Assembly: GCF_000153105.1 (NCBI RefSeq)
Contig: NZ_CH672377.1
Coordinates: forward strand, 1,706,405 to 1,770,404
From: Blastopirellula marina DSM 3645
GTDB lineage: Bacteria > Planctomycetota > Planctomycetia > Pirellulales > Pirellulaceae
Length of the DNA stretch: 64,000 bases
Direction: 5' to 3'
A model generated the notes under the pieces. It had not been told where the DNA came from. It made no database searches and saw nothing but the letters and a program-made list of their open reading frames with translations. Both the position numbers and the translations under genes were made by a program. Positions 1-64,000 of this stretch are shown piece after piece (position 1 is the first letter of the stretch; the number at the start of each line of letters is the position of its first letter).

Positions 1-236
1 CTACGGTCAATCGCGCCGGCTTCCAGCCTGGCGGCGATGACGCGTTGGTCGCATTTCTCTCTGACGCCGACAAGGCGCTCGGCTGCACCAATGATTGGGG
101 CCGCACGTTCACGGGATACGATGGAATCTTCATGTTGAAACATGGCCATCGGACGGGCATTTGTTTGCACGCCCGCAAATCGGGTGATATACCACTAGTA
201 GTCTTCCGATCACGCTCATCGGCGAATTGGCGTTGA
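1..236 (+). CDS. 3' end of an unidentified protein (partial)
   Basis: The frame beginning at base 3 is open from the window edge to the TGA at 234-236, about 77 codons. The composition (GFQPGGDDALVAFLSDADKALG, then a YDGIF stretch) looks more like protein than like the random shadow frames elsewhere, so I read it as the C-terminal end of a gene that starts to the left. No family is recognised. The last dozen residues are basic and low in character, so the true end could also be an upstream frameshift remnant. 150 bases of apparently non-coding DNA separate it from the next gene. Confidence 0.3.
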   Translation, partial: TVNRAGFQPGGDDALVAFLSDADKALGCTNDWGRTFTGYDGIFMLKHGHRTGICLHARKSGDIPLVVFRSRSSANWR

Positions 237-390
237 TGAAAACAGAGAACGGACCTGGGCGGGCCTCTTGGGTAACATTTTCGATCTGCTGTTTGCAGTT
301 TGTGGCTCGGACACTCGTTTGACACGGCGTGTCCGGCGCGTTTTTTCCAGCCCACTTCCTCGACCAACTGGCGACTAAGGAATGCTCATC

Positions 391-1401
391 ATGCGAATGC
401 ACCATGATTTAATTTTGACAGGGCTCCTATTCGTCACCATCGCCGGCAGTGCGTTGGCTCAGTCGGCCACGCCGATGGATCCGTTGCCCTCCTGGAACGA
501 GGGGAAGTCCAAGGCTGCAATCGTCGAGTTTGTGGAGCGAGTCACCGACCAGAGCTCGCCCGACTTTGTACCGGTCGCTGAGCGGATCGCAACGTTTGAC
601 AACGATGGCACGCTTTGGAGTGAGCAGCCCCTCTACTTTCAAGGGCTGTACGCGCTTGATCGAGTCCGCAAACTGGCGCCCGATCAGCCAGAGTGGAGCA
701 ACACCGAACCGTTTCAAAGCGTGTTGAAAGGAGACCTCAAAGGAGTCATGGCGACCGGCATGCCGGCGATTGAAAAGTTGATCTTCGCTACCCATGCGGA
801 CATCAGCGGCGAAGAGTTCCAGACTTCGGTCCGCGATTGGCTCGCAACGGCCAAACATCCGCAAACCGGCCTCCCTTTCACCAAAATGATCTTCCAGCCG
901 ATGCTCGAACTCATGGCTTACCTGCGAGCGAATGACTTTAAGGTTTATATCGTGACCGGCGGCGGCATCGATTTTGTACGGGTCTTTTCCGAAGGAACGT
1001 ACGAGGTTCCGCCCGAGCAGGTAGTCGGCTCTTCGCTTGACGCTAAGTTTGAGATGACCAACGGCATTCCGACGATCCTCAAGACCGGCAAGCTCGACTT
1101 CATTGATGACAAAGCAGGCAAGCCGGTCGGCATCTATCGCCACATTGGGCGGCGTCCGATCTTTGCGGCCGGCAATTCCGACGGCGACCTGCAAATGCTG
1201 CAGTACACGACGATCCCGAGCGATGCAAAAGATAACAAGCCTGGCTTCGGATTGCTCGTTCACCATACCGACGCCAGGCGGGAATGGGCCTACGATCGCG
1301 ATTCGCACATCGGCAAACTTGAGAAGGCGCTCGACGATGCGCCGCAGCAGGGCTGGCTGATCGTCGACATGAAAGATGACTGGTCTAAGATCTATCCCTA
1401 G
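391..1401 (+). CDS. Exported HAD-superfamily phosphatase
   Basis: A 336-residue protein with an N-terminal signal peptide (hydrophobic LILTGLLFVTIAGSALA, likely cleavage after A23). The HAD motif I is FDNDGTLW with D70 as nucleophile and D72 as acid/base. Motif II lies in VTGGGID and the late acidic motif is GNSDGDLQML. This is the phosphoserine-phosphatase-like HAD layout; similar exported proteins are usually called haloacid dehalogenase-like hydrolases, and the substrate is unknown. The start is set at 391 because the Shine-Dalgarno AAGGA at 377-381 is 9 bases upstream, while the in-frame ATG at 382 abuts it with no spacer. It would act in the periplasm on phosphorylated small molecules (inference). 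Confidence 0.85.
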   Translation: MRMHHDLILTGLLFVTIAGSALAQSATPMDPLPSWNEGKSKAAIVEFVERVTDQSSPDFVPVAERIATFDNDGTLWSEQPLYFQGLYALDRVRKLAPDQPEWSNTEPFQSVLKGDLKGVMATGMPAIEKLIFATHADISGEEFQTSVRDWLATAKHPQTGLPFTKMIFQPMLELMAYLRANDFKVYIVTGGGIDFVRVFSEGTYEVPPEQVVGSSLDAKFEMTNGIPTILKTGKLDFIDDKAGKPVGIYRHIGRRPIFAAGNSDGDLQMLQYTTIPSDAKDNKPGFGLLVHHTDARREWAYDRDSHIGKLEKALDDAPQQGWLIVDMKDDWSKIYP

Positions 1402-1587
1402 GCAAACGAGACGCCAGCGGCTCCTCTTTTCGGTCAAGCTCGATCAATTTCTCCGGAAGCTGTGCCCGTCTTGTCTTGCGATGCAACTTTCATAAAAATA
1501 GTTACCTCTCAGGAAATGGAATCCTGTCGCTGACGGCGCACAGGGCGCCTTGCAGCAAATCGAGCGACATCGTCAGTCAGGCGCGAT

Positions 1588-2169
1588 ATGAAACGAAAAA
1601 GCTTTCAGGACATGGGATGTCCGATTGCGCGCAGCCTAGAGCAAGTCGGCGAATGGTGGAGCATTTTGATCATCCGCGATGCGCTGGCTGGTCTCTCCAA
1701 ATTCGACGAGTTTCAGAAGAATCTCGAAATTGCCCCCAACATGTTGACGCGTCGCTTGAATTCGCTGATCGAAGCAGGCCTTTTGGAGCGGCGCCAATAT
1801 AACGACCATCCGCCGCGGTTTGAGTACATTCCGACCGAGAGGGCCGAGTCATTTCGCATCGTCCTCTTGTCGCTGCTGACCTGGGGCAATCAGCACTGCG
1901 CACCGGAAGGAGCGAGCGTCCGCATCGCCAACGTGAAAACCGGCGAAATCGCCGATCCGATTCTGGTCGATCGCAAGACGAAGAAGCCGATTCTCTCTGA
2001 CGAATTTGAAATCATTAGCGGACCGCCCGCCGAAGCCGCAGTGCGAGATCGCGTCGATCTGATCCGCCGCAATCGAAACAAAAAAAGAAACGCGGGTCGC
2101 AGTGCGTCGATCGCAGACAAAGCGACAGACAAGCAGCCCCGCAAAAAACGAACATCGGCCCGCCGCTAA
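1588..2169 (+). CDS. HxlR-type winged-helix transcriptional regulator
   Basis: A 193-residue protein whose first ~105 residues are a classic HxlR/DUF24 winged helix: MGCPIARSLEQVGEWWSILI, the helix LSKFDEFQKNLEIAPNMLTR, and the wing RRLNSLIEAGLLERRQY followed by FEYIPTERA. A Cys lies near the N-terminus (C11), the position that acts as a redox or electrophile sensor in several HxlR proteins (family knowledge, not shown here). The C-terminal tail of about 35 residues is very rich in Lys/Arg and probably disordered. Such proteins usually repress a neighbouring oxidoreductase gene; here the next gene is a ketoacyl synthase 53 bases downstream, so the target is unclear. Confidence 0.85.
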   Translation: MKRKSFQDMGCPIARSLEQVGEWWSILIIRDALAGLSKFDEFQKNLEIAPNMLTRRLNSLIEAGLLERRQYNDHPPRFEYIPTERAESFRIVLLSLLTWGNQHCAPEGASVRIANVKTGEIADPILVDRKTKKPILSDEFEIISGPPAEAAVRDRVDLIRRNRNKKRNAGRSASIADKATDKQPRKKRTSARR

Positions 2170-2222
2170 GGCGATCAGGCCCTGCATTCAACAAAATCAA
2201 TTGCCTGAACAAGGATAACGAC

Positions 2223-3455
2223 GTGCGACGAGCAGTGATCACCGGCCTGGGGACGGTCAATCCCCTGGCGAACAATGTTGCGGATACCTGGACGGGACTT
2301 TGCAACGGCCAGTCTGGCGTCAATCAGATAACGCAATTTGACGCGAGTCCTTTTCGAACGCAAATCGCGGGGGAACTAAAAAACTTTGAACCTGACCAAC
2401 TGTTTGGTTCGAAACAGGCGCGGCGACTCGATCGCTATTCGCAGTTCGCGTTGGCCGCCGCGATGGAAGCGATCGACGATTCGAACCTGGAGCTTGAGTC
2501 GGAAGACCCCTTTCGAGTCGGCGTCATTCTGGGCACCGGCATCGGCGGCATGCGCACCTTTGAGGAGGAATGCGAAAAGTATCAGCAAAAAGGCCCCGAT
2601 CGAATCAGCCCGTTTCTGATTCCCCGCATGATGCCCAACGGCGCGACGGCCGCGATCTCTATCCACTTCGGCCTGCGCGGACCAACTTTCAGCGTCTCTT
2701 CGGCCTGTGCGTCGGCTGCCGACGCGATCGCGATGGCTCGCGATATTATTCTGGCCGGCCGCGGAGACGCGATTATCACCGGCGGCGCCGAAGCGGCGAT
2801 TACTCCACTTGGACTGGGAGGCTTCTGCGCCGCGCGGTCGCTGTCAGAACGCAATGACGCGCCGCAAATCGCGAGTCGCCCGTTTGATCAAAATCGTGAT
2901 GGGTTTGTTTTGGGGGAAGGGGCCGGAGTCATCGTCGTCGAAGAATACGAACACGCGCGCCGCCGCGGCGCCAACATCTATTGCGAAATCACCGGCTGCG
3001 GCCAGGCATCCGACGCGCATCACATTACGGCCCCTGACCCGCATGGCGCCGGTGCGATAAACGCGATGCGGCTGGCCATCGCCGACGCAGGCCGCAATGT
3101 CGACGAGATCGACTATATCAACGCGCATGCGACCAGTACGCACTTAGGAGACCTAGCCGAAGCCAATGCGATCTGCCAGGTCTTTGGCTCGCACATCGAC
3201 AAACTTGCGGTCAGCTGCACCAAAAGCATGATCGGACATCTATGCGGCGGAAGCGGCGGAGTCGCGACGATCGCCGCGGCTCTCTCGATCCGTCACGGCA
3301 CAATCCATCCGACGATCAACTGCGACGACCTCGATCCCGAAGTCAAGCTCGACATTACGCCCAACACGGCGCGTGAAATCGGCGTCAGAAACGCCATGCT
3401 GAACAACTTCGGCTTCGGCGGCCACAACTCGTCGCTCGTACTCTCGAAGATCTAG
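2223..3455 (+). CDS. fabF: 3-oxoacyl-ACP synthase II (FabF type)
   Basis: A 410-residue condensing enzyme that extends acyl-ACP by two carbons using malonyl-ACP in fatty acid synthesis. The thiolase-fold catalytic triad is visible: Cys162 in SVSSACASAADAI, His302 in NAHATSTHLGD and His339 in KSMIGHLCGG, with Lys334 ahead of it and the C-terminal NNFGFGGHN. Length is normal for FabF. It starts with GTG at 2223, with AAGGA seven bases upstream. No acpP, fabG or fabD lies next to it, so it may be an additional KAS II rather than the housekeeping copy. Its 3' end borders the accessory block; the stop codon is intact. Confidence 0.9.
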   Translation: MRRAVITGLGTVNPLANNVADTWTGLCNGQSGVNQITQFDASPFRTQIAGELKNFEPDQLFGSKQARRLDRYSQFALAAAMEAIDDSNLELESEDPFRVGVILGTGIGGMRTFEEECEKYQQKGPDRISPFLIPRMMPNGATAAISIHFGLRGPTFSVSSACASAADAIAMARDIILAGRGDAIITGGAEAAITPLGLGGFCAARSLSERNDAPQIASRPFDQNRDGFVLGEGAGVIVVEEYEHARRRGANIYCEITGCGQASDAHHITAPDPHGAGAINAMRLAIADAGRNVDEIDYINAHATSTHLGDLAEANAICQVFGSHIDKLAVSCTKSMIGHLCGGSGGVATIAAALSIRHGTIHPTINCDDLDPEVKLDITPNTAREIGVRNAMLNNFGFGGHNSSLVLSKI

Positions 3456-3486
3456 CGTTTGCAACTTCGGCTTTGATTTTCCGATC

Positions 3487-3770
3487 GGCTACCAAAGTCC
3501 TCGCAAACAAGAAATCCTTGGTCGAGATTCGGAATGCCATCACTCGAAAATGAAATATCGCGATGGCGAAGCGGTGATTCAAGTCGTGCAAAGTAATGAC
3601 GGAGACGATCAGGGCTTGGGAGATCTGATGCGGCAAACAAACCGAGACGAATTCGAATAGGCCCGGCACCTAACGAGGCATCCATGGAGTTCTGAAGTAT
3701 CTCTCGAACCAAAGCATCGGTTCCAGCATATTCGCCCTCTTCCGCCTGTTCAGTTTTGAAAAGCTGATTT
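3487..3770 (-). pseudogene. N-terminal stump of a GHKL/HSP90-like ATPase
   Basis: On the minus strand, a run of about 95 codons reads QLFKTEQAEEGEYAGTDA, then LVREILQNSMDA (the Bergerat/GHKL N-box with its E-x3-N), and ends at GFLVCEDFGSR, where a full-length protein would continue with the glycine-rich ATP lid. On the right the reading runs into integrase DNA with no convincing start codon; on the left it stops just inside the fabF end. N-box proteins with this spacing occur in bacterial defence-type operons next to Z1-domain helicases (family knowledge). Here only the N-terminus survives, so it cannot work. It marks the left edge of the accessory block. Confidence 0.55.
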
Positions 3771-3799
3771 TCGTTTGGGTTCCGAAGGTGCGAATTGCA

Positions 3800-4984
3800 A
3801 TGCCTTCGGGGCGACCCTTCCAAATCCGATACACCGACCCGACCAATAATCGGGAAGTGCGGATCTCGGTTGGAAGTCGAGATATCGAGGAAGCGGAACG
3901 GTTGAAGGTAGAGACCGAAGCTCGGCTAGTGCTGGGGATCAACGTCCAGTCAACTGGCCAACTGGCCGCTGGGCCGGAAATGGATTGGGATAGTTTTCGC
4001 GAACAATATCGCGTGCTCCATCTAGCGACGGTTCGTGACAAGACAGCGATGGCGGCAGAAAGCCGACTGGACATCGCGGAACGAATCCTGAAGCCAAAGT
4101 GCCTGGGCGATATAGCCGATTCCTCAGCGTTGCAAAACCTCCAAGTTCGCCTACTAGCGGGCGATTGCAGTGCCCGAAAAAGGCCTCGCTCTCCCCATAC
4201 TGTCAAAGGCTACATGGCGGCAATCCTGGCAACTCTCAACTGGGCACATCTTCAAGGCTGGCTGCCTAACGCTCCGAAAATCCGCCTGATCAAAACTTCC
4301 AAGAACACTTCGATGAAAGGACGCCCGATTACCGAAACGGAATACAAGGCGATGCTGAAGGCGACTCCCAAGGTTGTTGGAGATGAAGCGGCCGAATCTT
4401 GGCTCTATGTTTTGCGTGCACTGTGGGAATCAGCATTGCGACTGGAGGAATTGATGCATGTCTCCTGGAATAAACCTGGCACAATTCGGCCGGTCTGGGA
4501 GACTGGAAAACATCCCATTCTGGACATCCCCGCATCGATGCAAAAGAACGACACGGATCAAACGATCCCACTTCTCCCAGGCTTTGAAGCATTGCTGCTG
4601 AAAACGCCTGAAGCGAATCGAACTGGTTGGGCGTTTAATCCAGAATCACTTCAGCTGCGACTCGGCCGAAAGGTGAAGCACCAACGTCCCGACGCCGAAT
4701 GGGTTGGAAAAGTTATCAGCCGCATCGGGAAAGAAGCCAACATCATTGTGGCGGATGCTGACAAGAAGACTGGTCGACCGGTGAAATACGCCTCGGCTCA
4801 TGATCTGCGACGCAGTTGCGGTAACCGCTTGAGAAACGCCGGAGTTCCACCCCTGGTTATTTCTCGCGTGATGCGGCATGCATCCTGGGAAACGACGCGG
4901 AAGCATTATGCACCTGGGGATGTGCAGAAGGATGCCGAAATACTCAGAAACGGAAAACACCTCGACGATAGTCTACCCAAATAA
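3800..4984 (+). CDS. Tyrosine recombinase / phage-type integrase
   Basis: A ~394-residue site-specific recombinase. It has an N-terminal arm-binding-like segment, then a SAM-like core-binding region (residues ~70-170). The catalytic domain shows Arg in ESALRLEEL, HDLRRSCGNRL (H-x-x-R), the second His in VMRHASWETTRKHY, and the nucleophile Tyr at its end. All key residues are present. ATG 3800 is preferred over GTG 3788 because the purine-rich GAAGG lies 12 bases upstream of the ATG. The last ~18 residues differ from those of the nearly identical partial copy at 5757-6262, so its 3' end has been exchanged or extended. A convergent cargo gene follows directly. Confidence 0.85.
   Translation: MPSGRPFQIRYTDPTNNREVRISVGSRDIEEAERLKVETEARLVLGINVQSTGQLAAGPEMDWDSFREQYRVLHLATVRDKTAMAAESRLDIAERILKPKCLGDIADSSALQNLQVRLLAGDCSARKRPRSPHTVKGYMAAILATLNWAHLQGWLPNAPKIRLIKTSKNTSMKGRPITETEYKAMLKATPKVVGDEAAESWLYVLRALWESALRLEELMHVSWNKPGTIRPVWETGKHPILDIPASMQKNDTDQTIPLLPGFEALLLKTPEANRTGWAFNPESLQLRLGRKVKHQRPDAEWVGKVISRIGKEANIIVADADKKTGRPVKYASAHDLRRSCGNRLRNAGVPPLVISRVMRHASWETTRKHYAPGDVQKDAEILRNGKHLDDSLPK
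4461..4935 (+). repeat. Integrase 3'-end direct repeat, copy 1
   Basis: About 475 bases inside the intact integrase are repeated at 5757-6231 in the same orientation with a constant offset of 1296 bases and no gaps. I count about 25 mismatches by eye, of which only two change an amino acid (Val/Ile and Asn/Lys). Similarity begins abruptly at tctcctgg and fades after the DVQKDA codons. Confidence 0.9.
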
Positions 4985-5757
4985 TCACCGTTGGCCTGAA
5001 GGGGGCACCAACGGCTCAAGACATGAAACGCGGAGGGCGGCATCCAAAGCAACAGCCTTGATTCCAAATTGAATTTCCAATTGCAAGAGGACCGGAATTT
5101 CGCGGCTCTCTACTTGAGGTAAATCGTCCGAGCTCTCGACTTCCTGAAGCAGCACTTGGCACTCCTCTAAGAAGCGATCTATCACCGAAATCTTGATTGC
5201 TGGATCGCGAGGTTTTAGCAATTCGTATGTGGCTGCCAGGTCCAAGACAAGAATGTCCTTTTCCAGTTCACGAAACCCAAATACTGGCGTTCCATCGACA
5301 GTGGTAAGATAGCCGTGGCCTTTTTGACTCGGCTCAAACTCATCGTGAAAATTGCCGCTTTCGGACAACAAGTCTGCCCACCGCAGTTCGAATGGGATGA
5401 AAACGGCAGATGGCGTTTTCCCCCGCTGGCGAAGCTCCTTCAAAGCTCTCTGAACAACCGGTCGCAATTCTTCCTCGGATTGACAACTCTCGAACGTTTC
5501 AAGTCCATCGAAAATCAGCTCAAGTAAAAAAACATTTCCCTCGGCACGGATCGGTTGAATAATTCCTTCAACGAAATTAAACGCTTGCTGACCGCCAGAT
5601 ATAAATCTCTCCCTCGGACATTTGAACTCCACAAGCCGATTTACCGTTTCACCATCCTGTTCATTTCTCACTTCACTTTGCTTCAAAATATCAATGCCCC
5701 AGTGCTGTCCCAGCCATGAATCATTGAGCTCTCTCTCAAGTTCATCAACAATTTGCT
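4985..5757 (-). pseudogene. 5'-truncated cargo gene, function unknown
   Basis: A minus-strand frame of roughly 257 codons (from EQIVDELERELNDSWLG to VPPSGQR) with ordinary protein composition: acidic, with EFKCPRERF, VFLLELIFDGLETF, FELRWADLL and a C-terminal helical stretch. I recognise no family. Upstream of 5757 the frame continues only into the antisense of an integrase fragment, and there is no in-frame ATG early in the unique part, so the native start is lost at the 5757 junction. The stop at 4985-4987 abuts the convergent integrase stop. It appears to be the cargo of the module led by the intact integrase. Confidence 0.5.
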
Positions 5758-6231
5758 CTCCTGGAATAAACCTGGCACAATTCGGCCGATCTGGGAGACT
5801 GGAAAACATCCCATTCTGGACATCCCCGCATCGATGCAAAAGAACGACACGGATCAAACGATCCCACTTCTCCCAGGCTTTGAAGCATTGCTGCTGAAAA
5901 CGCCTGAAGCGAATCGAACTGGCTGGGCGTTCAACCCAGAATCACTTCAGCTCCGGCTCGGCCGAAAGGTGAAGCACCAACGTCCCGACGCCGAATGGGT
6001 TGGAAAAGTTATCAGCCGCATTGGGAAAGAAGCCAAGATCATTGTCGCAGATGCTGACAAGAAGACTGGTCGACCGGTGAAATACGCTTCGGCACATGAT
6101 CTACGACGCAGCTGTGGTAACCGACTTAGAAACGCTGGAGTTCCACCCCTGGTCATCTCTCGCGTCATGCGGCATGCATCCTGGGAGACGACGCGGAAGC
6201 ACTATGCACCTGGGGATGTGCAGAAGGACGC
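5757..6231 (+). repeat. Integrase 3'-end direct repeat, copy 2
   Basis: Second copy of the ~475-base integrase segment found at 4461-4935. The first ~190 bases have a single mismatch; the remainder carries mostly third-position changes, the pattern left by purifying selection on two separate integrase genes. Confidence 0.9.
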
Positions 6232-6262
6232 TCAAAAGCTAATTGATCACTTGTTGCAGTGA
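5757..6262 (+). pseudogene. 3' fragment of a second tyrosine recombinase
   Basis: The catalytic half of an integrase without its N-terminal domains: about 167 codons matching residues ~225 to the end of the intact copy, including HDLRRSCGNRL and MRHASWETTRKHY, and ending KDAQKLIDHLLQ. The first catalytic Arg region (ALRLEEL) is missing because the junction at 5757 lies just downstream of its equivalent. The fragment therefore cannot form an active site. Its natural-looking C-terminus suggests it is the undisturbed end of this integrase family, while the intact gene has an altered tail. Confidence 0.75.
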
Positions 6263-6308
6263 GTCGCAAAGATAGGCCAAACGCTTTTGCTTGCACGATG
6301 AACTCTGA

Positions 6309-7556
6309 CTAACTAGTCGCTTCGGAGTCATCAGTCATACCGTCACGAATCCGCTGAGTGACGGACCTGTTGATGATCGCCAAGATTGTTTCATTTGCAC
6401 CTACGATTTTGAATCGCCTCTCAAATTCTTGCGAGCTACAAATCAAGATCAGCTTTCCGACCAATTCGTCGGCAAACGATGACGCGATAACCGAAAGGCC
6501 GCTAAAGTCAATCTGGATCAAGGAGTTTGATTCGTTTTTGATATTGAGCAACTCATTTCGCAACAAAACGCCGGATTTTCTTGTGCCGCTACCAGATGGC
6601 TGGTCAGACACTCGGTAAATAATGTTGTTGAAATCGTCTTCCAAGTTTTCAATTCTTTGATTTATCGGTTGGTAGCCGCCAAGTGCGTCAACTATTGAAA
6701 CTTCCTTATCGAAGTCAATTTGAAAATCGACTGTAGTGCAATTGTTTGAATAGCTTGGAAATGGCACTTGGAGCGATGTGTTCAACTCTGTATTTCGCCT
6801 GCCAACGAAACCAGGCCCACTTGTGATGTTTAGAAACCCTGAATTCGACATGACGATATTCTGAAGCCCCCACATCCCATTCCCCTGTCCGATGTTCTTG
6901 TCGCGAGTGACCCCTTCTTGGACAGCGAGTTTTATGGCTTCGACAGCATTTGACGGTTGATGCACCGTAGCCTTTAGTGAGTTGTAGAGTCCTCGTCCAT
7001 GGTCAAAAATGCACAACGCTATATGCTGGGAACTCGGGTGTATCTGTCCCATCGCATATCCATGGGTCGCAAGTGAATGCTGAAGGATGTTGTCCATCAC
7101 TTCGTTGAGGCACCATTCCAAGCCCTGGAGCACACCGATTTTGCATTCCACTGCCCTCGCAACGTCAGTGATATAGGCATTTACCAGCTGATTGATTTCG
7201 TTGGGTGTGGCAAATTTCCAAACGACATTCATGGGGGTCAGCGAATCGCCTAAATCCAATCCTGCAATAGCTGGATTAAATATGCACGTTCGACCCAAGA
7301 AATCAGGAGAATCTAGAATCTCAAACGATAGTTGCTCCTCGGAACGGTACATTTCAAGCAGGCCGGCGACTGGAGCCACAACATTGGGATACGCACCTTG
7401 GATCGCAGCAAAATCCAGCAAGAAATGTGTAATTCCCGATTGACGACCATGGAAAATTGCTCGAATAAAATTCGCTACGACGAATGGCGAACTTAACGAC
7501 TGGAAACGCAAGACATTTTCATCTCGAACAACTCTATAGTCTGCTTCGTTGGGCAT
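6309..7556 (-). CDS. GHKL ATPase with C-terminal STAS-like DUF4325 domain
   Basis: A 415-residue soluble protein. Residues ~120-260 carry a GHKL ATP-binding fold: N-box LEWCLNEVMDNILQHS, G1-like IFDHGRGLYNSL and G2-like GQGNGMWGLQNIV. The C-terminal ~110 residues (from VSIVDALGG to the end, with LIQIDFSGLSVIASSFADEL) resemble the STAS-like DUF4325 domain. The combination recalls anti-sigma-factor kinase/anti-anti-sigma switch pieces fused in one chain, so a signalling or stress-switch role is plausible but unproven. It is the intact cargo gene convergent with the second, broken integrase, 46 bases away. The start is ATG 7556 with a weak ribosome site. AT content is higher than in the core genes, consistent with transfer. 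Confidence 0.7.
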   Translation of the reverse strand: MPNEADYRVVRDENVLRFQSLSSPFVVANFIRAIFHGRQSGITHFLLDFAAIQGAYPNVVAPVAGLLEMYRSEEQLSFEILDSPDFLGRTCIFNPAIAGLDLGDSLTPMNVVWKFATPNEINQLVNAYITDVARAVECKIGVLQGLEWCLNEVMDNILQHSLATHGYAMGQIHPSSQHIALCIFDHGRGLYNSLKATVHQPSNAVEAIKLAVQEGVTRDKNIGQGNGMWGLQNIVMSNSGFLNITSGPGFVGRRNTELNTSLQVPFPSYSNNCTTVDFQIDFDKEVSIVDALGGYQPINQRIENLEDDFNNIIYRVSDQPSGSGTRKSGVLLRNELLNIKNESNSLIQIDFSGLSVIASSFADELVGKLILICSSQEFERRFKIVGANETILAIINRSVTQRIRDGMTDDSEATS

Positions 7557-7643
7557 ATTGACTCTCTGGGCGTAAATGAGAGAGCGGCAGTGCCGTCATT
7601 ATCGCAATTATTCAAAGACTCATTATGGAGATCGAGCCATGTA

Positions 7644-7662
7644 CCTGGGTACACCTCCCAGG
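7644..7662 (-). other. Stem-loop downstream of tRNA-Arg
   Basis: CCTGGG and CCCAGG form a 6-bp stem with a 7-base loop, 21 bases beyond the 3' end of the tRNA gene. There is no T-run, so it is at best a processing or weak termination structure. Confidence 0.3.
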
Positions 7663-7682
7663 CCAAATCGACGTAAGTCTAA

Positions 7683-7755
7683 TGCCCCCGGGTGGAATCG
7701 AACCACCGACACGCGGTTTAGGAAACCGCTGCTCTATCCACTGAGCTACGAGGAC
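7683..7755 (-). tRNA. tRNA-Arg (anticodon CCT)
   Basis: A complete 73-base cloverleaf on the minus strand. The acceptor arm GTCCTCG pairs with CGGGGGC with two G-U pairs and discriminator A; D-arm GCTC/GAGC; anticodon stem GCGGT/ACCGC with loop TTCCTAA (anticodon CCT, reading AGG); T-arm GGTGG TTCGATT CCACC. CCA is not encoded. It is the intact attachment site of the island to its right: its 5' half (7718-7755) is repeated at 11892-11929. The DNA immediately upstream of its 5' end is therefore island sequence, and its promoter must be element-supplied (inference). Confidence 0.95.
7718..7755. repeat. att direct repeat, left copy (within intact tRNA-Arg)
   Basis: Identical to 11892-11929 except for C at 7741 versus T at 11915. 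The repeat ends exactly at the tRNA 5' end (7755) on one side and inside the anticodon loop (7718) on the other, so strand exchange most likely took place in the anticodon stem-loop. Confidence 0.85.
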
Positions 7756-7828
7756 GTGTGCAAAAAAGCCTTGTTTTTCGGTGTTTTCGAACTAGCTTTA
7801 GGTGGTCACTTTAGCGACTACACCCGAA

Positions 7829-8830
7829 ATGCCAAAATCTACACCCAAAAAGATAGCATCCATCCAGAAACCACGGAAGCCGCATCCCGACTTCCCGCTC
7901 TGGGCTCATCCGTCTGGTCAGTGGTGTAAGAAGGTGAACGGCAAGTTCCACTACTTCGGCACCTGGATCGACCCACAAGCGGCCCTAGATCGCTGGCTTG
8001 ACCAGAAGGATGACATCTTAGCAGGGCGTGAGGTTCGACAGGGGGCTGGGCTGAAGGTCCGGGACTTGGTCAACGCATTTCTCAACAGCAAAACCCGGCT
8101 AGTCGAATCCGAGGAGCTGGCGAAGCGGACCTGGGAATCCTACGACCGACGCATGGGAACCGTGCTGGAGTCGCTCGGAAAGGGACGACACGTTGAGACG
8201 CTGCGCCCGATCGACTTCGAGAAGTTGAGGGCCATCTTCGCCAAGGACCATGGGCCGGTCACGTTGACGGGTGATATCACCATCGTGCGGTCGCTTTTCA
8301 AGTATGCCTACGAATCGGATTTGATTGCAAAGCCGATCAAGTTTGGCCCCAACTTCAAGCCGCCATCTCGCGCGACGTTGCGTAAGAACCGACAGGAGAG
8401 AGGCAAGAAGCTATTCGATGCCCCACAGATTCGAGCCATGATCGCCGGAGCCGGCTCGCAGCTCAGAGCAATGATTTACCTGGGTATCAATTGCGGCTTC
8501 GGGAACAACGACTGCTGCAAGCTCCCATTAGCCGCTGTGCAGCTTGACAAGGGTTGGCTTGAATTCGGACGCCCGAAGACAGGGATAGAGCGACGTTGCC
8601 CGCTATGGCCCGAAACGGTGGAAGCGCTGCGGGCTGTTCTGGCCAAACGACCAGAGCACGAAACCGACAGGGTGTTTATCACGAAGTACGGCAACACCTG
8701 GGAGCCGAAGTCGACGACCGATAACCCGATCTCAAACGAAGCATCCAAGCTGCTGAAGACGTTGAAAATCCATCGCAAGGGGCTGGGCTTCTACCCTCAA
8801 GCAACTAAAGGGATTGAAGGAACCCGTTAA
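7829..8830 (+). pseudogene. Island integrase, C-terminally truncated tyrosine recombinase
   Basis: About 333 codons of a planctomycete-type phage integrase: basic N-terminus (MPKSTPKKIASIQKPRKPHP), arm-binding motif GQWCKKVNGKFHYFGTW, core-binding region ~85-190, and the start of the catalytic domain. After HRKGLGFY, where the family continues into the H-x-x-R, H and Tyr motifs, the reading switches to PQATKGIEGTR and stops. The essential C-terminal residues are missing and, in the first catalytic motif, the usual arginine region reads INCGFGNNDCC. ATG 7829 is preferred over the upstream start at 7802 because the family begins with this short basic leader. It faces away from the tRNA, as is usual for an island integrase. 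Confidence 0.75.
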
Positions 8831-9029
8831 GGTCAAAAACGCTGGCGAGAACGGATCAAAGATCCGTGATGCTCTGAAGAAGCTCGGCCTGAAGGATGTC
8901 AGCGGGAAAAACCAAATGCCTGGGGCAGAATTCAAGTTGAAAGTGACTGAGGACACAATCGAAAAGCTTGAGAAGCTAAAAGGTAAAACCTTTAGTGTGG
9001 ATGGCGAAGGTAAAGTGAAGCTCAAGTAA
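8790..9029 (+). pseudogene. 3' fragment of an unknown lysine-rich gene
   Basis: From about 8790, in a different frame from the integrase, the reading LKGLKEPVKVKNAGENGSK continues through KLGLKDVSGKNQMPGAEFK to VKLK and a TAA at 9027-9029. It is rich in Lys, Gly and Val and looks like the C-terminal ~75 residues of a protein. A TTG at 8814 could serve as a start for a 71-residue peptide, but no ATG and no clear ribosome site exist. The simplest reading is that a deletion joined the integrase 5' part to the 3' end of another gene near 8790. Confidence 0.4.
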
Positions 9030-9053
9030 CTGCCGATCATTGTTGGCCAAACT

Positions 9054-9085
9054 AATAGCTCCAGGTTTTCCTGGGGCTATTTTCG
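9054..9085. terminator. Bidirectional intrinsic terminator
   Basis: AATAGCTCCAGG / CCTGGGGCTATT form a 12-bp stem (one G-U pair) around a TTTT loop at 9054-9081, with A/T-rich flanks on both sides. It lies between the + strand fragment ending at 9029 and the minus-strand operon ending at 9147 and can serve both. Confidence 0.8.
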
Positions 9086-9146
9086 CTTCTTGATCTGGAT
9101 ACAGTTTGAGCCGCTGAGAGATATATTTAAATCAGATGCGTCAGAT

Positions 9147-9977
9147 TCAATGCCGTGGTAAGTCTTCAGAATCAGGATCACGAAGACTGAGGTAGTCAAA
9201 GTCCCAGCGTTTCAGCAACCTCAAGTCTGAAAGGGTGATTTCCGCCTCTGGTTTTAGGCAGGCAATCTCGACCGTGACCCCTTCGCAACCACTTAAACGC
9301 GACTCTACTTGGTCAACAAGCAATTGAGCTGCCTTACGACTGCTTGACGACGCATATTCATCATCATGCATCACGGCATAAACGATAATTTTATATGTTT
9401 CGTCTTCCTCAAGCTCATCATCCACAACGACCATGTAAATGCCTTCTATTAAATGGCCGCTCTTCTTGAAAGACTGGCGAAGCCTTATCGCTGCGTCTCT
9501 TGTTCGATCGTTAAATGCATCGGGAAAGGCGGCACGAACATATCGCTTTGACAGCCAGTGTGAAATTGCCCGAAGAAATCTCTCACTTGGCTGTCTTGAA
9601 TCATCAGGTAAGCAATCAAGAAGAATTTGCCTTGAGAGAACGAGCCGGTCGTGGACGCATATGTCAAAGAACGTCTGCTCGCCACCGTCAATTTTCACAT
9701 CAAACTGAAATTCTCGGGGACTTTTTCCCCAATGCTTGTTGCCATCACTCCCAGACATTCGCCGAGCTGGAACAATCTCAACATTTGGCTCGACTGAAAA
9801 GCGAGGATTCGTTACATCACAATCGTGACTCACCACTATCCAAAGTTCACAATCAGCTAGTCTCTCTGGAACGCAATTGCCATTGCGCAGACTTTCCACG
9901 AGCGAGTGTGGTAGCACACTTCCCTGCCGCCAGCCGTTGGCTTTTATAGGGCCTGCGTCATCCCTTACGGACGCCAT
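9147..9977 (-). CDS. Island cargo protein, unknown function (third gene of operon)
   Basis: A 276-residue soluble protein without signal peptide or membrane segment. I do not recognise the family. Notable are the N-terminal GWRQGSVLPHSLVESL, the segment LWIVVSHDCDVTNP, a central KRYVRAAFPDAFNDR and an acidic stretch VVVDDELEEDETYKI. The SHDCD cluster (Ser-His-Asp-Cys-Asp) near residue 50 is the best candidate for an active or metal site. It follows the HTH gene by six bases, and GGAG sits nine bases before its ATG inside the end of the HTH gene, so the two are translated from one message. Base composition is more AT-rich than the chromosomal genes. A terminator lies just downstream. Confidence 0.7.
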   Translation of the reverse strand: MASVRDDAGPIKANGWRQGSVLPHSLVESLRNGNCVPERLADCELWIVVSHDCDVTNPRFSVEPNVEIVPARRMSGSDGNKHWGKSPREFQFDVKIDGGEQTFFDICVHDRLVLSRQILLDCLPDDSRQPSERFLRAISHWLSKRYVRAAFPDAFNDRTRDAAIRLRQSFKKSGHLIEGIYMVVVDDELEEDETYKIIVYAVMHDDEYASSSSRKAAQLLVDQVESRLSGCEGVTVEIACLKPEAEITLSDLRLLKRWDFDYLSLRDPDSEDLPRH

Positions 9978-9983
9978 GACAAG

Positions 9984-10763
9984 CTACTCCATTGTGGATC
10001 GTTTTCCCGTCAGTGCATCAATGCTCGCCGACTGGTCTTTGACATTGTTCACGTCAATTCCCCGAGCCTCCGCCAACTCTCTCAAGCTCTTCGGTTTCTC
10101 GCGATCACGAGAGTTTACTCGGGTCGCAATTGATTGCAGCAAAGCATCGATTGCGATCTCATTCATAGAATCTCGCCTCATATAATCGATAACGGAATTA
10201 CCTTCATCGTCCACAAATTCCCTTAATGCTGCTCCGGCAGGAAGACGTGAAATCTTGCGCCACGCTTGTGAAATGCGATAGACTTGCATCAAGCGATCAT
10301 GATTGCTTTTGTGAGGGGTGGCATTGTCTTTGATCCATCCATAGACTGTTGGCCTCTCGACACCAACAACTTCGGCAAGTTCCTTAACCTGCAAGGCAAG
10401 GTTTGCCCTAATTTCTGAGATGATTTCCGGTATGCTGCTACTGCGTTCGGTATCTTGCCGTTGCGTGCATCCCATCGTTAAAGGTGAATTGCGACCAGAC
10501 ATCACTAGCGACACAATGCTTGTGCTAAAGCTTGTCCCGCTTGACTCTGTTCCGGGTACAAACCATCCCCTAAGTCGCTCATACTCGCTACTAACAGCAT
10601 CCGTCTCCACCAATGCATCTTGCGCCCAAAAGTAATTGCCGCAACAAACAATAGCCCCGGTAGGCGACAAATGCTCAGGCTCAGGGCTAGTGATCCCCGT
10701 GCCAGACGCCTCACGAAGGAGTTGTAAATACTTGTCGAAGATGTCATTTTCCGTTGCCGGCAC
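9984..10763 (-). CDS. HTH-domain protein (second gene of island operon)
   Basis: About 259 residues. Residues ~120-175 form an XRE-like helix-turn-helix: IISEIRANLALQVKELAEVV, then GVERPTVYGWIKDNATPHK. The N-terminal 110 residues are unlike known DNA-binding proteins, and the C-terminal part (VIDYMRRDSMNEIAIDALL) is helical. The start is GTG 10763, because AAGGAGG lies eight bases upstream and the GTG overlaps the stop of the preceding gene as TAGTG. A TTG 18 bases further upstream would bury the Shine-Dalgarno in the coding sequence. It may regulate its own operon or be an effector partner of the TIGR04255 protein; the sequence does not decide this. Confidence 0.75.
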   Translation of the reverse strand: MPATENDIFDKYLQLLREASGTGITSPEPEHLSPTGAIVCCGNYFWAQDALVETDAVSSEYERLRGWFVPGTESSGTSFSTSIVSLVMSGRNSPLTMGCTQRQDTERSSSIPEIISEIRANLALQVKELAEVVGVERPTVYGWIKDNATPHKSNHDRLMQVYRISQAWRKISRLPAGAALREFVDDEGNSVIDYMRRDSMNEIAIDALLQSIATRVNSRDREKPKSLRELAEARGIDVNNVKDQSASIDALTGKRSTME

Positions 10764-11548
10764 TAGGCACCTCCTTTCCAATGATTCAATGCTTCACGCG
10801 AAACGGAATGCTCGAATGCCGTTTCAAGAATATCGTGGAGCTTCCACAATTTACCGATGAGTATTTCATTATTTAGTTCGCACTCGCATTTTTCGATATG
10901 GTCAAAATCAAGCACACGAAAAAGCTCACCCTCTCCAGGCTTATTGTCGAAATCGAGGTGGGTTACTCCGATCTCAGGTGGAATAAATTTCTTGCCGTCG
11001 TGCTCGTAGGATTTTACCAGCAAGTGACCACATTCCGTTTCTGCGCGAATCAGAAACTCAAACCGACTTTTTGTGACGCCCAACTCTTCTGCCGACAGCC
11101 CTCGAATTGAAGTCTGCAAGCAATCATTCGCGAGAATTTCTTCTGTAGGGCGAATTACATTTACGTATCGAAGCCCAATCTGAACGGCCTCAGTGATATT
11201 TGCATAATTGGCAATCACATCAAGTGCCGCCGAAAATCTAGCTACAAACTCCTCGAAGTTCGTATAGCTCGAAACTTCATAGGTCACAAAATCCTTGGTT
11301 AAAATGATCGCCTCGCGACGCTTCCGACCGCCAAATATCCAACGAACATCGCTCTCGGCGATTGGCATTACCCCCAGCGTCAACTGCTGCATTTGTTCTT
11401 CGACGTATTTCGTGAACCCCATCCCTCGAAGCGTCTCTTGGATGTCCGGAACGTATTTAGACATCCTAAGAACAGGCGAAAAGCGGAGCTGGACGAGGGC
11501 GAGTGCAAGCGGGGCCTTGGCCAATTTAAGTTGCTCTCGTTTTCCCAT
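10763..11548 (-). CDS. TIGR04255-family protein (first gene of island operon)
   Basis: About 261 residues. The N-terminus KAPLALALVQLRFSPVLRM, followed by PDIQETLRGMGF, the central TYEVSSYTNFEEFVARF, and the later GLRYVNVIRP and ELLIGKLWKLHD-like end are typical of the sporadically distributed TIGR04255 family, whose function is not established. The start is ATG 11548, which has AAAGGA with nine bases of spacing; the longer frame up to 11632 lacks a ribosome site. It leads a three-gene operon with one-base (TAGTG) overlap to the HTH gene. TIGR04255 genes are patchily distributed and often on mobile DNA, as here, so a role in genome conflict is a reasonable guess only. Confidence 0.75.
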   Translation of the reverse strand: MGKREQLKLAKAPLALALVQLRFSPVLRMSKYVPDIQETLRGMGFTKYVEEQMQQLTLGVMPIAESDVRWIFGGRKRREAIILTKDFVTYEVSSYTNFEEFVARFSAALDVIANYANITEAVQIGLRYVNVIRPTEEILANDCLQTSIRGLSAEELGVTKSRFEFLIRAETECGHLLVKSYEHDGKKFIPPEIGVTHLDFDNKPGEGELFRVLDFDHIEKCECELNNEILIGKLWKLHDILETAFEHSVSREALNHWKGGA

Positions 11549-11891
11549 TGTGGGTAGTCCTTTATTGAGAAGGTTGGCTATGCAGTCATGCCCGTGTGAG
11601 ATAGCCAATCCACAAAACTTTACACTAAACATTACGCTCCATCGACGGCGGTTGTGCGAAAAATTTACACAAAATCTTACACGAAGCCCAATCTGTCCTG
11701 CTTAGGCGCATATGGAAAACAGGGCAGTCTGTGAGCTTCTTCGCCAATTTCGCCGGGTGTAGCTACACCCGCAAGCAAGGCTTTCCACTGCTGAGTAGGG
11801 CGAAGCTCGATTAGCCGGAATCGACGTAACCGCTTAGAAATAGAGATCTTGCGGCCACTCCTCGCAGCCTTCGCAGCCCCCTCAACTTCGA
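11549..11891. other. Island right end, no gene
   Basis: I see no protein-coding reading in these 340 bases. They hold the perfect 16-base palindrome GGGTGTAGCTACACCC at 11755-11770, made of two inverted copies of CTACACCC. The same octamer occurs at 7818-7825 and 7839-7846 at the other end of the island, beside or within the first codons of its integrase. Repeats placed like this are typical of integrase arm-type binding sites. The operon promoter is presumably in 11549-11700, but no convincing -35/-10 pair stands out. Confidence 0.5.
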
Positions 11892-11929
11892 TTAGGAAAC
11901 CGCTGCTCTATCCATTGAGCTACGAGGAC
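11892..11929 (-). pseudogene. Displaced 5' half of tRNA-Arg (right att copy)
   Basis: Minus-strand bases 11929 to 11892 repeat the tRNA-Arg sequence from G1 through the D-arm and 5' anticodon stem into the loop, then diverge. Immediately upstream (11937-11942, minus strand) is GATAAT, a plausible -10 element at the right distance, so the original tRNA promoter seems to have been left here facing a useless half-gene. The D-loop differs by one base from the element-borne half. Confidence 0.8.
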
Positions 11930-12035
11930 CAAGAATTATCTTGCCAGACCCGCAGGGCGCTGTGCGACAGGCGGATCTAGTATGGGTTCTATCGTAATGT
12001 TAGGGGGTAGTTCTAAAAAGAGGGAGCCAGGTTCG

Positions 12036-12059
12036 CGCGGGCCGGGTGTTGGGCCCGCG
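12036..12059. other. GC-rich stem-loop after the VOC gene
   Basis: CGCGGGCC and GGCCCGCG form an 8-bp stem with an 8-base loop, just beyond the 3' end of the minus-strand VOC gene. No T-run follows, so it is an unproven terminator. Confidence 0.35.
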
Positions 12060-12082
12060 TGAATTGGTGGCTCGTGGGCCGC

Positions 12083-12511
12083 TTATTCCAAAATCAGGCA
12101 GCCGCGGTCGTCGAATTTCCACATCGCGCCGTGGGCGACTTCCCAGTGATAGCCGTCGGGGTCGGTGAAATAACCGCTATAGCCGCCCCAGTCGGTTTCG
12201 TGCGGCTGCTTGACGATCGTGCCGCCGCATTGCTGGGCGAGGGCCATGACCTGGTCGACTTCGGCTTTCTCGCGGGTGTTGTGGGCCAGCGAGATGCCGC
12301 CGAAGCCGGGCTGGGGAACAGGGACGTGGGGGCCGATGTCGGCGGCGAGCTGATCGAGCGGAAAAATCGATAGCACTACGCCTCCGGCCGAGAAAAAGGC
12401 GATCGGATCGGTTGACTGGGCCGTCGTTTTGAACCCAAGATCGCTATAAAACTGGTAGGATCGGGCAAAGTCGCGAACGCCCAAGCAGACAATACTCATG
12501 CGGGGCTGCAT
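12083..12511 (-). CDS. VOC-superfamily (glyoxalase/bleomycin-resistance-like) protein
   Basis: A 142-residue single-domain member of the vicinal oxygen chelate fold: VCLGVRDFARSYQFYSDLGF at the N-terminus, SLAHNTREKAEVDQVMA in the middle and the hallmark GYFTDPDGYHWEVAH at the end. The final Glu (WEV) is the usual metal ligand; the N-terminal half has no obvious His ligand, so catalysis is uncertain and many such proteins are uncharacterised. The start ATG 12511 has GGAG seven bases upstream. It is the first chromosomal gene to the right of the island. Confidence 0.85.
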   Translation of the reverse strand: MQPRMSIVCLGVRDFARSYQFYSDLGFKTTAQSTDPIAFFSAGGVVLSIFPLDQLAADIGPHVPVPQPGFGGISLAHNTREKAEVDQVMALAQQCGGTIVKQPHETDWGGYSGYFTDPDGYHWEVAHGAMWKFDDRGCLILE

Positions 12512-12683
12512 CGGAAAACTCCATTGGGCCGAGGGAAAATGGCGGGAACTCCGCCTGACGTAAGCCTTGGCCCGGATTATCCTTAGAATCAAAAGCGAAC
12601 GCCAGCCGTCGGCGCTCGGTTGCCGATCTAGACTCGGCGGCGAATGATAAAGTCGACCCAATCCGCGAGATACCTACCCCTCA

Positions 12684-13580
12684 ATGCTCTCCGGCATTTC
12701 CATCTTCTGCTTTACCGCCAGCTACGGCGTCGCACTCTTGCTTGAGATCGTGCGGCTCTTTTTCCGCGCGCAAGTCCGGGCCATTTTGTCGGTCGGATTC
12801 ATGGCCGCCGGCCTGATCGCGCATACGATTTATCTGGTGGGAGAGCAAAACGGCCTGGTCGAAGCAGGGCCGATTTCGTCTTGGCATCACTGGTGCCTGA
12901 TCGTGGCCTGGGTATTGGCGGCGACCTATCTGGCGATGTCGCTGACCCATCCGAAAACGGCGCTCGGGCTCTTCATGATTCCGCCGGTGCTGCTGCTGTT
13001 GGGGATGGCCTATTGGATGGATCAGGTCGCGCCATTTGACCCCAGCAATCGGGTGCGGCCGCTGCAGATCATTCACGGCGTGCTGCTGTTGGCAGGCACA
13101 GCGGCTGTCTTTCTGGGGTTTGCGACCGGCGTGATGTATTTGATTCAATCATATCGGCTAAAGCACAAGATGCTGCAGCGCGAAGGGTTCCGCCTACCGA
13201 GTCTCGAATGGCTGCAAAACTTCAACCGCCGCACGTTGATCGTTTCGACCTGCCTGCTCGCCGGCGGACTGCTGGCAGGAGTGCTGCTGAAAATCGATCG
13301 CCAAACCAATAGCTTCCCGTGGAGCGATCCGGTCGTCTGGAGTTCCGGGATTCTCTTCCTGTGGCTGGTCGCGGCGACGCTGTTTGAACTGATCTATAAA
13401 CCGGCGCGACAAGGGCAAAAGATCGCCTACCTGACGTTGGCCAACTTTATGTTTCTCGGCCTAGTGCTCGCGATGATCTTGTTCGGGCCGACACAGCATG
13501 CGCGCTCGCCGAAAGAACAGGCGACGCATTTTTACTCGCTGACTCCCACGATCGCTCAAAGCGAGAAGGGGGCGCGATGA
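12684..13580 (+). CDS. HemX/CcsA-like heme-associated membrane protein
   Basis: A 298-residue integral membrane protein with about eight hydrophobic segments. It resembles the CcsA/HemX family: the tryptophan-containing loop SSWHHWCLIVAWVLAATYL, conserved histidines (HGVLLLAG region, SYRLKHKM) and PSLEWLQNFNRR. Its stop overlaps the start of hemA by four bases (ATGA), so the two are translationally coupled. In Bacillus the gene beside hemA, hemX, encodes such a protein and lowers the HemA level; CcsA proper handles heme for cytochrome c maturation. No other cytochrome c maturation gene is near, so the HemX role is favoured here. Confidence 0.75.
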   Translation: MLSGISIFCFTASYGVALLLEIVRLFFRAQVRAILSVGFMAAGLIAHTIYLVGEQNGLVEAGPISSWHHWCLIVAWVLAATYLAMSLTHPKTALGLFMIPPVLLLLGMAYWMDQVAPFDPSNRVRPLQIIHGVLLLAGTAAVFLGFATGVMYLIQSYRLKHKMLQREGFRLPSLEWLQNFNRRTLIVSTCLLAGGLLAGVLLKIDRQTNSFPWSDPVVWSSGILFLWLVAATLFELIYKPARQGQKIAYLTLANFMFLGLVLAMILFGPTQHARSPKEQATHFYSLTPTIAQSEKGAR

Positions 13581-14851
13581 AGTTGCAGATGATCGGCCTC
13601 AGTCATCACAATGCGTCGGTCGAGATCCGCGAACGCTTGGCGTTTAGTCCGGACCAGGCGCAAGAAGCGCTAAAGACGTTTCGCAGCCGCTTTCCCGATA
13701 TCGAGTCGGTGCTGCTTTCGACCTGCAACCGAACCGAAATCTACACGGCGGCGCTCGACGGCAACCTCTGCCCAACGCATCACGACATGGTGCAGTTCTG
13801 GGCCGAGTTCCATCAGTTGGAAGCGAAAGATGTTTTTGACAACGTTCTAGAGCGTACCGGCGAAGATGTCGTGCGGCACTTGTTTACCGTCGCGGCGAGT
13901 CTCGACAGCATGGTGGTAGGCGAAGCGCAGATCTTGTCGCAGGTGAAACAAGCCTATGAACTGTCGACTCAGATTGACAGCGCCGGCACGTTGACCCATA
14001 GCTGCTTTCAAGCGGCGATCCGCGTCGCCAAACGCGTCAGCAACGAGACGACGATCCACAAGAAGCGGGTCAGCATACCGAGCGTCGCGGTCAGTGATTT
14101 CGCCAGCAATGTCTTTGATCGGTTTGACGACAAAAACGTGTTGATCATCGGCGCCGGCGAAATGGCGGAAGAGACCTCTCGGTATTTGCTGGACGTCGGA
14201 GCCAAAGAGTTTACGGTCGTCAATCGCAGCTTAGAACGGGCCGAGCGTCTGGCGGCGACGTTCGCCGGCAAGGCGCTGCACTGGGACCAACTGCACGAAG
14301 CGGTTATTGCGGCCGACCTGATCGTTTCGACCACCGGTGCGACCGAGCCGATTATTCGCTTGGAAGAATACAAACAGTTAGAAGCGGCCCGGTTCCAGCG
14401 GACCTTGTTTGTCTTGGACCTGGCGATTCCGCGCGACTTTGATCCGCGAATCGCCGAACGGGTGGGGGTTTATCTCTTTTCGATCGACGACTTGCGCCAG
14501 ACGTGCGATAAAAACCGGGCGGCGCGCGAACGGGAATGGCCCAAGGCTGAGCGGATTATCGAAGACGAAACCGCCAAGTTTATGGCCGACCTTAACCATC
14601 GCGCGACGGCGCCGACCATTCGCCGGTTGAAACAGCGATCGGACGAACTGAAGGACGAGGAACTAAAGCGGCTGCTCAACAAGCTGGGCGATATTGATCC
14701 GCGCATCGCCGACGAGATCATCCGCTCGTTTGATCGCCTGGTGAACAAGCTGCTCCATCCGCCGCTAGAATCGCTGCGCGACGAAGCGGGAAGCGCCTCG
14801 TCCGATAGTCTGCTGGACGCACTCAAACGACTCTTTCGCTTGTACGATTAG
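13577..14851 (+). CDS. hemA: Glutamyl-tRNA reductase
   Basis: A 424-residue enzyme that reduces glutamyl-tRNA(Glu) with NADPH to glutamate-1-semialdehyde, the first committed step of C5 tetrapyrrole synthesis. The catalytic Cys50 lies in LLSTCNRTEIY. VVGEAQILSQVKQAY, the Rossmann segment VLIIGAGEMAEETSRYL and DLAIPRDFDP follow in the expected order, with the helical dimerisation domain at the C-terminus. Length is normal. It is coupled by a four-base overlap to the hemX-like gene upstream. Confidence 0.95.
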   Translation: MKLQMIGLSHHNASVEIRERLAFSPDQAQEALKTFRSRFPDIESVLLSTCNRTEIYTAALDGNLCPTHHDMVQFWAEFHQLEAKDVFDNVLERTGEDVVRHLFTVAASLDSMVVGEAQILSQVKQAYELSTQIDSAGTLTHSCFQAAIRVAKRVSNETTIHKKRVSIPSVAVSDFASNVFDRFDDKNVLIIGAGEMAEETSRYLLDVGAKEFTVVNRSLERAERLAATFAGKALHWDQLHEAVIAADLIVSTTGATEPIIRLEEYKQLEAARFQRTLFVLDLAIPRDFDPRIAERVGVYLFSIDDLRQTCDKNRAAREREWPKAERIIEDETAKFMADLNHRATAPTIRRLKQRSDELKDEELKRLLNKLGDIDPRIADEIIRSFDRLVNKLLHPPLESLRDEAGSASSDSLLDALKRLFRLYD

Positions 14852-14984
14852 TGAGCGTTGGATTCTTCATTGAATCTTCTTCTTCGTTCTTTTTCGTCGA
14901 TTCGCCTACCGTGCACGATTGATCCCGCGCGGTCATTGGTGCACAATTCGGGCATTCCTTCTTCCCTCGGTGACGACGACAACG

Positions 14985-16058
14985 ATGACGGCGTTCAAGA
15001 TCGTACTGGGTTTAGCGGCGGCGTTTCAAATCGTTTCCGTCGTATTGGCGTTGCGGCTTAACGCGATCTATCGACGCCGTTTTGCTTGGCTATTTATCAG
15101 CGGCGCCGCCGTATTGATGGCCGTTGGCATGTTTGCGTCGATGTGGCGTATCTGGGACATGGCGATCAATGTCGAACATCATCCGGCGCTCTGGGCCGAA
15201 TCGCTAGCGACGCTAATGATGGCGGTTCTCTTTTTCGCGGGGATCGCCACGATCGAGCCGATCTTTAAAGAGAACGAACTGGCCCGCAAGCTCGCCGAGA
15301 AAGAGAACGAACGCTTGAATGCGGCCGTTCAGCATACGTTGGAAGAAATGATGTTGGCGAAGCAGATTCAGCAGAACTTTCTCCCCAAAACTCCGCCTAC
15401 TGCGGACGGCTACGATGTTGCGGCAATCAGTCTGCCGGCCGAATGGACCAGCGGCGATTACTTTGATTTTCATCGGACCAGTGATGGCAAGCTGGTCGCC
15501 GTGATCGCGGATGTCGCCGGACATGGAGTCGGCCCGGCGCTGCTGATGTCTTCGGCTCGTTCTTACTTTCGCGAAATCGTGCAGCACTACATCGATCCCG
15601 GCGAAATCCTGGGACGCTGGAATCGAGTCATCTCGAGCGAGATCGAGTTCGGCGACTTTATTACGGCCTGGGTCGCGGTGATCGATCTGCAGCGCCGCAC
15701 GATGACCTACGCCGGAGCAGGGCACAACGCCTGGCTCGTCAGTCGCGACGGCAGCGTGCAAGACCTGGAAGGGGAGGGCCCGCCGCTGGGAGTCATCGGA
15801 GACTTCGCATTTCACGGTTCGGCCGAAGTGACGCTCGAAGAAGGGCAAATCTTGCTGATGGCGACCGACGGCATTCCCGAGACCGAAAATCTCGCCGGCC
15901 AACAGTGGGGCAATGATCGTATGCTGTCGATCATCCACGCTCGGCGCGGACAACCGGCCGAGCGAATCGTCGCCGACATGGTCGACGCCGTCTCTGGCTT
16001 CGCCCCCGACACGCCGCGCCGCGATGATGTAACGGCGATCGTGGTGAAGGTCGCGTAG
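14985..16058 (+). CDS. Membrane-anchored SpoIIE/PP2C-type serine phosphatase
   Basis: A 357-residue protein. Residues ~1-95 contain three hydrophobic helices; ~100-130 form a charged helix (ENELARKLAEKENERLN), a linker of the kind that passes signals; and ~140-357 are a PPM/SpoIIE-type phosphatase. Metal-binding aspartates are in TSGDYFDF, IADVAGHGVGPALL, GAGHNAWL, ATDGIPE and RRDDVTAIV. Such phosphatases usually dephosphorylate anti-anti-sigma (STAS) proteins in partner-switching stress responses; no partner gene is adjacent. ATG 14985 is chosen because the longer frame adds only low-complexity residues before the first helix. Confidence 0.85.
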   Translation: MTAFKIVLGLAAAFQIVSVVLALRLNAIYRRRFAWLFISGAAVLMAVGMFASMWRIWDMAINVEHHPALWAESLATLMMAVLFFAGIATIEPIFKENELARKLAEKENERLNAAVQHTLEEMMLAKQIQQNFLPKTPPTADGYDVAAISLPAEWTSGDYFDFHRTSDGKLVAVIADVAGHGVGPALLMSSARSYFREIVQHYIDPGEILGRWNRVISSEIEFGDFITAWVAVIDLQRRTMTYAGAGHNAWLVSRDGSVQDLEGEGPPLGVIGDFAFHGSAEVTLEEGQILLMATDGIPETENLAGQQWGNDRMLSIIHARRGQPAERIVADMVDAVSGFAPDTPRRDDVTAIVVKVA

Positions 16059-16161
16059 GTCGTCTTTGCTTCGTAGCCCGAGGCGCGTTTTTGAAGTTGC
16101 GCTTTTCCCCCGTGTTCGATTCAATCGGCAAATAGCGCGACTTCAAAAATCCCGTAGCCTC

Positions 16162-17481
16162 CTAAGGCGAGGTCGCCTTCTTCAGCGACTCTGCGATTAC
16201 CTGAAAGTTCTCAGCATAATTAGTCTCGATTCCGGCGACGGCGTCGTTGATTCGTTTTTGCGCGGCGGGGAAGTCAGCGGCGATCTCTGCCGTGGCCGCC
16301 GCGACGTCGTCGCCTGACGTTTCTTCGATGGGAAAATACCACGCGTTCAGGCCGACATCGCGCCACATGTTCCCTTTGATTCCATCTTCCGGCTGATGCA
16401 GGTACATGCAGGGAGTTCCGACCGCCGCGGCGATGATCGGCGAATGGCACTCGCAACTGATCACGGCCGCCGCATCGGCGTACAACGTCGCCGCATCGTC
16501 GGTGATCCAATACTTTTCGTGCAGGACGACGTTCTTCTTCACGTCTTCGGGCAGCGGATCAAACAATAGCGGCCGCATGATTTCGACCTGGTAGGTCATC
16601 TCGGGGCACAGCACCGCTTTGCCGCCGGTCTGGCGAACCCACGCAATGATCGCCGCGCGCAGCTTGGCGTGATCCTCTTCGGCGTGCGCCTCGTTCACCG
16701 CTTCGCGGCGAGCGATCTCTTTCGAATCCAGCCCGGTCTTGCGAATCTTGTGATACGGCGTGTAGCGGAGTCGGGGCACGCAAACGATAAACTTGCGCGG
16801 CTCCAGATCGTTTTCTGCGATGAACGCTTGCGTCGCTTCCGACTCTTTCAACTTCAAATGAAACGTACCGTCCGGCGCGAAGCCCAAGTAGGGCCCGGCG
16901 ACTCCGACTTCTTTGACATTTTGCAGCGATCTCTTTTCTCGCGTGAAAACGAAATCGGCTCCTTCGAGCAAGCTTTGCAATTGCGGCGATAGTTTGCGAC
17001 TGGCCGCTTCGCCTTGGGCGGTGATCGTGACGCCGAGAATGCCGTACGGCTTGCCTGTTACTTTGCGCCAAGAGTCGATATCTCTGGCGGCGACGACGCT
17101 GGGCCCCGACCCATGCAGCAGGAAGTCGGCCTGGTCAAACGCCTGCTGCAGTTCTTCGTTCGAGAACTTTCCGGCGGCGCTAACGTTGCCGCTGACAATT
17201 TTCAATTGCGGATAGTTGGCCAGCAGCATTTCACGCACGCCGCGATCGAGCGCATTCGACCACAGGATGACCTCGACGTTGGGAAGATAGTCCTGCATCA
17301 ACTGCAGCACGCCCGGCGTATGGGCGATGTCGCCGATGTTCACCGTTTGCCAACCGCTACGCAGCAGAACGGTGCTGCGGACGTCCGAAACCGCTTCGGC
17401 GGCGAAAGCGGAAGAGATCAGCGGCAAGCTGGTAACGGCGGCTAGTTGCGCCAAACAGGCGCGGCGGGAGATATTTTGCAT
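16162..17481 (-). CDS. Exported polysaccharide pyruvyl transferase-like protein
   Basis: About 439 residues. The N-terminus (SRRACLAQLAAVTSLPLISSAFA) is a Tat-type signal: twin Arg, hydrophobic core, AFA cleavage site. The mature part matches the polysaccharide pyruvyl transferase layout: TVNIGDIAHTPGVLQLM, HGSGPSVVAARD, PYGILGVTI, CVPRLRYTPYHKI, and the late SCECHSPIIAAAVGTPC. Known members transfer pyruvate from PEP onto sugars and are cytoplasmic. A Tat signal on one of them is odd and suggests a different donor or a non-catalytic role outside the cytoplasm. The start is ATG 17481. Confidence 0.75.
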   Translation of the reverse strand: MQNISRRACLAQLAAVTSLPLISSAFAAEAVSDVRSTVLLRSGWQTVNIGDIAHTPGVLQLMQDYLPNVEVILWSNALDRGVREMLLANYPQLKIVSGNVSAAGKFSNEELQQAFDQADFLLHGSGPSVVAARDIDSWRKVTGKPYGILGVTITAQGEAASRKLSPQLQSLLEGADFVFTREKRSLQNVKEVGVAGPYLGFAPDGTFHLKLKESEATQAFIAENDLEPRKFIVCVPRLRYTPYHKIRKTGLDSKEIARREAVNEAHAEEDHAKLRAAIIAWVRQTGGKAVLCPEMTYQVEIMRPLLFDPLPEDVKKNVVLHEKYWITDDAATLYADAAAVISCECHSPIIAAAVGTPCMYLHQPEDGIKGNMWRDVGLNAWYFPIEETSGDDVAAATAEIAADFPAAQKRINDAVAGIETNYAENFQVIAESLKKATSP

Positions 17482-17565
17482 GGGGACCAAGGCGGTAGAG
17501 GAAGGATTTTCAAGCGACTGGAGCCCCTTTATTTTGCCTGCTGCGAGGGCCGTTGTAAATTCGGC

Positions 17566-17612
17566 GGCCGGTGGGGCGAGAAGTTCTCGCCGGCTCCACC
17601 TTCACGCCGGCC
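17566..17612. repeat. Nested inverted repeat (REP-like)
   Basis: The inner perfect inverted repeat GGCGAGAA G TTCTCGCC (17575-17591) is enclosed by GGTGG/CCACC and by GGCCGG (17566-17571) / CCGGCC (17607-17612). It lies between divergent genes and has no T-run, so it is not a terminator; it has the look of a single REP-type palindrome. Confidence 0.45.
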
Positions 17613-17676
17613 TTGAATTGCCGATAATTGAGCGTGAACGCGATTTGATTTTTCCATCGTCTTGGTAGATTTCGGC

Positions 17677-18525
17677 ATGTCTGACGACCCGCAAGCTCAT
17701 CTCCGTCGCGCCTTGCTGCAGCAAATGCGTGACTGGCAATCGGCCGGCGTCGAGATTGCGCCCCTCGGCCGCAGCTTGGATGTGGCGGAAGAATTGCTAC
17801 GTGCCGCGGCGCCAGCCGCAGCCGCGCCGACGGTTGAACCAACAGCGACTCCCCCCGCTCCACCGCAACCCAGAGCTCCGGTGGCGGCTCCTACTCCTCC
17901 GCCGACAGTCCATCGCGCCGCTCCGCCGGTGCTCAATACAGACCACGGCGGGCGACAACAACAGTTGGACGTGCTGGCCGCCGAAGTCGCGAAGTGCGTC
18001 TTGTGCGAAGAGCTGGCCTGCACTCGAACGCAAACCGTCTTTGGGGTCGGCAATCCGAATGCACGCATCTGTTTTTTCGGCGAGGCCCCCGGCGCCGACG
18101 AAGACAAGCAAGGAGAGCCGTTCGTCGGTCGCGCCGGCAAGTTGCTGACGCAGATCATCGAGGCCTGTACGTTTCAGCGAGAAGATGTCTACATCTTGAA
18201 TACGCTGAAGTGCCGCCCCCCAGGAAATCGAAATCCGACGCCGGAAGAGAACGCCAACTGCATGCCCTACTTCGAGCAGCAATTGGCGATCATTCAGCCT
18301 GACTATATCGTTTGTCTGGGCAAGTTCGCCGCGCAAAACCTGCTGAAGACCGAGACCGCAATCGGCAAATTACGCGGTCAATTTCATGACTACGGCGGCG
18401 CTAAAGTCATCGCGACGTACCATCCTGCTTATCTGCTTCGCAACCCGGCCGCCAAACGCGAAGTATGGGAAGACATGAAGATGATGTTGCGAGACATGGG
18501 CGTCCAGCTTCCCCAGGGCAAATAG
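17677..18525 (+). CDS. Family 4 uracil-DNA glycosylase (Fe-S)
   Basis: About 282 residues. It excises uracil from DNA in base excision repair. The [4Fe-4S] cysteines are C107 and C110 (CVLC) and the pair in [21 protein letters not shown]'s start and end (about residues 176 and 192). Catalytic motifs are GEAPGADED and, near the end, [11 protein letters not shown] Pro/Ala-rich linker of ~45 residues (44-90) precedes the catalytic domain, as in other planctomycete and actinobacterial versions. ATG 17677 is preferred over a TTG 15 bases upstream. Confidence 0.9.
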
Positions 18526-18607
18526 GCCGACGGCAATTACGCCTTGTCACGACGGGCCTACGAGCTAGGATGACTCGTTCTGAAAAAGTGCTGCTTGGCA
18601 ATCTGCC

Positions 18608-18648
18608 CCGGACGAGACGCGCCGTACCCGGTTATGTAAAGACGACGC
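18608..18648 (+). promoter_or_regulatory. Guanidine-III (ykkC-III) riboswitch
   Basis: CCGGACGAG, then GCGCCGTACCCGG, then a short A-rich bridge and AAGACGACGC, match the compact ykkC-III consensus almost base for base. CCGG at 18608-18611 pairs with CCGG at 18628-18631, and GCGCCGT (18619-18625) can form the pseudoknot with ACGACGC (18642-18648), one C-A mismatch. GAGACGC (18614-18620) could alternatively pair with GCGTCTC (18663-18669) between the AAGGAG ribosome site and the ATG of the SMR gene. That would hide the start when guanidine is absent (inference). Confidence 0.85.
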
Positions 18649-18669
18649 CCTTACCCCAAGGAGCGTCTC

Positions 18670-18990
18670 ATGGCGTGGATTATTTTGATCGTGGCTGGCC
18701 TGCTCGAAATCGGTTGGGCGATCGGGCTGAAATATACCGAGGGCTTCACCAAACCGCTCCCCAGCGTGCTGACCGCCGCCGCGATTGTCACCAGCATGTT
18801 TCTCTTGTCCGTTTCGGCGCGAACCATTCCGATCGGCTCGGCCTATGCAATTTGGGTGGGCATTGGGGCGAGCGGCGCCGCGCTGCTGGGCGTTTGGCTG
18901 TTTGGCGAAAGCTTGTCGCCCGCGCGGGGATTTTTCCTGCTGCTGTTGGTGGGGTCGATCATCGGGTTAAAATTGACCTCGGGCCATTAA
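18670..18990 (+). CDS. sugE: SMR-family guanidinium exporter (SugE/Gdx)
   Basis: A 106-residue small multidrug resistance protein with four transmembrane helices that works as a dimer in the inner membrane, exchanging protons for guanidinium. The essential Glu13 lies in LLEIGWAIGLKYTEGF, and the helix-3 packing motif appears as GSAYAIWVGIGASGAALLG. The guanidine-III riboswitch directly upstream fixes its role as Gdx rather than a quaternary-ammonium pump. Ribosome site AAGGAG at 18658-18663. Confidence 0.93.
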   Translation: MAWIILIVAGLLEIGWAIGLKYTEGFTKPLPSVLTAAAIVTSMFLLSVSARTIPIGSAYAIWVGIGASGAALLGVWLFGESLSPARGFFLLLLVGSIIGLKLTSGH

Positions 18991-19013
18991 TCCTCTCTAG
19001 GCGGAGAGCCACC

Positions 19014-19208
19014 ATGCAAGAAGATGCAAGCTACGTCTGTGACGCCTGCGGCGAAGAGATTGTCGTGCCGATCGATCTGTCGGAAGGCCATACGCAAACC
19101 TATGTCGAAGATTGTCCCGTCTGCTGCCGGCCCAGCGTGATCCATGTTGAGGTGGATGAAGATGGCAACGCCCAAGTTTGGGCCGAGCCGGAACAAGATT
19201 ACGACTGA
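19014..19208 (+). CDS. CPXCG-motif cysteine-rich small protein
   Basis: A 64-residue protein with two Cys pairs, YVCDACGEEI and EDCPVCCRP, which likely bind one zinc ion, followed by an acidic β-rich tail. This is the small CPXCG family found beside many genes in Proteobacteria and Planctomycetes; its function is unknown. A GGAG ribosome site lies about 10 bases before the ATG. It may share a transcript with sugE, 23 bases upstream. Confidence 0.85.
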   Translation: MQEDASYVCDACGEEIVVPIDLSEGHTQTYVEDCPVCCRPSVIHVEVDEDGNAQVWAEPEQDYD

Positions 19209-19249
19209 GCGAACTGGTTAGAACGAATTCGGTAACGTGGGGTTGCAAC

Positions 19250-19885
19250 GTGTTTTTAGCTCTCCTCGCCCATTGGCGATTTGCGCCCATCTACGTGATC
19301 TTGCTTTCCACAACCGATTGCGGCGCAACGCACTGGGTGCGGGGAACGACCGATCATTATAAAGAGGGACTTTTCTTCCTCTCCCTCTTTCCTTTGATTG
19401 GTTGCTTCTTTTGGATCGTGATTTGGGGAAGCCTGCTGCTGCCGCGCGTTGGCGATGAAGACGAAACGGAAGAAGACGAAACGGAAGTGGCTGCAACGGA
19501 CGTGGACGCAACGGAAGAAGAGGACGAAGAAGAAGAAAACGCTGATCTTAGTCAACCAATCAAAATCAGCCTTATCATCCTTGCGATGGTTTCGGTTCCG
19601 ACGATCGCCAGCCTGTGCTTCTCTCGCGCAGAAGTGAATCAACAGCATTATCGCCTTGTCTTTCAAACCACCGAAGCGAATGGGGTGGAGATCCGCTATG
19701 ACGAGATTAGTGAGATCCGGCTCATCACTCGCGGGGACCGGGCTTATTTGATTTGCACTCGTCACGATGGCGAGGAAGTAGAATTTCGGTACTACAACTT
19801 CGCCAAGGAATCGGGGGATAAGTTCCTGGAATATGCGCGGGAAAAGGAAATCCCAATCATCGACAATCGACAGCAACAGAACTGA
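19250..19885 (+). CDS. Membrane protein with acidic linker, unknown
   Basis: About 211 residues: a hydrophobic N-terminus, a transmembrane helix (GLFFLSLFPLIGCFFWIVIW), then a ~35-residue linker made almost only of Asp, Glu and Thr (DEDETEEDETEV... EEEDEEEE), another helix (ISLIILAMVSVPTIASLCF) and a C-terminal soluble domain (YDEISEIRLITRGDRAYLIC). No family recognised. The start is uncertain: GTG 19250 is proposed, while ATG 19178 would overlap the CPXCG gene. The C-terminal domain resembles that of the next gene. Confidence 0.55.
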   Translation: MFLALLAHWRFAPIYVILLSTTDCGATHWVRGTTDHYKEGLFFLSLFPLIGCFFWIVIWGSLLLPRVGDEDETEEDETEVAATDVDATEEEDEEEENADLSQPIKISLIILAMVSVPTIASLCFSRAEVNQQHYRLVFQTTEANGVEIRYDEISEIRLITRGDRAYLICTRHDGEEVEFRYYNFAKESGDKFLEYAREKEIPIIDNRQQQN

Positions 19886-20059
19886 CCGGCAGCTTCGCAA
19901 TTCTGAACGGAATTATCTCGACCATTTTGCGATCAGAAATCTGCTGGAACGCCCCATGCGAGGGATGTACAATCAGCCCTAATGTACGGTCCGGCGGCCT
20001 CTCCCTGGTCGCGGTGACGCCCTCTTTCTCTTTTCCCTTAAAACTCTCGGGAGATCGCG

Positions 20060-20608
20060 ATGGTCGGTTCTTCGAAATGGTTTTCACTGCTCTTGGGCGC
20101 CGCGTTGTTGACGGCCTTTGTCGGCTGCGGGGTGAACGAACACCTTTCCGACGAAGGCGTTTTGTCGGCGTCGAAAAGCCCATTGGAAGCGATCGGCTAT
20201 TTTTTTGGAGGCATCGCCCTCGCGGCAGGCGGCTGGTTTATGACGCAGGTCTGGGCTCGGATCGGAATCGCGATGATCGTGCTGGGGTGTCTGGGGACGC
20301 TTTACATGGCGCCGGCCGCACTGTTTGAAAAGGCGATCGCCGATTCGGAACACTTTGTTTCGTCCCAAGGTTTCCTGGGAATGACGCATCACGAAGTCAT
20401 GATGAAAGATCTGGATCACATCCAGTTCGTGACCGAAACACGCCGCTCACGTCGCGGCGGCACAAGTTACGACCATTACATGGTCTGCCACTGCAAAGGG
20501 GGCGAGCAGAAAAAAATCCAGGTCGATAGCGATGTCCAGCAACCGGCCGCATTCCATTTTCTGCAATTAGCGGACGAAAATGGGATACGCATCGAAGGGC
20601 TCGACTAG
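20060..20608 (+). CDS. Membrane lipoprotein, unknown, related to preceding gene
   Basis: A 182-residue protein. The N-terminal helix ends in the lipobox-like TAFVGC (C23), followed by two further hydrophobic segments (YFFGGIALAAGGWFMTQVW, IGIAMIVLGCLGTLYMAP) and a soluble domain with DLDHIQFVTETRRSRRGG and YMVCHCKGGEQKKIQV, ending LADENGIRIEG. The succession 'acidic-His/Ile-rich strand, charged turn, Y-x-[IV]-C-x-[CH]-x-x-G-x-E' is also seen at the end of the protein encoded just upstream, so the two may be diverged tandem duplicates. Function unknown. Confidence 0.65.
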   Translation: MVGSSKWFSLLLGAALLTAFVGCGVNEHLSDEGVLSASKSPLEAIGYFFGGIALAAGGWFMTQVWARIGIAMIVLGCLGTLYMAPAALFEKAIADSEHFVSSQGFLGMTHHEVMMKDLDHIQFVTETRRSRRGGTSYDHYMVCHCKGGEQKKIQVDSDVQQPAAFHFLQLADENGIRIEGLD

Positions 20609-20741
20609 GCGCGCTGGCCAACGGTTCGCAAAGCGGGGGCGTTTTTCTTAAAATGAATCGCGGTTGTTGACGAATATCTAGCAACCACCGCCGGCAAGGA
20701 GGATTTGCCCGGATTTCGCGCCCCGTGCTTTGAGAACGATC

Positions 20742-21284
20742 ATGACCGATCCGCAACGCGACACCCAATTTTCGGAGTCAATGCCGCTCAAGCCTGACGT
20801 TGACTACGTGATGCTTTCGCGCTGGCCGCAAGATGGGGACGATTGGATCCATCCCGACGATCGCGCTTTGGCCGCCGGCATGATTCCAAGCGACCGGATC
20901 TTTCGCCGCGAGTTGCAACCGGATGGATATTACGAACTCGCCTATGGTCCCCGCAAAATCCGCATTCGTCCTGTGCTGGCCGAAGTAGCGCCGCAGCCTG
21001 AGTTTGAGATCGGCCAGGTCGTCAAGCTGAAGCTGGCGTTCGAGGGGGATCACAGCGACATCGGCCGCATCTATTCGATTCGCTATAGCCAATACTACGA
21101 CGCACCGCAGTATTACTTGATTCGCGGCGACATGAAAAGTCGCACGCCGTATCTGGGCGAGGCGCTGGAGCTGTTTGTCAAAGACGGACAGCTGCGCGAG
21201 CCTGACGAGTTCCCCCAGTGGAACCCGCCCGAGCCAGACGCCGCAAACCGAGAAGAGGACAACCGGTACGGCGAAGGGATCTAA
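20742..21284 (+). CDS. Conserved-looking soluble protein, unknown
   Basis: About 180 residues without signal or membrane segment; acidic, Tyr- and Pro-rich, with two strand-rich parts (DRIFRRELQPDGYYELAYG and VVKLKLAFEGDHSDIGRIYS) and a polar tail. No family recognised. ATG 20742 is used in place of a TTG 12 bases upstream. It ends eight bases from the convergent pgi gene. Confidence 0.65.
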   Translation: MTDPQRDTQFSESMPLKPDVDYVMLSRWPQDGDDWIHPDDRALAAGMIPSDRIFRRELQPDGYYELAYGPRKIRIRPVLAEVAPQPEFEIGQVVKLKLAFEGDHSDIGRIYSIRYSQYYDAPQYYLIRGDMKSRTPYLGEALELFVKDGQLREPDEFPQWNPPEPDAANREEDNRYGEGI

Positions 21285-21292
21285 TTCGCCGC

Positions 21293-22924
21293 TTACCGCT
21301 TCAGCTTGCGATAACGAGCGATCAGCGCGTTGGTCGAGCTGTCATGCTCGAGCGCCGGTTCGGACTTGGAGGTCAGCTCTGGCACAATCCGATTGGCCAA
21401 CACTTTCCCTAGCTCGACGCCCCATTGGTCAAACGAGTTGACGCGCCAGATCGTTCCCAAGGTGAAAACCTTGTGCTCGTAAAGCGCGATCAACTTGCCC
21501 AGCGCCGCTGGAGTCAGCTTGTCGATCAACAGCGAGTTGGTCGGACGATTGCCGGGGAACGTACGGTGCGATATCTGGAAGTCAGCGACTCCATCCGCTT
21601 TCACTTCGGCCGCCGTCTTGCCAAACGCAAGCGCCTCAGGCTGGGCGAAGAAGTTGGCCATCAACTTGTCGTGATGATCTCCTAGCGGATTCAGCGATTG
21701 GCAAAAACCGATAAAGTCGCAGGGGATCAGCTTCGTCCCTTGATGGATCAATTGGTAATAGGCGTGCTGCCCGTTGGTTCCCGGCGTTCCCCAGACGATC
21801 GGTCCGGTCTGATAGTCGACCGGCGAACCATCCAAGGTGACGCGCTTGCCGTTGCTCTCCATGTCCAACTGCTGTAGGTACATGCTGAACTTGCCGAGAT
21901 AGTGATCGTACGGCAGCACGGCTTGCGTTTGGGCGCCAAAGAAATTGTTGTACCAAAGGTTGAGCAGCGCCATGAGGACCGGAATATTTTGATCCAACGG
22001 CGCCGTGCGGAAGTGCTCGTCCATTTCGTGAAACCCGGCGAGCATCTCGCGGAAGTGATCGCCGCCGACGGCGATCATCAGCGATAAGCCGATCGCCGAA
22101 TCGAACGAGTAGCGCCCGCCGACCCAATCCCAAAACTCAAACATATTGGCCGTGTCGATGCCGAACTTGGCGACCTCTTTCTCATTGGTCGAAAGCGCGA
22201 CAAAGTGCTTGGCGATCGCGGCTTCGTCTTTCAACGTTTCGAGACACCAGAGTCGCGCGGTATGCGCGTTGGTCAGCGTCTCTTGCGTGGTGAACGTCTT
22301 CGACGCGATGATGAACAGCGTTTCGGCCGGATCGAGGTCATGGATCGCCTCGGCCATGTCGGCGCCGTCGATGTTCGAGACGAACCGGAACGTCAGATTG
22401 CGATCGCTGTAGTGCTTGAGCGCGTCATAGGCCATCGCTGGTCCCAAGTCAGACCCGCCGATGCCGACGTTGATGATGTTTTTGATCGGCTTGCCGGTCT
22501 GCCCGCGCCAATCGCCGCCGCGAATCTTGGCGGCGAAAGCTGCCATTTTGTCGAGGACCGCATGGACCGCCGGCACAACGTTCTCACCATCCACGTCGAT
22601 CGTCGCGCCTTGCGGAGCTCGCAGCGCCGTATGCAATACGGCCCGATCCTCGGTGACGTTGATCTTGTCGCCGCGGAACATCGCGTCGATCCGCTGGCGC
22701 AGACCAGAGGCTTCGGCCAATGCGATCAGCAGCGAGACGGTTTCGGCGGTTATCCGATTCTTGGAATAGTCGAGATAAATACCGACCGCGTCGAGTGAGA
22801 ACTTTTCGCCCCGGTCCGCCTCGTTGGCGAATAGATCGCGCAGCTGGACGTCGGCCAGCTGATCGTAGTGCGATTGGAGAGCCTGCCAGGCGGCGGTTTG
22901 AGTCAACGATGGTGCGGCCGTCAT
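21293..22924 (-). CDS. pgi: Glucose-6-phosphate isomerase
   Basis: A 543-residue enzyme interconverting glucose-6-phosphate and fructose-6-phosphate. Diagnostic segments: [62 protein letters not shown] (catalytic Glu/His region) and [15 protein letters not shown] near the end, matching the two PGI signatures. Length is normal. The longer open frame up to 23047 has no conserved content, so ATG 22924 is taken as the start. Confidence 0.95.
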
Positions 22925-23230
22925 GGTACGAATCTCCCGAAGGTGGCGAGCGAACTCGATATTTTTCCTAACAAGCCGAGAGCCCAAACGGCCCGACTCG
23001 GCAGATTTGTAGTTTAACGGTCTAGTCCTCGTGGACGTAGCGGGCAAGCAGAAAAAGCTCGCGGCGAACGACTTCTTCCCAAGCGAGCGGCGGCGAGCCT
23101 AGTCGCGATTCTTCATCTTTCCGTTCTTCTCTATGATATTTCGATGTATCATAAAGAATCTTCCGCGTAGACGGAGGGCAGCGCCCCATTTTTCAGCCAT
23201 TCCCCCCCGCTTTCTTCATGAGTTCGTCAC
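22925..23230. other. Divergent intergenic region with inverted repeat
   Basis: About 300 bases between the divergent pgi and amidohydrolase-like genes, with no gene. It contains the inverted repeat TATGATA (23133-23139) / TATCATA (23148-23154) with an 8-base spacer in an AT-rich patch, a possible operator or promoter region for the rightward gene. Confidence 0.4.
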
Positions 23231-24127
23231 ATGACTGTGAGCGCCGCTAATGTCACACGCCGCGATTTTCTCACGCTGACCGCCGCCGGCGGTTTGCTGG
23301 CCAATGCGCGGCGATCGCAGGCCGAACCGGTTACTGGAGCCGAGTCAGTCACCCCATCGTGGGTCGACGCTAACGTCTATTTGTCACGCTGGCCATTTCG
23401 CCGTATGCGATACGACACGCCAGACGCTTTGGCATCGATGCTACGCAGCAAAGGGATCACCCAGGCTTGGACCGGCAGCTTGGACGGCGTCTTTCATAAA
23501 GATATCGGCGCCGTCAATCGGCGATTGTCGGAAGCGTGCGCCCAACAGGACGATGGACTGCTGGTCCCGTTCGGTTCGATCAATCCGCTGTTGCCCCAGT
23601 GGCGTGACGAATTGCGTCTTTGCGCCGAGCGATACCGGATGCCGGGGATTCGGCTGCACCCCAGCTATCACGGGTATGACCTGAAAGAACCGCGGTTGGC
23701 GGAGTTGCTGCAAAGAGCGGCGGAACTGAACCTGATCGTGCAGCTTTGCGCCTGGCTCGAAGACGCGCGAACCCAACATCCCCAGATGCGCGTGCCGGAC
23801 GTTGACCTGGCGCCGCTCGGCGATCTGGCCGCGTCGACTTCTGGATTGCGTCTGGTGCTGCTCAACGGCGTGAAGAACGCGGCGGGAGTCGCCCAAGCCA
23901 AACTACTTCAGTTGCCCAACGTCTATTGCGACATCGCCCAGTTAGAAACCAGCGAAGGCGTTTCGAAGCTGTTGGCGACGACCACGGCCGAGCATCTGTT
24001 GTTTGGGTCGTATTCGCCGATGTTCTATTTTGATTCGGCGCGGCTCAAGCTGACCGAGTCGGTTCTGACGCCGCAGCAAGATCAAGCGATTCGTTTTGGC
24101 ACGGCCCGCTCGCTGCTTCCCGCCTAG
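23231..24127 (+). CDS. Tat-exported amidohydrolase-like TIM-barrel protein
   Basis: A 298-residue protein with a Tat signal (TRRDFLTLTAAGGLLANA). The body follows the amidohydrolase-2 barrel: WVDANVYLSRWPFRR, VPFGSINPLLPQW, PGIRLHPSYHGYDL, LNLIVQLCAWLEDART, FGSYSPMFYFDS. The normal metal ligands are missing: the strand-1 HxH is replaced by DANVYL, and the last Asp of the GSDxP motif by SYSP. So it probably lacks the usual hydrolase or decarboxylase activity or uses another mechanism. It forms a pair with the next gene, 26 bases away, which has the ligands. Confidence 0.7.
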   Translation: MTVSAANVTRRDFLTLTAAGGLLANARRSQAEPVTGAESVTPSWVDANVYLSRWPFRRMRYDTPDALASMLRSKGITQAWTGSLDGVFHKDIGAVNRRLSEACAQQDDGLLVPFGSINPLLPQWRDELRLCAERYRMPGIRLHPSYHGYDLKEPRLAELLQRAAELNLIVQLCAWLEDARTQHPQMRVPDVDLAPLGDLAASTSGLRLVLLNGVKNAAGVAQAKLLQLPNVYCDIAQLETSEGVSKLLATTTAEHLLFGSYSPMFYFDSARLKLTESVLTPQQDQAIRFGTARSLLPA

Positions 24128-24153
24128 CATCCTCTGCGATTGAGTTTCAACCG

Positions 24154-24933
24154 ATGAAGATTTGGGATATGCATTGCCATCTGCCTTCGCCGCAACTGAC
24201 CGGCGAGAGCTTGATGGAACAAGCGGAGCAGCTGCTCGAGATCGCCGGGCGAGTTGGGATCAGCAAGCTGTGCCTGTTTTTGGAAGTCGGCAAGCCGCTC
24301 GGGCCTTTCTCCGACGACGAAATCGTCCGCGTGCTAGAACGCTACTACGATCGCTTGTATGGGTTTGTCTGGTGCGATTTGCAGCAGACGGCCGAGAGCG
24401 TTGATCTGCTGCAAAAATGGGTGGGGGACGGCCCGATGGTCGGACTCAAGCTCGGCGGCTTTAGTGGAGTTTGCAGTCGCCGCGAATACGCACCAGTCTT
24501 TGAAAAAGCGATCGATCTGAAAGCGGTCATCTATCAGCACACTTGGCTGAAAGTCTCAGGCAACCTGCCGAACGAGTCGACCCCGCAGGACGTGGTTGAT
24601 TTGGCGAAACGATATCCCGACTATCCCTTCATCTGCGGACATTCTGGCGGCGACTGGGAAGTCGGCATTCGCGCGGTGACCGCCGCTCCCAATGTGTCGA
24701 TCGGCATCGGCGGCTTTTATCCGACCTCCGGCATCGTCGAGTCAGGCGTCCGCCAACTCGGGGCCGAGCGAGTCTTATATGGAAGCGATGCGCCGGGACG
24801 CAGCTTCTCTTCTCAGCTGGGCAAAGTGCTGGGCGCCGATCTGCCGGATGAACATAAGCAGATGATCCTGTACGACAATTTCGACCGGTTAATGCAGCCG
24901 ATCTCGCGGAAGAAGGGTTGGATCGCCCCCTGA
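24154..24933 (+). CDS. Amidohydrolase family 2 enzyme
   Basis: A 259-residue soluble metal-dependent TIM-barrel hydrolase or decarboxylase. Ligand motifs are intact: WDMHCHLPSP on strand 1 (HxH), the His in YQHTWLKVSGN, ICGHSGGDWE, and LYGSDAPGR with the terminal Asp. The substrate is unknown; relatives act on aromatic acids or related carboxylates. It is co-directional with and close to the ligand-poor paralogue upstream, so the two are probably co-expressed. Confidence 0.8.
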   Translation: MKIWDMHCHLPSPQLTGESLMEQAEQLLEIAGRVGISKLCLFLEVGKPLGPFSDDEIVRVLERYYDRLYGFVWCDLQQTAESVDLLQKWVGDGPMVGLKLGGFSGVCSRREYAPVFEKAIDLKAVIYQHTWLKVSGNLPNESTPQDVVDLAKRYPDYPFICGHSGGDWEVGIRAVTAAPNVSIGIGGFYPTSGIVESGVRQLGAERVLYGSDAPGRSFSSQLGKVLGADLPDEHKQMILYDNFDRLMQPISRKKGWIAP

Positions 24934-25199
24934 TCCCCAACCTAGACGCACAAAGTGATTCGCCGCGCTACGGCTCGAAAAGCAGGGAGCCTGAGGATTG
25001 AGCTGTAAGGGCGACGCGGAGAAGATATTGCAGCTTCAAATCTCCCGTAATCCCGGTCGTTTGCGATGCAAAATATCTCGCTTTAGCCGATAATCTTGGT
25101 ATGATTACTGGATAGCGTCATCCACCCACCAGGCGCTATCCCACCCCGCCCAATCGCTGCAACCCCAGCCACAGTCCTACCTTACGGCAATCCTACGCC

Positions 25200-27644
25200 A
25201 TGGCGCGTTTTAAATTCGTCACAACCGATATGCGCAATTTCGGGCATTCTTTGCCGCGATTTGTGGTGATGTTTGTCGTCTTGCTGACGCTAGCGACCTC
25301 GGTATTTGCCGCGACTCCGGCTCCTCCGCAGACGCCGGCGGCGATTCGTCAATTTGTCGCGACCAACTGTTTGGACTGCCATCAGGGGGCGACTTCCGAA
25401 GCGGGTCTTGATCTTGAGCAGCTTTCCTTTGATTTGAGCGACGAAGCGGTTCAAGATCGCTGGGTTCGGATCTTTGACCGGGTCGAGTCAGACGAAATGC
25501 CGCCGACCGAATTTGGCGAGGCCGACGCCGACGAGAAGCAGAAGTTTCTCAGCGCAACGCGCACGCATCTCCGTCGTCAGCAACTTTCGCAACAGGAAAC
25601 AGCAGGACGCGTCCAAGCGCGACGCCTGACCCGTCTGCAAGTCGAGCGTTCGCTGCATGATTTGCTGGGCATTGATATTCCGCTGACGGACTATTTGCCG
25701 GAAGAGTCTCGACCGAACGGATTTACGACGGTCGCCGACGGCCAGTCGATGTCGCACTTTCAATTGGCGGCCCATTTGCAAGCGGTCGACGCGGCGTTGG
25801 ATGAAGCGTTTCGCCGTGCTCTCTCGCCCGAAGATGAATACGTACGCGACTTTGACGCCCAAGGAGTTTCACGCACCAATCCGAAGCGACGCTGCCGCGA
25901 GCCGGAGATGCGCAACGGCAAAGCGGTGATCTGGTCGTCTGGTTTGATCTACTACGGACGGATCCCGGCGACCACGGCTCGCAGTGACGGTTGGTATCGT
26001 TTTCAAGTCACCGTCTCTGGTTTGAAGCCTCCCAAGACCGGCGGCGTCTGGTCGACCGTACGAACGGGACTGTGCGTTTCGACCGCCCCTCTGCTGCAAG
26101 ACGTGACCACCTTCGAAGCGATGGACGAGCCGAAGACGATCGAGTTTCAGACATGGCTGCCGAAAGGTCACATGCTGGAGATTCGCCCCGGCGACGACAC
26201 GTTGAAGAAGGGACGCTTTGCCGGCGGTCAGGTCGGTGTGGGAGAAGGGGAGTCGCAAGATCTCGCGGGAATCGCCTTCGATCGGATCACGATGGAGCGG
26301 ATTCATCTGAACGGCGACGACGATCATGTTCGCAGCTTAGTGCTGGGCGACTTGAAGACGACTCCCAACAAAGACAAGAAAAAGCCGTTCCAAGTGGTCA
26401 GCAAGTCGCCGCGAGAGGATGCCGCTCGTTTGCTGTTGGCCTTCGCGCAGCGTGCTTTCCGCCGCCCGATCTCGCCTGGGGAGATCGCTCCTTATGTCGA
26501 ACGCGTGCAAGCGGCGCTTGATGACGGCGACGACTTTGTCGCGGCGCTGCGTATGGGCTATCGGGCGCTCCTTTGTTCGCCGCGATTCCTTTACTTTTCA
26601 GAATCGCCTGGCCCGTTGGATGATCATGCGATCGCGACGCGACTCAGCTATTTGCTGACCGGCAGCACGCCGGATGAACAGCTGCGCCGCTTAGCGGACG
26701 CCGGCAAATTGCATGAAAAGAAGAGACTGCAGACCGAAGCGGCTCGCCTGTTGAGCGGCGAGAAAGGTCGCCAGTTTATTCATGACTTTGCGGCCGAATG
26801 GCTCGATTTGGATCAGATTAATTTCACGACGCCGGATCGAAAGCTTTATCGTGATTTTGATCCCATCGTTCAGCAGGCGATGCTCAACGAGACCGAGACA
26901 TTTCTCGAGACGATGCTGCAAGAGAACCTGGGCGTCGACAAATTGATTGACGCCGACTTTACCTTTCTCAACAGTCGCTTGGCTCGCTACTACCAAATTG
27001 GTGGAGTCGAAGGGGACGAGTTGCGCCGCGTCGCGCTGTCGCCGGAGAGTCATCGCGGCGGCCTGATCACGCAAGGCGCAATTTTGAAGGTGACCGCCAA
27101 CGGTTCGAATACTTCTCCAGTCCTGCGAGGCGTTTGGATGTTGGAGCGGATCTTGGGGGATTCGGTTCCTCCCCCGCCCACCAACGTGCCGGCGGTCGAA
27201 CCTGATATTCGCGGCGCAACGACGATCCGTGAGCAACTGGCCAAGCATCGCTCGCAAGGGGACTGCGCCAGCTGCCATGTGAAGATCGACCCGCCGGGAT
27301 TCGCGTTAGAAAACTTTGACCCCGCAGGCCGGTGGCGAGATACGTATATCAAGATGTCGGGAACCAAGCGGAAAACGGGCGCCGTGATTGACGCCAGCTA
27401 CGTGCTGCCCGACGGCGATGAGTTTAAAAATATCGACGGCTTTCAGGCGCTTACCATCCGTAAACCTCAGAAGCTGGCGGCTTGCGTCGCCGAAAAACTG
27501 TTGGTCTACGGGACGGGCGCACCGATCGCTTTCGCGGATCGCGACGCGGTGGAAGCGATTGTCGAGGAGACGGCGGCGGAAGATTACGGTTTGCGTTCGA
27601 TCATCCAAGCGGTGGTCGCCAGCCCGTTGTTCTTAAGCAAATAA
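25200..27644 (+). CDS. DUF1592-type planctomycete cytochrome-like protein
   Basis: About 814 residues with the planctomycete multi-domain order DUF1587-DUF1592-DUF1588-DUF1585. A signal/anchor lies at ~20-37 (FVVMFVVLLTLATSVFA). A heme c motif CLDCH (residues 57-61) begins the mature part, ARRLTRLQVERSLHDLLG starts DUF1587, RAFRRPISPGE the DUF1592 part, RLARYYQIGGVEGDE and SHRGGLITQGA DUF1588, and a second CxxCH, CASCH near residue 690, lies in DPPGFALENFDPAGRWR. These proteins are abundant in Planctomycetes and always paired with DUF1552; polysaccharide or sulfated-compound processing is suspected, but no activity is established. Confidence 0.9.
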   Translation: MARFKFVTTDMRNFGHSLPRFVVMFVVLLTLATSVFAATPAPPQTPAAIRQFVATNCLDCHQGATSEAGLDLEQLSFDLSDEAVQDRWVRIFDRVESDEMPPTEFGEADADEKQKFLSATRTHLRRQQLSQQETAGRVQARRLTRLQVERSLHDLLGIDIPLTDYLPEESRPNGFTTVADGQSMSHFQLAAHLQAVDAALDEAFRRALSPEDEYVRDFDAQGVSRTNPKRRCREPEMRNGKAVIWSSGLIYYGRIPATTARSDGWYRFQVTVSGLKPPKTGGVWSTVRTGLCVSTAPLLQDVTTFEAMDEPKTIEFQTWLPKGHMLEIRPGDDTLKKGRFAGGQVGVGEGESQDLAGIAFDRITMERIHLNGDDDHVRSLVLGDLKTTPNKDKKKPFQVVSKSPREDAARLLLAFAQRAFRRPISPGEIAPYVERVQAALDDGDDFVAALRMGYRALLCSPRFLYFSESPGPLDDHAIATRLSYLLTGSTPDEQLRRLADAGKLHEKKRLQTEAARLLSGEKGRQFIHDFAAEWLDLDQINFTTPDRKLYRDFDPIVQQAMLNETETFLETMLQENLGVDKLIDADFTFLNSRLARYYQIGGVEGDELRRVALSPESHRGGLITQGAILKVTANGSNTSPVLRGVWMLERILGDSVPPPPTNVPAVEPDIRGATTIREQLAKHRSQGDCASCHVKIDPPGFALENFDPAGRWRDTYIKMSGTKRKTGAVIDASYVLPDGDEFKNIDGFQALTIRKPQKLAACVAEKLLVYGTGAPIAFADRDAVEAIVEETAAEDYGLRSIIQAVVASPLFLSK

Positions 27645-27678
27645 CGTTCAATTTCAGCTAAGAGAAAGACGGTGACTT

Positions 27679-28968
27679 ATGTCGAGTCAGGTTCACTTCA
27701 ACTTCGGTAAAAAACTGAACCGTCGAACCGTTCTACGCAGCGCCGGAATCGTCATGTCGATGCCTTGGCTCAGCGCCATGAGTCAGGCCTTCGCCGGCAG
27801 CGACAAACCGGCGACGCCCAAGCGATTTGTTGCGATGACGCTAGGTCTGGGTCTGCACTCTGAGAATCTCTTTCCGGAAACGGCCGGGCGCGATTACGAA
27901 GCGCCGTTGTACCTGAAACAGTTAGAAGATATCCGCGACCGCTACACGGTCATCTCAGGCGTTTCGCATCCCGGCGTCTCGGGCGGACATCGCGCCGAAG
28001 CAAGTTTGCTCAGCGCCACGCCGATGGGGAGCGGCGCTCAGTCGCGGACGACGATTTCAGTTGACCAGTTGCTGGCCAAGCATCTGGGCAATCAGACGCG
28101 GTTCCCGTCGCTGGTGCTCAGCTCGTCAGGCAGCAACAGTCCTTCCTACACCGAGAATGGCTCGATGATTCCGGCCGAAAGTTCGCCGGCACGCCTGTTT
28201 ATGCAATTGTTTGTGACCGATTCGCCAGCCGATCAGAAAAAACAAGTCCATCGTGCTCGACAGGGGCAGAGCATTATGGACCTGGTCGCCGAAGACGCTC
28301 GAGCGCTGCAACGCGAACTGGGCGCCGGCGACCGAGATCGGCTAGACGCCTACTTCACCAGCGTGCGTGAATTGGAAAAGCGGATGGTTGAAGCCGAAGA
28401 ATGGGCCCATCGCCCGAAGCCGAAAGTCGACTTCACCAAGCCGATCGACATCTCGAACCCTAATGACTTCATTGGGCGACAACGCTTGATGAGCGACATG
28501 GTTCGTTTGGCCCTCTCGACCGATTCTACCCGCTTCGTCTCGTATCACTTGGGCGGTTCTGGCGGAGTCGTGCCGATCGAAGGAGTCGACGAAGGCTATC
28601 ACTCGCTCAGCCATCATGGACGCGACGAAGAGAAACTGGCGCAATTGGCGTTGGTCGAAGCGGCGATTGTACGGGCCTGGGGCGACTTCCTGCGCGGCCT
28701 CGACAAGACCGAAGAAGATGGCGGCAGCTTGCTCGACAACACGTCGGTCTTGATGACCAGCAATCTGGGCAACGCGTCGAACCACGATAACCGCAACATG
28801 CCGGTCCTGTTCGCCGGCGGCGGATTCCGCCACGGTCAGCATCTCGCGTTCGATCGGAAGAACAACTACCCGCTGCCGAATCTCTATCTCTCGATGTTGC
28901 AGAAAACTGGGCTGGAAATCGACCAGTTCGCGACCAGCACCAGCACGATGACCGGGCTCGAAGGTTAG
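27679..28968 (+). CDS. DUF1552 secreted protein
   Basis: A 429-residue protein with a Tat-like leader ([19 protein letters not shown]). DUF1552 landmarks: [50 protein letters not shown] and [24 protein letters not shown]1552 proteins resemble the arylsulfatase/DUF1501 hydrolase family and follow DUF1592 genes throughout Planctomycetes, as here (34 bases downstream), which implies a two-protein system acting outside the cytoplasm. The biochemical role is not known. Confidence 0.9.
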
Positions 28969-29255
28969 AGCCGTTTCCTAACTGGCGCAGCAGCAATAAT
29001 TTGCTGCGCCCGCTGCGGATCGCCTGATCACTTTTGAGCGCGCGGCTTCTACCCATGCGCTCATTCTCTGGCTGAACGGCCATGCGCATTATCGAAAGAG
29101 AATTGCGCGTTTACGCATGTCCTACGCACTTCTTGCATGTTACTGTCAATCAGACGGTGAAAGTTGCGAAGCGGCGCTTCTCTAGTTCGCCGACTAAAAG
29201 TTTGCTTATCAGGCGCATTGATTCCATTCTCTTTTCCCAATGCAGCGAGATTTTT

Positions 29256-30269
29256 ATGAATTCGATTCCTCAGCGTTTTCGCGGATTTACTTTGGTCGAG
29301 TTGCTAGTGGTGATCGCGATCATCGGCGTGCTGATCGCCTTGTTACTGCCGGCGGTTCAACAGGCGCGGGAAGCGGCGCGGCGGATGTCGTGCAGCAACA
29401 ATCTAAAACAGGTCGGCCTGGCGGTTCATAACTATCATGACACGCACTTGAAGTTGCCAATCGGCGCCCAATACTACTGGCACTCGAACTTCCTCGTTCA
29501 CTTGCTTCCCTTTCTCGAACAAGGCAACATTTATGACGGGCTAGTTTTCAACAATGCGTCCGCCATGCTGTTCGACTCGACCTCGATGTCTGGCTATCGG
29601 CAAGCGAACTACGAGGTCATGCAAGGCTTCAACGCTCCGGCCTATCAATGCCCGTCGAGTCCGTTGCCCGAATTCGCCGAGAACCCCGGCGGGCCAGTCG
29701 AGTGCGGCACGACCTCGTATATCGGCGTCGCGGGCGCACCAACCAGCAGCATTACTTCGACCGATCCGACCGGTCAGAGCCGATGCGTTTCTGCGTCGAC
29801 CGGTTATTTGTGCAGCAATGGCGCATTGATACCGAATGAATCGCTGCGGTTGGCGCAGATTTCTGACGGCACGACCAACACGGTAATTATTGCCGAACAA
29901 TCGAATTGGACCGTCAACTCTAGCGGCCAGAAAATTGATCAACGAAACAGCAGTCGCCGCGGCGCCTGGATTGGCGCCAATACAGTCGGCTATCCCGGCG
30001 ATGCAGCCGGCACTTCTTGGAGTAGCGGCGCCATCTACAACGTTTCGACCATTCGTTACGGCGTCGGCTTTCGTACGCTCTCTTCCGGCACCGGAGGTAA
30101 TCACCAGACCGGTGGCAATACGCCGATCCACTCCGCCCATCCCGGCGGCGCGATGGTGGTGCGCTGCGATGCAGGCGTCAGCTTTTTGCCTGAAACGATG
30201 GACTGGGAGGTCTTGCGCAACATCTGCATACGAGATGACGGCAATGTGTTGGTCCCCAGCCCGTTCTAG
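29256..30269 (+). CDS. DUF1559 prepilin-like protein (pair 1)
   Basis: A 337-residue protein with a type IV prepilin leader: [19 protein letters not shown] with the cleavage glycine before FTLVE, followed by [19 protein letters not shown]. The large extracytoplasmic DUF1559 part has [18 protein letters not shown], several conserved aromatic and Cys residues, and ends with the HPGG...DAGVSFL signature of the family. The upstream in-frame extension from 29082 is not conserved. It is followed 57 bases later by a small lipoprotein, the same pairing as at 32536/31938 and 49269/50227. Confidence 0.9.
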
Positions 30270-30326
30270 GCGTTAGCGTCCGTACCGCATCTTCCTTTCG
30301 CGTCTGATTATCCGGAGCATTGTCGA

Positions 30327-30761
30327 ATGTCCGTTTCTCACTTGGCATCGCGTCACTCCCTGGCGATCGCTACCTATATCATAGTTCTTTGCGTCTCCGG
30401 CTGTGGTTCGTCCAACGAAGTACCGATCGCCGCAGTCAGCGGGAGAGTGACCCACGGGGACCAGCCGGTCGCCGAAGGAATTGTCTGCTTCATGTCGGCA
30501 AAAGGCTTCGGCGCGAGTGCGCCGCTGCAAGCCGACGGCTCGTATCAACTGCAAAGCCAACATGGCGCCGGAATTCCGCTGGGCGCCTATAAGGTGATTG
30601 TCCAGCCGCCTGAGATGGAGATTGTCGAGAGTGATCGCAGCGCGCCGCGGAAAAGCGATTCGTCGAATATCCCCCGCAAATATCAAGATTTTGCGACCAG
30701 CGGTCTTGAGATGGTCATCGGCGAAGGACGCCAAACATTCGATATTCAACTCACTCCCTAG
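30327..30761 (+). CDS. Small lipoprotein with β-sandwich domain (pair 1)
   Basis: A 144-residue protein. The signal ends in VSGCGSS, a lipobox with the lipidated Cys. The mature part begins SGRVTHGDQPVAEGIVCFMS and resembles a carboxypeptidase-regulatory/transthyretin-like β-sandwich, common as a companion of DUF1559 genes in planctomycetes. Likely attached to a membrane facing the periplasm. Function unknown; the pairing suggests it accompanies the prepilin-like protein. Confidence 0.75.
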   Translation: MSVSHLASRHSLAIATYIIVLCVSGCGSSNEVPIAAVSGRVTHGDQPVAEGIVCFMSAKGFGASAPLQADGSYQLQSQHGAGIPLGAYKVIVQPPEMEIVESDRSAPRKSDSSNIPRKYQDFATSGLEMVIGEGRQTFDIQLTP

Positions 30762-30799
30762 CGTCACCTTCCTTCAACCGCTGAGAGATCCTGCTCGTG

Positions 30800-31912
30800 A
30801 TGTATCGCACGCCGCTGTTCATGTTCGCCTTTCTGTTCGCTCACGCTCCCTGCTTGGTAGGTGCGGAAGAGCCGGCAGCGACGATTGAAGAGAACAACGT
30901 CACCCACAGCTTTCAAAAACTTGCTGATACGGTAGAACCCGATCTGGCGTGGGACGCCGAGACTCCGGCCGAGCATGCAGCCTGGCGCAAAAAGATGCAC
31001 GCGACAATCGTCGATCTGTTAGGCAAGATGCCGCAGCGCGTGCCGCTGGAAGTCGAGTGGGCGGAAGAAGAGAAGTTCGAGAAGTTCACACGCTACAAGA
31101 TTTACGTGCGCACCGAGCCAACCTACTGGGCGCCGGTTTACTACTTTGTTCCGCACGCGCGAAAAGAGAAAGTCCCGGCGATCATTTGTCTGCATGGGCA
31201 TAGCGGGATTGATCCTTACATTCGTCTTAACGAAGACGAAAAGCAGAAAAAGAAAACCGACGAGTCCGCGCTCGACTACGCCGTTTATATGGCCGAGCAT
31301 GGGTATGTCACTGCCGCGATGGTGGTGCGCGGTTGGAATGAGACGTGCGGCCGACGTGATGCTGGATACAAGTCGACGCACCTGCGCAGCTGCCACGAAA
31401 TGAGCATGAACGCCTTCTTGATGGGGATGACCCCGCAAGGAATCCGTTGCTGGGACGCAATGCGGGTTGTCGACTTTTTGCAGAGTCGCGAAGAGGTCGA
31501 CCCCGATAAGATCGGCGTCGGCGGTCTCTCGGGCGGCGGAACATTGACGATGTATCTGCCGATCCTGGATGAACGCATCAAACTGGCGATGATCGCCGGC
31601 GCTTTTTCGGAGTATCGCACGTCGATCTTCTCGATCCATCATTGCATTTGCAATTGCCTGCCCGGCGTGATGCGGCACGGAGAAATGGCGGACGTCGTCG
31701 CGCTATTCGCGCCGCGTCCGGTGCTGCTGATCAATGGGATCGATGATCCAATTTTCCCAATCGACGGAGCGCGCACCGGGCTCGGAAAACTGAAGCAGGT
31801 CTACGGCGTGCTCGGCGTCCCGCAAAACGTCGACGCCGACTTCTTCGACGGCGGGCACGCGTGGTCCAACAACAAGACGCTTAGCTTTTTGCATCAGCAC
31901 TTTGGCGAGTAG
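30800..31912 (+). CDS. Exported α/β-hydrolase (dienelactone hydrolase/acetyl-xylan-esterase type)
   Basis: About 370 residues with a signal peptide (LFMFAFLFAHAPCLVGA). The α/β-hydrolase triad is visible: nucleophile Ser in GVGGLSGGGTLT, Asp in LLINGIDDPIFPI, His in FDGGHAWSN; the oxyanion region is ICLHGHSG. It belongs to the family of large planctomycete esterases near carbohydrate-processing genes, so deacylation of polysaccharides is likely but not proven. The start is ATG 30800 (a GTG precedes it directly). It is convergent with the lipoprotein gene on the other strand. Confidence 0.8.
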   Translation: MYRTPLFMFAFLFAHAPCLVGAEEPAATIEENNVTHSFQKLADTVEPDLAWDAETPAEHAAWRKKMHATIVDLLGKMPQRVPLEVEWAEEEKFEKFTRYKIYVRTEPTYWAPVYYFVPHARKEKVPAIICLHGHSGIDPYIRLNEDEKQKKKTDESALDYAVYMAEHGYVTAAMVVRGWNETCGRRDAGYKSTHLRSCHEMSMNAFLMGMTPQGIRCWDAMRVVDFLQSREEVDPDKIGVGGLSGGGTLTMYLPILDERIKLAMIAGAFSEYRTSIFSIHHCICNCLPGVMRHGEMADVVALFAPRPVLLINGIDDPIFPIDGARTGLGKLKQVYGVLGVPQNVDADFFDGGHAWSNNKTLSFLHQHFGE

Positions 31913-31937
31913 CACGCGTGCGACTTTCCACCGCCTG

Positions 31938-32357
31938 TTAGTTCGTTGACTCTAACTCGAAATCGATCGTTTGCCGACCTGATTGAACATCTGCCGTGAG
32001 CGCGCCTGGTCTTCCATATTGCGCTGGAAAGAGATTCGGCCTTTGCTTATTTGGCGGCAAAGATTCGTCGTAAGCGTTGTAATCGATCAGTACGTCATTC
32101 GTGCCAAGCATGGCGCCTTCGCGTCGAAACGTGAACATCAGAAGGTAATGCCCGTCGGCGTCGGTACGTCCCGAAGCGGTCGTCCCCTCATTTTCAGTCG
32201 GCACAAAAGTGACGATCGCACCTTCGACCGGCTTTCCATCCAGCGTCACCGTTCCTTCCACGTAACCGAGCGGGATGTCATCGCCGCCGCAGCCCAACAG
32301 GGCGACAACGATCGTTAGCAAGCCAAGACGACAAATCGATGCGAGTGAGCGGGACAT
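31938..32357 (-). CDS. Small lipoprotein with β-sandwich domain (pair 2)
   Basis: A 139-residue protein starting at ATG 32357 (AAAGGAA about ten bases upstream). The signal ends in VALLGCGGD with the lipid-modified Cys; the mature domain starts GYVEGTVTLDGKPVEGAIVTF and includes GRTDADGHYLL, the transthyretin-like/CarboxypepD_reg pattern also seen at 30327 and 50227. It is downstream of a DUF1559 gene on the same strand, 178 bases away, which repeats the pair arrangement. Confidence 0.75.
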   Translation of the reverse strand: MSRSLASICRLGLLTIVVALLGCGGDDIPLGYVEGTVTLDGKPVEGAIVTFVPTENEGTTASGRTDADGHYLLMFTFRREGAMLGTNDVLIDYNAYDESLPPNKQRPNLFPAQYGRPGALTADVQSGRQTIDFELESTN

Positions 32358-32535
32358 CAGATCGGGTTCCTTTTTCCGAGTAGCGAATGACGCTATCGTT
32401 CGCGAAATATTCATCGCGGCAAAGTTTCTGCGTGAACTCCGCCGCTGGTTGAATGAGGTAGTCCGTCGAAAAAAACATCTTCGCTTACCGGCGCGTCGTC
32501 TCGTCCTTGAGTTAAGTCACCCAATAGGCGGCCCG

Positions 32536-33522
32536 TTAGAACTCGTCGACCGGCTCACCATCGTCGATCGATGCGAGTCGTTGATAGATCCCCCAATCCG
32601 ATGGAGGATCGGCCGCAGCCGATGCGGTGTGCTGGATATTTTCGCTAATAAAATGAGCGGAACCATCGACAAACAGAAAATGAGCTCCGCCAATGTGCAG
32701 GCTATGAAATCCGCTGAAAACGCGATCGGTCGGCGGACCATTCAGCTTTACTTTGTGATTGCGCAGATGCCGATGTGGGGGAAAATCGACATTGTCTTTA
32801 TTGGGCGTATGACAATTGGCGGATCCCCCTTTGCCGACAGAGCCGAATAAGACCTGGTTGTTGGAGACGGCCCAGGTCACTTCGCCGATGCATGCTGTGT
32901 TCGACGTGCCATCGAGGACATCACGAAAACGACGACATTCATTGGCGGTAAACAGCCCACGTTGATCCGGGTTGGCGGCGAGCGAGTTGCCGGCGGCGCA
33001 GGGATTCTCTTTGGGCCCATTGCTTCCCAAGATGCCTGCATAGCTGCTGGTCGCGATCTGCTGGACATGGCCGTTATTCGACGCCGTGAACAATTCGGCA
33101 TGCGACGGCTTCGTGTCGGAGGGACAATTAAAAGCGCTGAGCGAATTGCCGACGGCTGAAACGTTCTCTGGAACAGAATCGCCGCCGAAAGGTCCCGCCG
33201 TGAAATCAATCTGCTCAAACAGCGCGGACTGCTCCAACTGATGCAGAATCATCGCCTGCCAACTCCATCCCCCATCGCGGGTCGCCGAATTGGCGGAGGC
33301 CGAATCGACGTATCCCATCGGAAATTTACGGTGGACGTCATGATAGTTATGCAGCGCCAAGCCAAACTGCTTGAGGTTATTTCGACATTGACTGCGTCGA
33401 GCCGCTTCGCGCGCTTGTTGGACCGCAGGCAACAGCAATGCGATCAACACGCCGATGATCGCGATGACTACCAACAGTTCGACCAAGGTAAAGCCGCGTA
33501 AGCGATTGCGGAGAACGATCAC
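32536..33522 (-). CDS. DUF1559 prepilin-like protein (pair 2)
   Basis: A 328-residue protein starting at GTG 33522 with AGGA seven to eight bases upstream, giving the short leader IVLRNRLRG before [15 protein letters not shown], typical for a prepilin leader. The remainder has SQCRNNLKQFGLALHNYHD and the C-terminal HIGGAHFLFVDGSAHFI signature. Secretion through a type II/IV pilus-like machinery is implied by the leader. It is very similar in its N-terminal 40 residues to the copies at 29256 and 49269. Confidence 0.9.
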   Translation of the reverse strand: MIVLRNRLRGFTLVELLVVIAIIGVLIALLLPAVQQAREAARRSQCRNNLKQFGLALHNYHDVHRKFPMGYVDSASANSATRDGGWSWQAMILHQLEQSALFEQIDFTAGPFGGDSVPENVSAVGNSLSAFNCPSDTKPSHAELFTASNNGHVQQIATSSYAGILGSNGPKENPCAAGNSLAANPDQRGLFTANECRRFRDVLDGTSNTACIGEVTWAVSNNQVLFGSVGKGGSANCHTPNKDNVDFPPHRHLRNHKVKLNGPPTDRVFSGFHSLHIGGAHFLFVDGSAHFISENIQHTASAAADPPSDWGIYQRLASIDDGEPVDEF

Positions 33523-33763
33523 GATAAATCCTCGCAAAAAAACCAAAGCAGAAATATCGTCAAACGGCTTGCGACGACAGATGGAATTGATAGCCATCAA
33601 CGCTGGCGAATCAGCTCGTTGTTTTTCACGCTCGACAACAAGACAGAAAGCGTCCTGAATCGCCAACCGAACGACAACCTAAAGCGATTCAAACGGGTAG
33701 TCAATTCAGCATCTGGATATTTAATTCGTTCTTCATACTCCCGAGACAGTCGGCATTGCATGA

Positions 33764-33797
33764 AAAAAAGCCGCACCCAGGGAGTGCGACTTTTTGC
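33764..33797 (-). terminator. Intrinsic terminator
   Basis: AAAAAGcCGCAC / GTGCGaCTTTTT form a stem of about 11 bp with one mismatch around a CCCAGGG-type loop. A- and T-runs on either side allow it to work in both directions. It lies 50 bases beyond the minus-strand Gfo/Idh/MocA gene. Confidence 0.75.
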
Positions 33798-33848
33798 GTT
33801 GCTTCAATCATGGCGCATATCGCAATCGACTGCGCCGCGCTTATCACG

Positions 33849-35045
33849 TTATCGGCGAGCCGCCGCGTGCTTCAGCGGCAGCCAGACGCCGTTTTCTTGG
33901 CTACTCGCGACGCATTGTTGAATGAAGTACATTCCTTCGACCCCGTCGTAGATGTTCGGATAGATCGTATCCTTCTTCTCGAACGGTTTGCCCAGCGCTC
34001 GGGCCGACATCGCGTCATAGGTGGCGCGATAAACGTTGGCGAAGGCTTCGAAGAACGCTTCGGGATGACCGCTCGGTAGGCGACAAGCGGCGGCGCCCAT
34101 CTCATTCATGTACGGAGCGTTCGGGTCGCGGGTATAGATCTTGTGGGGCTCACCGTTGGCGCGAACCATCATTTCGTTCGGGTTTTCTTGCCGCCACTGC
34201 AGGGAGCCTTTCGTGCCGTCGATTTCGATCGCGACGTCGTTTTCGCGGCCATGGCTGATTTGCGAAGCGGTGACCGTTCCCAAGGCGCCATTTTCAAACT
34301 TGATGATCGCCGTGCCGTAGTCATCGAGGGCGCGGCCTTCGACAAAAGTCTTCAAATGACAGCTAATCTGCTCTGGCAGCAGACCGGTCATATAGCGTCC
34401 CAGGTTGTAAGCGTGCGTCGCGATGTCGCCAAAGCAACCGGCGGCGCCGCTTTTGGCGGGATCGGTTCGCCAGGCGGCCTGCTTCTGATCGCTATCTTCC
34501 AGCTTCGAGCGGAGCCAGCCTTGGATGTACTGGACGCGGATCGCATTGATCTCGCCCAGTTCGCCATCTTGAATCATCTGCCGCGCCTGACGAACCAGCG
34601 GATAGCCGGTGTAGTTGTGCGTGACCGCGAAGACCGAATTGGAGCCTTCGACCACTTTCAGCAACTCTTCGGCTTGGGCCAGGTCAAACGTCATCGGCTT
34701 GTCGCACATGACGTTGAAGCCGGCCTCGACGGCCGCTTTGGCGATTTCAAAATGGGTAAAGTTGGGGGTCGCGACCGAAACGAAGTCGATCCGCTGATCC
34801 TCAGGCAGCGCATTCTCTTTTTCGAGCATCTCCGCGACGCTTCCGTAAGCGCGAGCTTCAGGAATGTCGTAGTCAGGCGCTGAGGCTTTCGCTTTGGCTG
34901 GATTGGAGCTAAGTGCGCCGGCGACCAGCGCGGCTCGGTTATCAAGAACGGCGGCCGTCGCGTGGACGCGTCCAATGAATGAGCCAGAGCCGCCACCGAC
35001 CAGGGCCATGCGCAGCTTGCGGTTGAGATCTCCGTTGGTAGCCAT
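33849..35045 (-). CDS. Gfo/Idh/MocA-family oxidoreductase
   Basis: A 398-residue NAD(P)-dependent oxidoreductase. Rossmann motif MALVGGGSGSFIGRVHA, the catalytic-Lys segment NVMCDKPMTFDLAQAEEL, and AAWRTDPAKSGAAGCFGDIATHAYNLGRY, the (β/α)-domain His region. No signal peptide is seen. The subfamily with GGSGSFIG and a C-terminal GHPEAFFEAFANVY is common in Planctomycetes and is usually linked to sugar or inositol oxidation; the substrate is not assignable. Monocistronic by spacing. Confidence 0.88.
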   Translation of the reverse strand: MATNGDLNRKLRMALVGGGSGSFIGRVHATAAVLDNRAALVAGALSSNPAKAKASAPDYDIPEARAYGSVAEMLEKENALPEDQRIDFVSVATPNFTHFEIAKAAVEAGFNVMCDKPMTFDLAQAEELLKVVEGSNSVFAVTHNYTGYPLVRQARQMIQDGELGEINAIRVQYIQGWLRSKLEDSDQKQAAWRTDPAKSGAAGCFGDIATHAYNLGRYMTGLLPEQISCHLKTFVEGRALDDYGTAIIKFENGALGTVTASQISHGRENDVAIEIDGTKGSLQWRQENPNEMMVRANGEPHKIYTRDPNAPYMNEMGAAACRLPSGHPEAFFEAFANVYRATYDAMSARALGKPFEKKDTIYPNIYDGVEGMYFIQQCVASSQENGVWLPLKHAAARR

Positions 35046-35393
35046 GCTCGATTTCCTTCAATTGCAAGTTGGGAGATATGTGGAAAGTAGGCGGCGACAA
35101 GCCTCGTAAACTGCGTGTTTTATCAGATCGCAGCGGTCCTGTCATTCCGGCAGCTGGGCAAGATTTCTGGGTGGCGTGAAAACGCGCGGTTTGGTACCGA
35201 TAGGACAGCAATGATGCAAGCAGACAATTCGTTGCTATCTGGAGGCGCCGAAACCGGTTGGTAAAGATTTGCGTTTTCGCAATATATGACTGGCAATACG
35301 ATTAACTTTGATTCCAAGCCCCGTCGAGAAGATAAACAAGGAAGAACGAGAAGATCGTGGTCCGCTGTCGCTGCTAGCATTGCTCGGGATCGA

Positions 35394-36260
35394 ATGTCGA
35401 CGAACAAATCCAACCAACACGATATTGTGTTGCCGATCCATTCCGAGAATTCGGGTTCTTGTGATCCGCAAAACCTCTGCGAGGCGGCCTGGCGAGAACG
35501 CTGGATGATCCTCATGCCGCTAGCGATACTCTTGGCGTTTACGATCGTCTGCTTCTGGCTGCCGATCGATATAATCTGCTCGCGTTTCTTCTATTTGAGC
35601 GCGTTCGACGGTTGGGCGGGGGATTACTGGTTTTCTGAAGATCTGTGCTATTCGGTCAGCCCGCTTCCCGGCGTCGTATTGGGAATTGGAGCAATCATCG
35701 TCTTGGTGATTGGTCGTTGGTCGCCGGAACTTGCCGCCCGCAAGCCGGTTGCTCGGTTCTTGTTATGCGTCGTGCTAGCAGGTCCGTTGCTCTTAGTAAA
35801 CGCAATGATCAAGCCGGCGATTAGTCGTCCGCGTCCCCATCAATTGGCCGTATTCGGCGGTGAGCGTCCCGAAAACGTCCGCTATGTGGCTCCGTGGCAA
35901 CTTTCGGCTATTGACGGCAAATCGTTTCCGAGCGGGCATGCGTCGATGGGCTTCCTCTGGATGGCGCCAGCATTTCTCTACTGGCGACGCAAGCGTTGGC
36001 CAGTCGCACTTTGGATGACTCTGGGAATTCTCTATGGGACGGCGATTGGATTTTTTCGCATCGCGGTCGGAGCACATTTTCTCAGTGATATTGTCTGGTC
36101 GTGCGGAATTGTCTATTTTTCCGGCCTTGCGATGTACCTTCTCCTCGGAGGCTGGCGAACAGGCGCGTTCGAAACCCAGCAGCCAAACAAGGTAAACGAG
36201 ATCACGGCCGCATCGGAAGCGGCTGCTCAGGGCCTGCAACCGGAAGCACAAGCGGCGTAG
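35394..36260 (+). CDS. PAP2-family membrane phosphatase
   Basis: About 288 residues with five to six transmembrane helices and the three PAP2 motifs: KPAISRPRP (K-x6-R-P), PSGHAS and RIAVGAHFLSD (R-x5-H-x3-D). Acts on lipid-linked pyrophosphates or phosphatidyl phosphates at the membrane, for example undecaprenyl pyrophosphate. The start at ATG 35394 (MSTNKSNQHD) is favoured; a start at 35286 would add a basic, poorly structured 36 residues. Twelve bases later comes the LptF/G-type permease gene. Confidence 0.85.
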   Translation: MSTNKSNQHDIVLPIHSENSGSCDPQNLCEAAWRERWMILMPLAILLAFTIVCFWLPIDIICSRFFYLSAFDGWAGDYWFSEDLCYSVSPLPGVVLGIGAIIVLVIGRWSPELAARKPVARFLLCVVLAGPLLLVNAMIKPAISRPRPHQLAVFGGERPENVRYVAPWQLSAIDGKSFPSGHASMGFLWMAPAFLYWRRKRWPVALWMTLGILYGTAIGFFRIAVGAHFLSDIVWSCGIVYFSGLAMYLLLGGWRTGAFETQQPNKVNEITAASEAAAQGLQPEAQAA

Positions 36261-36271
36261 CCCGCGCGAAT

Positions 36272-37414
36272 ATGAGGACGATTCAAACCTACGTCGTGTG
36301 GGAGGTCTTTAAGATCTTCTTTCTCTGCCTACTGGCCACCGTTCTGTTGATGGTGGTCGGGGGCGGCGTGAATGAAGGTCTGAAAAAAGGTCTGCCTCCT
36401 AGCATCATCCTGGGGATGATGCCGTACTTCGTACCGGAGATGCTTCGGTTCACGATTCCCGGTTGTTTGTTGTTCTCGATCTGCACCGTGTTTGGCCGGA
36501 TGTCGGCCTCCAACGAGATCGTCGCGCTGAAGTCGGCCGGCATCAATCCGATCGAAATCATCTGGCCCGTGCTGGTTGCGACTTACGCACTGAGCTTCGT
36601 CACCTTTGGGCTGTATGACGTCTGCGCCGGCTGGTCGCGACCGAATATGCATCGGATCATCATTCAATCGCTCGACGATACCGCCTACAGCATGCTCCGC
36701 ACGCAAAAGTCGTTCAGCATGCAAGGCTTTTCGGTACGCGTTAAAGGAGTCGATGATCGTCGTCTGATCGAACCGTTCATCACCGTGCAAACGCCCAACG
36801 GCGGTCCCGAGTTCACGCTGACCGCCGAAGAAGCCGAGCTGGAATCGAACCCCGAGACGGGCGCTCTCCAGGTCGTCTGCCGCAACAGCTTTATGGAGTA
36901 TGGCGACGGCACCAACTTTTCGCAGGTCGAACCGTTCGTCCACCAAATCACGCAACTCGGGACGCTCGATCAAGATTTGAACAGCGCCTCGCCGGCCGCA
37001 TTGACCTTGCGGCACATCCCCGCGCAGATCGCGCGTGAGGCGAAGCTGTTAGAAGACACCATCAACGCGCTGCACATCGGGGGCGATCCCGAGGCGATCG
37101 CCTATGCCGCCGAAGGTCATCAAAAACGACTCTGGCGATTGCAGGCCGAGCGACAACGGCGATTGTCGAACGGCCTCGGCTGTTTTTGCTTCGCTTGCGT
37201 CGGAATTCCGGTGGCGATGTGGCGGCGGACCAGTGACAACGTCACGACGTTCTTTCTCTGCTTTCTACCGATTTTAGGAGTTTACTATCCGCTGTTGGTG
37301 ACCGGCGAAACGATGGCCCGCGATGGAGTGCTGGCCCCCTATTCCGTTTGGTTAGCCGATGTGGTGCTGCTAGGCATCGGCGGATTGTTACTGTGGAAAT
37401 TAAACCGCAACTGA
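36272..37414 (+). CDS. LptF/LptG-type permease (YjgP/YjgQ family)
   Basis: A 380-residue protein with the family topology: N-terminal helices (VFKIFFLCLLATVLLMVVGG; PEMLRFTIPGCLLFSICTVFGR), SASNEIVALKSAGINP as the family's cytoplasmic signature, a large periplasmic β-jellyroll, and three helices at the C-terminus. In Gram-negatives two such proteins with LptB extract lipopolysaccharide; Planctomycetes have an outer-membrane-like layer, so envelope lipid export is a sensible inference. The start is ATG 36272; GTG-type extensions into the preceding gene are rejected. Confidence 0.85.
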   Translation: MRTIQTYVVWEVFKIFFLCLLATVLLMVVGGGVNEGLKKGLPPSIILGMMPYFVPEMLRFTIPGCLLFSICTVFGRMSASNEIVALKSAGINPIEIIWPVLVATYALSFVTFGLYDVCAGWSRPNMHRIIIQSLDDTAYSMLRTQKSFSMQGFSVRVKGVDDRRLIEPFITVQTPNGGPEFTLTAEEAELESNPETGALQVVCRNSFMEYGDGTNFSQVEPFVHQITQLGTLDQDLNSASPAALTLRHIPAQIAREAKLLEDTINALHIGGDPEAIAYAAEGHQKRLWRLQAERQRRLSNGLGCFCFACVGIPVAMWRRTSDNVTTFFLCFLPILGVYYPLLVTGETMARDGVLAPYSVWLADVVLLGIGGLLLWKLNRN

Positions 37415-37427
37415 GCGATTTACTGAT

Positions 37428-39026
37428 ATGACCGCGACGAACATGGATGTTCCGGCGACCGACGAGAAGCCTTTTCCTTGGCGCAATGCGACCTGGATGC
37501 TGATCGCCGGACTGTTGGCGTTTCGAATTCTTTACACGGCGTTTGTGCCGCTGGATTTGGTCCACGACGAGGCCTATTACTGGGACTGGTCACGCCAATT
37601 AGACTGGGGCTACTACAGCAAGCCGCCGATGATCGCATGGATCATTGCGCTCTCGACCAGCATTTTCGGCAACACCGAATTGGCGGTTCGCTTGCCGGCC
37701 GCCGTACTCGGCACGTTGGGACTTGGATTCGTCTTTCTGCTGGCCGAGCGGATGTTCAACGCGAAATGCGGCTTTTTCGCCGTGCTGTTATCGGCGCTGA
37801 CGCCGGGCAACGCCGCGCTCGGGTTGCTGATGACGATTGACGCTCCCTTCCTCTTCTTCTGGGTCGCGGCGCTCTATTTGTTCTGGCGCGCCTTGGAAGA
37901 AGACTCCAACACGTGGCTCTGGTTTCCGCTGACCGCGGTGGCGATCGGTCTCGGACTACTCTCGAAACAAACGACCTTCGGCTTCTTGGCGCTCGGCGGC
38001 TTGTTTATCTTGATCAGCCGCAAGGATCGAGGCCAGCTGGTGCGCCCCGGTTTATGGCTCTGCGCCATCACCGCGATCGCCTTTTTAACGCCGGTGATTA
38101 TTTGGAACGCACAGCACGACTGGATTACCGCCCAGCATACGTCAGAACATTTCCAAACCGAGCCGTTTGGTCCCGTCAAACGAATCTCGCTGGCGCTCGA
38201 ATTTGTCGGCGGGCTCTTCGGCATCGTGTCGCCGGTGACCTTCTTCCTGTTCGCATCGCTGTCGTTTACCGGTTTACTATCGATCCGTTCGCTCGATCGT
38301 CGCGTACAGTATCTGCTTTGCTTCAGCGCCTTGCCGCTGATGCTGATCGTCTTGCTGAGTTTGAAACAACGGATCGAACTGAATTGGCCGGCGCCGGTCT
38401 TTCCGGCGGGGATCATCTTGTGCGTCGGTTGGGCGTTGCAAAAAGCGGAGATTCCCTTTCCGCTCGCGGCCGGAGCGTTTCATTTGCGCCGAGCCGTCGT
38501 CGCCGGAGCGATCTTTACGATTGCGACGTACGCGTTGCCTTTCGCGCTGGGAGTATTTGGCCTGGTCGGCAGCAAGGTAGACCCGATCGTTCGCCTGCGC
38601 GGCTGGGAAGAGCTGGGACAGATCGTGGGCGCAGAAATCCAGAAGGCCGGCGTCGAGGATGACGCGCTGATCATCACGACCGGCGGGCGCGTCTCGACAG
38701 CCGAGCTAGCGTTTTACCTGCCGAATCAACCGCACGTCTACAGCTGGAAAGCGGACGATCAGGTTCTATCGCAATACGACGTATGGGGTGGTCCGACGCA
38801 AGTGACCGGCCGCACCGCAGTACTGGTGACTCCGGTCTACCAAACGGTTCCGCCAGAGCTAGCAGCCGCATTCTCTAGTGTCGTCAAGATCGGCCGCGTC
38901 ACGGTCGCGATCAATGAAACTCGCAAGCACGAGTTTGATCTCTACCGAGCCGAAAACTTCGCCTACTGGCCTGGTCCGCAAAGTCCGACGATGGTCGCCA
39001 ATCGCCCCAACGCTCCCTCGCGATAG
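37428..39026 (+). CDS. Glycosyltransferase family 39 (ArnT-like) membrane protein
   Basis: A 532-residue multi-pass protein (about 11 helices). The first loop has the acidic motif HDEAYYWDWSRQLDWGYYSK and the proline-rich PPMIAWIIAL typical of GT-C enzymes, followed by TELAVRLPAAVLG. These transfer sugars from polyprenyl-phosphate donors to lipids or proteins on the periplasmic side. Thirteen bases behind the LptF/G-like gene, hence probably co-transcribed with PAP2-LptF/G as an envelope lipid-modification operon. Confidence 0.85.
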   Translation: MTATNMDVPATDEKPFPWRNATWMLIAGLLAFRILYTAFVPLDLVHDEAYYWDWSRQLDWGYYSKPPMIAWIIALSTSIFGNTELAVRLPAAVLGTLGLGFVFLLAERMFNAKCGFFAVLLSALTPGNAALGLLMTIDAPFLFFWVAALYLFWRALEEDSNTWLWFPLTAVAIGLGLLSKQTTFGFLALGGLFILISRKDRGQLVRPGLWLCAITAIAFLTPVIIWNAQHDWITAQHTSEHFQTEPFGPVKRISLALEFVGGLFGIVSPVTFFLFASLSFTGLLSIRSLDRRVQYLLCFSALPLMLIVLLSLKQRIELNWPAPVFPAGIILCVGWALQKAEIPFPLAAGAFHLRRAVVAGAIFTIATYALPFALGVFGLVGSKVDPIVRLRGWEELGQIVGAEIQKAGVEDDALIITTGGRVSTAELAFYLPNQPHVYSWKADDQVLSQYDVWGGPTQVTGRTAVLVTPVYQTVPPELAAAFSSVVKIGRVTVAINETRKHEFDLYRAENFAYWPGPQSPTMVANRPNAPSR

Positions 39027-39132
39027 CCTGAGTTTCCCAGACTCGTAAGTCGCTCTAGGCGCAACGACCAGCACTTCCTACTATTCGCCGTCGCCCCAAC
39101 TATTGGGGAAACGATAGCACGTTGCGCTGCAC

Positions 39133-39966
39133 GTGAAACGCAACGAGATGATCCTGTCAGGATTTCGACGCGAATTGGAGAAAAATCGGATGACGCTCTA
39201 TCAACATCTCCACATGTTGGCTCGCTGCTGGCGCTACCGATTGCGTTCGGAAGCGGCCGATATCGCCCAACTTTCGCGACTCGACCTGAAAGGTTGCACC
39301 GCGATCGACATCGGCGCGAATCGCGGCATCTACTGCTACTGGCTCAGCAAGTTCGTCGGTCCCCAAGGGAAGGTGATCGGCTTTGAACTGCAGCCTGAAT
39401 TGCACGACGCGCTGCAAGGTTTCAAACGACGCAGCTCGATGCGTAACGTGGAGATCGTCATGCAGGGGCTTTCCAATCAAAGCGGGCTCGTCCGCATTCA
39501 GCGCGACTATGCTGGATCGACCGGCGCCCGCATCGGCGAAACGACCACTGCCGCCGCTCCTACGGAGATTCCCGCCGGCTTCGGCCAGCTTGCTCGCCTG
39601 GACGACTATTGCCGCGAGCACAACGTGCACAACATCGGCGTCATTAAATGCGATGTCGAAGGGCATGAACGTCAGGTTTTTGAAGGCGCCGAAGAAACGC
39701 TCCGCAAACAGAAACCGATTCTGCTATTCGAAGCGTTCAATTCCGAAATCGAAAAGGGCGGCCTGTTCGAATACCTAGAGGGGCTCGGCTACTCCGGCTT
39801 CTTCTGGAGCCAAGGAATACGCTATGACGCCTGCGACTACGCTCGGGCGCCATTTCGCCGACCGACGTGCGTCCATCGCAATTATTTCTTCACGCCAACA
39901 GCCGAAGCGGCTCACCTGCGCCCCGCAGCCGTGCGGCACGCGCAATCCTATCCGGTGTCGGCGTAG
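39133..39966 (+). CDS. FkbM-family methyltransferase
   Basis: A 277-residue SAM-dependent methyltransferase. The SAM site is CTAIDIGANRGIYCYWLSK, with GKVIGFELQPELHDAL as the second acidic strand and IKCDVEGHERQVFEGA the FkbM signature. Usually O-methylates sugars of surface polysaccharides. It follows the GT39 gene, which fits that role. GTG 39133 or ATG 39148 or ATG 39190 could be the start; I keep the longest and mark it as uncertain. Confidence 0.8.
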   Translation: MKRNEMILSGFRRELEKNRMTLYQHLHMLARCWRYRLRSEAADIAQLSRLDLKGCTAIDIGANRGIYCYWLSKFVGPQGKVIGFELQPELHDALQGFKRRSSMRNVEIVMQGLSNQSGLVRIQRDYAGSTGARIGETTTAAAPTEIPAGFGQLARLDDYCREHNVHNIGVIKCDVEGHERQVFEGAEETLRKQKPILLFEAFNSEIEKGGLFEYLEGLGYSGFFWSQGIRYDACDYARAPFRRPTCVHRNYFFTPTAEAAHLRPAAVRHAQSYPVSA

Positions 39967-40088
39967 AGATCACCACCAAGCGGGAAAACGTAACACTCGT
40001 GTCCTGTCATGCGACAAGTTTCGGCATTGGCGCGTGAAGACACTCGCATGACGCAGCGCTTACGAACAAGCGTTGCTCGGCTGCGACG

Positions 40089-41903
40089 TTATTTCTGGTC
40101 GTCTCCGGTTTCCAGCACCGCCATAAACGCCTTTTGCGGGATGTCGACCGAACCGATTGACTTCATCCGCTTCTTGCCTTCTTTTTGCTTCGCCCACAGC
40201 TTGCGTTTGCGAGAGATATCGCCGCCGTAGCATTTGGCGGTCACGTTTTTGCTGAGCGCTTTAACCGTTTCGCGAGCGATCACGCGCGTTCCGATCGCTG
40301 CCTGAATTGCGATCTCAAACATATGACGATCGATCTCACTTTTCAGCTTCTTCACGACGGCGCGACCACGACGATCAGCATCGGCCCGATTGCAGATGAT
40401 CGACAAGGCGTCGACTCGCTTCCCGTTGACCAACATATCCAGGCGCACCAAGTCGGCCGGCACATAGTCACGGATTTCATAATCCATCGTGCCGTAGCCG
40501 CGTGTGGCGCTTTTCAATTTGTCATGCAGGTCATAGATCACTTCGGCCAGCGGCAGATCGTAAACCAGCATCGCTCGCGTCGGCGACAAGTACTCGGTCC
40601 GCACTTGTACGCCGCGACGCTCGGTGCAAAGTTGCATCACGGGGCCGATAAACTCGCTCGGCTGCAACAGGCTGACCCGCACGATCGGCTGCAGAAACTC
40701 TTCGATTTCGCCAGCGTCAGGGACATCTTGAGGTTTGTGAATCTCAACCTCTTGTCCCTTCTTGTTTATGATATGGTACGTCACGTTCGGAGCGGTCTGC
40801 ACCAGATCGACGTCCGATTCTTGCTCAAGACGTTGCTGCACAATTTCCATATGCAACAAGCCGAGAAAGCCGCAGCGGAAACCAAATCCTAGCGCGTCGC
40901 TCGTTTCCGGCTCAAACACAAAACTCGGATCGTTAATCCGTAACTTGTTAAGCGCGTCACGCAGTTGCTCGAAGTCTTGTCCATCCGACGGATAGAGTCC
41001 GCAGAAAACCATCCGTTTCGGCTCTTGATAGCCCGGCAGCGGTTTCGCGGCGTCGGGTCCCGGGATACTGACCGTATCGCCGATGTTGACCAACTCGAGC
41101 GACTTGATATTGCAAATCAAATATCCGACCTGACCGGCGCACAGTTCGTCGGTTGCCCGCGGAGTCGGAATGAACTGGCCGACTTCGGTGACGTCATGGG
41201 TCGTTTCGCCGCGGAGAAAGCGAATCTTGTCTCCCTTTTTCACGGTGCCGTTCATCACGCGGACATAGGTGACCGCGCCGCGGAACTTGTCGTAGTGCGA
41301 GTCAAACACCATCGCCTGCAACACGTCTTCACGTGAGCCGACTGGCGCGGGAACCGTTTCGATAATCGCGGCCAACAGCTCTTCGACACCGGCGCCGGTC
41401 TTGCCGCTGATCGCTTGAACCTCGTCCGGATCGATCGCGAGCGTTTGCTCCATCTCTTCGATCACTGCGGCAGGGCGCGCGTGATTCAGGTCGATCTTGC
41501 TTAGGCAAGGGATGATCTTCAGATCGTGCTCCATCGCCAAGAAAGCGTTGGCGACTGTTTGAGCTTCGACGCCTTGGAACGCGTCGGCCAGCAACACGGC
41601 GCCTTCGCAACAGCTCAGAGATCGCGACACTTCGTACTGAAAATCGACGTGACCCGGCGTATCGATCAGGTTCAGTTCGTACTCGCGCCCTTTGTACTTG
41701 TAACGCATCGCGACCGCTTTGGCTTTGATCGTGATGCCTCGTTCGCGCTCTAGATCCATCCCATCGAGCAGTTGCTCTTTCATCTCGCGCAGCGTCACCG
41801 TGCCGGTTTTTTCCATCAGGCGGTCGGCGAGCGTGCTTTTGCCGTGGTCGATGTGGGCGATGATGCAGAAGTTGCGAATGTATTGTTGTTCGATCGAGGC
41901 CAT
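40089..41903 (-). CDS. lepA: Elongation factor 4 (LepA)
   Basis: A 604-residue translational GTPase that binds ribosomes and promotes back-translocation/30S maturation. G1 AHIDHGKST, switch II DTPGHVDF, G4 SKIDL and the characteristic C-terminal domain ENDING NVTAKCYGGDISRKRKLWA and KRMKSIGSVDIPQKAF are present. Length is standard. The start is ATG 41903 (MASIEQQYIRNFC); the frame remains open ~130 bases upstream without conserved sequence. Confidence 0.97.
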   Translation of the reverse strand: MASIEQQYIRNFCIIAHIDHGKSTLADRLMEKTGTVTLREMKEQLLDGMDLERERGITIKAKAVAMRYKYKGREYELNLIDTPGHVDFQYEVSRSLSCCEGAVLLADAFQGVEAQTVANAFLAMEHDLKIIPCLSKIDLNHARPAAVIEEMEQTLAIDPDEVQAISGKTGAGVEELLAAIIETVPAPVGSREDVLQAMVFDSHYDKFRGAVTYVRVMNGTVKKGDKIRFLRGETTHDVTEVGQFIPTPRATDELCAGQVGYLICNIKSLELVNIGDTVSIPGPDAAKPLPGYQEPKRMVFCGLYPSDGQDFEQLRDALNKLRINDPSFVFEPETSDALGFGFRCGFLGLLHMEIVQQRLEQESDVDLVQTAPNVTYHIINKKGQEVEIHKPQDVPDAGEIEEFLQPIVRVSLLQPSEFIGPVMQLCTERRGVQVRTEYLSPTRAMLVYDLPLAEVIYDLHDKLKSATRGYGTMDYEIRDYVPADLVRLDMLVNGKRVDALSIICNRADADRRGRAVVKKLKSEIDRHMFEIAIQAAIGTRVIARETVKALSKNVTAKCYGGDISRKRKLWAKQKEGKKRMKSIGSVDIPQKAFMAVLETGDDQK

Positions 41904-42271
41904 GGATGATCCGTACGAAACTGAGTGCCGCAGCAGCCGAAATAGGCGAGCGGCGTCTGTCCTGATTGCGCCCGGCGAGAGCCGGCCGGCGCATAGCGAC
42001 CCCCAGCGCTGTGGGGAGAACGATTCATTATACACGTCAGGCCGGATTGGCCGATAGGCGGACGTAAAACCCGCGTCAGCGACGCCCCCGACGGCTTAGG
42101 AGATTCAAATCCCCCGCAATCCGCCATAGTGGAGCCGCAACTGGAATGATGCGCTGCACCAACGACATGCGCTGGTTGTGACAGTACAGTAGTAGCGTTT
42201 CCAGGTCCCCCTTAGCCACATCCAGAGCAGGCGCAATGCTTCCAACCAGACGTCTTCTCGGTTCTCGAAGC
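41904..42271. other. Divergent intergenic region, no gene seen
   Basis: About 370 bases between lepA and the transporter gene. Small minus-strand frames here are antisense to the transporter leader and show no conserved features. No terminator or clear promoter was identified. Confidence 0.4.
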
Positions 42272-43942
42272 ATGATTTGCACATTGTCGGCAATCAGCTT
42301 CGTCTGTCCTTGCGCCGTGTCGGCGGCGGCAAGCGAGCCATCCGCCCCCCTGACCCCTGTCAGCATTCCCGGCATTCTTGTGCTGGCCGGGGTCGTCGCC
42401 ATCGGTTTACTGGTGGGGCGGATTTCGCTGTTGGGGCTGACGATTGGCTCAGCGGCGGTCTTGTTTGTCGGGCTGGTCGCAGGGCACTTCCAAATGCAGG
42501 TCCCAGCCGGAACCGGTGAGATCGGCCTGGCGGCGTTCGTCTATTGCGTCGGCCTGGGCGCCGGGCCGACCTTCTTCCGATCGTTGGTTCAAGATGGGCG
42601 GACTTTGGCGCTGTTAGGCGCGGTGATCGTCACCAGCGGTGCAACCACCGCCTGGGTCGTGGGCAAAGTGCTGGGTTTGCCGGCCGAACTGGCGAGCGGG
42701 ATCTTCGCTGGCGCGATGACCAGTACGCCAGCGCTGGGCGCACTAACGACCACACTGCCTAACAGTCCCGACGTCGCGGTCGGTTTTGGCGTCGGTTACC
42801 CGTTCGGCATTATCGCCGTGGTCGCATTTGTGCAGGTACTGCCGAAACTACTTGGCCGCGACTTGAAGTCAGCCGCCGCTGGTGATCCCGCCGCCGCGGC
42901 TTCGCAAATCGTGCGCAAATTGGTCGAAATTCGGAATCCAGCGATCGTGGGTAAACGCCCCGGCAGCGTCGCGATGATCGAAGCGACCAATTGTCAAACG
43001 CCGCGTGTGCGGGACGGAGACATCCTGCGTCCCACGCCGCATGACTTTCAATTTGAACTGGGACAGCAAGTCCTGCTGGTCGGTCCCGAGGGACGCCTGA
43101 CGGTGGTGCTGGACATGCTGGGAGCCGAGGTCGAAGGCGCGGATCAACTGCTGCTCGACGCCGAACGCCAGCGCCGCCAAATTGTCGCGACTTCGCCCGA
43201 GGTCATTGGGCGTTCGCTGAAAGAACTGCGATTGCTCTCAAAGTACGGCGTGACGATCACGCGGATTCGTCGCCACGAAGTCGAATTCGTCCCTTCAGCG
43301 ATGACCAAGATTGAGTTTGGCGATCAGCTGACCGCCGTCGGCACGCCGGAAAACTGGCCCGAAGTCGAACGCTTGGCGGGACATCGCCCAACGGCGCTCG
43401 ACCAATCAAACATTTTGGCGCTGGCGGTCGGCTTGCTGCTGGGAATTGCTCTGGGCATGCTGCCGATTTCGATCGCCGGTCTCTCGATCCAGCTGGGCCT
43501 GGCCGGAGGTCCGCTCATGGTCGGACTGATCTTGGGGCACTTTGGGCGACTCGGCCCCTTGGTCGGCCATTTGCCGCGGTCGGCACGAATGCTGCTAATG
43601 GAAACGGGCCTGGTTCTCTTCTTAGCGAGCGCCGGCGTCGCGGCCGGCGGCGACTTTGTCGCCGTGCTGCAACAGCAAGGAGCGTGGCTCTGCGTGGGCG
43701 CTGCGACGGTCGCCATCGTTCCGCTGACGGTCGGCTTTCTCTTGGCCGAATACGTGATGAAACTACGACTGCTGAAATCGCTCGGCGCGATCTGCGGCGG
43801 CATGACATCGACGCCGGGTCTGGCCGCGATCACTTCGACCACCGACGCCGCGGAACCAGTCGTCGCGTATGTCGCCGCCTATCCGATTGCGCTGGGGCTG
43901 GTGACGATTTTGGCGCCGATGTTGGTCGAATTTTTAAGGTAG
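42272..43942 (+). CDS. AspT/YidE-type putative transporter
   Basis: About 556 residues with the family's internal symmetry: each half carries a glycine-rich helix ending in the same motif, GAMTSTPALGA in the first and GGMTSTPGLAA in the second. Between them lies a soluble TrkA-C (RCK-C)-like stretch (NVRNPAIVGKRPG-like start, then SPEVIGRSLKELRLLSKYGVTI). Such proteins are aspartate:alanine antiporter relatives; the substrate here is unknown. ATG 42272 gives a reasonable leader (MICTLSAISFV...); ATG 42236 is a possible alternative. Confidence 0.8.
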   Translation: MICTLSAISFVCPCAVSAAASEPSAPLTPVSIPGILVLAGVVAIGLLVGRISLLGLTIGSAAVLFVGLVAGHFQMQVPAGTGEIGLAAFVYCVGLGAGPTFFRSLVQDGRTLALLGAVIVTSGATTAWVVGKVLGLPAELASGIFAGAMTSTPALGALTTTLPNSPDVAVGFGVGYPFGIIAVVAFVQVLPKLLGRDLKSAAAGDPAAAASQIVRKLVEIRNPAIVGKRPGSVAMIEATNCQTPRVRDGDILRPTPHDFQFELGQQVLLVGPEGRLTVVLDMLGAEVEGADQLLLDAERQRRQIVATSPEVIGRSLKELRLLSKYGVTITRIRRHEVEFVPSAMTKIEFGDQLTAVGTPENWPEVERLAGHRPTALDQSNILALAVGLLLGIALGMLPISIAGLSIQLGLAGGPLMVGLILGHFGRLGPLVGHLPRSARMLLMETGLVLFLASAGVAAGGDFVAVLQQQGAWLCVGAATVAIVPLTVGFLLAEYVMKLRLLKSLGAICGGMTSTPGLAAITSTTDAAEPVVAYVAAYPIALGLVTILAPMLVEFLR

Positions 43943-44477
43943 CGTCGACGCCACGTTGAGGCGAAACGTCAACCTTCCTTCCCCAGGCGAACAGCAAGCG
44001 GGGTCAGGTCCCAATTTGTTGCGAATTGACGCTTGGACCCGTTTGCTCTGCCGGCCTCCAATGCGCGCCGGGCGCAACCGCTTCTACAGTGCGAAACCAT
44101 CGCTGGCGTGTTGACGTTTCTCAACGCGCGATGATTCTGCGAAACATTGTCGATTGGGTTGAGTTGCCTGCGATGCTATCACAAGCTGCAACGATTGCTT
44201 TGAAAGTAACGATAAAGCGCTCGGTCGAGAGTGTGAAAAACTTGAAAGAATTTCTAGTCTCGTAAAGCACGACGACGTATGATTTTCCAGCGATTAAGCG
44301 ACCCGAGCTGCAAAATAATCCGTTTGATAACGGCGCCGAAATCTGGCAATCTCTAGTAACGAGTTGCCTGTACTCAGGCCGCCCGGCGACGGACTTGCCG
44401 CGGCTCGTCAAGCGAGAGGGACTTTGCCCAGAGAACCTCTGGTCGTTTTGATGACCCCCGGTTGAGGAACCGAAACC
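43943..44477. other. Intergenic region, possible repeat remnant
   Basis: 535 bases without a supportable gene; the short + strand frame at 44026-44265 has no conserved features or ribosome site. It contains GGGGTCAGGTCCC (about 43999-44011), a motif resembling sequences at the ends of REP-associated transposable elements, in front of a large surface-protein gene. The promoter of that gene presumably lies in 44150-44450. Confidence 0.35.
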
Positions 44478-45884
44478 ATGAATCACATGCTCTTAAAATT
44501 CGTCTTAGCGGCGCCATTGCTGGCGGCCGTCGCGTCGCCGACCTTCGCCCAAAGCTGTGCGCCTTGCGGCGGCCCGTCGTACAAAATCATTCAGCAGACG
44601 GTCTACGAAGATCAACCGGTCACGGTACGTCGTCTGCAGTACCAAAAAGTCGAGATCCCGAAAGAGGTCACGACCTATCGCCCTGTCTGGGAAACGGAGA
44701 TGCGCGAACGACGTTATACCGTCGCCAAGCCGATCACCGAAACCAGCGAGCGTGAAGAACGCTACAAGGTGATGAAGGCGGTCTGGGAAGAAGAGATTCG
44801 CGACCAGAGCTACAACCAGGTTCGCTACGTCGAAGAGACCGAGATGCGTGAACGCCGCCAAACGGTGATGCGTCCGGTTTGCGAGACGCAATATTACGAA
44901 CAACAAATTCGCGTCCAGCGCCCCGTGACCGAAACGGTGATGCAGACGCAGACCACCGTTCAGTACACGCCCAGCACGACGCTGCAAACGCAGTATGTCA
45001 ACCAAGGTCAGTACGTCAATCAAACGGTCTATGAGCCGGGCCCGACTCGCAATCGTTTGCGATGGACCGGCGGGACCAACTATGTTGATCCCGTTACCGG
45101 TCGTGCGATGTACGATCGCCCCGGCTTGCACTGGGTTCCAGAGCAACGCCCCGGCACGTATCAGCAGGTGCAGACTTACGTCCCCAGCGTCGTCGCCCAG
45201 CAAGTTCCGGTGACGACCTACTTGCCGCAGCAAGTGACGCAGCAGATTCCAGTGCAGCGAATTCGCTATGACGAAGAGATCCAAGTCCAACGGATTCCGT
45301 ATCAAACCACCCGTTATGAATCGGTCGAACAGGTTCAACAGTATCCGGTCACCGTTCGTAAGCCGGTCGTCGAGCGAATCGAAAACAAAGTGCCGGTGAA
45401 GGTTTGCCGCTGGGTCGAAGAAGAGCAGGTCCGCAAGGTCCCAATCACCACGACGCGGATGGTTTACGAAGAGAAAGTAGAGCAAACGCCGGTTCGCGTC
45501 CAGAAATGGGTCGCCGAGACCAGCACCGTTGTCGAGACCAAACTAGAGCCGGTCTGGACCGAGCAACAGATGGTCAAACGGACTCCTCGCGTCGTCACGA
45601 TGCGAGTGCCGCTTGATTCGTACGGCAACGTGATCGTCGCTGCACCGGCGCCGACCATCACTTCGTACGCTCCGATCTCCCCTTCGACCATCACCCAAAA
45701 GGCGCCGACCGAAGCACAGAAACCGGCGACGGATGACGAAGAAGATTCTGAAAGCCCGATGGAAGACGTTGAGCGGGGGGGCCCAATGGCTCCGCTGGAT
45801 GACGCCCAAAGACCGAGCCTGACGGACGAAGCGCCGAAGGATAGCGACCCGACCGGCACGCCTTCGCTCGACAAACCGCTCTAA
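44478..45884 (+). CDS. Secreted tyrosine/valine/glutamine-rich repeat protein (YTV-like)
   Basis: A 468-residue protein with signal peptide (LLKFVLAAPLLAAVASPTFA). The mature protein is a long run of imperfect repeats of ~20-25 residues built on aromatic-basic-valine patterns (VRYVEETEMRERRQTVM, VTTYLPQQVTQQIPVQRI, IPYQTTRYESVEQVQQYPV), then a disordered Asp/Glu/Pro tail. This resembles the planctomycete YTV-repeat cell-surface proteins first seen in Rhodopirellula baltica. Likely a structural surface or cell-wall-associated protein. Cysteines are few (C26 and C29, plus single ones in the repeats). An intrinsic terminator follows. Confidence 0.7.
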   Translation: MNHMLLKFVLAAPLLAAVASPTFAQSCAPCGGPSYKIIQQTVYEDQPVTVRRLQYQKVEIPKEVTTYRPVWETEMRERRYTVAKPITETSEREERYKVMKAVWEEEIRDQSYNQVRYVEETEMRERRQTVMRPVCETQYYEQQIRVQRPVTETVMQTQTTVQYTPSTTLQTQYVNQGQYVNQTVYEPGPTRNRLRWTGGTNYVDPVTGRAMYDRPGLHWVPEQRPGTYQQVQTYVPSVVAQQVPVTTYLPQQVTQQIPVQRIRYDEEIQVQRIPYQTTRYESVEQVQQYPVTVRKPVVERIENKVPVKVCRWVEEEQVRKVPITTTRMVYEEKVEQTPVRVQKWVAETSTVVETKLEPVWTEQQMVKRTPRVVTMRVPLDSYGNVIVAAPAPTITSYAPISPSTITQKAPTEAQKPATDDEEDSESPMEDVERGGPMAPLDDAQRPSLTDEAPKDSDPTGTPSLDKPL

Positions 45885-45911
45885 ACGCGGGGTAATCGCC
45901 GAACCCACGAG

Positions 45912-45943
45912 GCCGACCGCACTAGTTTGCGGTCGGCTTTTTT
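45912..45943 (+). terminator. Intrinsic terminator
   Basis: GCCGACCGCA (45912-45921) and TGCGGTCGGC (45928-45937) form a 10-bp stem with a 6-base loop, followed by TTTTTT. It ends the YTV-like gene. Confidence 0.9.
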
Positions 45944-45976
45944 CATGCGCCGCAGCAGGTTCGCCGCACGACTGGC

Positions 45977-46010
45977 TTGACAGATATGGTTGTGAGAACA
46001 ATTATTGTTC
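45977..46010 (+). promoter_or_regulatory. Promoter with MarR-type operator
   Basis: TTGACA (45977-45982) and AATTAT (46000-46005) with 17-base spacing make a good housekeeping promoter. The perfect palindrome GAACAAT T ATTGTTC (45996-46010) covers the -10 box. This is where a MarR repressor would bind, so the downstream marR gene is probably autoregulated. Confidence 0.65.
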
Positions 46011-46041
46011 GTGCGATCAACTCTCTTCGGAAGCCACCGGC

Positions 46042-46533
46042 GTGCCCAAATCGATCCTCCAGCAGCAACTGAAAAAGTCAGCGCCGTTCGACTCCTTACC
46101 GCAGGAGACGTACCTCAACTTGCTGCGCACGCACAACATGATCGCGGCGGCGCCGAGCCAATTGCTGAAGCAACACGGTTTGTCCAGCGCCCAATACAAC
46201 GTCCTCCGCATTCTAGAAGCGGCCGATGCGCCGGGGCTCCCTTGCCTGGAAATCGTGAGCCGCATGGTGACGCGCGTGCCGGACATTACGCGGCTGATCG
46301 ACCGACTCAAAGACGCCGGCCTGGTGTCACGAACGCGGTCGCAAACCGACCGCCGCGTCATCCGGATCAAGCTGACCAAAAAGGGATATGCGCTGATCGA
46401 AGAGTTGTCAGAACCGCTGGTCGACATCCACCAACAAAACCTCGGGCACATGACCAAAACCGAGTTGGTCGAGTTGAATCGCTTATTGGTGAAAGCCCGC
46501 GAAGCCGCAGAAGCAACCGCGGCCGCGAAATGA
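46042..46533 (+). CDS. MarR-family transcriptional regulator
   Basis: A 163-residue winged-helix regulator: dimerisation helix at the start, HTH around GLSSAQYNVLRILEAADAPG and PCLEIVSRMVTRVPDITRLID, wing VSRTRSQTDRRVIRIKLTKKG. It starts with GTG 46042 (GGAAG eight bases upstream). A palindrome overlaps its promoter. The co-directional neighbour 10 bases downstream encodes a small membrane protein, which may be its target or partner. Confidence 0.88.
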   Translation: MPKSILQQQLKKSAPFDSLPQETYLNLLRTHNMIAAAPSQLLKQHGLSSAQYNVLRILEAADAPGLPCLEIVSRMVTRVPDITRLIDRLKDAGLVSRTRSQTDRRVIRIKLTKKGYALIEELSEPLVDIHQQNLGHMTKTELVELNRLLVKAREAAEATAAAK

Positions 46534-46542
46534 CCATGAATC

Positions 46543-46872
46543 ATGCACTCTCGACTCGAACAAATCGCTCGTCACGCCATCGCACCGGCGGTGTTGATCG
46601 CGTTATTCTTGCTGGTGAGCTGCCTGATCGACCTGCTGACTTTCACCAATACGCATGCGATCTTTTTTTGGTTGCATAATACCGGTGAGTTTGGATCGGC
46701 GCCGCATTCGCATCGACTAGCGCTGCCGCTTTGGTGCTTTCCACTGGCGATTTTGGCGATTCTCGCCTTGCTCACATTTGTTAGCTATGGATTGCTTCGC
46801 CGTCGAGCGCCGCCGAAAAGTGACGCTTTCACCGAATCTTCTCGCACCGAGGAAAAGGAAGCTTTAAAATAA
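46543..46872 (+). CDS. Small membrane protein of unknown function
   Basis: A 109-residue protein with two hydrophobic segments (APAVLIALFLLVSCLIDLLTF and LALPLWCFPLAILAILALLTFV) and a polar cytoplasmic tail. No family recognised. In an apparent operon with marR nine bases upstream, so it may be regulated by it. Confidence 0.55.
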   Translation: MHSRLEQIARHAIAPAVLIALFLLVSCLIDLLTFTNTHAIFFWLHNTGEFGSAPHSHRLALPLWCFPLAILAILALLTFVSYGLLRRRAPPKSDAFTESSRTEEKEALK

Positions 46873-46922
46873 GGCAGCGCCAAACTCTTGATCTAAAATG
46901 ACCTTCACGGAAGTAACCTGCG

Positions 46923-47696
46923 ATGAAAACATGGCCGTTTACTTCAGCATTACTGCTGACGCTTCTGTTCAGCAATCTCGCAGCGGCGGAAGGCTGGGGC
47001 ACGATCAAGGGAAAGTTTGTCGTGAAAGGAAAGATCTTTCCGGCCCAAGCGTTGGATGTTCCGCGCGCCGCGCCGCTTGCCGCCATTCCCAATCAAAAGC
47101 TAGTCGTCGGCCCGCAGGGAGAATTGCAGAACGCTTGCTTGTGGCTGACCGTCCCACGCGGCCAGAGCTATCCCCAGCCGCATCCCAGTTACGCCGCGAC
47201 CGCGAATGACGAAATAGAAATCGAGCTGAAGGACTATCTCTTTCACCCCTATTTGACCTTCATTCGCACTTCGCAAAAAGCGAAATTCAACAACCTGGAT
47301 CCGGTCGGCCATAACATCAAGATATCCGGGTTCGCCAATTCCCCCGGGCCCGGCATCGTCCCCAAAGGGGGCCAGTGGGTGCAGTCGTTTGTCCAGGAAG
47401 AGCGCATTCCGTATCCAGTTCATAGTACGATCTATCCCTGGATGGAAGCTGATCTGCTGATTCGGGAATCTCCCTATGCGGCGGTTTCGGACGAGAACGG
47501 CGCCTTCGAGATCGCCAATGTTCCCGCCGGAACTTGGACCTTTCAGTTTTGGCATACGAGCCTCGGATACATCCCAGAGATCAAGCTGCTTGGCCATGTG
47601 CAAAATCATCGCCGCGGCGAGTATGAGATCGAAGTCTTCGCGGACGAAGTCAACGATCTTGGACAGATCGAGATTTCTGCGCGACGTTTCAAATAG
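46923..47696 (+). CDS. Cupredoxin-like secreted protein, ligand-poor copy
   Basis: A 257-residue protein with signal peptide (FTSALLLTLLFSNLAAA). Its layout equals that of the gene at 47797: PQGELQNACLWLTVPRG, TFIRTSQKAKFNNLDPVGHN and ADLLIRESPYAAVSDENGAF, followed by a β-sandwich WTFQFWHTSLGYI. The copper-ligand segment reads HSTIYPWM, where the sister protein has ASCSIHPWM: the Cys and the His of a type 1 copper site are replaced by Ser and Tyr. A second Cys pair present in the sister (in AVCGLKP and NIACVYD) is also missing. So this copy probably does not bind copper in the usual way. Confidence 0.75.
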   Translation: MKTWPFTSALLLTLLFSNLAAAEGWGTIKGKFVVKGKIFPAQALDVPRAAPLAAIPNQKLVVGPQGELQNACLWLTVPRGQSYPQPHPSYAATANDEIEIELKDYLFHPYLTFIRTSQKAKFNNLDPVGHNIKISGFANSPGPGIVPKGGQWVQSFVQEERIPYPVHSTIYPWMEADLLIRESPYAAVSDENGAFEIANVPAGTWTFQFWHTSLGYIPEIKLLGHVQNHRRGEYEIEVFADEVNDLGQIEISARRFK

Positions 47697-47710
47697 CGCA
47701 TCCTGTCGAA

Positions 47711-47743
47711 TTGACGCGCATTCTGATGACAAACCCCTATAAT
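47711..47743 (+). promoter_or_regulatory. Possible promoter before second cupredoxin-like gene
   Basis: A perfect TATAAT at 47738-47743 is preceded by TTGACG at 47711-47716. The 21-base spacing is longer than ideal, so the -35 assignment is weak. Confidence 0.4.
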
Positions 47744-47796
47744 AGAACCGCGCGGCTCTCTTGATCCTTGCCGAAATCTCACGGAGGCTCTCTGCG

Positions 47797-48579
47797 ATGA
47801 AAATGTGGTTGCTTACTTCCGCACTGCTGCTAACTCTCCTATTCAGCAATCTCGCGTCAGCCGAAGGTTGGGGCACGATCAAAGGCAAGTTTATCGTCGC
47901 CGGAGCGACACCGGCTCCGGCGGTGCTCTCGGTCGAAAAGGACAAAGCGGTTTGCGGCCTAAAGCCGATTCACGAAGAAAGCCTGATCGTAGGGCCAAAA
48001 GGAGGACTGAAAAACGCCTGCGTCTGGCTGACCGTCGCGCGAGGGAAACTCTATCCGACCGCTCATCCCATGTACGCCGCAACGGCCAACGACGAAATCG
48101 ACGTCGACAATATCGCCTGCGTCTATGACCCGCATGTGACCTTCATTCGCACGACGCAAAAAGCGAAATTCAAGAACATGGACCCGATCCCGCACAACGT
48201 GAAGGTCGATGGTTTCGCCAACCCGCCCATGAACACGCTGATTCCGGCCAAGGGGCAGTTCGTGCAGGACTTTCCTGAAGAAGAGCGGACGCCGATCCCC
48301 GCTTCTTGTTCGATCCATCCCTGGATGTCGGCTTATCTGCTGATTCGTGAATCGCCTTACGCGGTTGTTTCCCAAGCGGACGGCAGCTTTGAACTTGCGA
48401 ATGTGCCTGAGGGAAAATGGACCTTCCAATTCTGGCACACCGCCGGCGGATATATGTCAGAGATGCAAATGCAAGGCAAGCCTCAAAAAGACCGCCGTGG
48501 CCAGTACGAGATCGAAGTCGTCGACGGCCAAGTAACCGATCTGGGTGAGATCGTCGTCGCCGCGAAGAGTTTGAAATAG
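47797..48579 (+). CDS. Cupredoxin-like secreted protein with copper site
   Basis: A 260-residue protein starting at ATG 47797 (GGAGG ten bases upstream) with signal LLTSALLLTLLFSNLASA. It has a plastocyanin/cupredoxin-type core: His in MDPIPHNVKVDG, Cys in PASCSIHPWM together with the following His and Met, then a carboxypeptidase-regulatory-like β domain (GSFELANVPEGKWTFQF). Two additional cysteines (AVCGLKP, NIACVYD) could form a disulfide. Close relatives occur in planctomycetes as methylamine-utilization-type or plastocyanin-like proteins. It is a tandem paralogue of the preceding gene. Confidence 0.8.
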   Translation: MKMWLLTSALLLTLLFSNLASAEGWGTIKGKFIVAGATPAPAVLSVEKDKAVCGLKPIHEESLIVGPKGGLKNACVWLTVARGKLYPTAHPMYAATANDEIDVDNIACVYDPHVTFIRTTQKAKFKNMDPIPHNVKVDGFANPPMNTLIPAKGQFVQDFPEEERTPIPASCSIHPWMSAYLLIRESPYAVVSQADGSFELANVPEGKWTFQFWHTAGGYMSEMQMQGKPQKDRRGQYEIEVVDGQVTDLGEIVVAAKSLK

Positions 48580-49268
48580 AGTTGGGCCGCATCACGGTCT
48601 CAGAGGAACCGGTCCGGGAAACGAACAAGCGACGACCAGTTCGCTACCGCCCGAAGGAGTCCGCCAACACGAATCGCCTCGCGACGTGCACGATGGCTGC
48701 GGTTGGCCTCGTGCGCATCGCATTCGGAAAACCGCTTCACTGACTGGGTAGCGAAGCTGTCTCGATATTGCTTCGCGCATCCCTGATTCTCTCCGCAAGC
48801 GACCAATTTGGCTTCTGACTGGTCCGCCGAACGTCGCCGGTTTCAGAGACGGCGAGGGATTCAGAACGCCGCTCCTCGGCTATCCCGCGCCTAGCGATTG
48901 CTGGCCTACCGGGGAATGCCGGCAAGACCCGCCACAAGTAGGGGCGTGCATCCCTTGCGTGGGTCGCCAAGAGAGCCATTGGAAGTAAGCACGGCGGGGC
49001 CGAGAGAGATTTATCGTCGAATTAGGTAAAACCTACGGAAATTCGGCTAATAACTTCTTGGCAAAACAGTAGAATCGCGGCTTCTCATCTCACAAACATC
49101 TAGGGGCCAGTTCACCCCACTAATGGCAAGCAAGGATGCCTACTAATACATACCGGCAAATCGAAATGTGACCGTTTGAGTAATCAGCGGACAACCCACA
49201 GGCCGATGCTGGAGATAATCACGACTCCTCTTCCCTTTTCTATTCTCTTCCTTATTCGAGGTATCCCC
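48580..49268. other. Intergenic stretch without supported gene
   Basis: About 690 bases. Two minus-strand open frames (48737-48979 and 48600-48806) lie in different reading frames, begin without ribosome sites and read like degenerate repeats (Arg/Ala/His-rich). They may be the remnant of a dispersed repeat. No stem-loop terminator is obvious after the cupredoxin gene. The promoter of the DUF1559 gene should be near 49050-49250. Confidence 0.35.
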
Positions 49269-50153
49269 ATGTCGTTTCCTGCTCTTGGGCGACCAGAACG
49301 CCGGACCGCATTTACGCTGGTTGAACTGCTCGTTGTCATCGCCATCATCGGGGTTTTGATTGCGCTGTTGCTGCCGGCGGTTCAGCAGGCCCGCGAAGCG
49401 GCCCGCCGGATGTCCTGTTCTAACAACCTGAAACAACTTGGACTGGCGCTGCACAACTATCACGACACCCATCGCAGCTTTCCGTACGGATCGCGCGGAG
49501 CGAGCAATCCCGTCAGCTGGCACGTCGCGATTTTGCCGTTTATCGAACAGGGCAACCTCTTTGATCAGATGGACATGACCGTCAACTTCGAATCCGGCGT
49601 CAATGCGCCGTTCCGCTCGACTCGGATGGACGCTTTTCTTTGCCCCAGCGGCGCCCAAGATAAGGCGGATGATAACTCCGCCCACTACACGACGCATTAT
49701 TACGGCGTTATGGGCCCCACCGGAACCAATGCGACGACCAGCTCGGCATACCAGGAAAACACCAGCGGCGCTCACGGCGGCTTCTCGAAGGAGGGAATCT
49801 GGTCTCACGACGAAGTCCGCAAAATGCGAGATATGCTCGACGGCACGAGCAATACGTTCGCGTTTGGCGAGATCTCGTGGACCGAGCGCAACGGCAAAGC
49901 GACCCGCTATCGCCCCTGGTCGCGCGGCGGAAGAACGAACGAGTTCATGGCGCCATGCAAAAACATCGCGCAGCCGATCAACGCCGACTACACGGCGTTG
50001 TTCAACGACATGAGCTACGGCAGTAATCACCCCGGCGGTTGCTTGTTCTCGCTGGGCGACGCGTCGGTTCGCTTTGTCGCGGAAACGGTCAACTATGACA
50101 CGCTGTTGTCGATGGGCAGCTGCGCCGGAGGCGAATCGACGACGCTCGACTAG
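49269..50153 (+). CDS. DUF1559 prepilin-like protein (pair 3)
   Basis: A 294-residue protein, shorter than the other two copies, with leader [20 protein letters not shown], then [20 protein letters not shown]. The C-terminal DUF1559 signature is HPGGCLFSLGDASVRFV. The prepilin peptidase glycine is replaced: the residue before FTLVE is Ala (RTA FTLVE), unlike the Gly in the copies at 29256 and 32536. Followed 73 bases later by a lipoprotein gene. Confidence 0.88.
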   Translation: MSFPALGRPERRTAFTLVELLVVIAIIGVLIALLLPAVQQAREAARRMSCSNNLKQLGLALHNYHDTHRSFPYGSRGASNPVSWHVAILPFIEQGNLFDQMDMTVNFESGVNAPFRSTRMDAFLCPSGAQDKADDNSAHYTTHYYGVMGPTGTNATTSSAYQENTSGAHGGFSKEGIWSHDEVRKMRDMLDGTSNTFAFGEISWTERNGKATRYRPWSRGGRTNEFMAPCKNIAQPINADYTALFNDMSYGSNHPGGCLFSLGDASVRFVAETVNYDTLLSMGSCAGGESTTLD

Positions 50154-50226
50154 TCGTCCGCGCATCGCGTTGCGTCCGCCGGCAATTCTCTACTTCCTAG
50201 ATATCCTCTCTCGCTCGAGACTAATA

Positions 50227-50628
50227 ATGATGACTCGTTTTTGCTTCGTCTGCACGTTGGGTGCGGCCGCGATCATGCTCGCCAGCGGTTGTAGTTCAGA
50301 GGAGCGTGAGGGATTCGTCGCCGCCGGAACGGTGACCCATCAAGGCGCCCCCGTTCCGCGCGGTTCGATCTTGTTGAGCCCTGACTCATCCAAGGGGCAT
50401 CGCGGCCCGGCGATTTCAGCCGATATTGTCGCTGGAGCGTTCGATACGTCGCAAGCGAAACAGCGTCTTACCGAAGGCGCCTATCGCGTTCGTATCGACG
50501 GCTTTGATGGCGACGCAAAGCCCGACCAAGAACTTCCTTACGGCAAGCAGATCTTTGCCGAGTTCACGACGTCGATCAAAGTGACGAATGAAAATGCGAG
50601 CAGCATTTCGATCGAAGTGAATCGGTAG
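50227..50628 (+). CDS. Small lipoprotein with β-sandwich domain (pair 3)
   Basis: A 133-residue protein with signal and lipobox (AAAIMLASGCSS). The mature domain begins VAAGTVTHQGAPVPRGSILL, the transthyretin-like pattern of the companions of DUF1559 genes. ATG 50227 and ATG 50230 are adjacent possible starts. A terminator follows. Confidence 0.75.
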   Translation: MMTRFCFVCTLGAAAIMLASGCSSEEREGFVAAGTVTHQGAPVPRGSILLSPDSSKGHRGPAISADIVAGAFDTSQAKQRLTEGAYRVRIDGFDGDAKPDQELPYGKQIFAEFTTSIKVTNENASSISIEVNR

Positions 50629-50673
50629 CCGGCGTCGGACGAAGTCGGCTGGGTCAGAGATTACTGGCGCACA

Positions 50674-50703
50674 GGGAACGCTCTCGCGGCGTTCCCTTTT
50701 TTT
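50674..50703 (+). terminator. Intrinsic terminator
   Basis: GGGAACGC (50674-50681) / GCGTTCCC (50689-50696) form an 8-bp stem, followed by a run of eight Ts. It ends the DUF1559-lipoprotein unit. Confidence 0.9.
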
Positions 50704-50757
50704 GCGTGCGTGTTGCTTCGGCAGGCCGAGAGGACCTGCCGAACCTTGCCGCCGGCT

Positions 50758-51450
50758 CTACAACAAGCGTGTAATCACTTCGCCGAGTGATTGAATCACC
50801 GCTTCCGGCGCGATATCGGCCGGCACGTCTTTCTCGCGGGCCAAAAAGAGCGCCTGGTATCCAGCGGCCACGGCGCCGTGGTAATCATTGCGGGGATCAT
50901 CGCCGACCAACAAGATCTGGTGCGGCTGCAGCTGTAACACATTGGCGATCGAACCAAAATAGTGGGGGCTCGGCTTGGCCCAGCCCACTTCGGCGGAGAC
51001 AAATAGCATCGCGTCCGACAGACAGGGCCAATGCCCTGCGATGGCGCGTAGTCGTCCGTCAAAGTTCGACGCCAATCCTACCTGATAGCGATCGCTCAGT
51101 TTCTCCAGCGTCGGCAACGCATCTTGGTAGACGCTCCAACTGCTCGCCTGGGCGAAGTGTTTCCAGAGGCGATCCAAGATCGCTTTGGTCTCGTTGGCTT
51201 CGGCGAAGACGTGTGCGACGATCTGTCGCCACCGTTCGCGCTCGAGCGTTTCGTCCGTACGCAAATCAGGCGAGACCGAGTAGAGGATCAGCGCCTCGCG
51301 AAATCGAGCGCGGATCGTCTCGATCGGTAAATCACAACCGTTCGCGACGCCGGCCGCTTGATAGACGGCGGCGACGCTGGGCTGTGGATAAATCAACGTT
51401 CCAACCACGTCAAACAAGACGCAGCGGATCAGATTTGGAGAACGAAGCAC
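50758..51450 (-). CDS. HAD-superfamily hydrolase
   Basis: A 230-residue protein. Motif I reads CVLFDVVGTLIY, so the second Asp of DxD is Val, as in HDHD3-like HAD members. The acid/base is thus missing and the catalysis is doubtful. Motif III is in GWAKPSPHYFGSI and the last acidic motif is VGDDPRNDYHGAVAAG. Eight bases downstream of rseP on the same strand, so it is the last gene of a dxr-rseP-HAD operon. Confidence 0.8.
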   Translation of the reverse strand: MLRSPNLIRCVLFDVVGTLIYPQPSVAAVYQAAGVANGCDLPIETIRARFREALILYSVSPDLRTDETLERERWRQIVAHVFAEANETKAILDRLWKHFAQASSWSVYQDALPTLEKLSDRYQVGLASNFDGRLRAIAGHWPCLSDAMLFVSAEVGWAKPSPHYFGSIANVLQLQPHQILLVGDDPRNDYHGAVAAGYQALFLAREKDVPADIAPEAVIQSLGEVITRLL

Positions 51451-51457
51451 TTCAACC

Positions 51458-53542
51458 TTACCCCGTGATCAACGGCAAAAAGCGATTGATATCGAGGCCG
51501 ATGACGCAGATCATCAGCAGCAACACGAAGGCGAAACCCGCGAAAGTGAGTCGCATCATCCACTTTTCATCGAGCGGTTTGCCCCGGATTCCTTCGTACA
51601 GCAGGAAGACCATGTGCCCGCCGTCGAGCACCGGAATCGGCATGAAGTTGATCACCGCCAGGTTGGCGCTGATCAGCGTCAAAAAGAGGAGCAGTCGTCC
51701 GATACCCTGCGACGATTCGCTGGTCGCGACCGCCAGGATGGTGCCGGGTCCGCCGAAGCCGGCCAACGGCACTTTGCCGGTCACCAACTTGCGGAGCATC
51801 ATAAAGACCTGGCCCATGCCGCTGCCGGTCTCTTGAAAGCCAAGTCCCACCGCTTCGCCGATCGATTTGGCGACGTAGATCGGACTGGGGGTGACAAAGA
51901 CGATGTAGCGATGTTCGACAAACTGATCCTGGGAGTCGACCGGGGTGATCAGCGCTGTTTGCGTATTGTTGGTCCCTTCGCGATTGAAGATCACTTCGAC
52001 CGGCACGCCGGCAGGCAGGTATTGGAACGCAGCGTTAAACGCGTCCTGCCAATCGATTTCGTCTTCGATGATCTTCAGCGGCTTGTCATCTTTCGGCCAA
52101 GCGTAAGCCATTTCTCGTTGCGAGTCGGTCGGCTTCAACTTCAGGGTCCGAATTTCGTCACCGGCTTTGATTCCGGCGGCGGCGGCCGGGCTTTCAGGCA
52201 AGACTTCTGCAACGCGATTGGTTAGCGAGTACGAAACGCCCAGCATATCGATCGCCAGTTCGGTTCCGAATCCGCTCTGCGTGTTGTATTGCTCCGGCTG
52301 ACGCATCGCCACCGAGAGGGTCTTCTCTTCGCCGTCGCGCAGGACCACCACGTCGACGGTTTGCCCGGCGTATTGGGCCGAGCGAGCCGCTAGCGTATAG
52401 CCATTGGCGGCCGGCACGTCGCCGATCGAGACCAGCTTGTCGCCGACCTTCAGGCCTTGCGCATCGGCCGGCGATCCGGTCTGCACATGCTGGATCGGCG
52501 TCATCTCCATCACCAGGCCGGTTTCGCGATACGGAGTCGGCGGCAGCTCGATTTCGTACGTCGATTTCTTTTCCGCATCACCAGCGCCTTCGGTCCGCTC
52601 AAAGTTCAGCTTTAACGTGTCGGCGGCGTGCGTCGCGAGAATGTTTTCCCACTGGATATAGTTCTCGATCGGCTTGCCATCGACGTCGACCAATAAATCG
52701 CCTGTCGCCAGCTTCGTCATCCACTCGGGATTTCCGGCCAACAACGCATAACCTTCCGGCGGCTTGGCGACCTTCAGCGAGTTCTCGGGCGAAATGCCGA
52801 GCAGCGGAAAGTCGGCGTCGGGGAACGGCTTTTTCGGGGTGACATCGAAGACGAGCGTCTCATCGCCGCGGCGAATCTCGATCGGCATCGGCTTCTCGTC
52901 GCCGTTCATGACAACGGCCAGCGTCAAGTCTTTGCGGAAACGCAGCGTGTCGCTCGGCTCAGCGCCAGGCGTCACCGCAACGATTTTGTCGCCAGGACGA
53001 ATCCCTGCGATCCACGCCGGTCCGCCTGGCTGAGCGTAGGCGACATCGCACGGCGTATAGCTGACGCCGACCATGTAAGCGATCGCGGCGAAGATCACCG
53101 CCGAGATGACGTTAAACGTCACGCCAGCCGAAATGATCATCATTCGCTGCGGCACTGACTTGGCCAGATAGCTGCGGGGGTCGTGCTGATCGGCCTCGCC
53201 CCCTTCTTTCGAACGCGCGATTTCCTCTTCGGCGGCCGCCGGATTGTCATCCTGGCCGAGCATCTTGACATATCCGCCCAGCGGAATGGTGCCGATGCCG
53301 TATTCAGTTTCGCCCCACTGCTTTTTCCAAAGAGCGCTGAACTTCCAAGGTCCGATGCTGATCGGAGCGTCAAAACCGACGTAGAACTTTTCACACTTCA
53401 CGCCGCACGCTTTGGCGGCCAAAAAGTGCCCCAGCTCGTGAATGAAAATCACGACTCCCAGACCGGCGACGCCCATGGCGAAAAAGCCAATGTTGGTCAA
53501 AATGCCCAGAAAATTAGTCTCGGCTAACAACACGTAATCCAC
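51458..53542 (-). CDS. rseP: RseP-type site-2 (intramembrane) zinc protease
   Basis: A 694-residue membrane protease that cuts anti-sigma factors or other membrane proteins within the bilayer. Zinc motif HELGH at residues 35-39 in an N-terminal helix, and the second metal motif [13 protein letters not shown] near the C-terminus. Between them are several PDZ-like domains, at least three (around [31 protein letters not shown] and [14 protein letters not shown]) compared with two in E. coli. It starts with GTG 53542, with GGGAGG seven bases ahead, and overlaps the end of dxr by 19 bases. Confidence 0.93.
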
Positions 53543-54690
53543 GCGGAAACCTCCCTACGCGCCCATGCGTCGAGCGCGAGTAGTTGATCAATCGTTGGGG
53601 TAGGGTCAAAGTCGTGACTATCTAACGCTGCACGACATGCCCTGGATATATCGGTGAACGAGATCTCGCCGTCGAGAAAGCTCTGTACGGCCGCTTCGTT
53701 GGCGGCGTTCAAGACCGCTCCGGTCGTCCCCCCGCGCTCGGCCGCTTCTTTCCCTAATCGTAGGGCAGGAAAACGGTCCAAGTCGGGCGGTTCAAACTCC
53801 CAGCTGGACGCGACGGTGAAGTCTAGCCTTCGAGCCGGGCCAGGGAAGCGTTCCGGGAACGACATTGCATATTGTATCGGTAATTTCATGTCGGGGGGGC
53901 TCAATTGCGCCATGACCGACCCGTCAACATACTCGACCAGCGAATGGACCACCGATTGGGGGTGGACCACCACGTCTATCTTGTCTGCCGGCATATCAAA
54001 CAACCAGCGGGCCTCAATGACCTCGAGCGCCTTATTCATCATGGTCGCTGAATCGACCGTAATCTTAGGGCCCATCTTCCAAGTTGGATGATTTAAAGCC
54101 TCGGCGGTGGTCACTTGTTCCAATTGCGCCTGACTGTGATGTCGAAACGGCCCCCCAGAAGCGGTCAAAATGATCCGGGCCACTTCGCTTTGCTGTCCAG
54201 CCTGCAACGCCTGAAAGATGGCGCTATGCTCGCTGTCGACCGGTAAGATTTGGGCGTTTCGCTCGGCGGCCAGCCGCATCGCCAATCCGCCAGCCAAAAC
54301 CAGGGTCTCTTTGTTCGCTAATGCGACTCGTTTGCCCGCTTCGAGTGCGGCCCAGGTCCCTTCGAGACCGGCGCGTCCGACAATTGCGGCGACCACGATA
54401 TCGACGTCGGCGTGCGAAACCAGCTCGGCGATCGCGTCAGGGCCGATTCGCAGTTCGGTCTCTTCCGGCAAATCAGACCAATCGCGGGCCGCCGCAGCCG
54501 TTGGATCGGTCGCGACGATATAGCGTGGGACAAACTGTCGCGCGGCGGCGGCCAATTCATCCAGTTTTTGATGCGCCGTTAAAAGATGACAGACGTATCG
54601 TCCCTCGGACGCCGCAATCACGTCGAGCGTGCTGCGTCCAATGCTGCCGGTGGCGCCCAGCAGAGCAACAGATTGAGGGGAGGCCGTCAT
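53524..54690 (-). CDS. dxr: 1-deoxy-D-xylulose-5-phosphate reductoisomerase
   Basis: A 388-residue NADPH-dependent enzyme that makes 2-C-methyl-D-erythritol 4-phosphate, the second step of the MEP isoprenoid pathway. NADPH-binding [27 protein letters not shown], metal-ligand region [18 protein letters not shown] and [20 protein letters not shown] are all present. Length is normal. The frame remains open upstream to 54756 without conserved sequence, so ATG 54690 is taken. dxr and rseP are neighbours in very many bacteria. Confidence 0.96.
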
Positions 54691-54969
54691 GTCGACGATT
54701 CGATCGGAGGAATAGGGATATTTGGACGGATACCGGCAACAAAGACCGAGGCGCAATCGGCACTAGCCGTCCAAGTGGACCGACGCTGAAAATGCTTTTT
54801 GCATTCTACGACAACCCGAGGACCGCGCCATGGGCGACTAGCGACGCACTCATCTCTTGATGGGGCAAGTACTTGCGAATCACGCGAATTCTAGGAAGAA
54901 TCGCCCATCGCAGCAAGCCGAGCCGATTTCGACCCGCGGGACAATTCATTGGCCTGGAACTTGGCGCTG

Positions 54970-54975
54970 TATAAT
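54970..54975 (+). promoter_or_regulatory. -10 element upstream of ftsH
   Basis: A perfect TATAAT lies 64 bases ahead of the ftsH ATG, in the divergent region with dxr. The best -35 candidate, TTGGCC at 54949-54954, has a short 15-base spacer. Confidence 0.45.
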
Positions 54976-54984
54976 AGCGGCTGA

Positions 54985-57107
<2,123 letters not shown>

Positions 57108-57141
57108 CTTTCGACGCGTTCAAAATTCGTTACACTAAACC

Positions 57142-57174
57142 AAGTCGCCGGTATTTATGCCGGCGGCTTTTTTT
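57142..57174 (+). terminator. Intrinsic terminator after ftsH
   Basis: AAGTCGCCGG (57142-57151) / CCGGCGGCTT (57160-57169) form a 10-bp stem with one G-U pair and an 8-base loop, followed by seven Ts. Confidence 0.9.
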
Positions 57175-57192
57175 ATCGCGTGGGAGGCGAAG

Positions 57193-58206
57193 ATGCTACG
57201 AATTGTGATGATGGGAACCGGTCCATTCGCGGCGCCTACCTTTCGCCGACTCCTTGCTTCGCCGCACAACGTGCTCGCTCTGCTGACGCAGCCGCCGCGC
57301 GCGATGCGCGGCAATCGCCAGGCGCCGCTCAGTCCCATGCGGGCCGTCGCCGAAGAATTCGACTTGCCGATCCATTGGCCCGAAAGCGTCAACACGCCGG
57401 AATCGCACGAGATCTTACGCGCCTACGCCGCCGATCTGTTTGTCGTTTGCGACTACGGGCAAATCCTCTCGGCCGACACGCTGATGCTCGCCAAGCTAGG
57501 CGGGATCAACCTGCATGGATCGCTATTGCCCAAATATCGCGGCGCCGCGCCCGTCAATTGGGCGATGTACAACGGCGATGCGGAGACCGGCGTGACCGTT
57601 ATCCACATGACGCCCAAATTGGACGGCGGACCAATTTTGGCGATCGCCAAAACGCCGATTGACGCCGATGAAGACGCGGTTGAGTTGGAAGAACGACTCT
57701 CGCTCATCGGCATCGAACCGGTCATCGATTCGATCGCGCTGCTCGAAAAACATGGGAACAATCCGCCGGGCCAGCTGCAAGATCCGGCGCTGGTCACCAA
57801 GGCCCGCCGCTTGCGCAAAGAAGATGGCGACCTGCCGTGGGCGCGCACTGCGGCCGAAATCTACAACCAGCATCGCGCATTTCAGCCCTGGCCAGGGACC
57901 TATACGCATTGGCTGCGCGACGGCGCCGAGCCGCTGCGGTTGATCGTCAAACGCATGACGCCGTTGGCCAGCGACGCGCGCGTCGCCCCCGGGCAAGTCG
58001 CGTCGACGGACGAAGGACGACTGGTCGTTGCAACCGCCGGTGGTCAAATCGCCCTGGACGAAATTCAACCGGCCGGCAAGCGCGTCATGCAGGCGGCCGA
58101 GTTTTTGAACGGCTATGGGCTTCGCGCGGGTGACCGGTTTGGCTCGTTTGAGCCGCTTCCGGGAACCGACAACATTCCCCCGGCTAGTCCCGGCAGTCGA
58201 GCGTAA
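57193..58206 (+). CDS. fmt: Methionyl-tRNA formyltransferase
   Basis: A 337-residue enzyme formylating initiator Met-tRNA. Start ATG 57193 with GGGAGG nine bases upstream. The formyl-THF-binding/catalytic region is INLHGSLLPKYRGAAPVNWA (Asn, His and, further on, Asp in MTPKLDGGPI), and a C-terminal OB-fold domain (TYTHWLRDGAEPLRLI) is present. Its 3' end overlaps the convergent dehydrogenase gene by 23 bases. Confidence 0.95.
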   Translation: MLRIVMMGTGPFAAPTFRRLLASPHNVLALLTQPPRAMRGNRQAPLSPMRAVAEEFDLPIHWPESVNTPESHEILRAYAADLFVVCDYGQILSADTLMLAKLGGINLHGSLLPKYRGAAPVNWAMYNGDAETGVTVIHMTPKLDGGPILAIAKTPIDADEDAVELEERLSLIGIEPVIDSIALLEKHGNNPPGQLQDPALVTKARRLRKEDGDLPWARTAAEIYNQHRAFQPWPGTYTHWLRDGAEPLRLIVKRMTPLASDARVAPGQVASTDEGRLVVATAGGQIALDEIQPAGKRVMQAAEFLNGYGLRAGDRFGSFEPLPGTDNIPPASPGSRA

Positions 58207-59185
58207 TCTTGCCGAACTGCGTCGAGCGCCGCATCTTCTCGATCGCTTCGTTGACCGCCGCCAGCGGCAGCGTCTCGTCGATAATCGGTTTGATTTTGTG
58301 CTCGTTGACAAACTGCAGCATCGCCGCAAAATCGTCCGGCGAACCCATCGTCGAGCCGATCAAATGCAGCTGCTTCCAAAAGACCTTGAACAGGTCCAGC
58401 TTGGGGGGCGGCCCGGCCGTCGCGCCATAGTTCACGATCCGCCCACCTGGCGCCGCCAGATCCAAGAGCCCGCGATAACCGGCTCCACCGGCGCTGTCGA
58501 TGATTAGGTTGACCGGGCCGAACTGCGTGTTCGCTTCGCCCACCCAATCGGTTGCGTTGTAGTCATAGCCGTGCTTCGCACCATAGCGAATCGCCTTCTC
58601 GATCTTCTCGCTGGAAGAGGAAGTGACGATCACCTCGGCGCCAGCCGCGCAGGCGAATTGCAGCGCAAACGTCGCGACTCCGCCGCCGATGCCGCTGATC
58701 AACACCTTCTCGCCTGGCTGAAGTCTGCCTTGCGTGAACAACGCGCGATAGGCGGTCATGCCTGCCAGCGGGAGCGCCGCCGCTTCTACAAAACTAAGGT
58801 GACTCGGCTTTTCGTGCAGGTACTTTGCTGGAACCTGCACATGCGTGGCGAACGTGCCGTTGACCGGCATCCCTAATATTTTGAACGCTTCGGACTGGGC
58901 CGCTGGGTTATCTCCCCAATTCCACCCCGGATTGATAATCACCTCGCGACCGAGCCAGCTTGCCGACGGCGAATCGTTGGTCTTACTAACAACGCCGGCG
59001 CCATCGGATCCTAAAATCGACGGCAATTGAATGCCGGGATACATTCCTTGGCTGATCCAAAAGTCCCGCCGGTTCAGCGCGGCGGCGTTGAGTTGAACGA
59101 CGACTTCGTGATCGCTAGCAATCAAATCGTCGCCGGACTCTAGCACCAGGGGGGAATCCAATTGTTTGAGTATCGCGGCCTTCAC
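58184..59185 (-). CDS. MDR-family (zinc-type alcohol dehydrogenase/quinone oxidoreductase) enzyme
   Basis: A 333-residue NAD(P)-dependent reductase: N-terminal GroES-like domain (ALNRRDFWISQGMYPGIQLP, LGSDGAGVV), Rossmann motif VLISGIGGGVATFALQFA and the family end INEAIEKMRR-like AVNEAIEKMRRSTQFGKI. The catalytic zinc Cys of alcohol dehydrogenases is absent (RRDFW in place of C-x-T/S-D), so it is probably a quinone-oxidoreductase/enoyl-reductase type. Substrate unknown. Confidence 0.85.
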   Translation of the reverse strand: MKAAILKQLDSPLVLESGDDLIASDHEVVVQLNAAALNRRDFWISQGMYPGIQLPSILGSDGAGVVSKTNDSPSASWLGREVIINPGWNWGDNPAAQSEAFKILGMPVNGTFATHVQVPAKYLHEKPSHLSFVEAAALPLAGMTAYRALFTQGRLQPGEKVLISGIGGGVATFALQFACAAGAEVIVTSSSSEKIEKAIRYGAKHGYDYNATDWVGEANTQFGPVNLIIDSAGGAGYRGLLDLAAPGGRIVNYGATAGPPPKLDLFKVFWKQLHLIGSTMGSPDDFAAMLQFVNEHKIKPIIDETLPLAAVNEAIEKMRRSTQFGKITLDCRD

Positions 59186-59797
59186 GGAGCGGCTCCTAAG
59201 TAGATATCAACAAATAGTGCGGTCTTGATACCAACACCGAATACTCCACAGCGGATGAAATTCTCCATCGAAAATCATCATCGCTATATTTCTATTCTCA
59301 CAGCGGAAAAGCGTAAGGAAATGCGTACGCCCGCAACAGGCGTTAAGGATTTTTTCTGGCGATTTTCACGGCGTGCAAACTCTCTTGCGGCGCCCCCTTT
59401 GGCGCCAAGCAAGGAAAGCGAATGACGCCGGAGTGAATTTTGGAAGCTTTTTTTCGTCTTTGCGGAATAACGAGCGGTCGACGTCACGAATGGTTTCGAT
59501 AGTAGAACACTCGGCGACACCCAATTTGCAGTGACGCCGGTCATTCATAAGCCAACGAAGCGCGACGGTCGAAAATGCCATCTCTAGGGATGCTTTTCGA
59601 CCGTCTCTTTTTCTTGTCGCTTCCGCTAGGGGCCCTCCTGAACCCCTCTGCTGCATGGCTGTCTGTCTGGTGGATGGACGGCGGATCGTGTTCTGGGCGC
59701 CGCCAGCGACATCTCGCCGATTTCGCTCGGCTGCGGTACAATCCTCGGTTCGACTTGCCCTAACTCTTGGCAGGAAAACGACTTCAACGGTTCTTCT
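59186..59797. other. Intergenic region with orphan hairpins, no gene
   Basis: About 610 bases between a divergent dehydrogenase and metG. No conserved frame. There is a strong terminator-like hairpin at 59564-59612 and a weaker ACGCC/GGCGT hairpin followed by TTTTTT around 59328-59355, both facing + although no + strand gene lies upstream. A small RNA is possible. The metG promoter may include TACAAT at 59737-59742. Confidence 0.4.
59564..59612 (+). terminator. Orphan intrinsic terminator-like hairpin
   Basis: GACGGTCGAAAA (59564-59575) and TTTTCGACCGTC (59594-59605) form a perfect 12-bp stem enclosing an 18-base loop, followed by TCTTTTTCTT. There is no + strand protein gene upstream of it within 1.3 kb, so it would end an untranslated transcript. 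Confidence 0.65.
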
Positions 59798-61852
59798 ATG
59801 ACTTCGCGACGAATTCTTGTAACTTCTGCTTTGCCCTACGCGAATGGCCCGATCCACATCGGCCACTTAGTCGAGTACATCCAGACCGACATCTGGGTCC
59901 GCTTTCAGCGGCTGCGCGGCGCCGATTGTCGCTACTTCTGCGCCGACGATACGCACGGCACGGCGATCACGATCAGCGCCAAACGCAATGAAGTTTCGGA
60001 AGAAGAGTTCATCGCGAAAATGAGCGCGGAACATCAGACCGACTTCGCTGGCTTCGCTATCGAGTTCGACAATTACGGCTCAACCAACAGCGAAGAGAAT
60101 CGGGAGCTCTGCGCCCAATTTTGGAAGTCGCTCCGCGATGCCGATCTGGTCATCGAGAAAGAAATTGAACAACTTTACGATCCCGAGGCCCAGCAGTTTC
60201 TCGCCGATCGCTTTGTCCGCGGCACTTGCCCCAAGTGTGGCCGGACCAATCAACCCGGCGACAACTGCGAGTGCGGGCACACCTACACGCCGGCCGACCT
60301 GATCGATCCGGTGAGCGTCCTCTCGGGCGCGACGCCAGAGCTGCGCAAAGCGACGCATTTGTTCGTCGCCCTTGAGAAGCTGCATCCCTTCTTGGAAAAA
60401 TGGTCGCAAAGCGGCGAGCATTTGCAGACGGAAGTCGCCAACTATTTGAAAGGACACTTCCTGCACGAAGAGCTGCGTGATTGGGACATCTCGCGACCGG
60501 GCCCCTATTTCGGCTTTGAGATCCCCGACAGTCCCGGCAACTATTGGTACGTCTGGTTCGACGCGCCGATCGGCTACATCGCTTCGACCTGGGAGTGGTG
60601 CAAACGCAACGGCGAATCGCTCGACAAATGGTGGAAAGATCCGGAAACCGAAGTCCATCACTTCATCGGCAAAGACATCACCTACTTCCACACGCTCTTC
60701 TGGCCCGGCATGTTGCAGACGGCCGGCTTTACGCTGCCGACCAAGGTGCACATTCACGGCTTTTTGACCGTCGGCGGCGAGAAGATGTCGAAGAGCAAAG
60801 GGACCTTCGTTAAAGCGGCGAAGTACCTGGAGCATCTCGATCCGGCTTACCTTCGCTATTACTACGCGACCAAGCTCGGCCCGCGTCTGGACGATCTTGA
60901 CCTGAACGTCGCAGAGTTCGCTGAGAAGATCGACAGCGATCTGGTCGGCAAAGTGGTCAACATCGCGAGCCGCTGCGCCAAGTTCGTGCAAACTACCGGG
61001 CTCTCGGCCGCCTATCCCGATGACGACGGACGGTTTGAGTATGCCGCCCAAGCCGGCGAAGAGATCGCCGCCGCCTACGAAGCGTGCGACTACAATCGCG
61101 CGATGCGGTTGATCTTGGAACTGGCCGATCGGGCCAATCCCTTTATCGAAGCGAACAAACCGTGGGAGCTGCGGAAAGATCCGGCCAACGCCCAAGCGTT
61201 GCAAGACGTCTGCACGGTGGGGATCAACCTGTTCCGCCAGATCATCATTTACTTGTCGCCGGTGCTGCCCAAGCTGGCGACCGAAGTCGGCGCACTGCTG
61301 AATGATCCGATCACGTCGTGGGACCAGTCGCAAACGCCGCTGGCAGGGACGCAGATCAACAAATTCGAACACTTGATGAAACGAGTCGACACAAAGCGAG
61401 TTCAAGCCATGATTGACGAAAGCAAAGAAGAAACCGCCGACGCTGACGCCGCCAACCCAGCCGACGAAATCGCCGCCAAGTTCAACGACAGCGCCGACGT
61501 GCTGGCCGCCGAACCGTTGGCCGAAGAATGCACGATTGACGACTTCATGAAGGTCGACCTGCGTGTCGCCCGCGTGCTGCACGCCGAAGAAGTCACCGAT
61601 GCCCGCAAGCTGCTGAAGCTGACGCTCAGTCTCGGCGGCGACGAGCGTCGCCAGGTCTTCGCCGGCATCAAAGCGGCCTACAAACCAGAAGATCTGATTG
61701 GCCGCCTGGTCGTGATGGTCGCCAACCTGAAGCCGCGGCAGATGAAGTTCGGCCTGTCCGAAGGCATGGTCGCCGCCGCCGGAGAAGGGGGCGCCGAAGT
61801 CTTTGTGCTCACCGCCGATGAAGGCGCCAAGCCGGGACATCGCGTCCACTAA
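59798..61852 (+). CDS. metG: Methionyl-tRNA synthetase
   Basis: A 684-residue class I aminoacyl-tRNA synthetase. HIGH motif in [15 protein letters not shown], the zinc knuckle [22 protein letters not shown] in [13 protein letters not shown] and the anticodon-binding helical domain. The C-terminal ~105 residues ([21 protein letters not shown]) are the Trbp111-like tRNA-binding domain that makes the dimer form. A terminator follows. Confidence 0.97.
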
Positions 61853-61882
61853 ACCGAACTTCGATGTTCGACAAGCTCAACG

Positions 61883-61917
61883 AGCGACGCCCACAGTTCC
61901 CTGGGCGTCGCTTTTTT
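61883..61917 (+). terminator. Intrinsic terminator after metG
   Basis: AGCGACGCCC (61883-61892) / GGGCGTCGCT (61903-61912) form a 10-bp stem with a 10-base loop, followed by TTTTTT. Confidence 0.9.
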
Positions 61918-62062
61918 CGCAGTAGGCAGTTCCAGGGCATTTCGCCATTTCAACCGGTGCAGCGACCAACGCAGGAATTCCAACCGCGGCCCGATGCTTT
62001 CTACCGACTTCGTCGGCCCTGATAGCGGAGCTATCGCGGCCAACCATGATGTGGACTTCCGC

Positions 62063-62830
62063 CTACAGCACGCCCAGCTCGCCGTAGAGACCTTCGATCG
62101 TCTCGGCGTCGATCTGCGGCAGATGTTGCGCGGCGCCGGTGGTGAGGCTCAGATTCAGCAATTGAGCGACGCGGCGCGGCGAACCTTCGGACAATGCATG
62201 AATCCGTGCGATCGCCGCTTCGTCCACTTCCGGAAAGTCGTCCTGCTCCAGCAAGGTCGACTCGACAAAGTCTTGCGTCTCTTCCACGGTCCACGGCTCG
62301 AGATCGACCCGCAGTTCGCACAGTTCTAGAATGCGCCGATCGATCTGCCGCAGCGAACCTTCGAGCGCCGCTAGCACCACCGTCAGCTTGGCGCCATCCT
62401 GCGCCGGAGCACGCAGCAATTGCAACACGACGTTGGCGGCGTCCATCGTCATCTCGTCAGCATTGTCCAGAAACAAGACCGCCGCTTGGCGTTCGGCCGC
62501 CAGCACCGCCAACTGATCGGCCAAAGCGATCGTCGGGTATTGGCCCGGTTTCAGACGCCCTCCCCAAGCTTCGACTAGCAGCGACGCCATGTCGTAGGAA
62601 GCCAATCCGGTCGCCGCGATCTGGGCGACGGAAACATGGGCCGCAGCGAGTTGCGCGGCGTAACGTGACATCAGCGTCGATTTGCCGACGCCGGCCGGAC
62701 CGATCACCACGGCGCAGCGACGGTTTGACTGCCAGACGTAGTCAAGCCGCGCCCAGGCTTCGGCAAACGGCGCGCTGCGCAGCAATTGCTCGTCGCTCAG
62801 TTGATTCAAGGAATGTTCGTTCTGGGGCAT
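62063..62830 (-). CDS. ExeA-like AAA ATPase
   Basis: A 255-residue soluble ATPase of the ExeA/AAA_22 type: Walker A VIGPAGVGKSTLM at ~43-55, Walker B AAVLFLDNADEMT, and a C-terminal helical lid with IHALSEGSPRRVAQLLNL, as in ExeA/GspA and MuB-like proteins. No peptidoglycan-binding or membrane part is present, so it is a stand-alone version; such proteins support secretion or pilus systems or DNA transactions. The start is ATG 62830. Confidence 0.8.
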   Translation of the reverse strand: MPQNEHSLNQLSDEQLLRSAPFAEAWARLDYVWQSNRRCAVVIGPAGVGKSTLMSRYAAQLAAAHVSVAQIAATGLASYDMASLLVEAWGGRLKPGQYPTIALADQLAVLAAERQAAVLFLDNADEMTMDAANVVLQLLRAPAQDGAKLTVVLAALEGSLRQIDRRILELCELRVDLEPWTVEETQDFVESTLLEQDDFPEVDEAAIARIHALSEGSPRRVAQLLNLSLTTGAAQHLPQIDAETIEGLYGELGVL

Positions 62831-62940
62831 CGGCGCAACAGTACGTATCAGAGGGTATTCGTCTATCTTGTTTGTTCGGTAAAATCGTTAGGCGCCCTGT
62901 AGGCATTCTGTTAAACCATCTTTGAGCTAGCACGCTGCAA

Positions 62941-63663
62941 ATGTCGCATCGATTCTTTTTAGAAGCGCCGATTACGGGAGATACCGTTGAAATCGACGGC
63001 CCCGAAGCCCATCATCTTTTGCACGTAATGCGGGCAAAAATTGGCGCCCAAGTCACGCTGTTCGATGATAGCGGCGCTCAATTCGCCGCCGAAATCATCG
63101 CTGTCGGCCGCAAATCAGCGACTGCACGGGTTGTCGCTCGCCAAGAGGTGAGCCGCGAACTGCCGATCTCGCTGACGATCGCCGCCGCTCTACCGAAGGG
63201 GGATCGCCAACGCTGGCTCGTCGAAAAATGCGTCGAGTTAGGCGTGACTGATCTAACGCCGCTAGATACCGAGCGGAGCGTTTCGCTGAAAAAGGAAAAG
63301 TCGCTCGACAAGTTGCGGGGCTACGTGATCGACGCTAGCAAGCAATGCGAGCGTAACCGCTTGATGCGAATCGCCGATTCGGCCGCGCTGCCAGCCTTTT
63401 GGAATCATGCGTCTCTGAGTGCGGTGCGCCTGATCGCCGATCCCGACGCCTGCGAGTCGGTCGCCGACTTGTTGCCGGCCGAGCCGACCGATGTCATCGT
63501 CGCCATCGGACCCGAAGGAGGTTTCTCGCCTGACGAGTATCAAGCCGCTCTGTCAGCCGGTTGGCGCGGGTTCCGACTAGGAAAGCGAATCTTGCGAATC
63601 GAGACCGCAGCGTTGGCGACAGCCGCCGTGATCGCCGCCCAATACGATCGCTCCGACGTCTAG
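62941..63663 (+). CDS. rsmE: 16S rRNA (uracil(1498)-N3)-methyltransferase
   Basis: A 240-residue SPOUT-class methyltransferase that methylates U1498 of 16S rRNA. HLLHVMRAKIGAQVTLFDDSG opens the PUA-like part, ALPKGDRQRWLVEKCVELGV and DASKQCERNRL are family motifs, and the knotted SAM-binding end is VAIGPEGGFSPDEYQAA with GKRILRIETAALATAAVIA. Complete length. Confidence 0.95.
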   Translation: MSHRFFLEAPITGDTVEIDGPEAHHLLHVMRAKIGAQVTLFDDSGAQFAAEIIAVGRKSATARVVARQEVSRELPISLTIAAALPKGDRQRWLVEKCVELGVTDLTPLDTERSVSLKKEKSLDKLRGYVIDASKQCERNRLMRIADSAALPAFWNHASLSAVRLIADPDACESVADLLPAEPTDVIVAIGPEGGFSPDEYQAALSAGWRGFRLGKRILRIETAALATAAVIAAQYDRSDV

Positions 63664-63887
63664 CGTAGGTTCGATCCGATTCCGAGTCGTCCAATCGCCA
63701 GATGCAAAAAGTGTCGCGATGCCTGTTTGACCAGCGGCTCGGGAGAAAGAGGAGCGGAGGCAGCTGGCGCCGATTGCTTTGTCGGCTGCTGGCGCAGCGC
63801 CGCTACATACTGTCGCGTGGTTTCTTCGCCGCACGACAGTCCCAGACGTTGCTTCAGCTGATAGAGATCGATTACGTGGCGATCCAA
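63660..63887 (-). CDS. Possible small protein, unknown
   Basis: A 75-codon minus-strand frame from a TTG at 63887 (or a little upstream) to TAG at 63660, overlapping rsmE by four bases. The sequence has DRHVIDLYQLKQRLGL and a Pro/Ala-rich stretch. No ribosome site and no recognised family; the start is doubtful and it may be a frame by chance. Confidence 0.3.
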   Translation of the reverse strand: MDRHVIDLYQLKQRLGLSCGEETTRQYVAALRQQPTKQSAPAASAPLSPEPLVKQASRHFLHLAIGRLGIGSNLR

Positions 63888-64000
63888 GCTTGGCCCCCAA
63901 GGAATCGCTAGCGTCTGTAACCATTAACAGACGCGGCAATCACTAAGTATCGACTCGGCACGGCGGATCGAATGAGCCAAACGGCAGCGCCCGATGCGAC

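Follow-up and report, generated by a model that had tools for sequence, protein, structure and literature searches.

The 64,000-nucleotide stretch of Blastopirellula marina DSM 3645 analysed here (the window) contains what is best read as the right-hand debris of at least two tRNA-Arg-targeting integrative elements, which stacked at one tRNA gene and were then decayed by deletions; the probability of this reading is put at roughly 0.8. Two tyrosine integrase sequences, both matching PF00589, are each followed by a convergent minus-strand cargo gene (4985-5756 and 6309-7556), and the open reading frames and strands are as a preliminary description of this DNA had given them. Int1 (3779-4984, plus strand) includes a catalytic domain (PF00589 E 6.9e-12). 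Its ORF spans 3788-4984, with GTG at 3788 as the first start codon and none earlier in frame, so that the normal start and roughly 8-15 N-terminal residues are absent by comparison with relatives, which begin with M-A-K-(R/K) or similar and in which about 8-15 residues were counted by eye ahead of a conserved PKVR. Int2' (5757-6262, plus strand) is the C-terminal part of a second integrase. It has lost its first 224 residues and differs from Int1 in its last residues, and it shares 97% amino acid identity with Int1 residues 225-386 (162 residues, E 1.4e-106, far above chance). At least two related elements of one design thus lie in tandem, as had been proposed, and they share a single tRNA.

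The boundary between cargo1 and Int2' (5756/5757) is sharp and marks the start of a direct repeat (family D1), whose copies begin at 4461 and 5757 and run for 478 nt with 27 differences (94% identity). Across 160 codons these comprise 23 synonymous and four non-synonymous changes, two of the latter at the divergent tail. Deletion is the likeliest origin of this junction. The preliminary description had the junction truncate both flanking genes; for Int2' this is evident, whereas the loss of the cargo1 5' end is presumed, because no homologue was found for comparison. It had also explained this junction by one deletion between two adjacent elements. Such an event accounts for 5757 but leaves a second junction, at about 3719-3779, which broke both Int1 and cargo0, and decay therefore happened repeatedly. 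The copies in the window appear immobile. A different origin, homologous recombination between integrase genes in which an incoming copy with other cargo left a partial duplicate in place of two integrations and a deletion, would fit the presence of a single right-end arm (described below) and the uneven spread of differences in the overlap. One difference falls in its first 163 nt and 26 fall in the remaining 315, which would fit homogenisation close to the junction; the split was picked after seeing the data, and its scan statistic is reached in 45 of 5000 shuffles. The junction at 5757 is nevertheless not itself a homologous crossover, since Int2' is joined there to cargo1 DNA, and Int1 has a separate 5' truncation; we regard this origin as unlikely.

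Unrelated cargo stands beside the near-identical Int1 and Int2'. Cargo0 (3452-3777, minus strand, within an ORF at 3452-3823) is a fragment of an ATPase-type gene cut on both its fabF side and its Int1 side. The assignment comes from a weak match of its residues 36-80 to positions 32-79 of the 627 in the PDC-M33A model (E 8e-4); no match was found in Pfam and none in plasmids. A genome of the same genus (G003) matches the window only as far as 3455, and there fabF and the tRNA are separated by other genes over about 23.7 kb. Cargo1 (4985-5756, minus strand) has 256 residues left and no start codon at the 5756/5757 junction. It begins directly after the Int1 stop at 4984 (gap 0). Apart from itself, no homologue was found in 196 genomes, nor any in plasmids or viral contigs; its predicted structure was of no use (mean pLDDT 38), and the comparison with solved structures gave a single match at E 1. 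Cargo2 (6309-7556, minus strand) is a 415-aa ORF with an ATG start, separated by 46 nt from the Int2' stop at 6262. It contains a DUF4325 STAS-like domain (PF14213 E 1.3e-11) and a HATPase_c_2 match below the Pfam cut-off (PF13581 E 1e-4). Three plasmid records match cargo2 (best 30% identity over 87%), with none in viral contigs and nothing among solved structures.

Past cargo2 lies the target, a tRNA-Arg (CCT) gene predicted by ARAGORN (7683-7755, minus strand), whose 3' end faces the integrases and which is identical at 73 of 73 nt to its counterpart in G003. The tRNA gene at this end, the one next to the integrases, is the regenerated copy, and between it and cargo2 is a single copy of an arm (7640-7679) that is conserved in relatives between the integrase 3' end and the tRNA 3' end as TGTACCyrGGTACA plus GACGTAAGTC. 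In the window it consists of the palindrome TGTACCTGGGTACA (7640-7653), a putative arm site to which the integrase presumably binds, and the right-end motif GACGTAAGTC (7670-7679), 3 nt off the tRNA 3' end. A search of the window for the arm gave no element right end after cargo1. No displaced tRNA 3'-half fragment occurs in window positions 3400-7680, where not even a 10-mer is shared; the element borders therefore cannot be closed there, and with one arm and no tRNA fragment for its tandem members the region is classed as remnants and not as a complete element.

The same arrangement recurs in relatives. Rows were chosen from the integrase and joint-pattern searches to give 41 loci, a site listed under several locus ids being counted once as far as could be told; some of the contigs end close to the integrase. 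Left out were distant hits that were not refetched (L015-L018, L020-L032 and unlisted second hits), L003/L004, which represent a third integrase place in the window's own genome, and L148, L149 and L151, which were without a usable integrase. In 29 of the 41 loci the integrase gene points with its 3' end at that of a tRNA gene, which is tRNA-Arg in 23, and the palindrome or a hairpin form of it is present in 32 of the 41; the arm pattern was not found in the other nine. A joint search for the palindrome with ACGTAAGT found 13 of 392 genomes, against 0 for the reversed control among the matches listed, and 0 viral contigs had the arm pattern. This search was partly independent, nine of the 13 genomes being known already from integrase searches and four new (G293, G391, G429, G469).

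Four of 19 tRNA-Arg loci searched (L063, L068, L069, L071) have a displaced tRNA 3' half 2.8-10 kb upstream, 41-48 bp long and 95-100% identical; others were found at a tRNA-Leu (L087, 60 bp) and a tRNA-Asp (L133, 49 bp). The other 15 tRNA-Arg loci, many of which have little upstream DNA, gave no long fragment (none in 13, 15 bp in L070, 20 bp in L111). The parent elements are therefore islands at tRNA genes, about 3-10 kb in size. Units with both ends identified measure 2.8-10 kb and carry other genes, contrary to the earlier idea of a unit made of an integrase plus one gene. L068, with both att sites, has AAA_25 helicase-like and excisionase-like HTH genes among three ORFs scanned, and L063, also with both, a PDDEXK exonuclease among five; the criteria taken for a PICI-like satellite were an Stl/Rpr or AlpA regulator, a primase/rep module and often terS.

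A pocket gene had to be an ORF of at least 80 aa in the stretch from integrase stop to arm, here called the pocket. Among the 32 arm-bearing loci it holds one or more convergent genes in seven, a co-directional gene in one and is empty in 24. Cargo is therefore optional, and relatives in which no convergent cargo gene follows the integrase are what the preliminary description had itself named as contrary evidence. Its suggestion that the convergent neighbour would change from relative to relative was largely borne out, as the seven convergent pockets hold six different contents. Resemblance at E below 0.4 is confined to the pair L065/L073 and to L113 with its decayed relative L149. Pocket genes match ATPase-STAS, Trypco2, exo/endonuclease, trypsin-like and DUF6896-HEAT families, some below curated cut-offs. 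On the integrase tree, which has seven short rows and weak support for 13 of its 34 inner branches, pocket state requires a minimum of seven changes, a figure that is accordingly rough. Its sisters L065/L073 still have a pocket gene of which L066 keeps a trace, 44 nt that match the start region at 77%. Decay like that of the window is seen in G293 (L149), where the integrase is a C-terminal trace recognised by eye, the arm and tRNA are kept, and the pocket gene, of the L113 family, lacks its middle. In G489 (L152) the integrase is truncated at its 5' end and is accompanied by two convergent genes and the arm, with a pocket gene beginning 328 nt from the arm, unlike the closer genes elsewhere.

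The changing pocket gene and the tandem copies in the window would also suit a true cassette system, in which integrase plus convergent gene form a mobile unit that is captured and stacked at the tRNA. A roughly 1-kb unit in G002, which lies between two identical tRNA 3' halves and has one minus-strand ORF and no integrase, points the same way, but this unit is without the conserved arm. The empty pockets and the 2.8-10 kb between att repeats also count against such a system, as do the distances from integrase stop to cargo stop (-62 to +46 nt in seven pairs), which leave no room for a recombination site between the two genes. The small cassette system first proposed is on these grounds quite improbable. 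Integron-like capture was rejected for the same want of space, and neither the gaps nor a search for strict palindromes, which number at most one per locus, gave each cargo a site of its own. The module and its stacking are thus real and the proposal is partly supported, with cargo as an optional part.

That pocket genes are host or neighbouring-element genes merely adjoining the integrase is less credible still. Elements at tRNA genes often stack, and no left end was found within about 11-24 kb upstream of the filled-pocket loci L065, L067 and L113. However, the arm lies beyond the cargo and adjoins the tRNA, a position that makes neighbour DNA unlikely, and in separate lineages the cargo and integrase genes meet or overlap at their stops. 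In seven of eight filled pockets the gene lies on the same strand as the target tRNA (L152 keeps only a tRNA half). Read from the att side on this strand, it could be expressed mainly in the integrated state. It is possible, though on balance doubtful, that the pocket is a dedicated slot which takes one or two genes and is refilled time and again, the genes being expressed mainly while integrated and swapped between elements by recombination at the arm and at the conserved 3' end of the integrase. The idea that pocket genes are generally expressed by read-through from the tRNA promoter was dropped after a terminator scan. In 17 of 23 element loci a hairpin with a T-run followed the tRNA, although some of these hairpins were long and unconvincing, and none was found in the window, L148, L068, L070, L086 or L049; the scan discriminates poorly, being positive also at three of three same-genus control sites.

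Under the reading of stacked and decayed elements, these planctomycete integrative elements would insert at tRNA genes by means of a tyrosine integrase whose crossover falls in the anticodon loop, and each insertion would regenerate the tRNA 3' half and push the old half away. The integrase gene occupies the right end, its 3' end toward the tRNA and followed by the short arm, and the pocket may take up to two accessory genes, which with few exceptions converge on the integrase. The use of tRNA targets by the relatives, the arm, the pocket, the turnover of its cargo and the truncated genes are shown. At least two elements probably entered tRNA-Arg(CCT) successively, the newer adjoining the tRNA. 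Deletions would probably then have taken the left parts, the displaced tRNA fragments and the integrase 5' ends, leaving a row of right ends in the order cargo0, Int1-cargo1 and Int2'-cargo2-arm-tRNA. The cargo may be defence-like and under selection.

Parts of this scheme are known from other systems. The streptococcal ICESt1-related islands were reportedly the subject of Pavlovic et al. 2004, whose title speaks of accretion and deletion. Their likeness to the window, as far as that title goes, lies in tandem accretion and deletion, both of which are proposed here. The islands in tRNA and tmRNA genes collected by Islander, as far as the consulted portions of the paper describe them, include tandem arrays, have an anticodon-centred crossover in 2083 of 3919 cases, and share the tyrosine integrase and the regenerated tRNA with displaced fragment (PMC4383910). 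Each tandem member there needs a tDNA fragment and an integrase, whereas the fragments in the window are lost, and no word beginning with 'planctomyc' occurs in its main text (PMC4383910). The ssrA islands of Dehalococcoides likewise stand several in tandem at one RNA gene, with module and cargo of different histories, and some without an integration module are called possible cis-mobilizable elements; they differ in their ssrA target and in a recombinase set beside Ccr proteins in a figure legend, and the parts consulted describe no pocket between integrase and att (PMC3146451). The tmRNA-linked, defence-carrying elements I23, I44 and I55 of Pseudomonas, in the sections seen, resemble the present elements in that a tyrosine integrase sits at an RNA gene with variable cargo close by, direct repeats are present and genes for autonomous transfer are absent, but the cargo named for them lies between intY and a shared inner region and not between integrase and attachment site (PMC12595487). 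SaPI/PICI satellites also place accessory genes at preferred sites near the element ends, although these are the 3' end or the interval between int and stl, and no int-att pocket is stated in the text consulted (PMC6092414). Within the openly licensed PMC text covered, no description was found of a pocket of this kind or of such elements in planctomycetes.

A planctomycete mobile-element family is now defined by its integrase, target and arm sequence, and many members can therefore be found with one DNA pattern. The interval from integrase stop to arm provides a precise address for collecting unfamiliar accessory genes, and, if the idea of a refilled slot is true, planctomycetes would exchange defence-like genes at this place. 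The window also illustrates how elements of this kind decay, leaving cargo genes in a short row next to a tRNA.

Lower G+C at 5000-8000 and 9000-12000 of the window lies between a fabF-like gene (2223-3455), the left border of the element region, and a glyoxalase-like gene (from 12083), which opens the conserved block at the right border; both genes were identified by eye. The order from left to right is cargo0, an ATPase-type fragment (3452-3777, minus strand); Int1, a tyrosine integrase without a normal start (3779-4984, plus strand); cargo1 (4985-5756, minus strand); Int2', the C-terminal part of a second integrase (5757-6262, plus strand); cargo2 (6309-7556, minus strand); and a tRNA-Arg(CCT) gene on the minus strand (7683-7755). 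At 5757 Int2' starts abruptly, at a point equivalent to 4461 in Int1, and the two match from there onward. Since Int1 4461-4938 and Int2' 5757-6234 show 27 differences in 478 nt, most of them synonymous, the two are, judged by their sequences, diverged, once functional relatives rather than a fresh duplication. Their last residues are unlike, and the genes that follow them, cargo1 and cargo2, are unrelated to each other in sequence comparison. The differences are unevenly spread: only one falls within the first 163 overlapping nt, against 26 in the following 315. A recombination scenario for the tandem is a less likely alternative, kept because these first 163 nt are almost identical.

Relatives of the integrase were searched in four overlapping genome sets (196, 397, 396, and 392 genomes) and in GTDB contigs. 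Matches were found in 28 of 196 genomes at E 1e-40, the window's own among them, in 18 of 397 at E 1e-70, and in 11 of 396 and 3 of 392 at E 1e-80; the GTDB contigs yielded 19 loci. In these relatives the 3' end of the integrase points at the 3' end of a tRNA gene. Under one rule for all, a tRNA in facing orientation lies within 2.5 kb of the integrase at 29 of 41 loci, and is tRNA-Arg in 23 of those 29. An upstream repeat of the tRNA-Arg 3' half, extending to the anticodon loop, occurs in 4 of 19 tRNA-Arg loci searched and delimits elements of ~10.0 kb (L063, 44 bp), ~8.2 kb (L068, 48 bp), ~2.8 kb (L069, 41 bp), and ~9.5 kb (L071, 44 bp). Merely 20 and 15 bp are repeated in L111 and L070, and no displaced fragment was found in the other 13 within the upstream DNA searched. 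More distant relatives use tRNA-Leu (60-bp repeat) and tRNA-Asp (49-bp repeat). Element contents include a PDDEXK exonuclease gene (L063) and an AAA_25 gene with a resolvase and an excisionase-like HTH (L068). In a 36.8-kb contig of the IMG/VR viral collection (L130), an integrase of 70% identity lies close to the contig end, in the vicinity of DUF932 and PDDEXK genes, and contig C2 of the window's own genome holds a third, distant integrase place (L003/L004, about 30-35% identity).

When tRNA-adjacent DNA from 25 loci was set under each other, two conserved pieces appeared in nearly all: the palindrome TGTACCyrGGTACA or a hairpin form of it, followed by GACGTAAGTC near the tRNA. Distant members carry variants, and the second piece is not clear in L088 and L118. 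Of 41 loci, 32 carry the palindrome or hairpin form downstream of their integrase, and among loci of up to 20 kb none has more than one strict palindrome. The joint pattern of both pieces was searched in 392 genomes and occurs in 13, one copy each, nine already known through the integrase searches and four new; the control, the same pattern read backwards, gave none among the matches listed. It adjoins a tRNA in 10 of the 13 (the window and the sites of L063, L065, L086, L111, L113, L148, L149, L150, and L151); one of the remaining three is beside a tRNA 3' half (L152) and two are at a contig end. In the window it occurs once (7641-7678), and in none of 100 shuffles. This conserved right-end pattern, the arm, is taken as a putative integrase arm site. 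The left ends of L068, L071, L087, and L133 show, by eye, the core of the arm as an inverted hairpin, GGTACA...TGTACC, ~100-150 nt inward of the displaced tRNA fragment; this is a possible left arm. In L064, L065, L069, L071-L074, L111, L113, and L149 the arm lies within a compact hairpin, and on the tRNA strand a T-run comes next, as though a terminator for the tRNA arrived with the element; the hairpin/T-run scan gave weaker matches at all three control sites too.

The cargo position is the pocket between the integrase stop and the arm, where a gene was counted only if its ORF reached at least 80 aa. The preliminary description had likened the modules to a cassette system and named a convergent neighbor that differs every time as the supporting outcome. 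The neighbor does differ where one is present, but most loci have none: among 32 arm-bearing loci, seven pockets hold convergent genes, one a co-directional gene (L086), and 24 are empty. Contents are cargo2 in the window; one gene family in L065 and L073, frameshifted in the latter; a gene with a Trypco2 match below cut-off (L067); a 138-aa gene and an Exo_endo_phos gene (L070); DUF6896 plus a HEAT match that stays below cut-off (L113); and, in L152, a 144-aa gene together with one whose trypsin match is below cut-off. An all-against-all comparison found no kinship among pocket contents at E <0.4, except L065/L073 and L113/L149. The stops of convergent pairs are separated by -62 to +46 nt (seven pairs), and the first possible start of the pocket gene is 1-85 nt from the palindrome in six of seven loci (328 nt in L152). 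On the integrase tree (27 rows labeled, many weak branches) filled and empty pockets require at least seven changes of state. Loss is suggested in L066, where 44 nt still match (77%) the region in which the gene of its sisters L065 and L073 starts. Cargo2 is STAS-like, with an additional ATPase match. The L071 element encodes at its left end a protein that matches HATPase and STAS, each time below cut-off. A PADLOC match of cargo2 to DrmA (E 2.3e-27) covers only 118-394 of a 1750-position model, and assignment to DISARM was rejected. We infer that pocket genes act in defense.

Each new element would enter beside the tRNA, and if so Int2'-cargo2 would be the younger and Int1-cargo1 the older, with cargo0 possibly from a third. 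The DNA between cargo1 and Int2' should then include the left part of element 2 along with an arm and a tRNA fragment; the latter two were looked for there and are missing. Int2' is incomplete, cargo1 seemingly so too, and the single deletion at their junction posited in the preliminary description explains this most simply. A like loss is seen in Int1 and cargo0 at ~3719-3779, and comparable decay occurs elsewhere, with the L152 integrase starting near residue 202 and L149 keeping only an integrase tail. In the same-genus genome G003, ~23.7 kb occupied by other genes separate the matching left flank (88% identity) from the tRNA, which is 100% identical. This counterpart (C1 5711854-5735520; L085, L060) includes a 4606-codon open frame.

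A different element seems to have used the 5' side of this tRNA-Arg for its entry (7718-11929). The tRNA 5' half recurs there as a 38-bp repeat, at 7718-7755 and 11892-11929 (97%), and in G003 the counterpart of the right flank, from 11892 on, runs on from the tRNA itself. The element has an integrase ORF (7802-8830), its C-terminal catalytic end seemingly missing, and three minus-strand genes, one of them TIGR04255 (10763-11632). In G002, which represents another species of the genus, half copies flank this tRNA on both sides (L061; 11851-12928, 14257-14296): on the 3'-half side is a ~1 kb unit with one minus-strand ORF and no integrase match, and the 5'-half copy lies on the opposite side of the tRNA.

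The integrase/cargo array is real and beyond chance. The process at the window tRNA is ordinary accretion and decay at a tRNA gene, and the elements form a family with an unusual, well-defined gene pocket.
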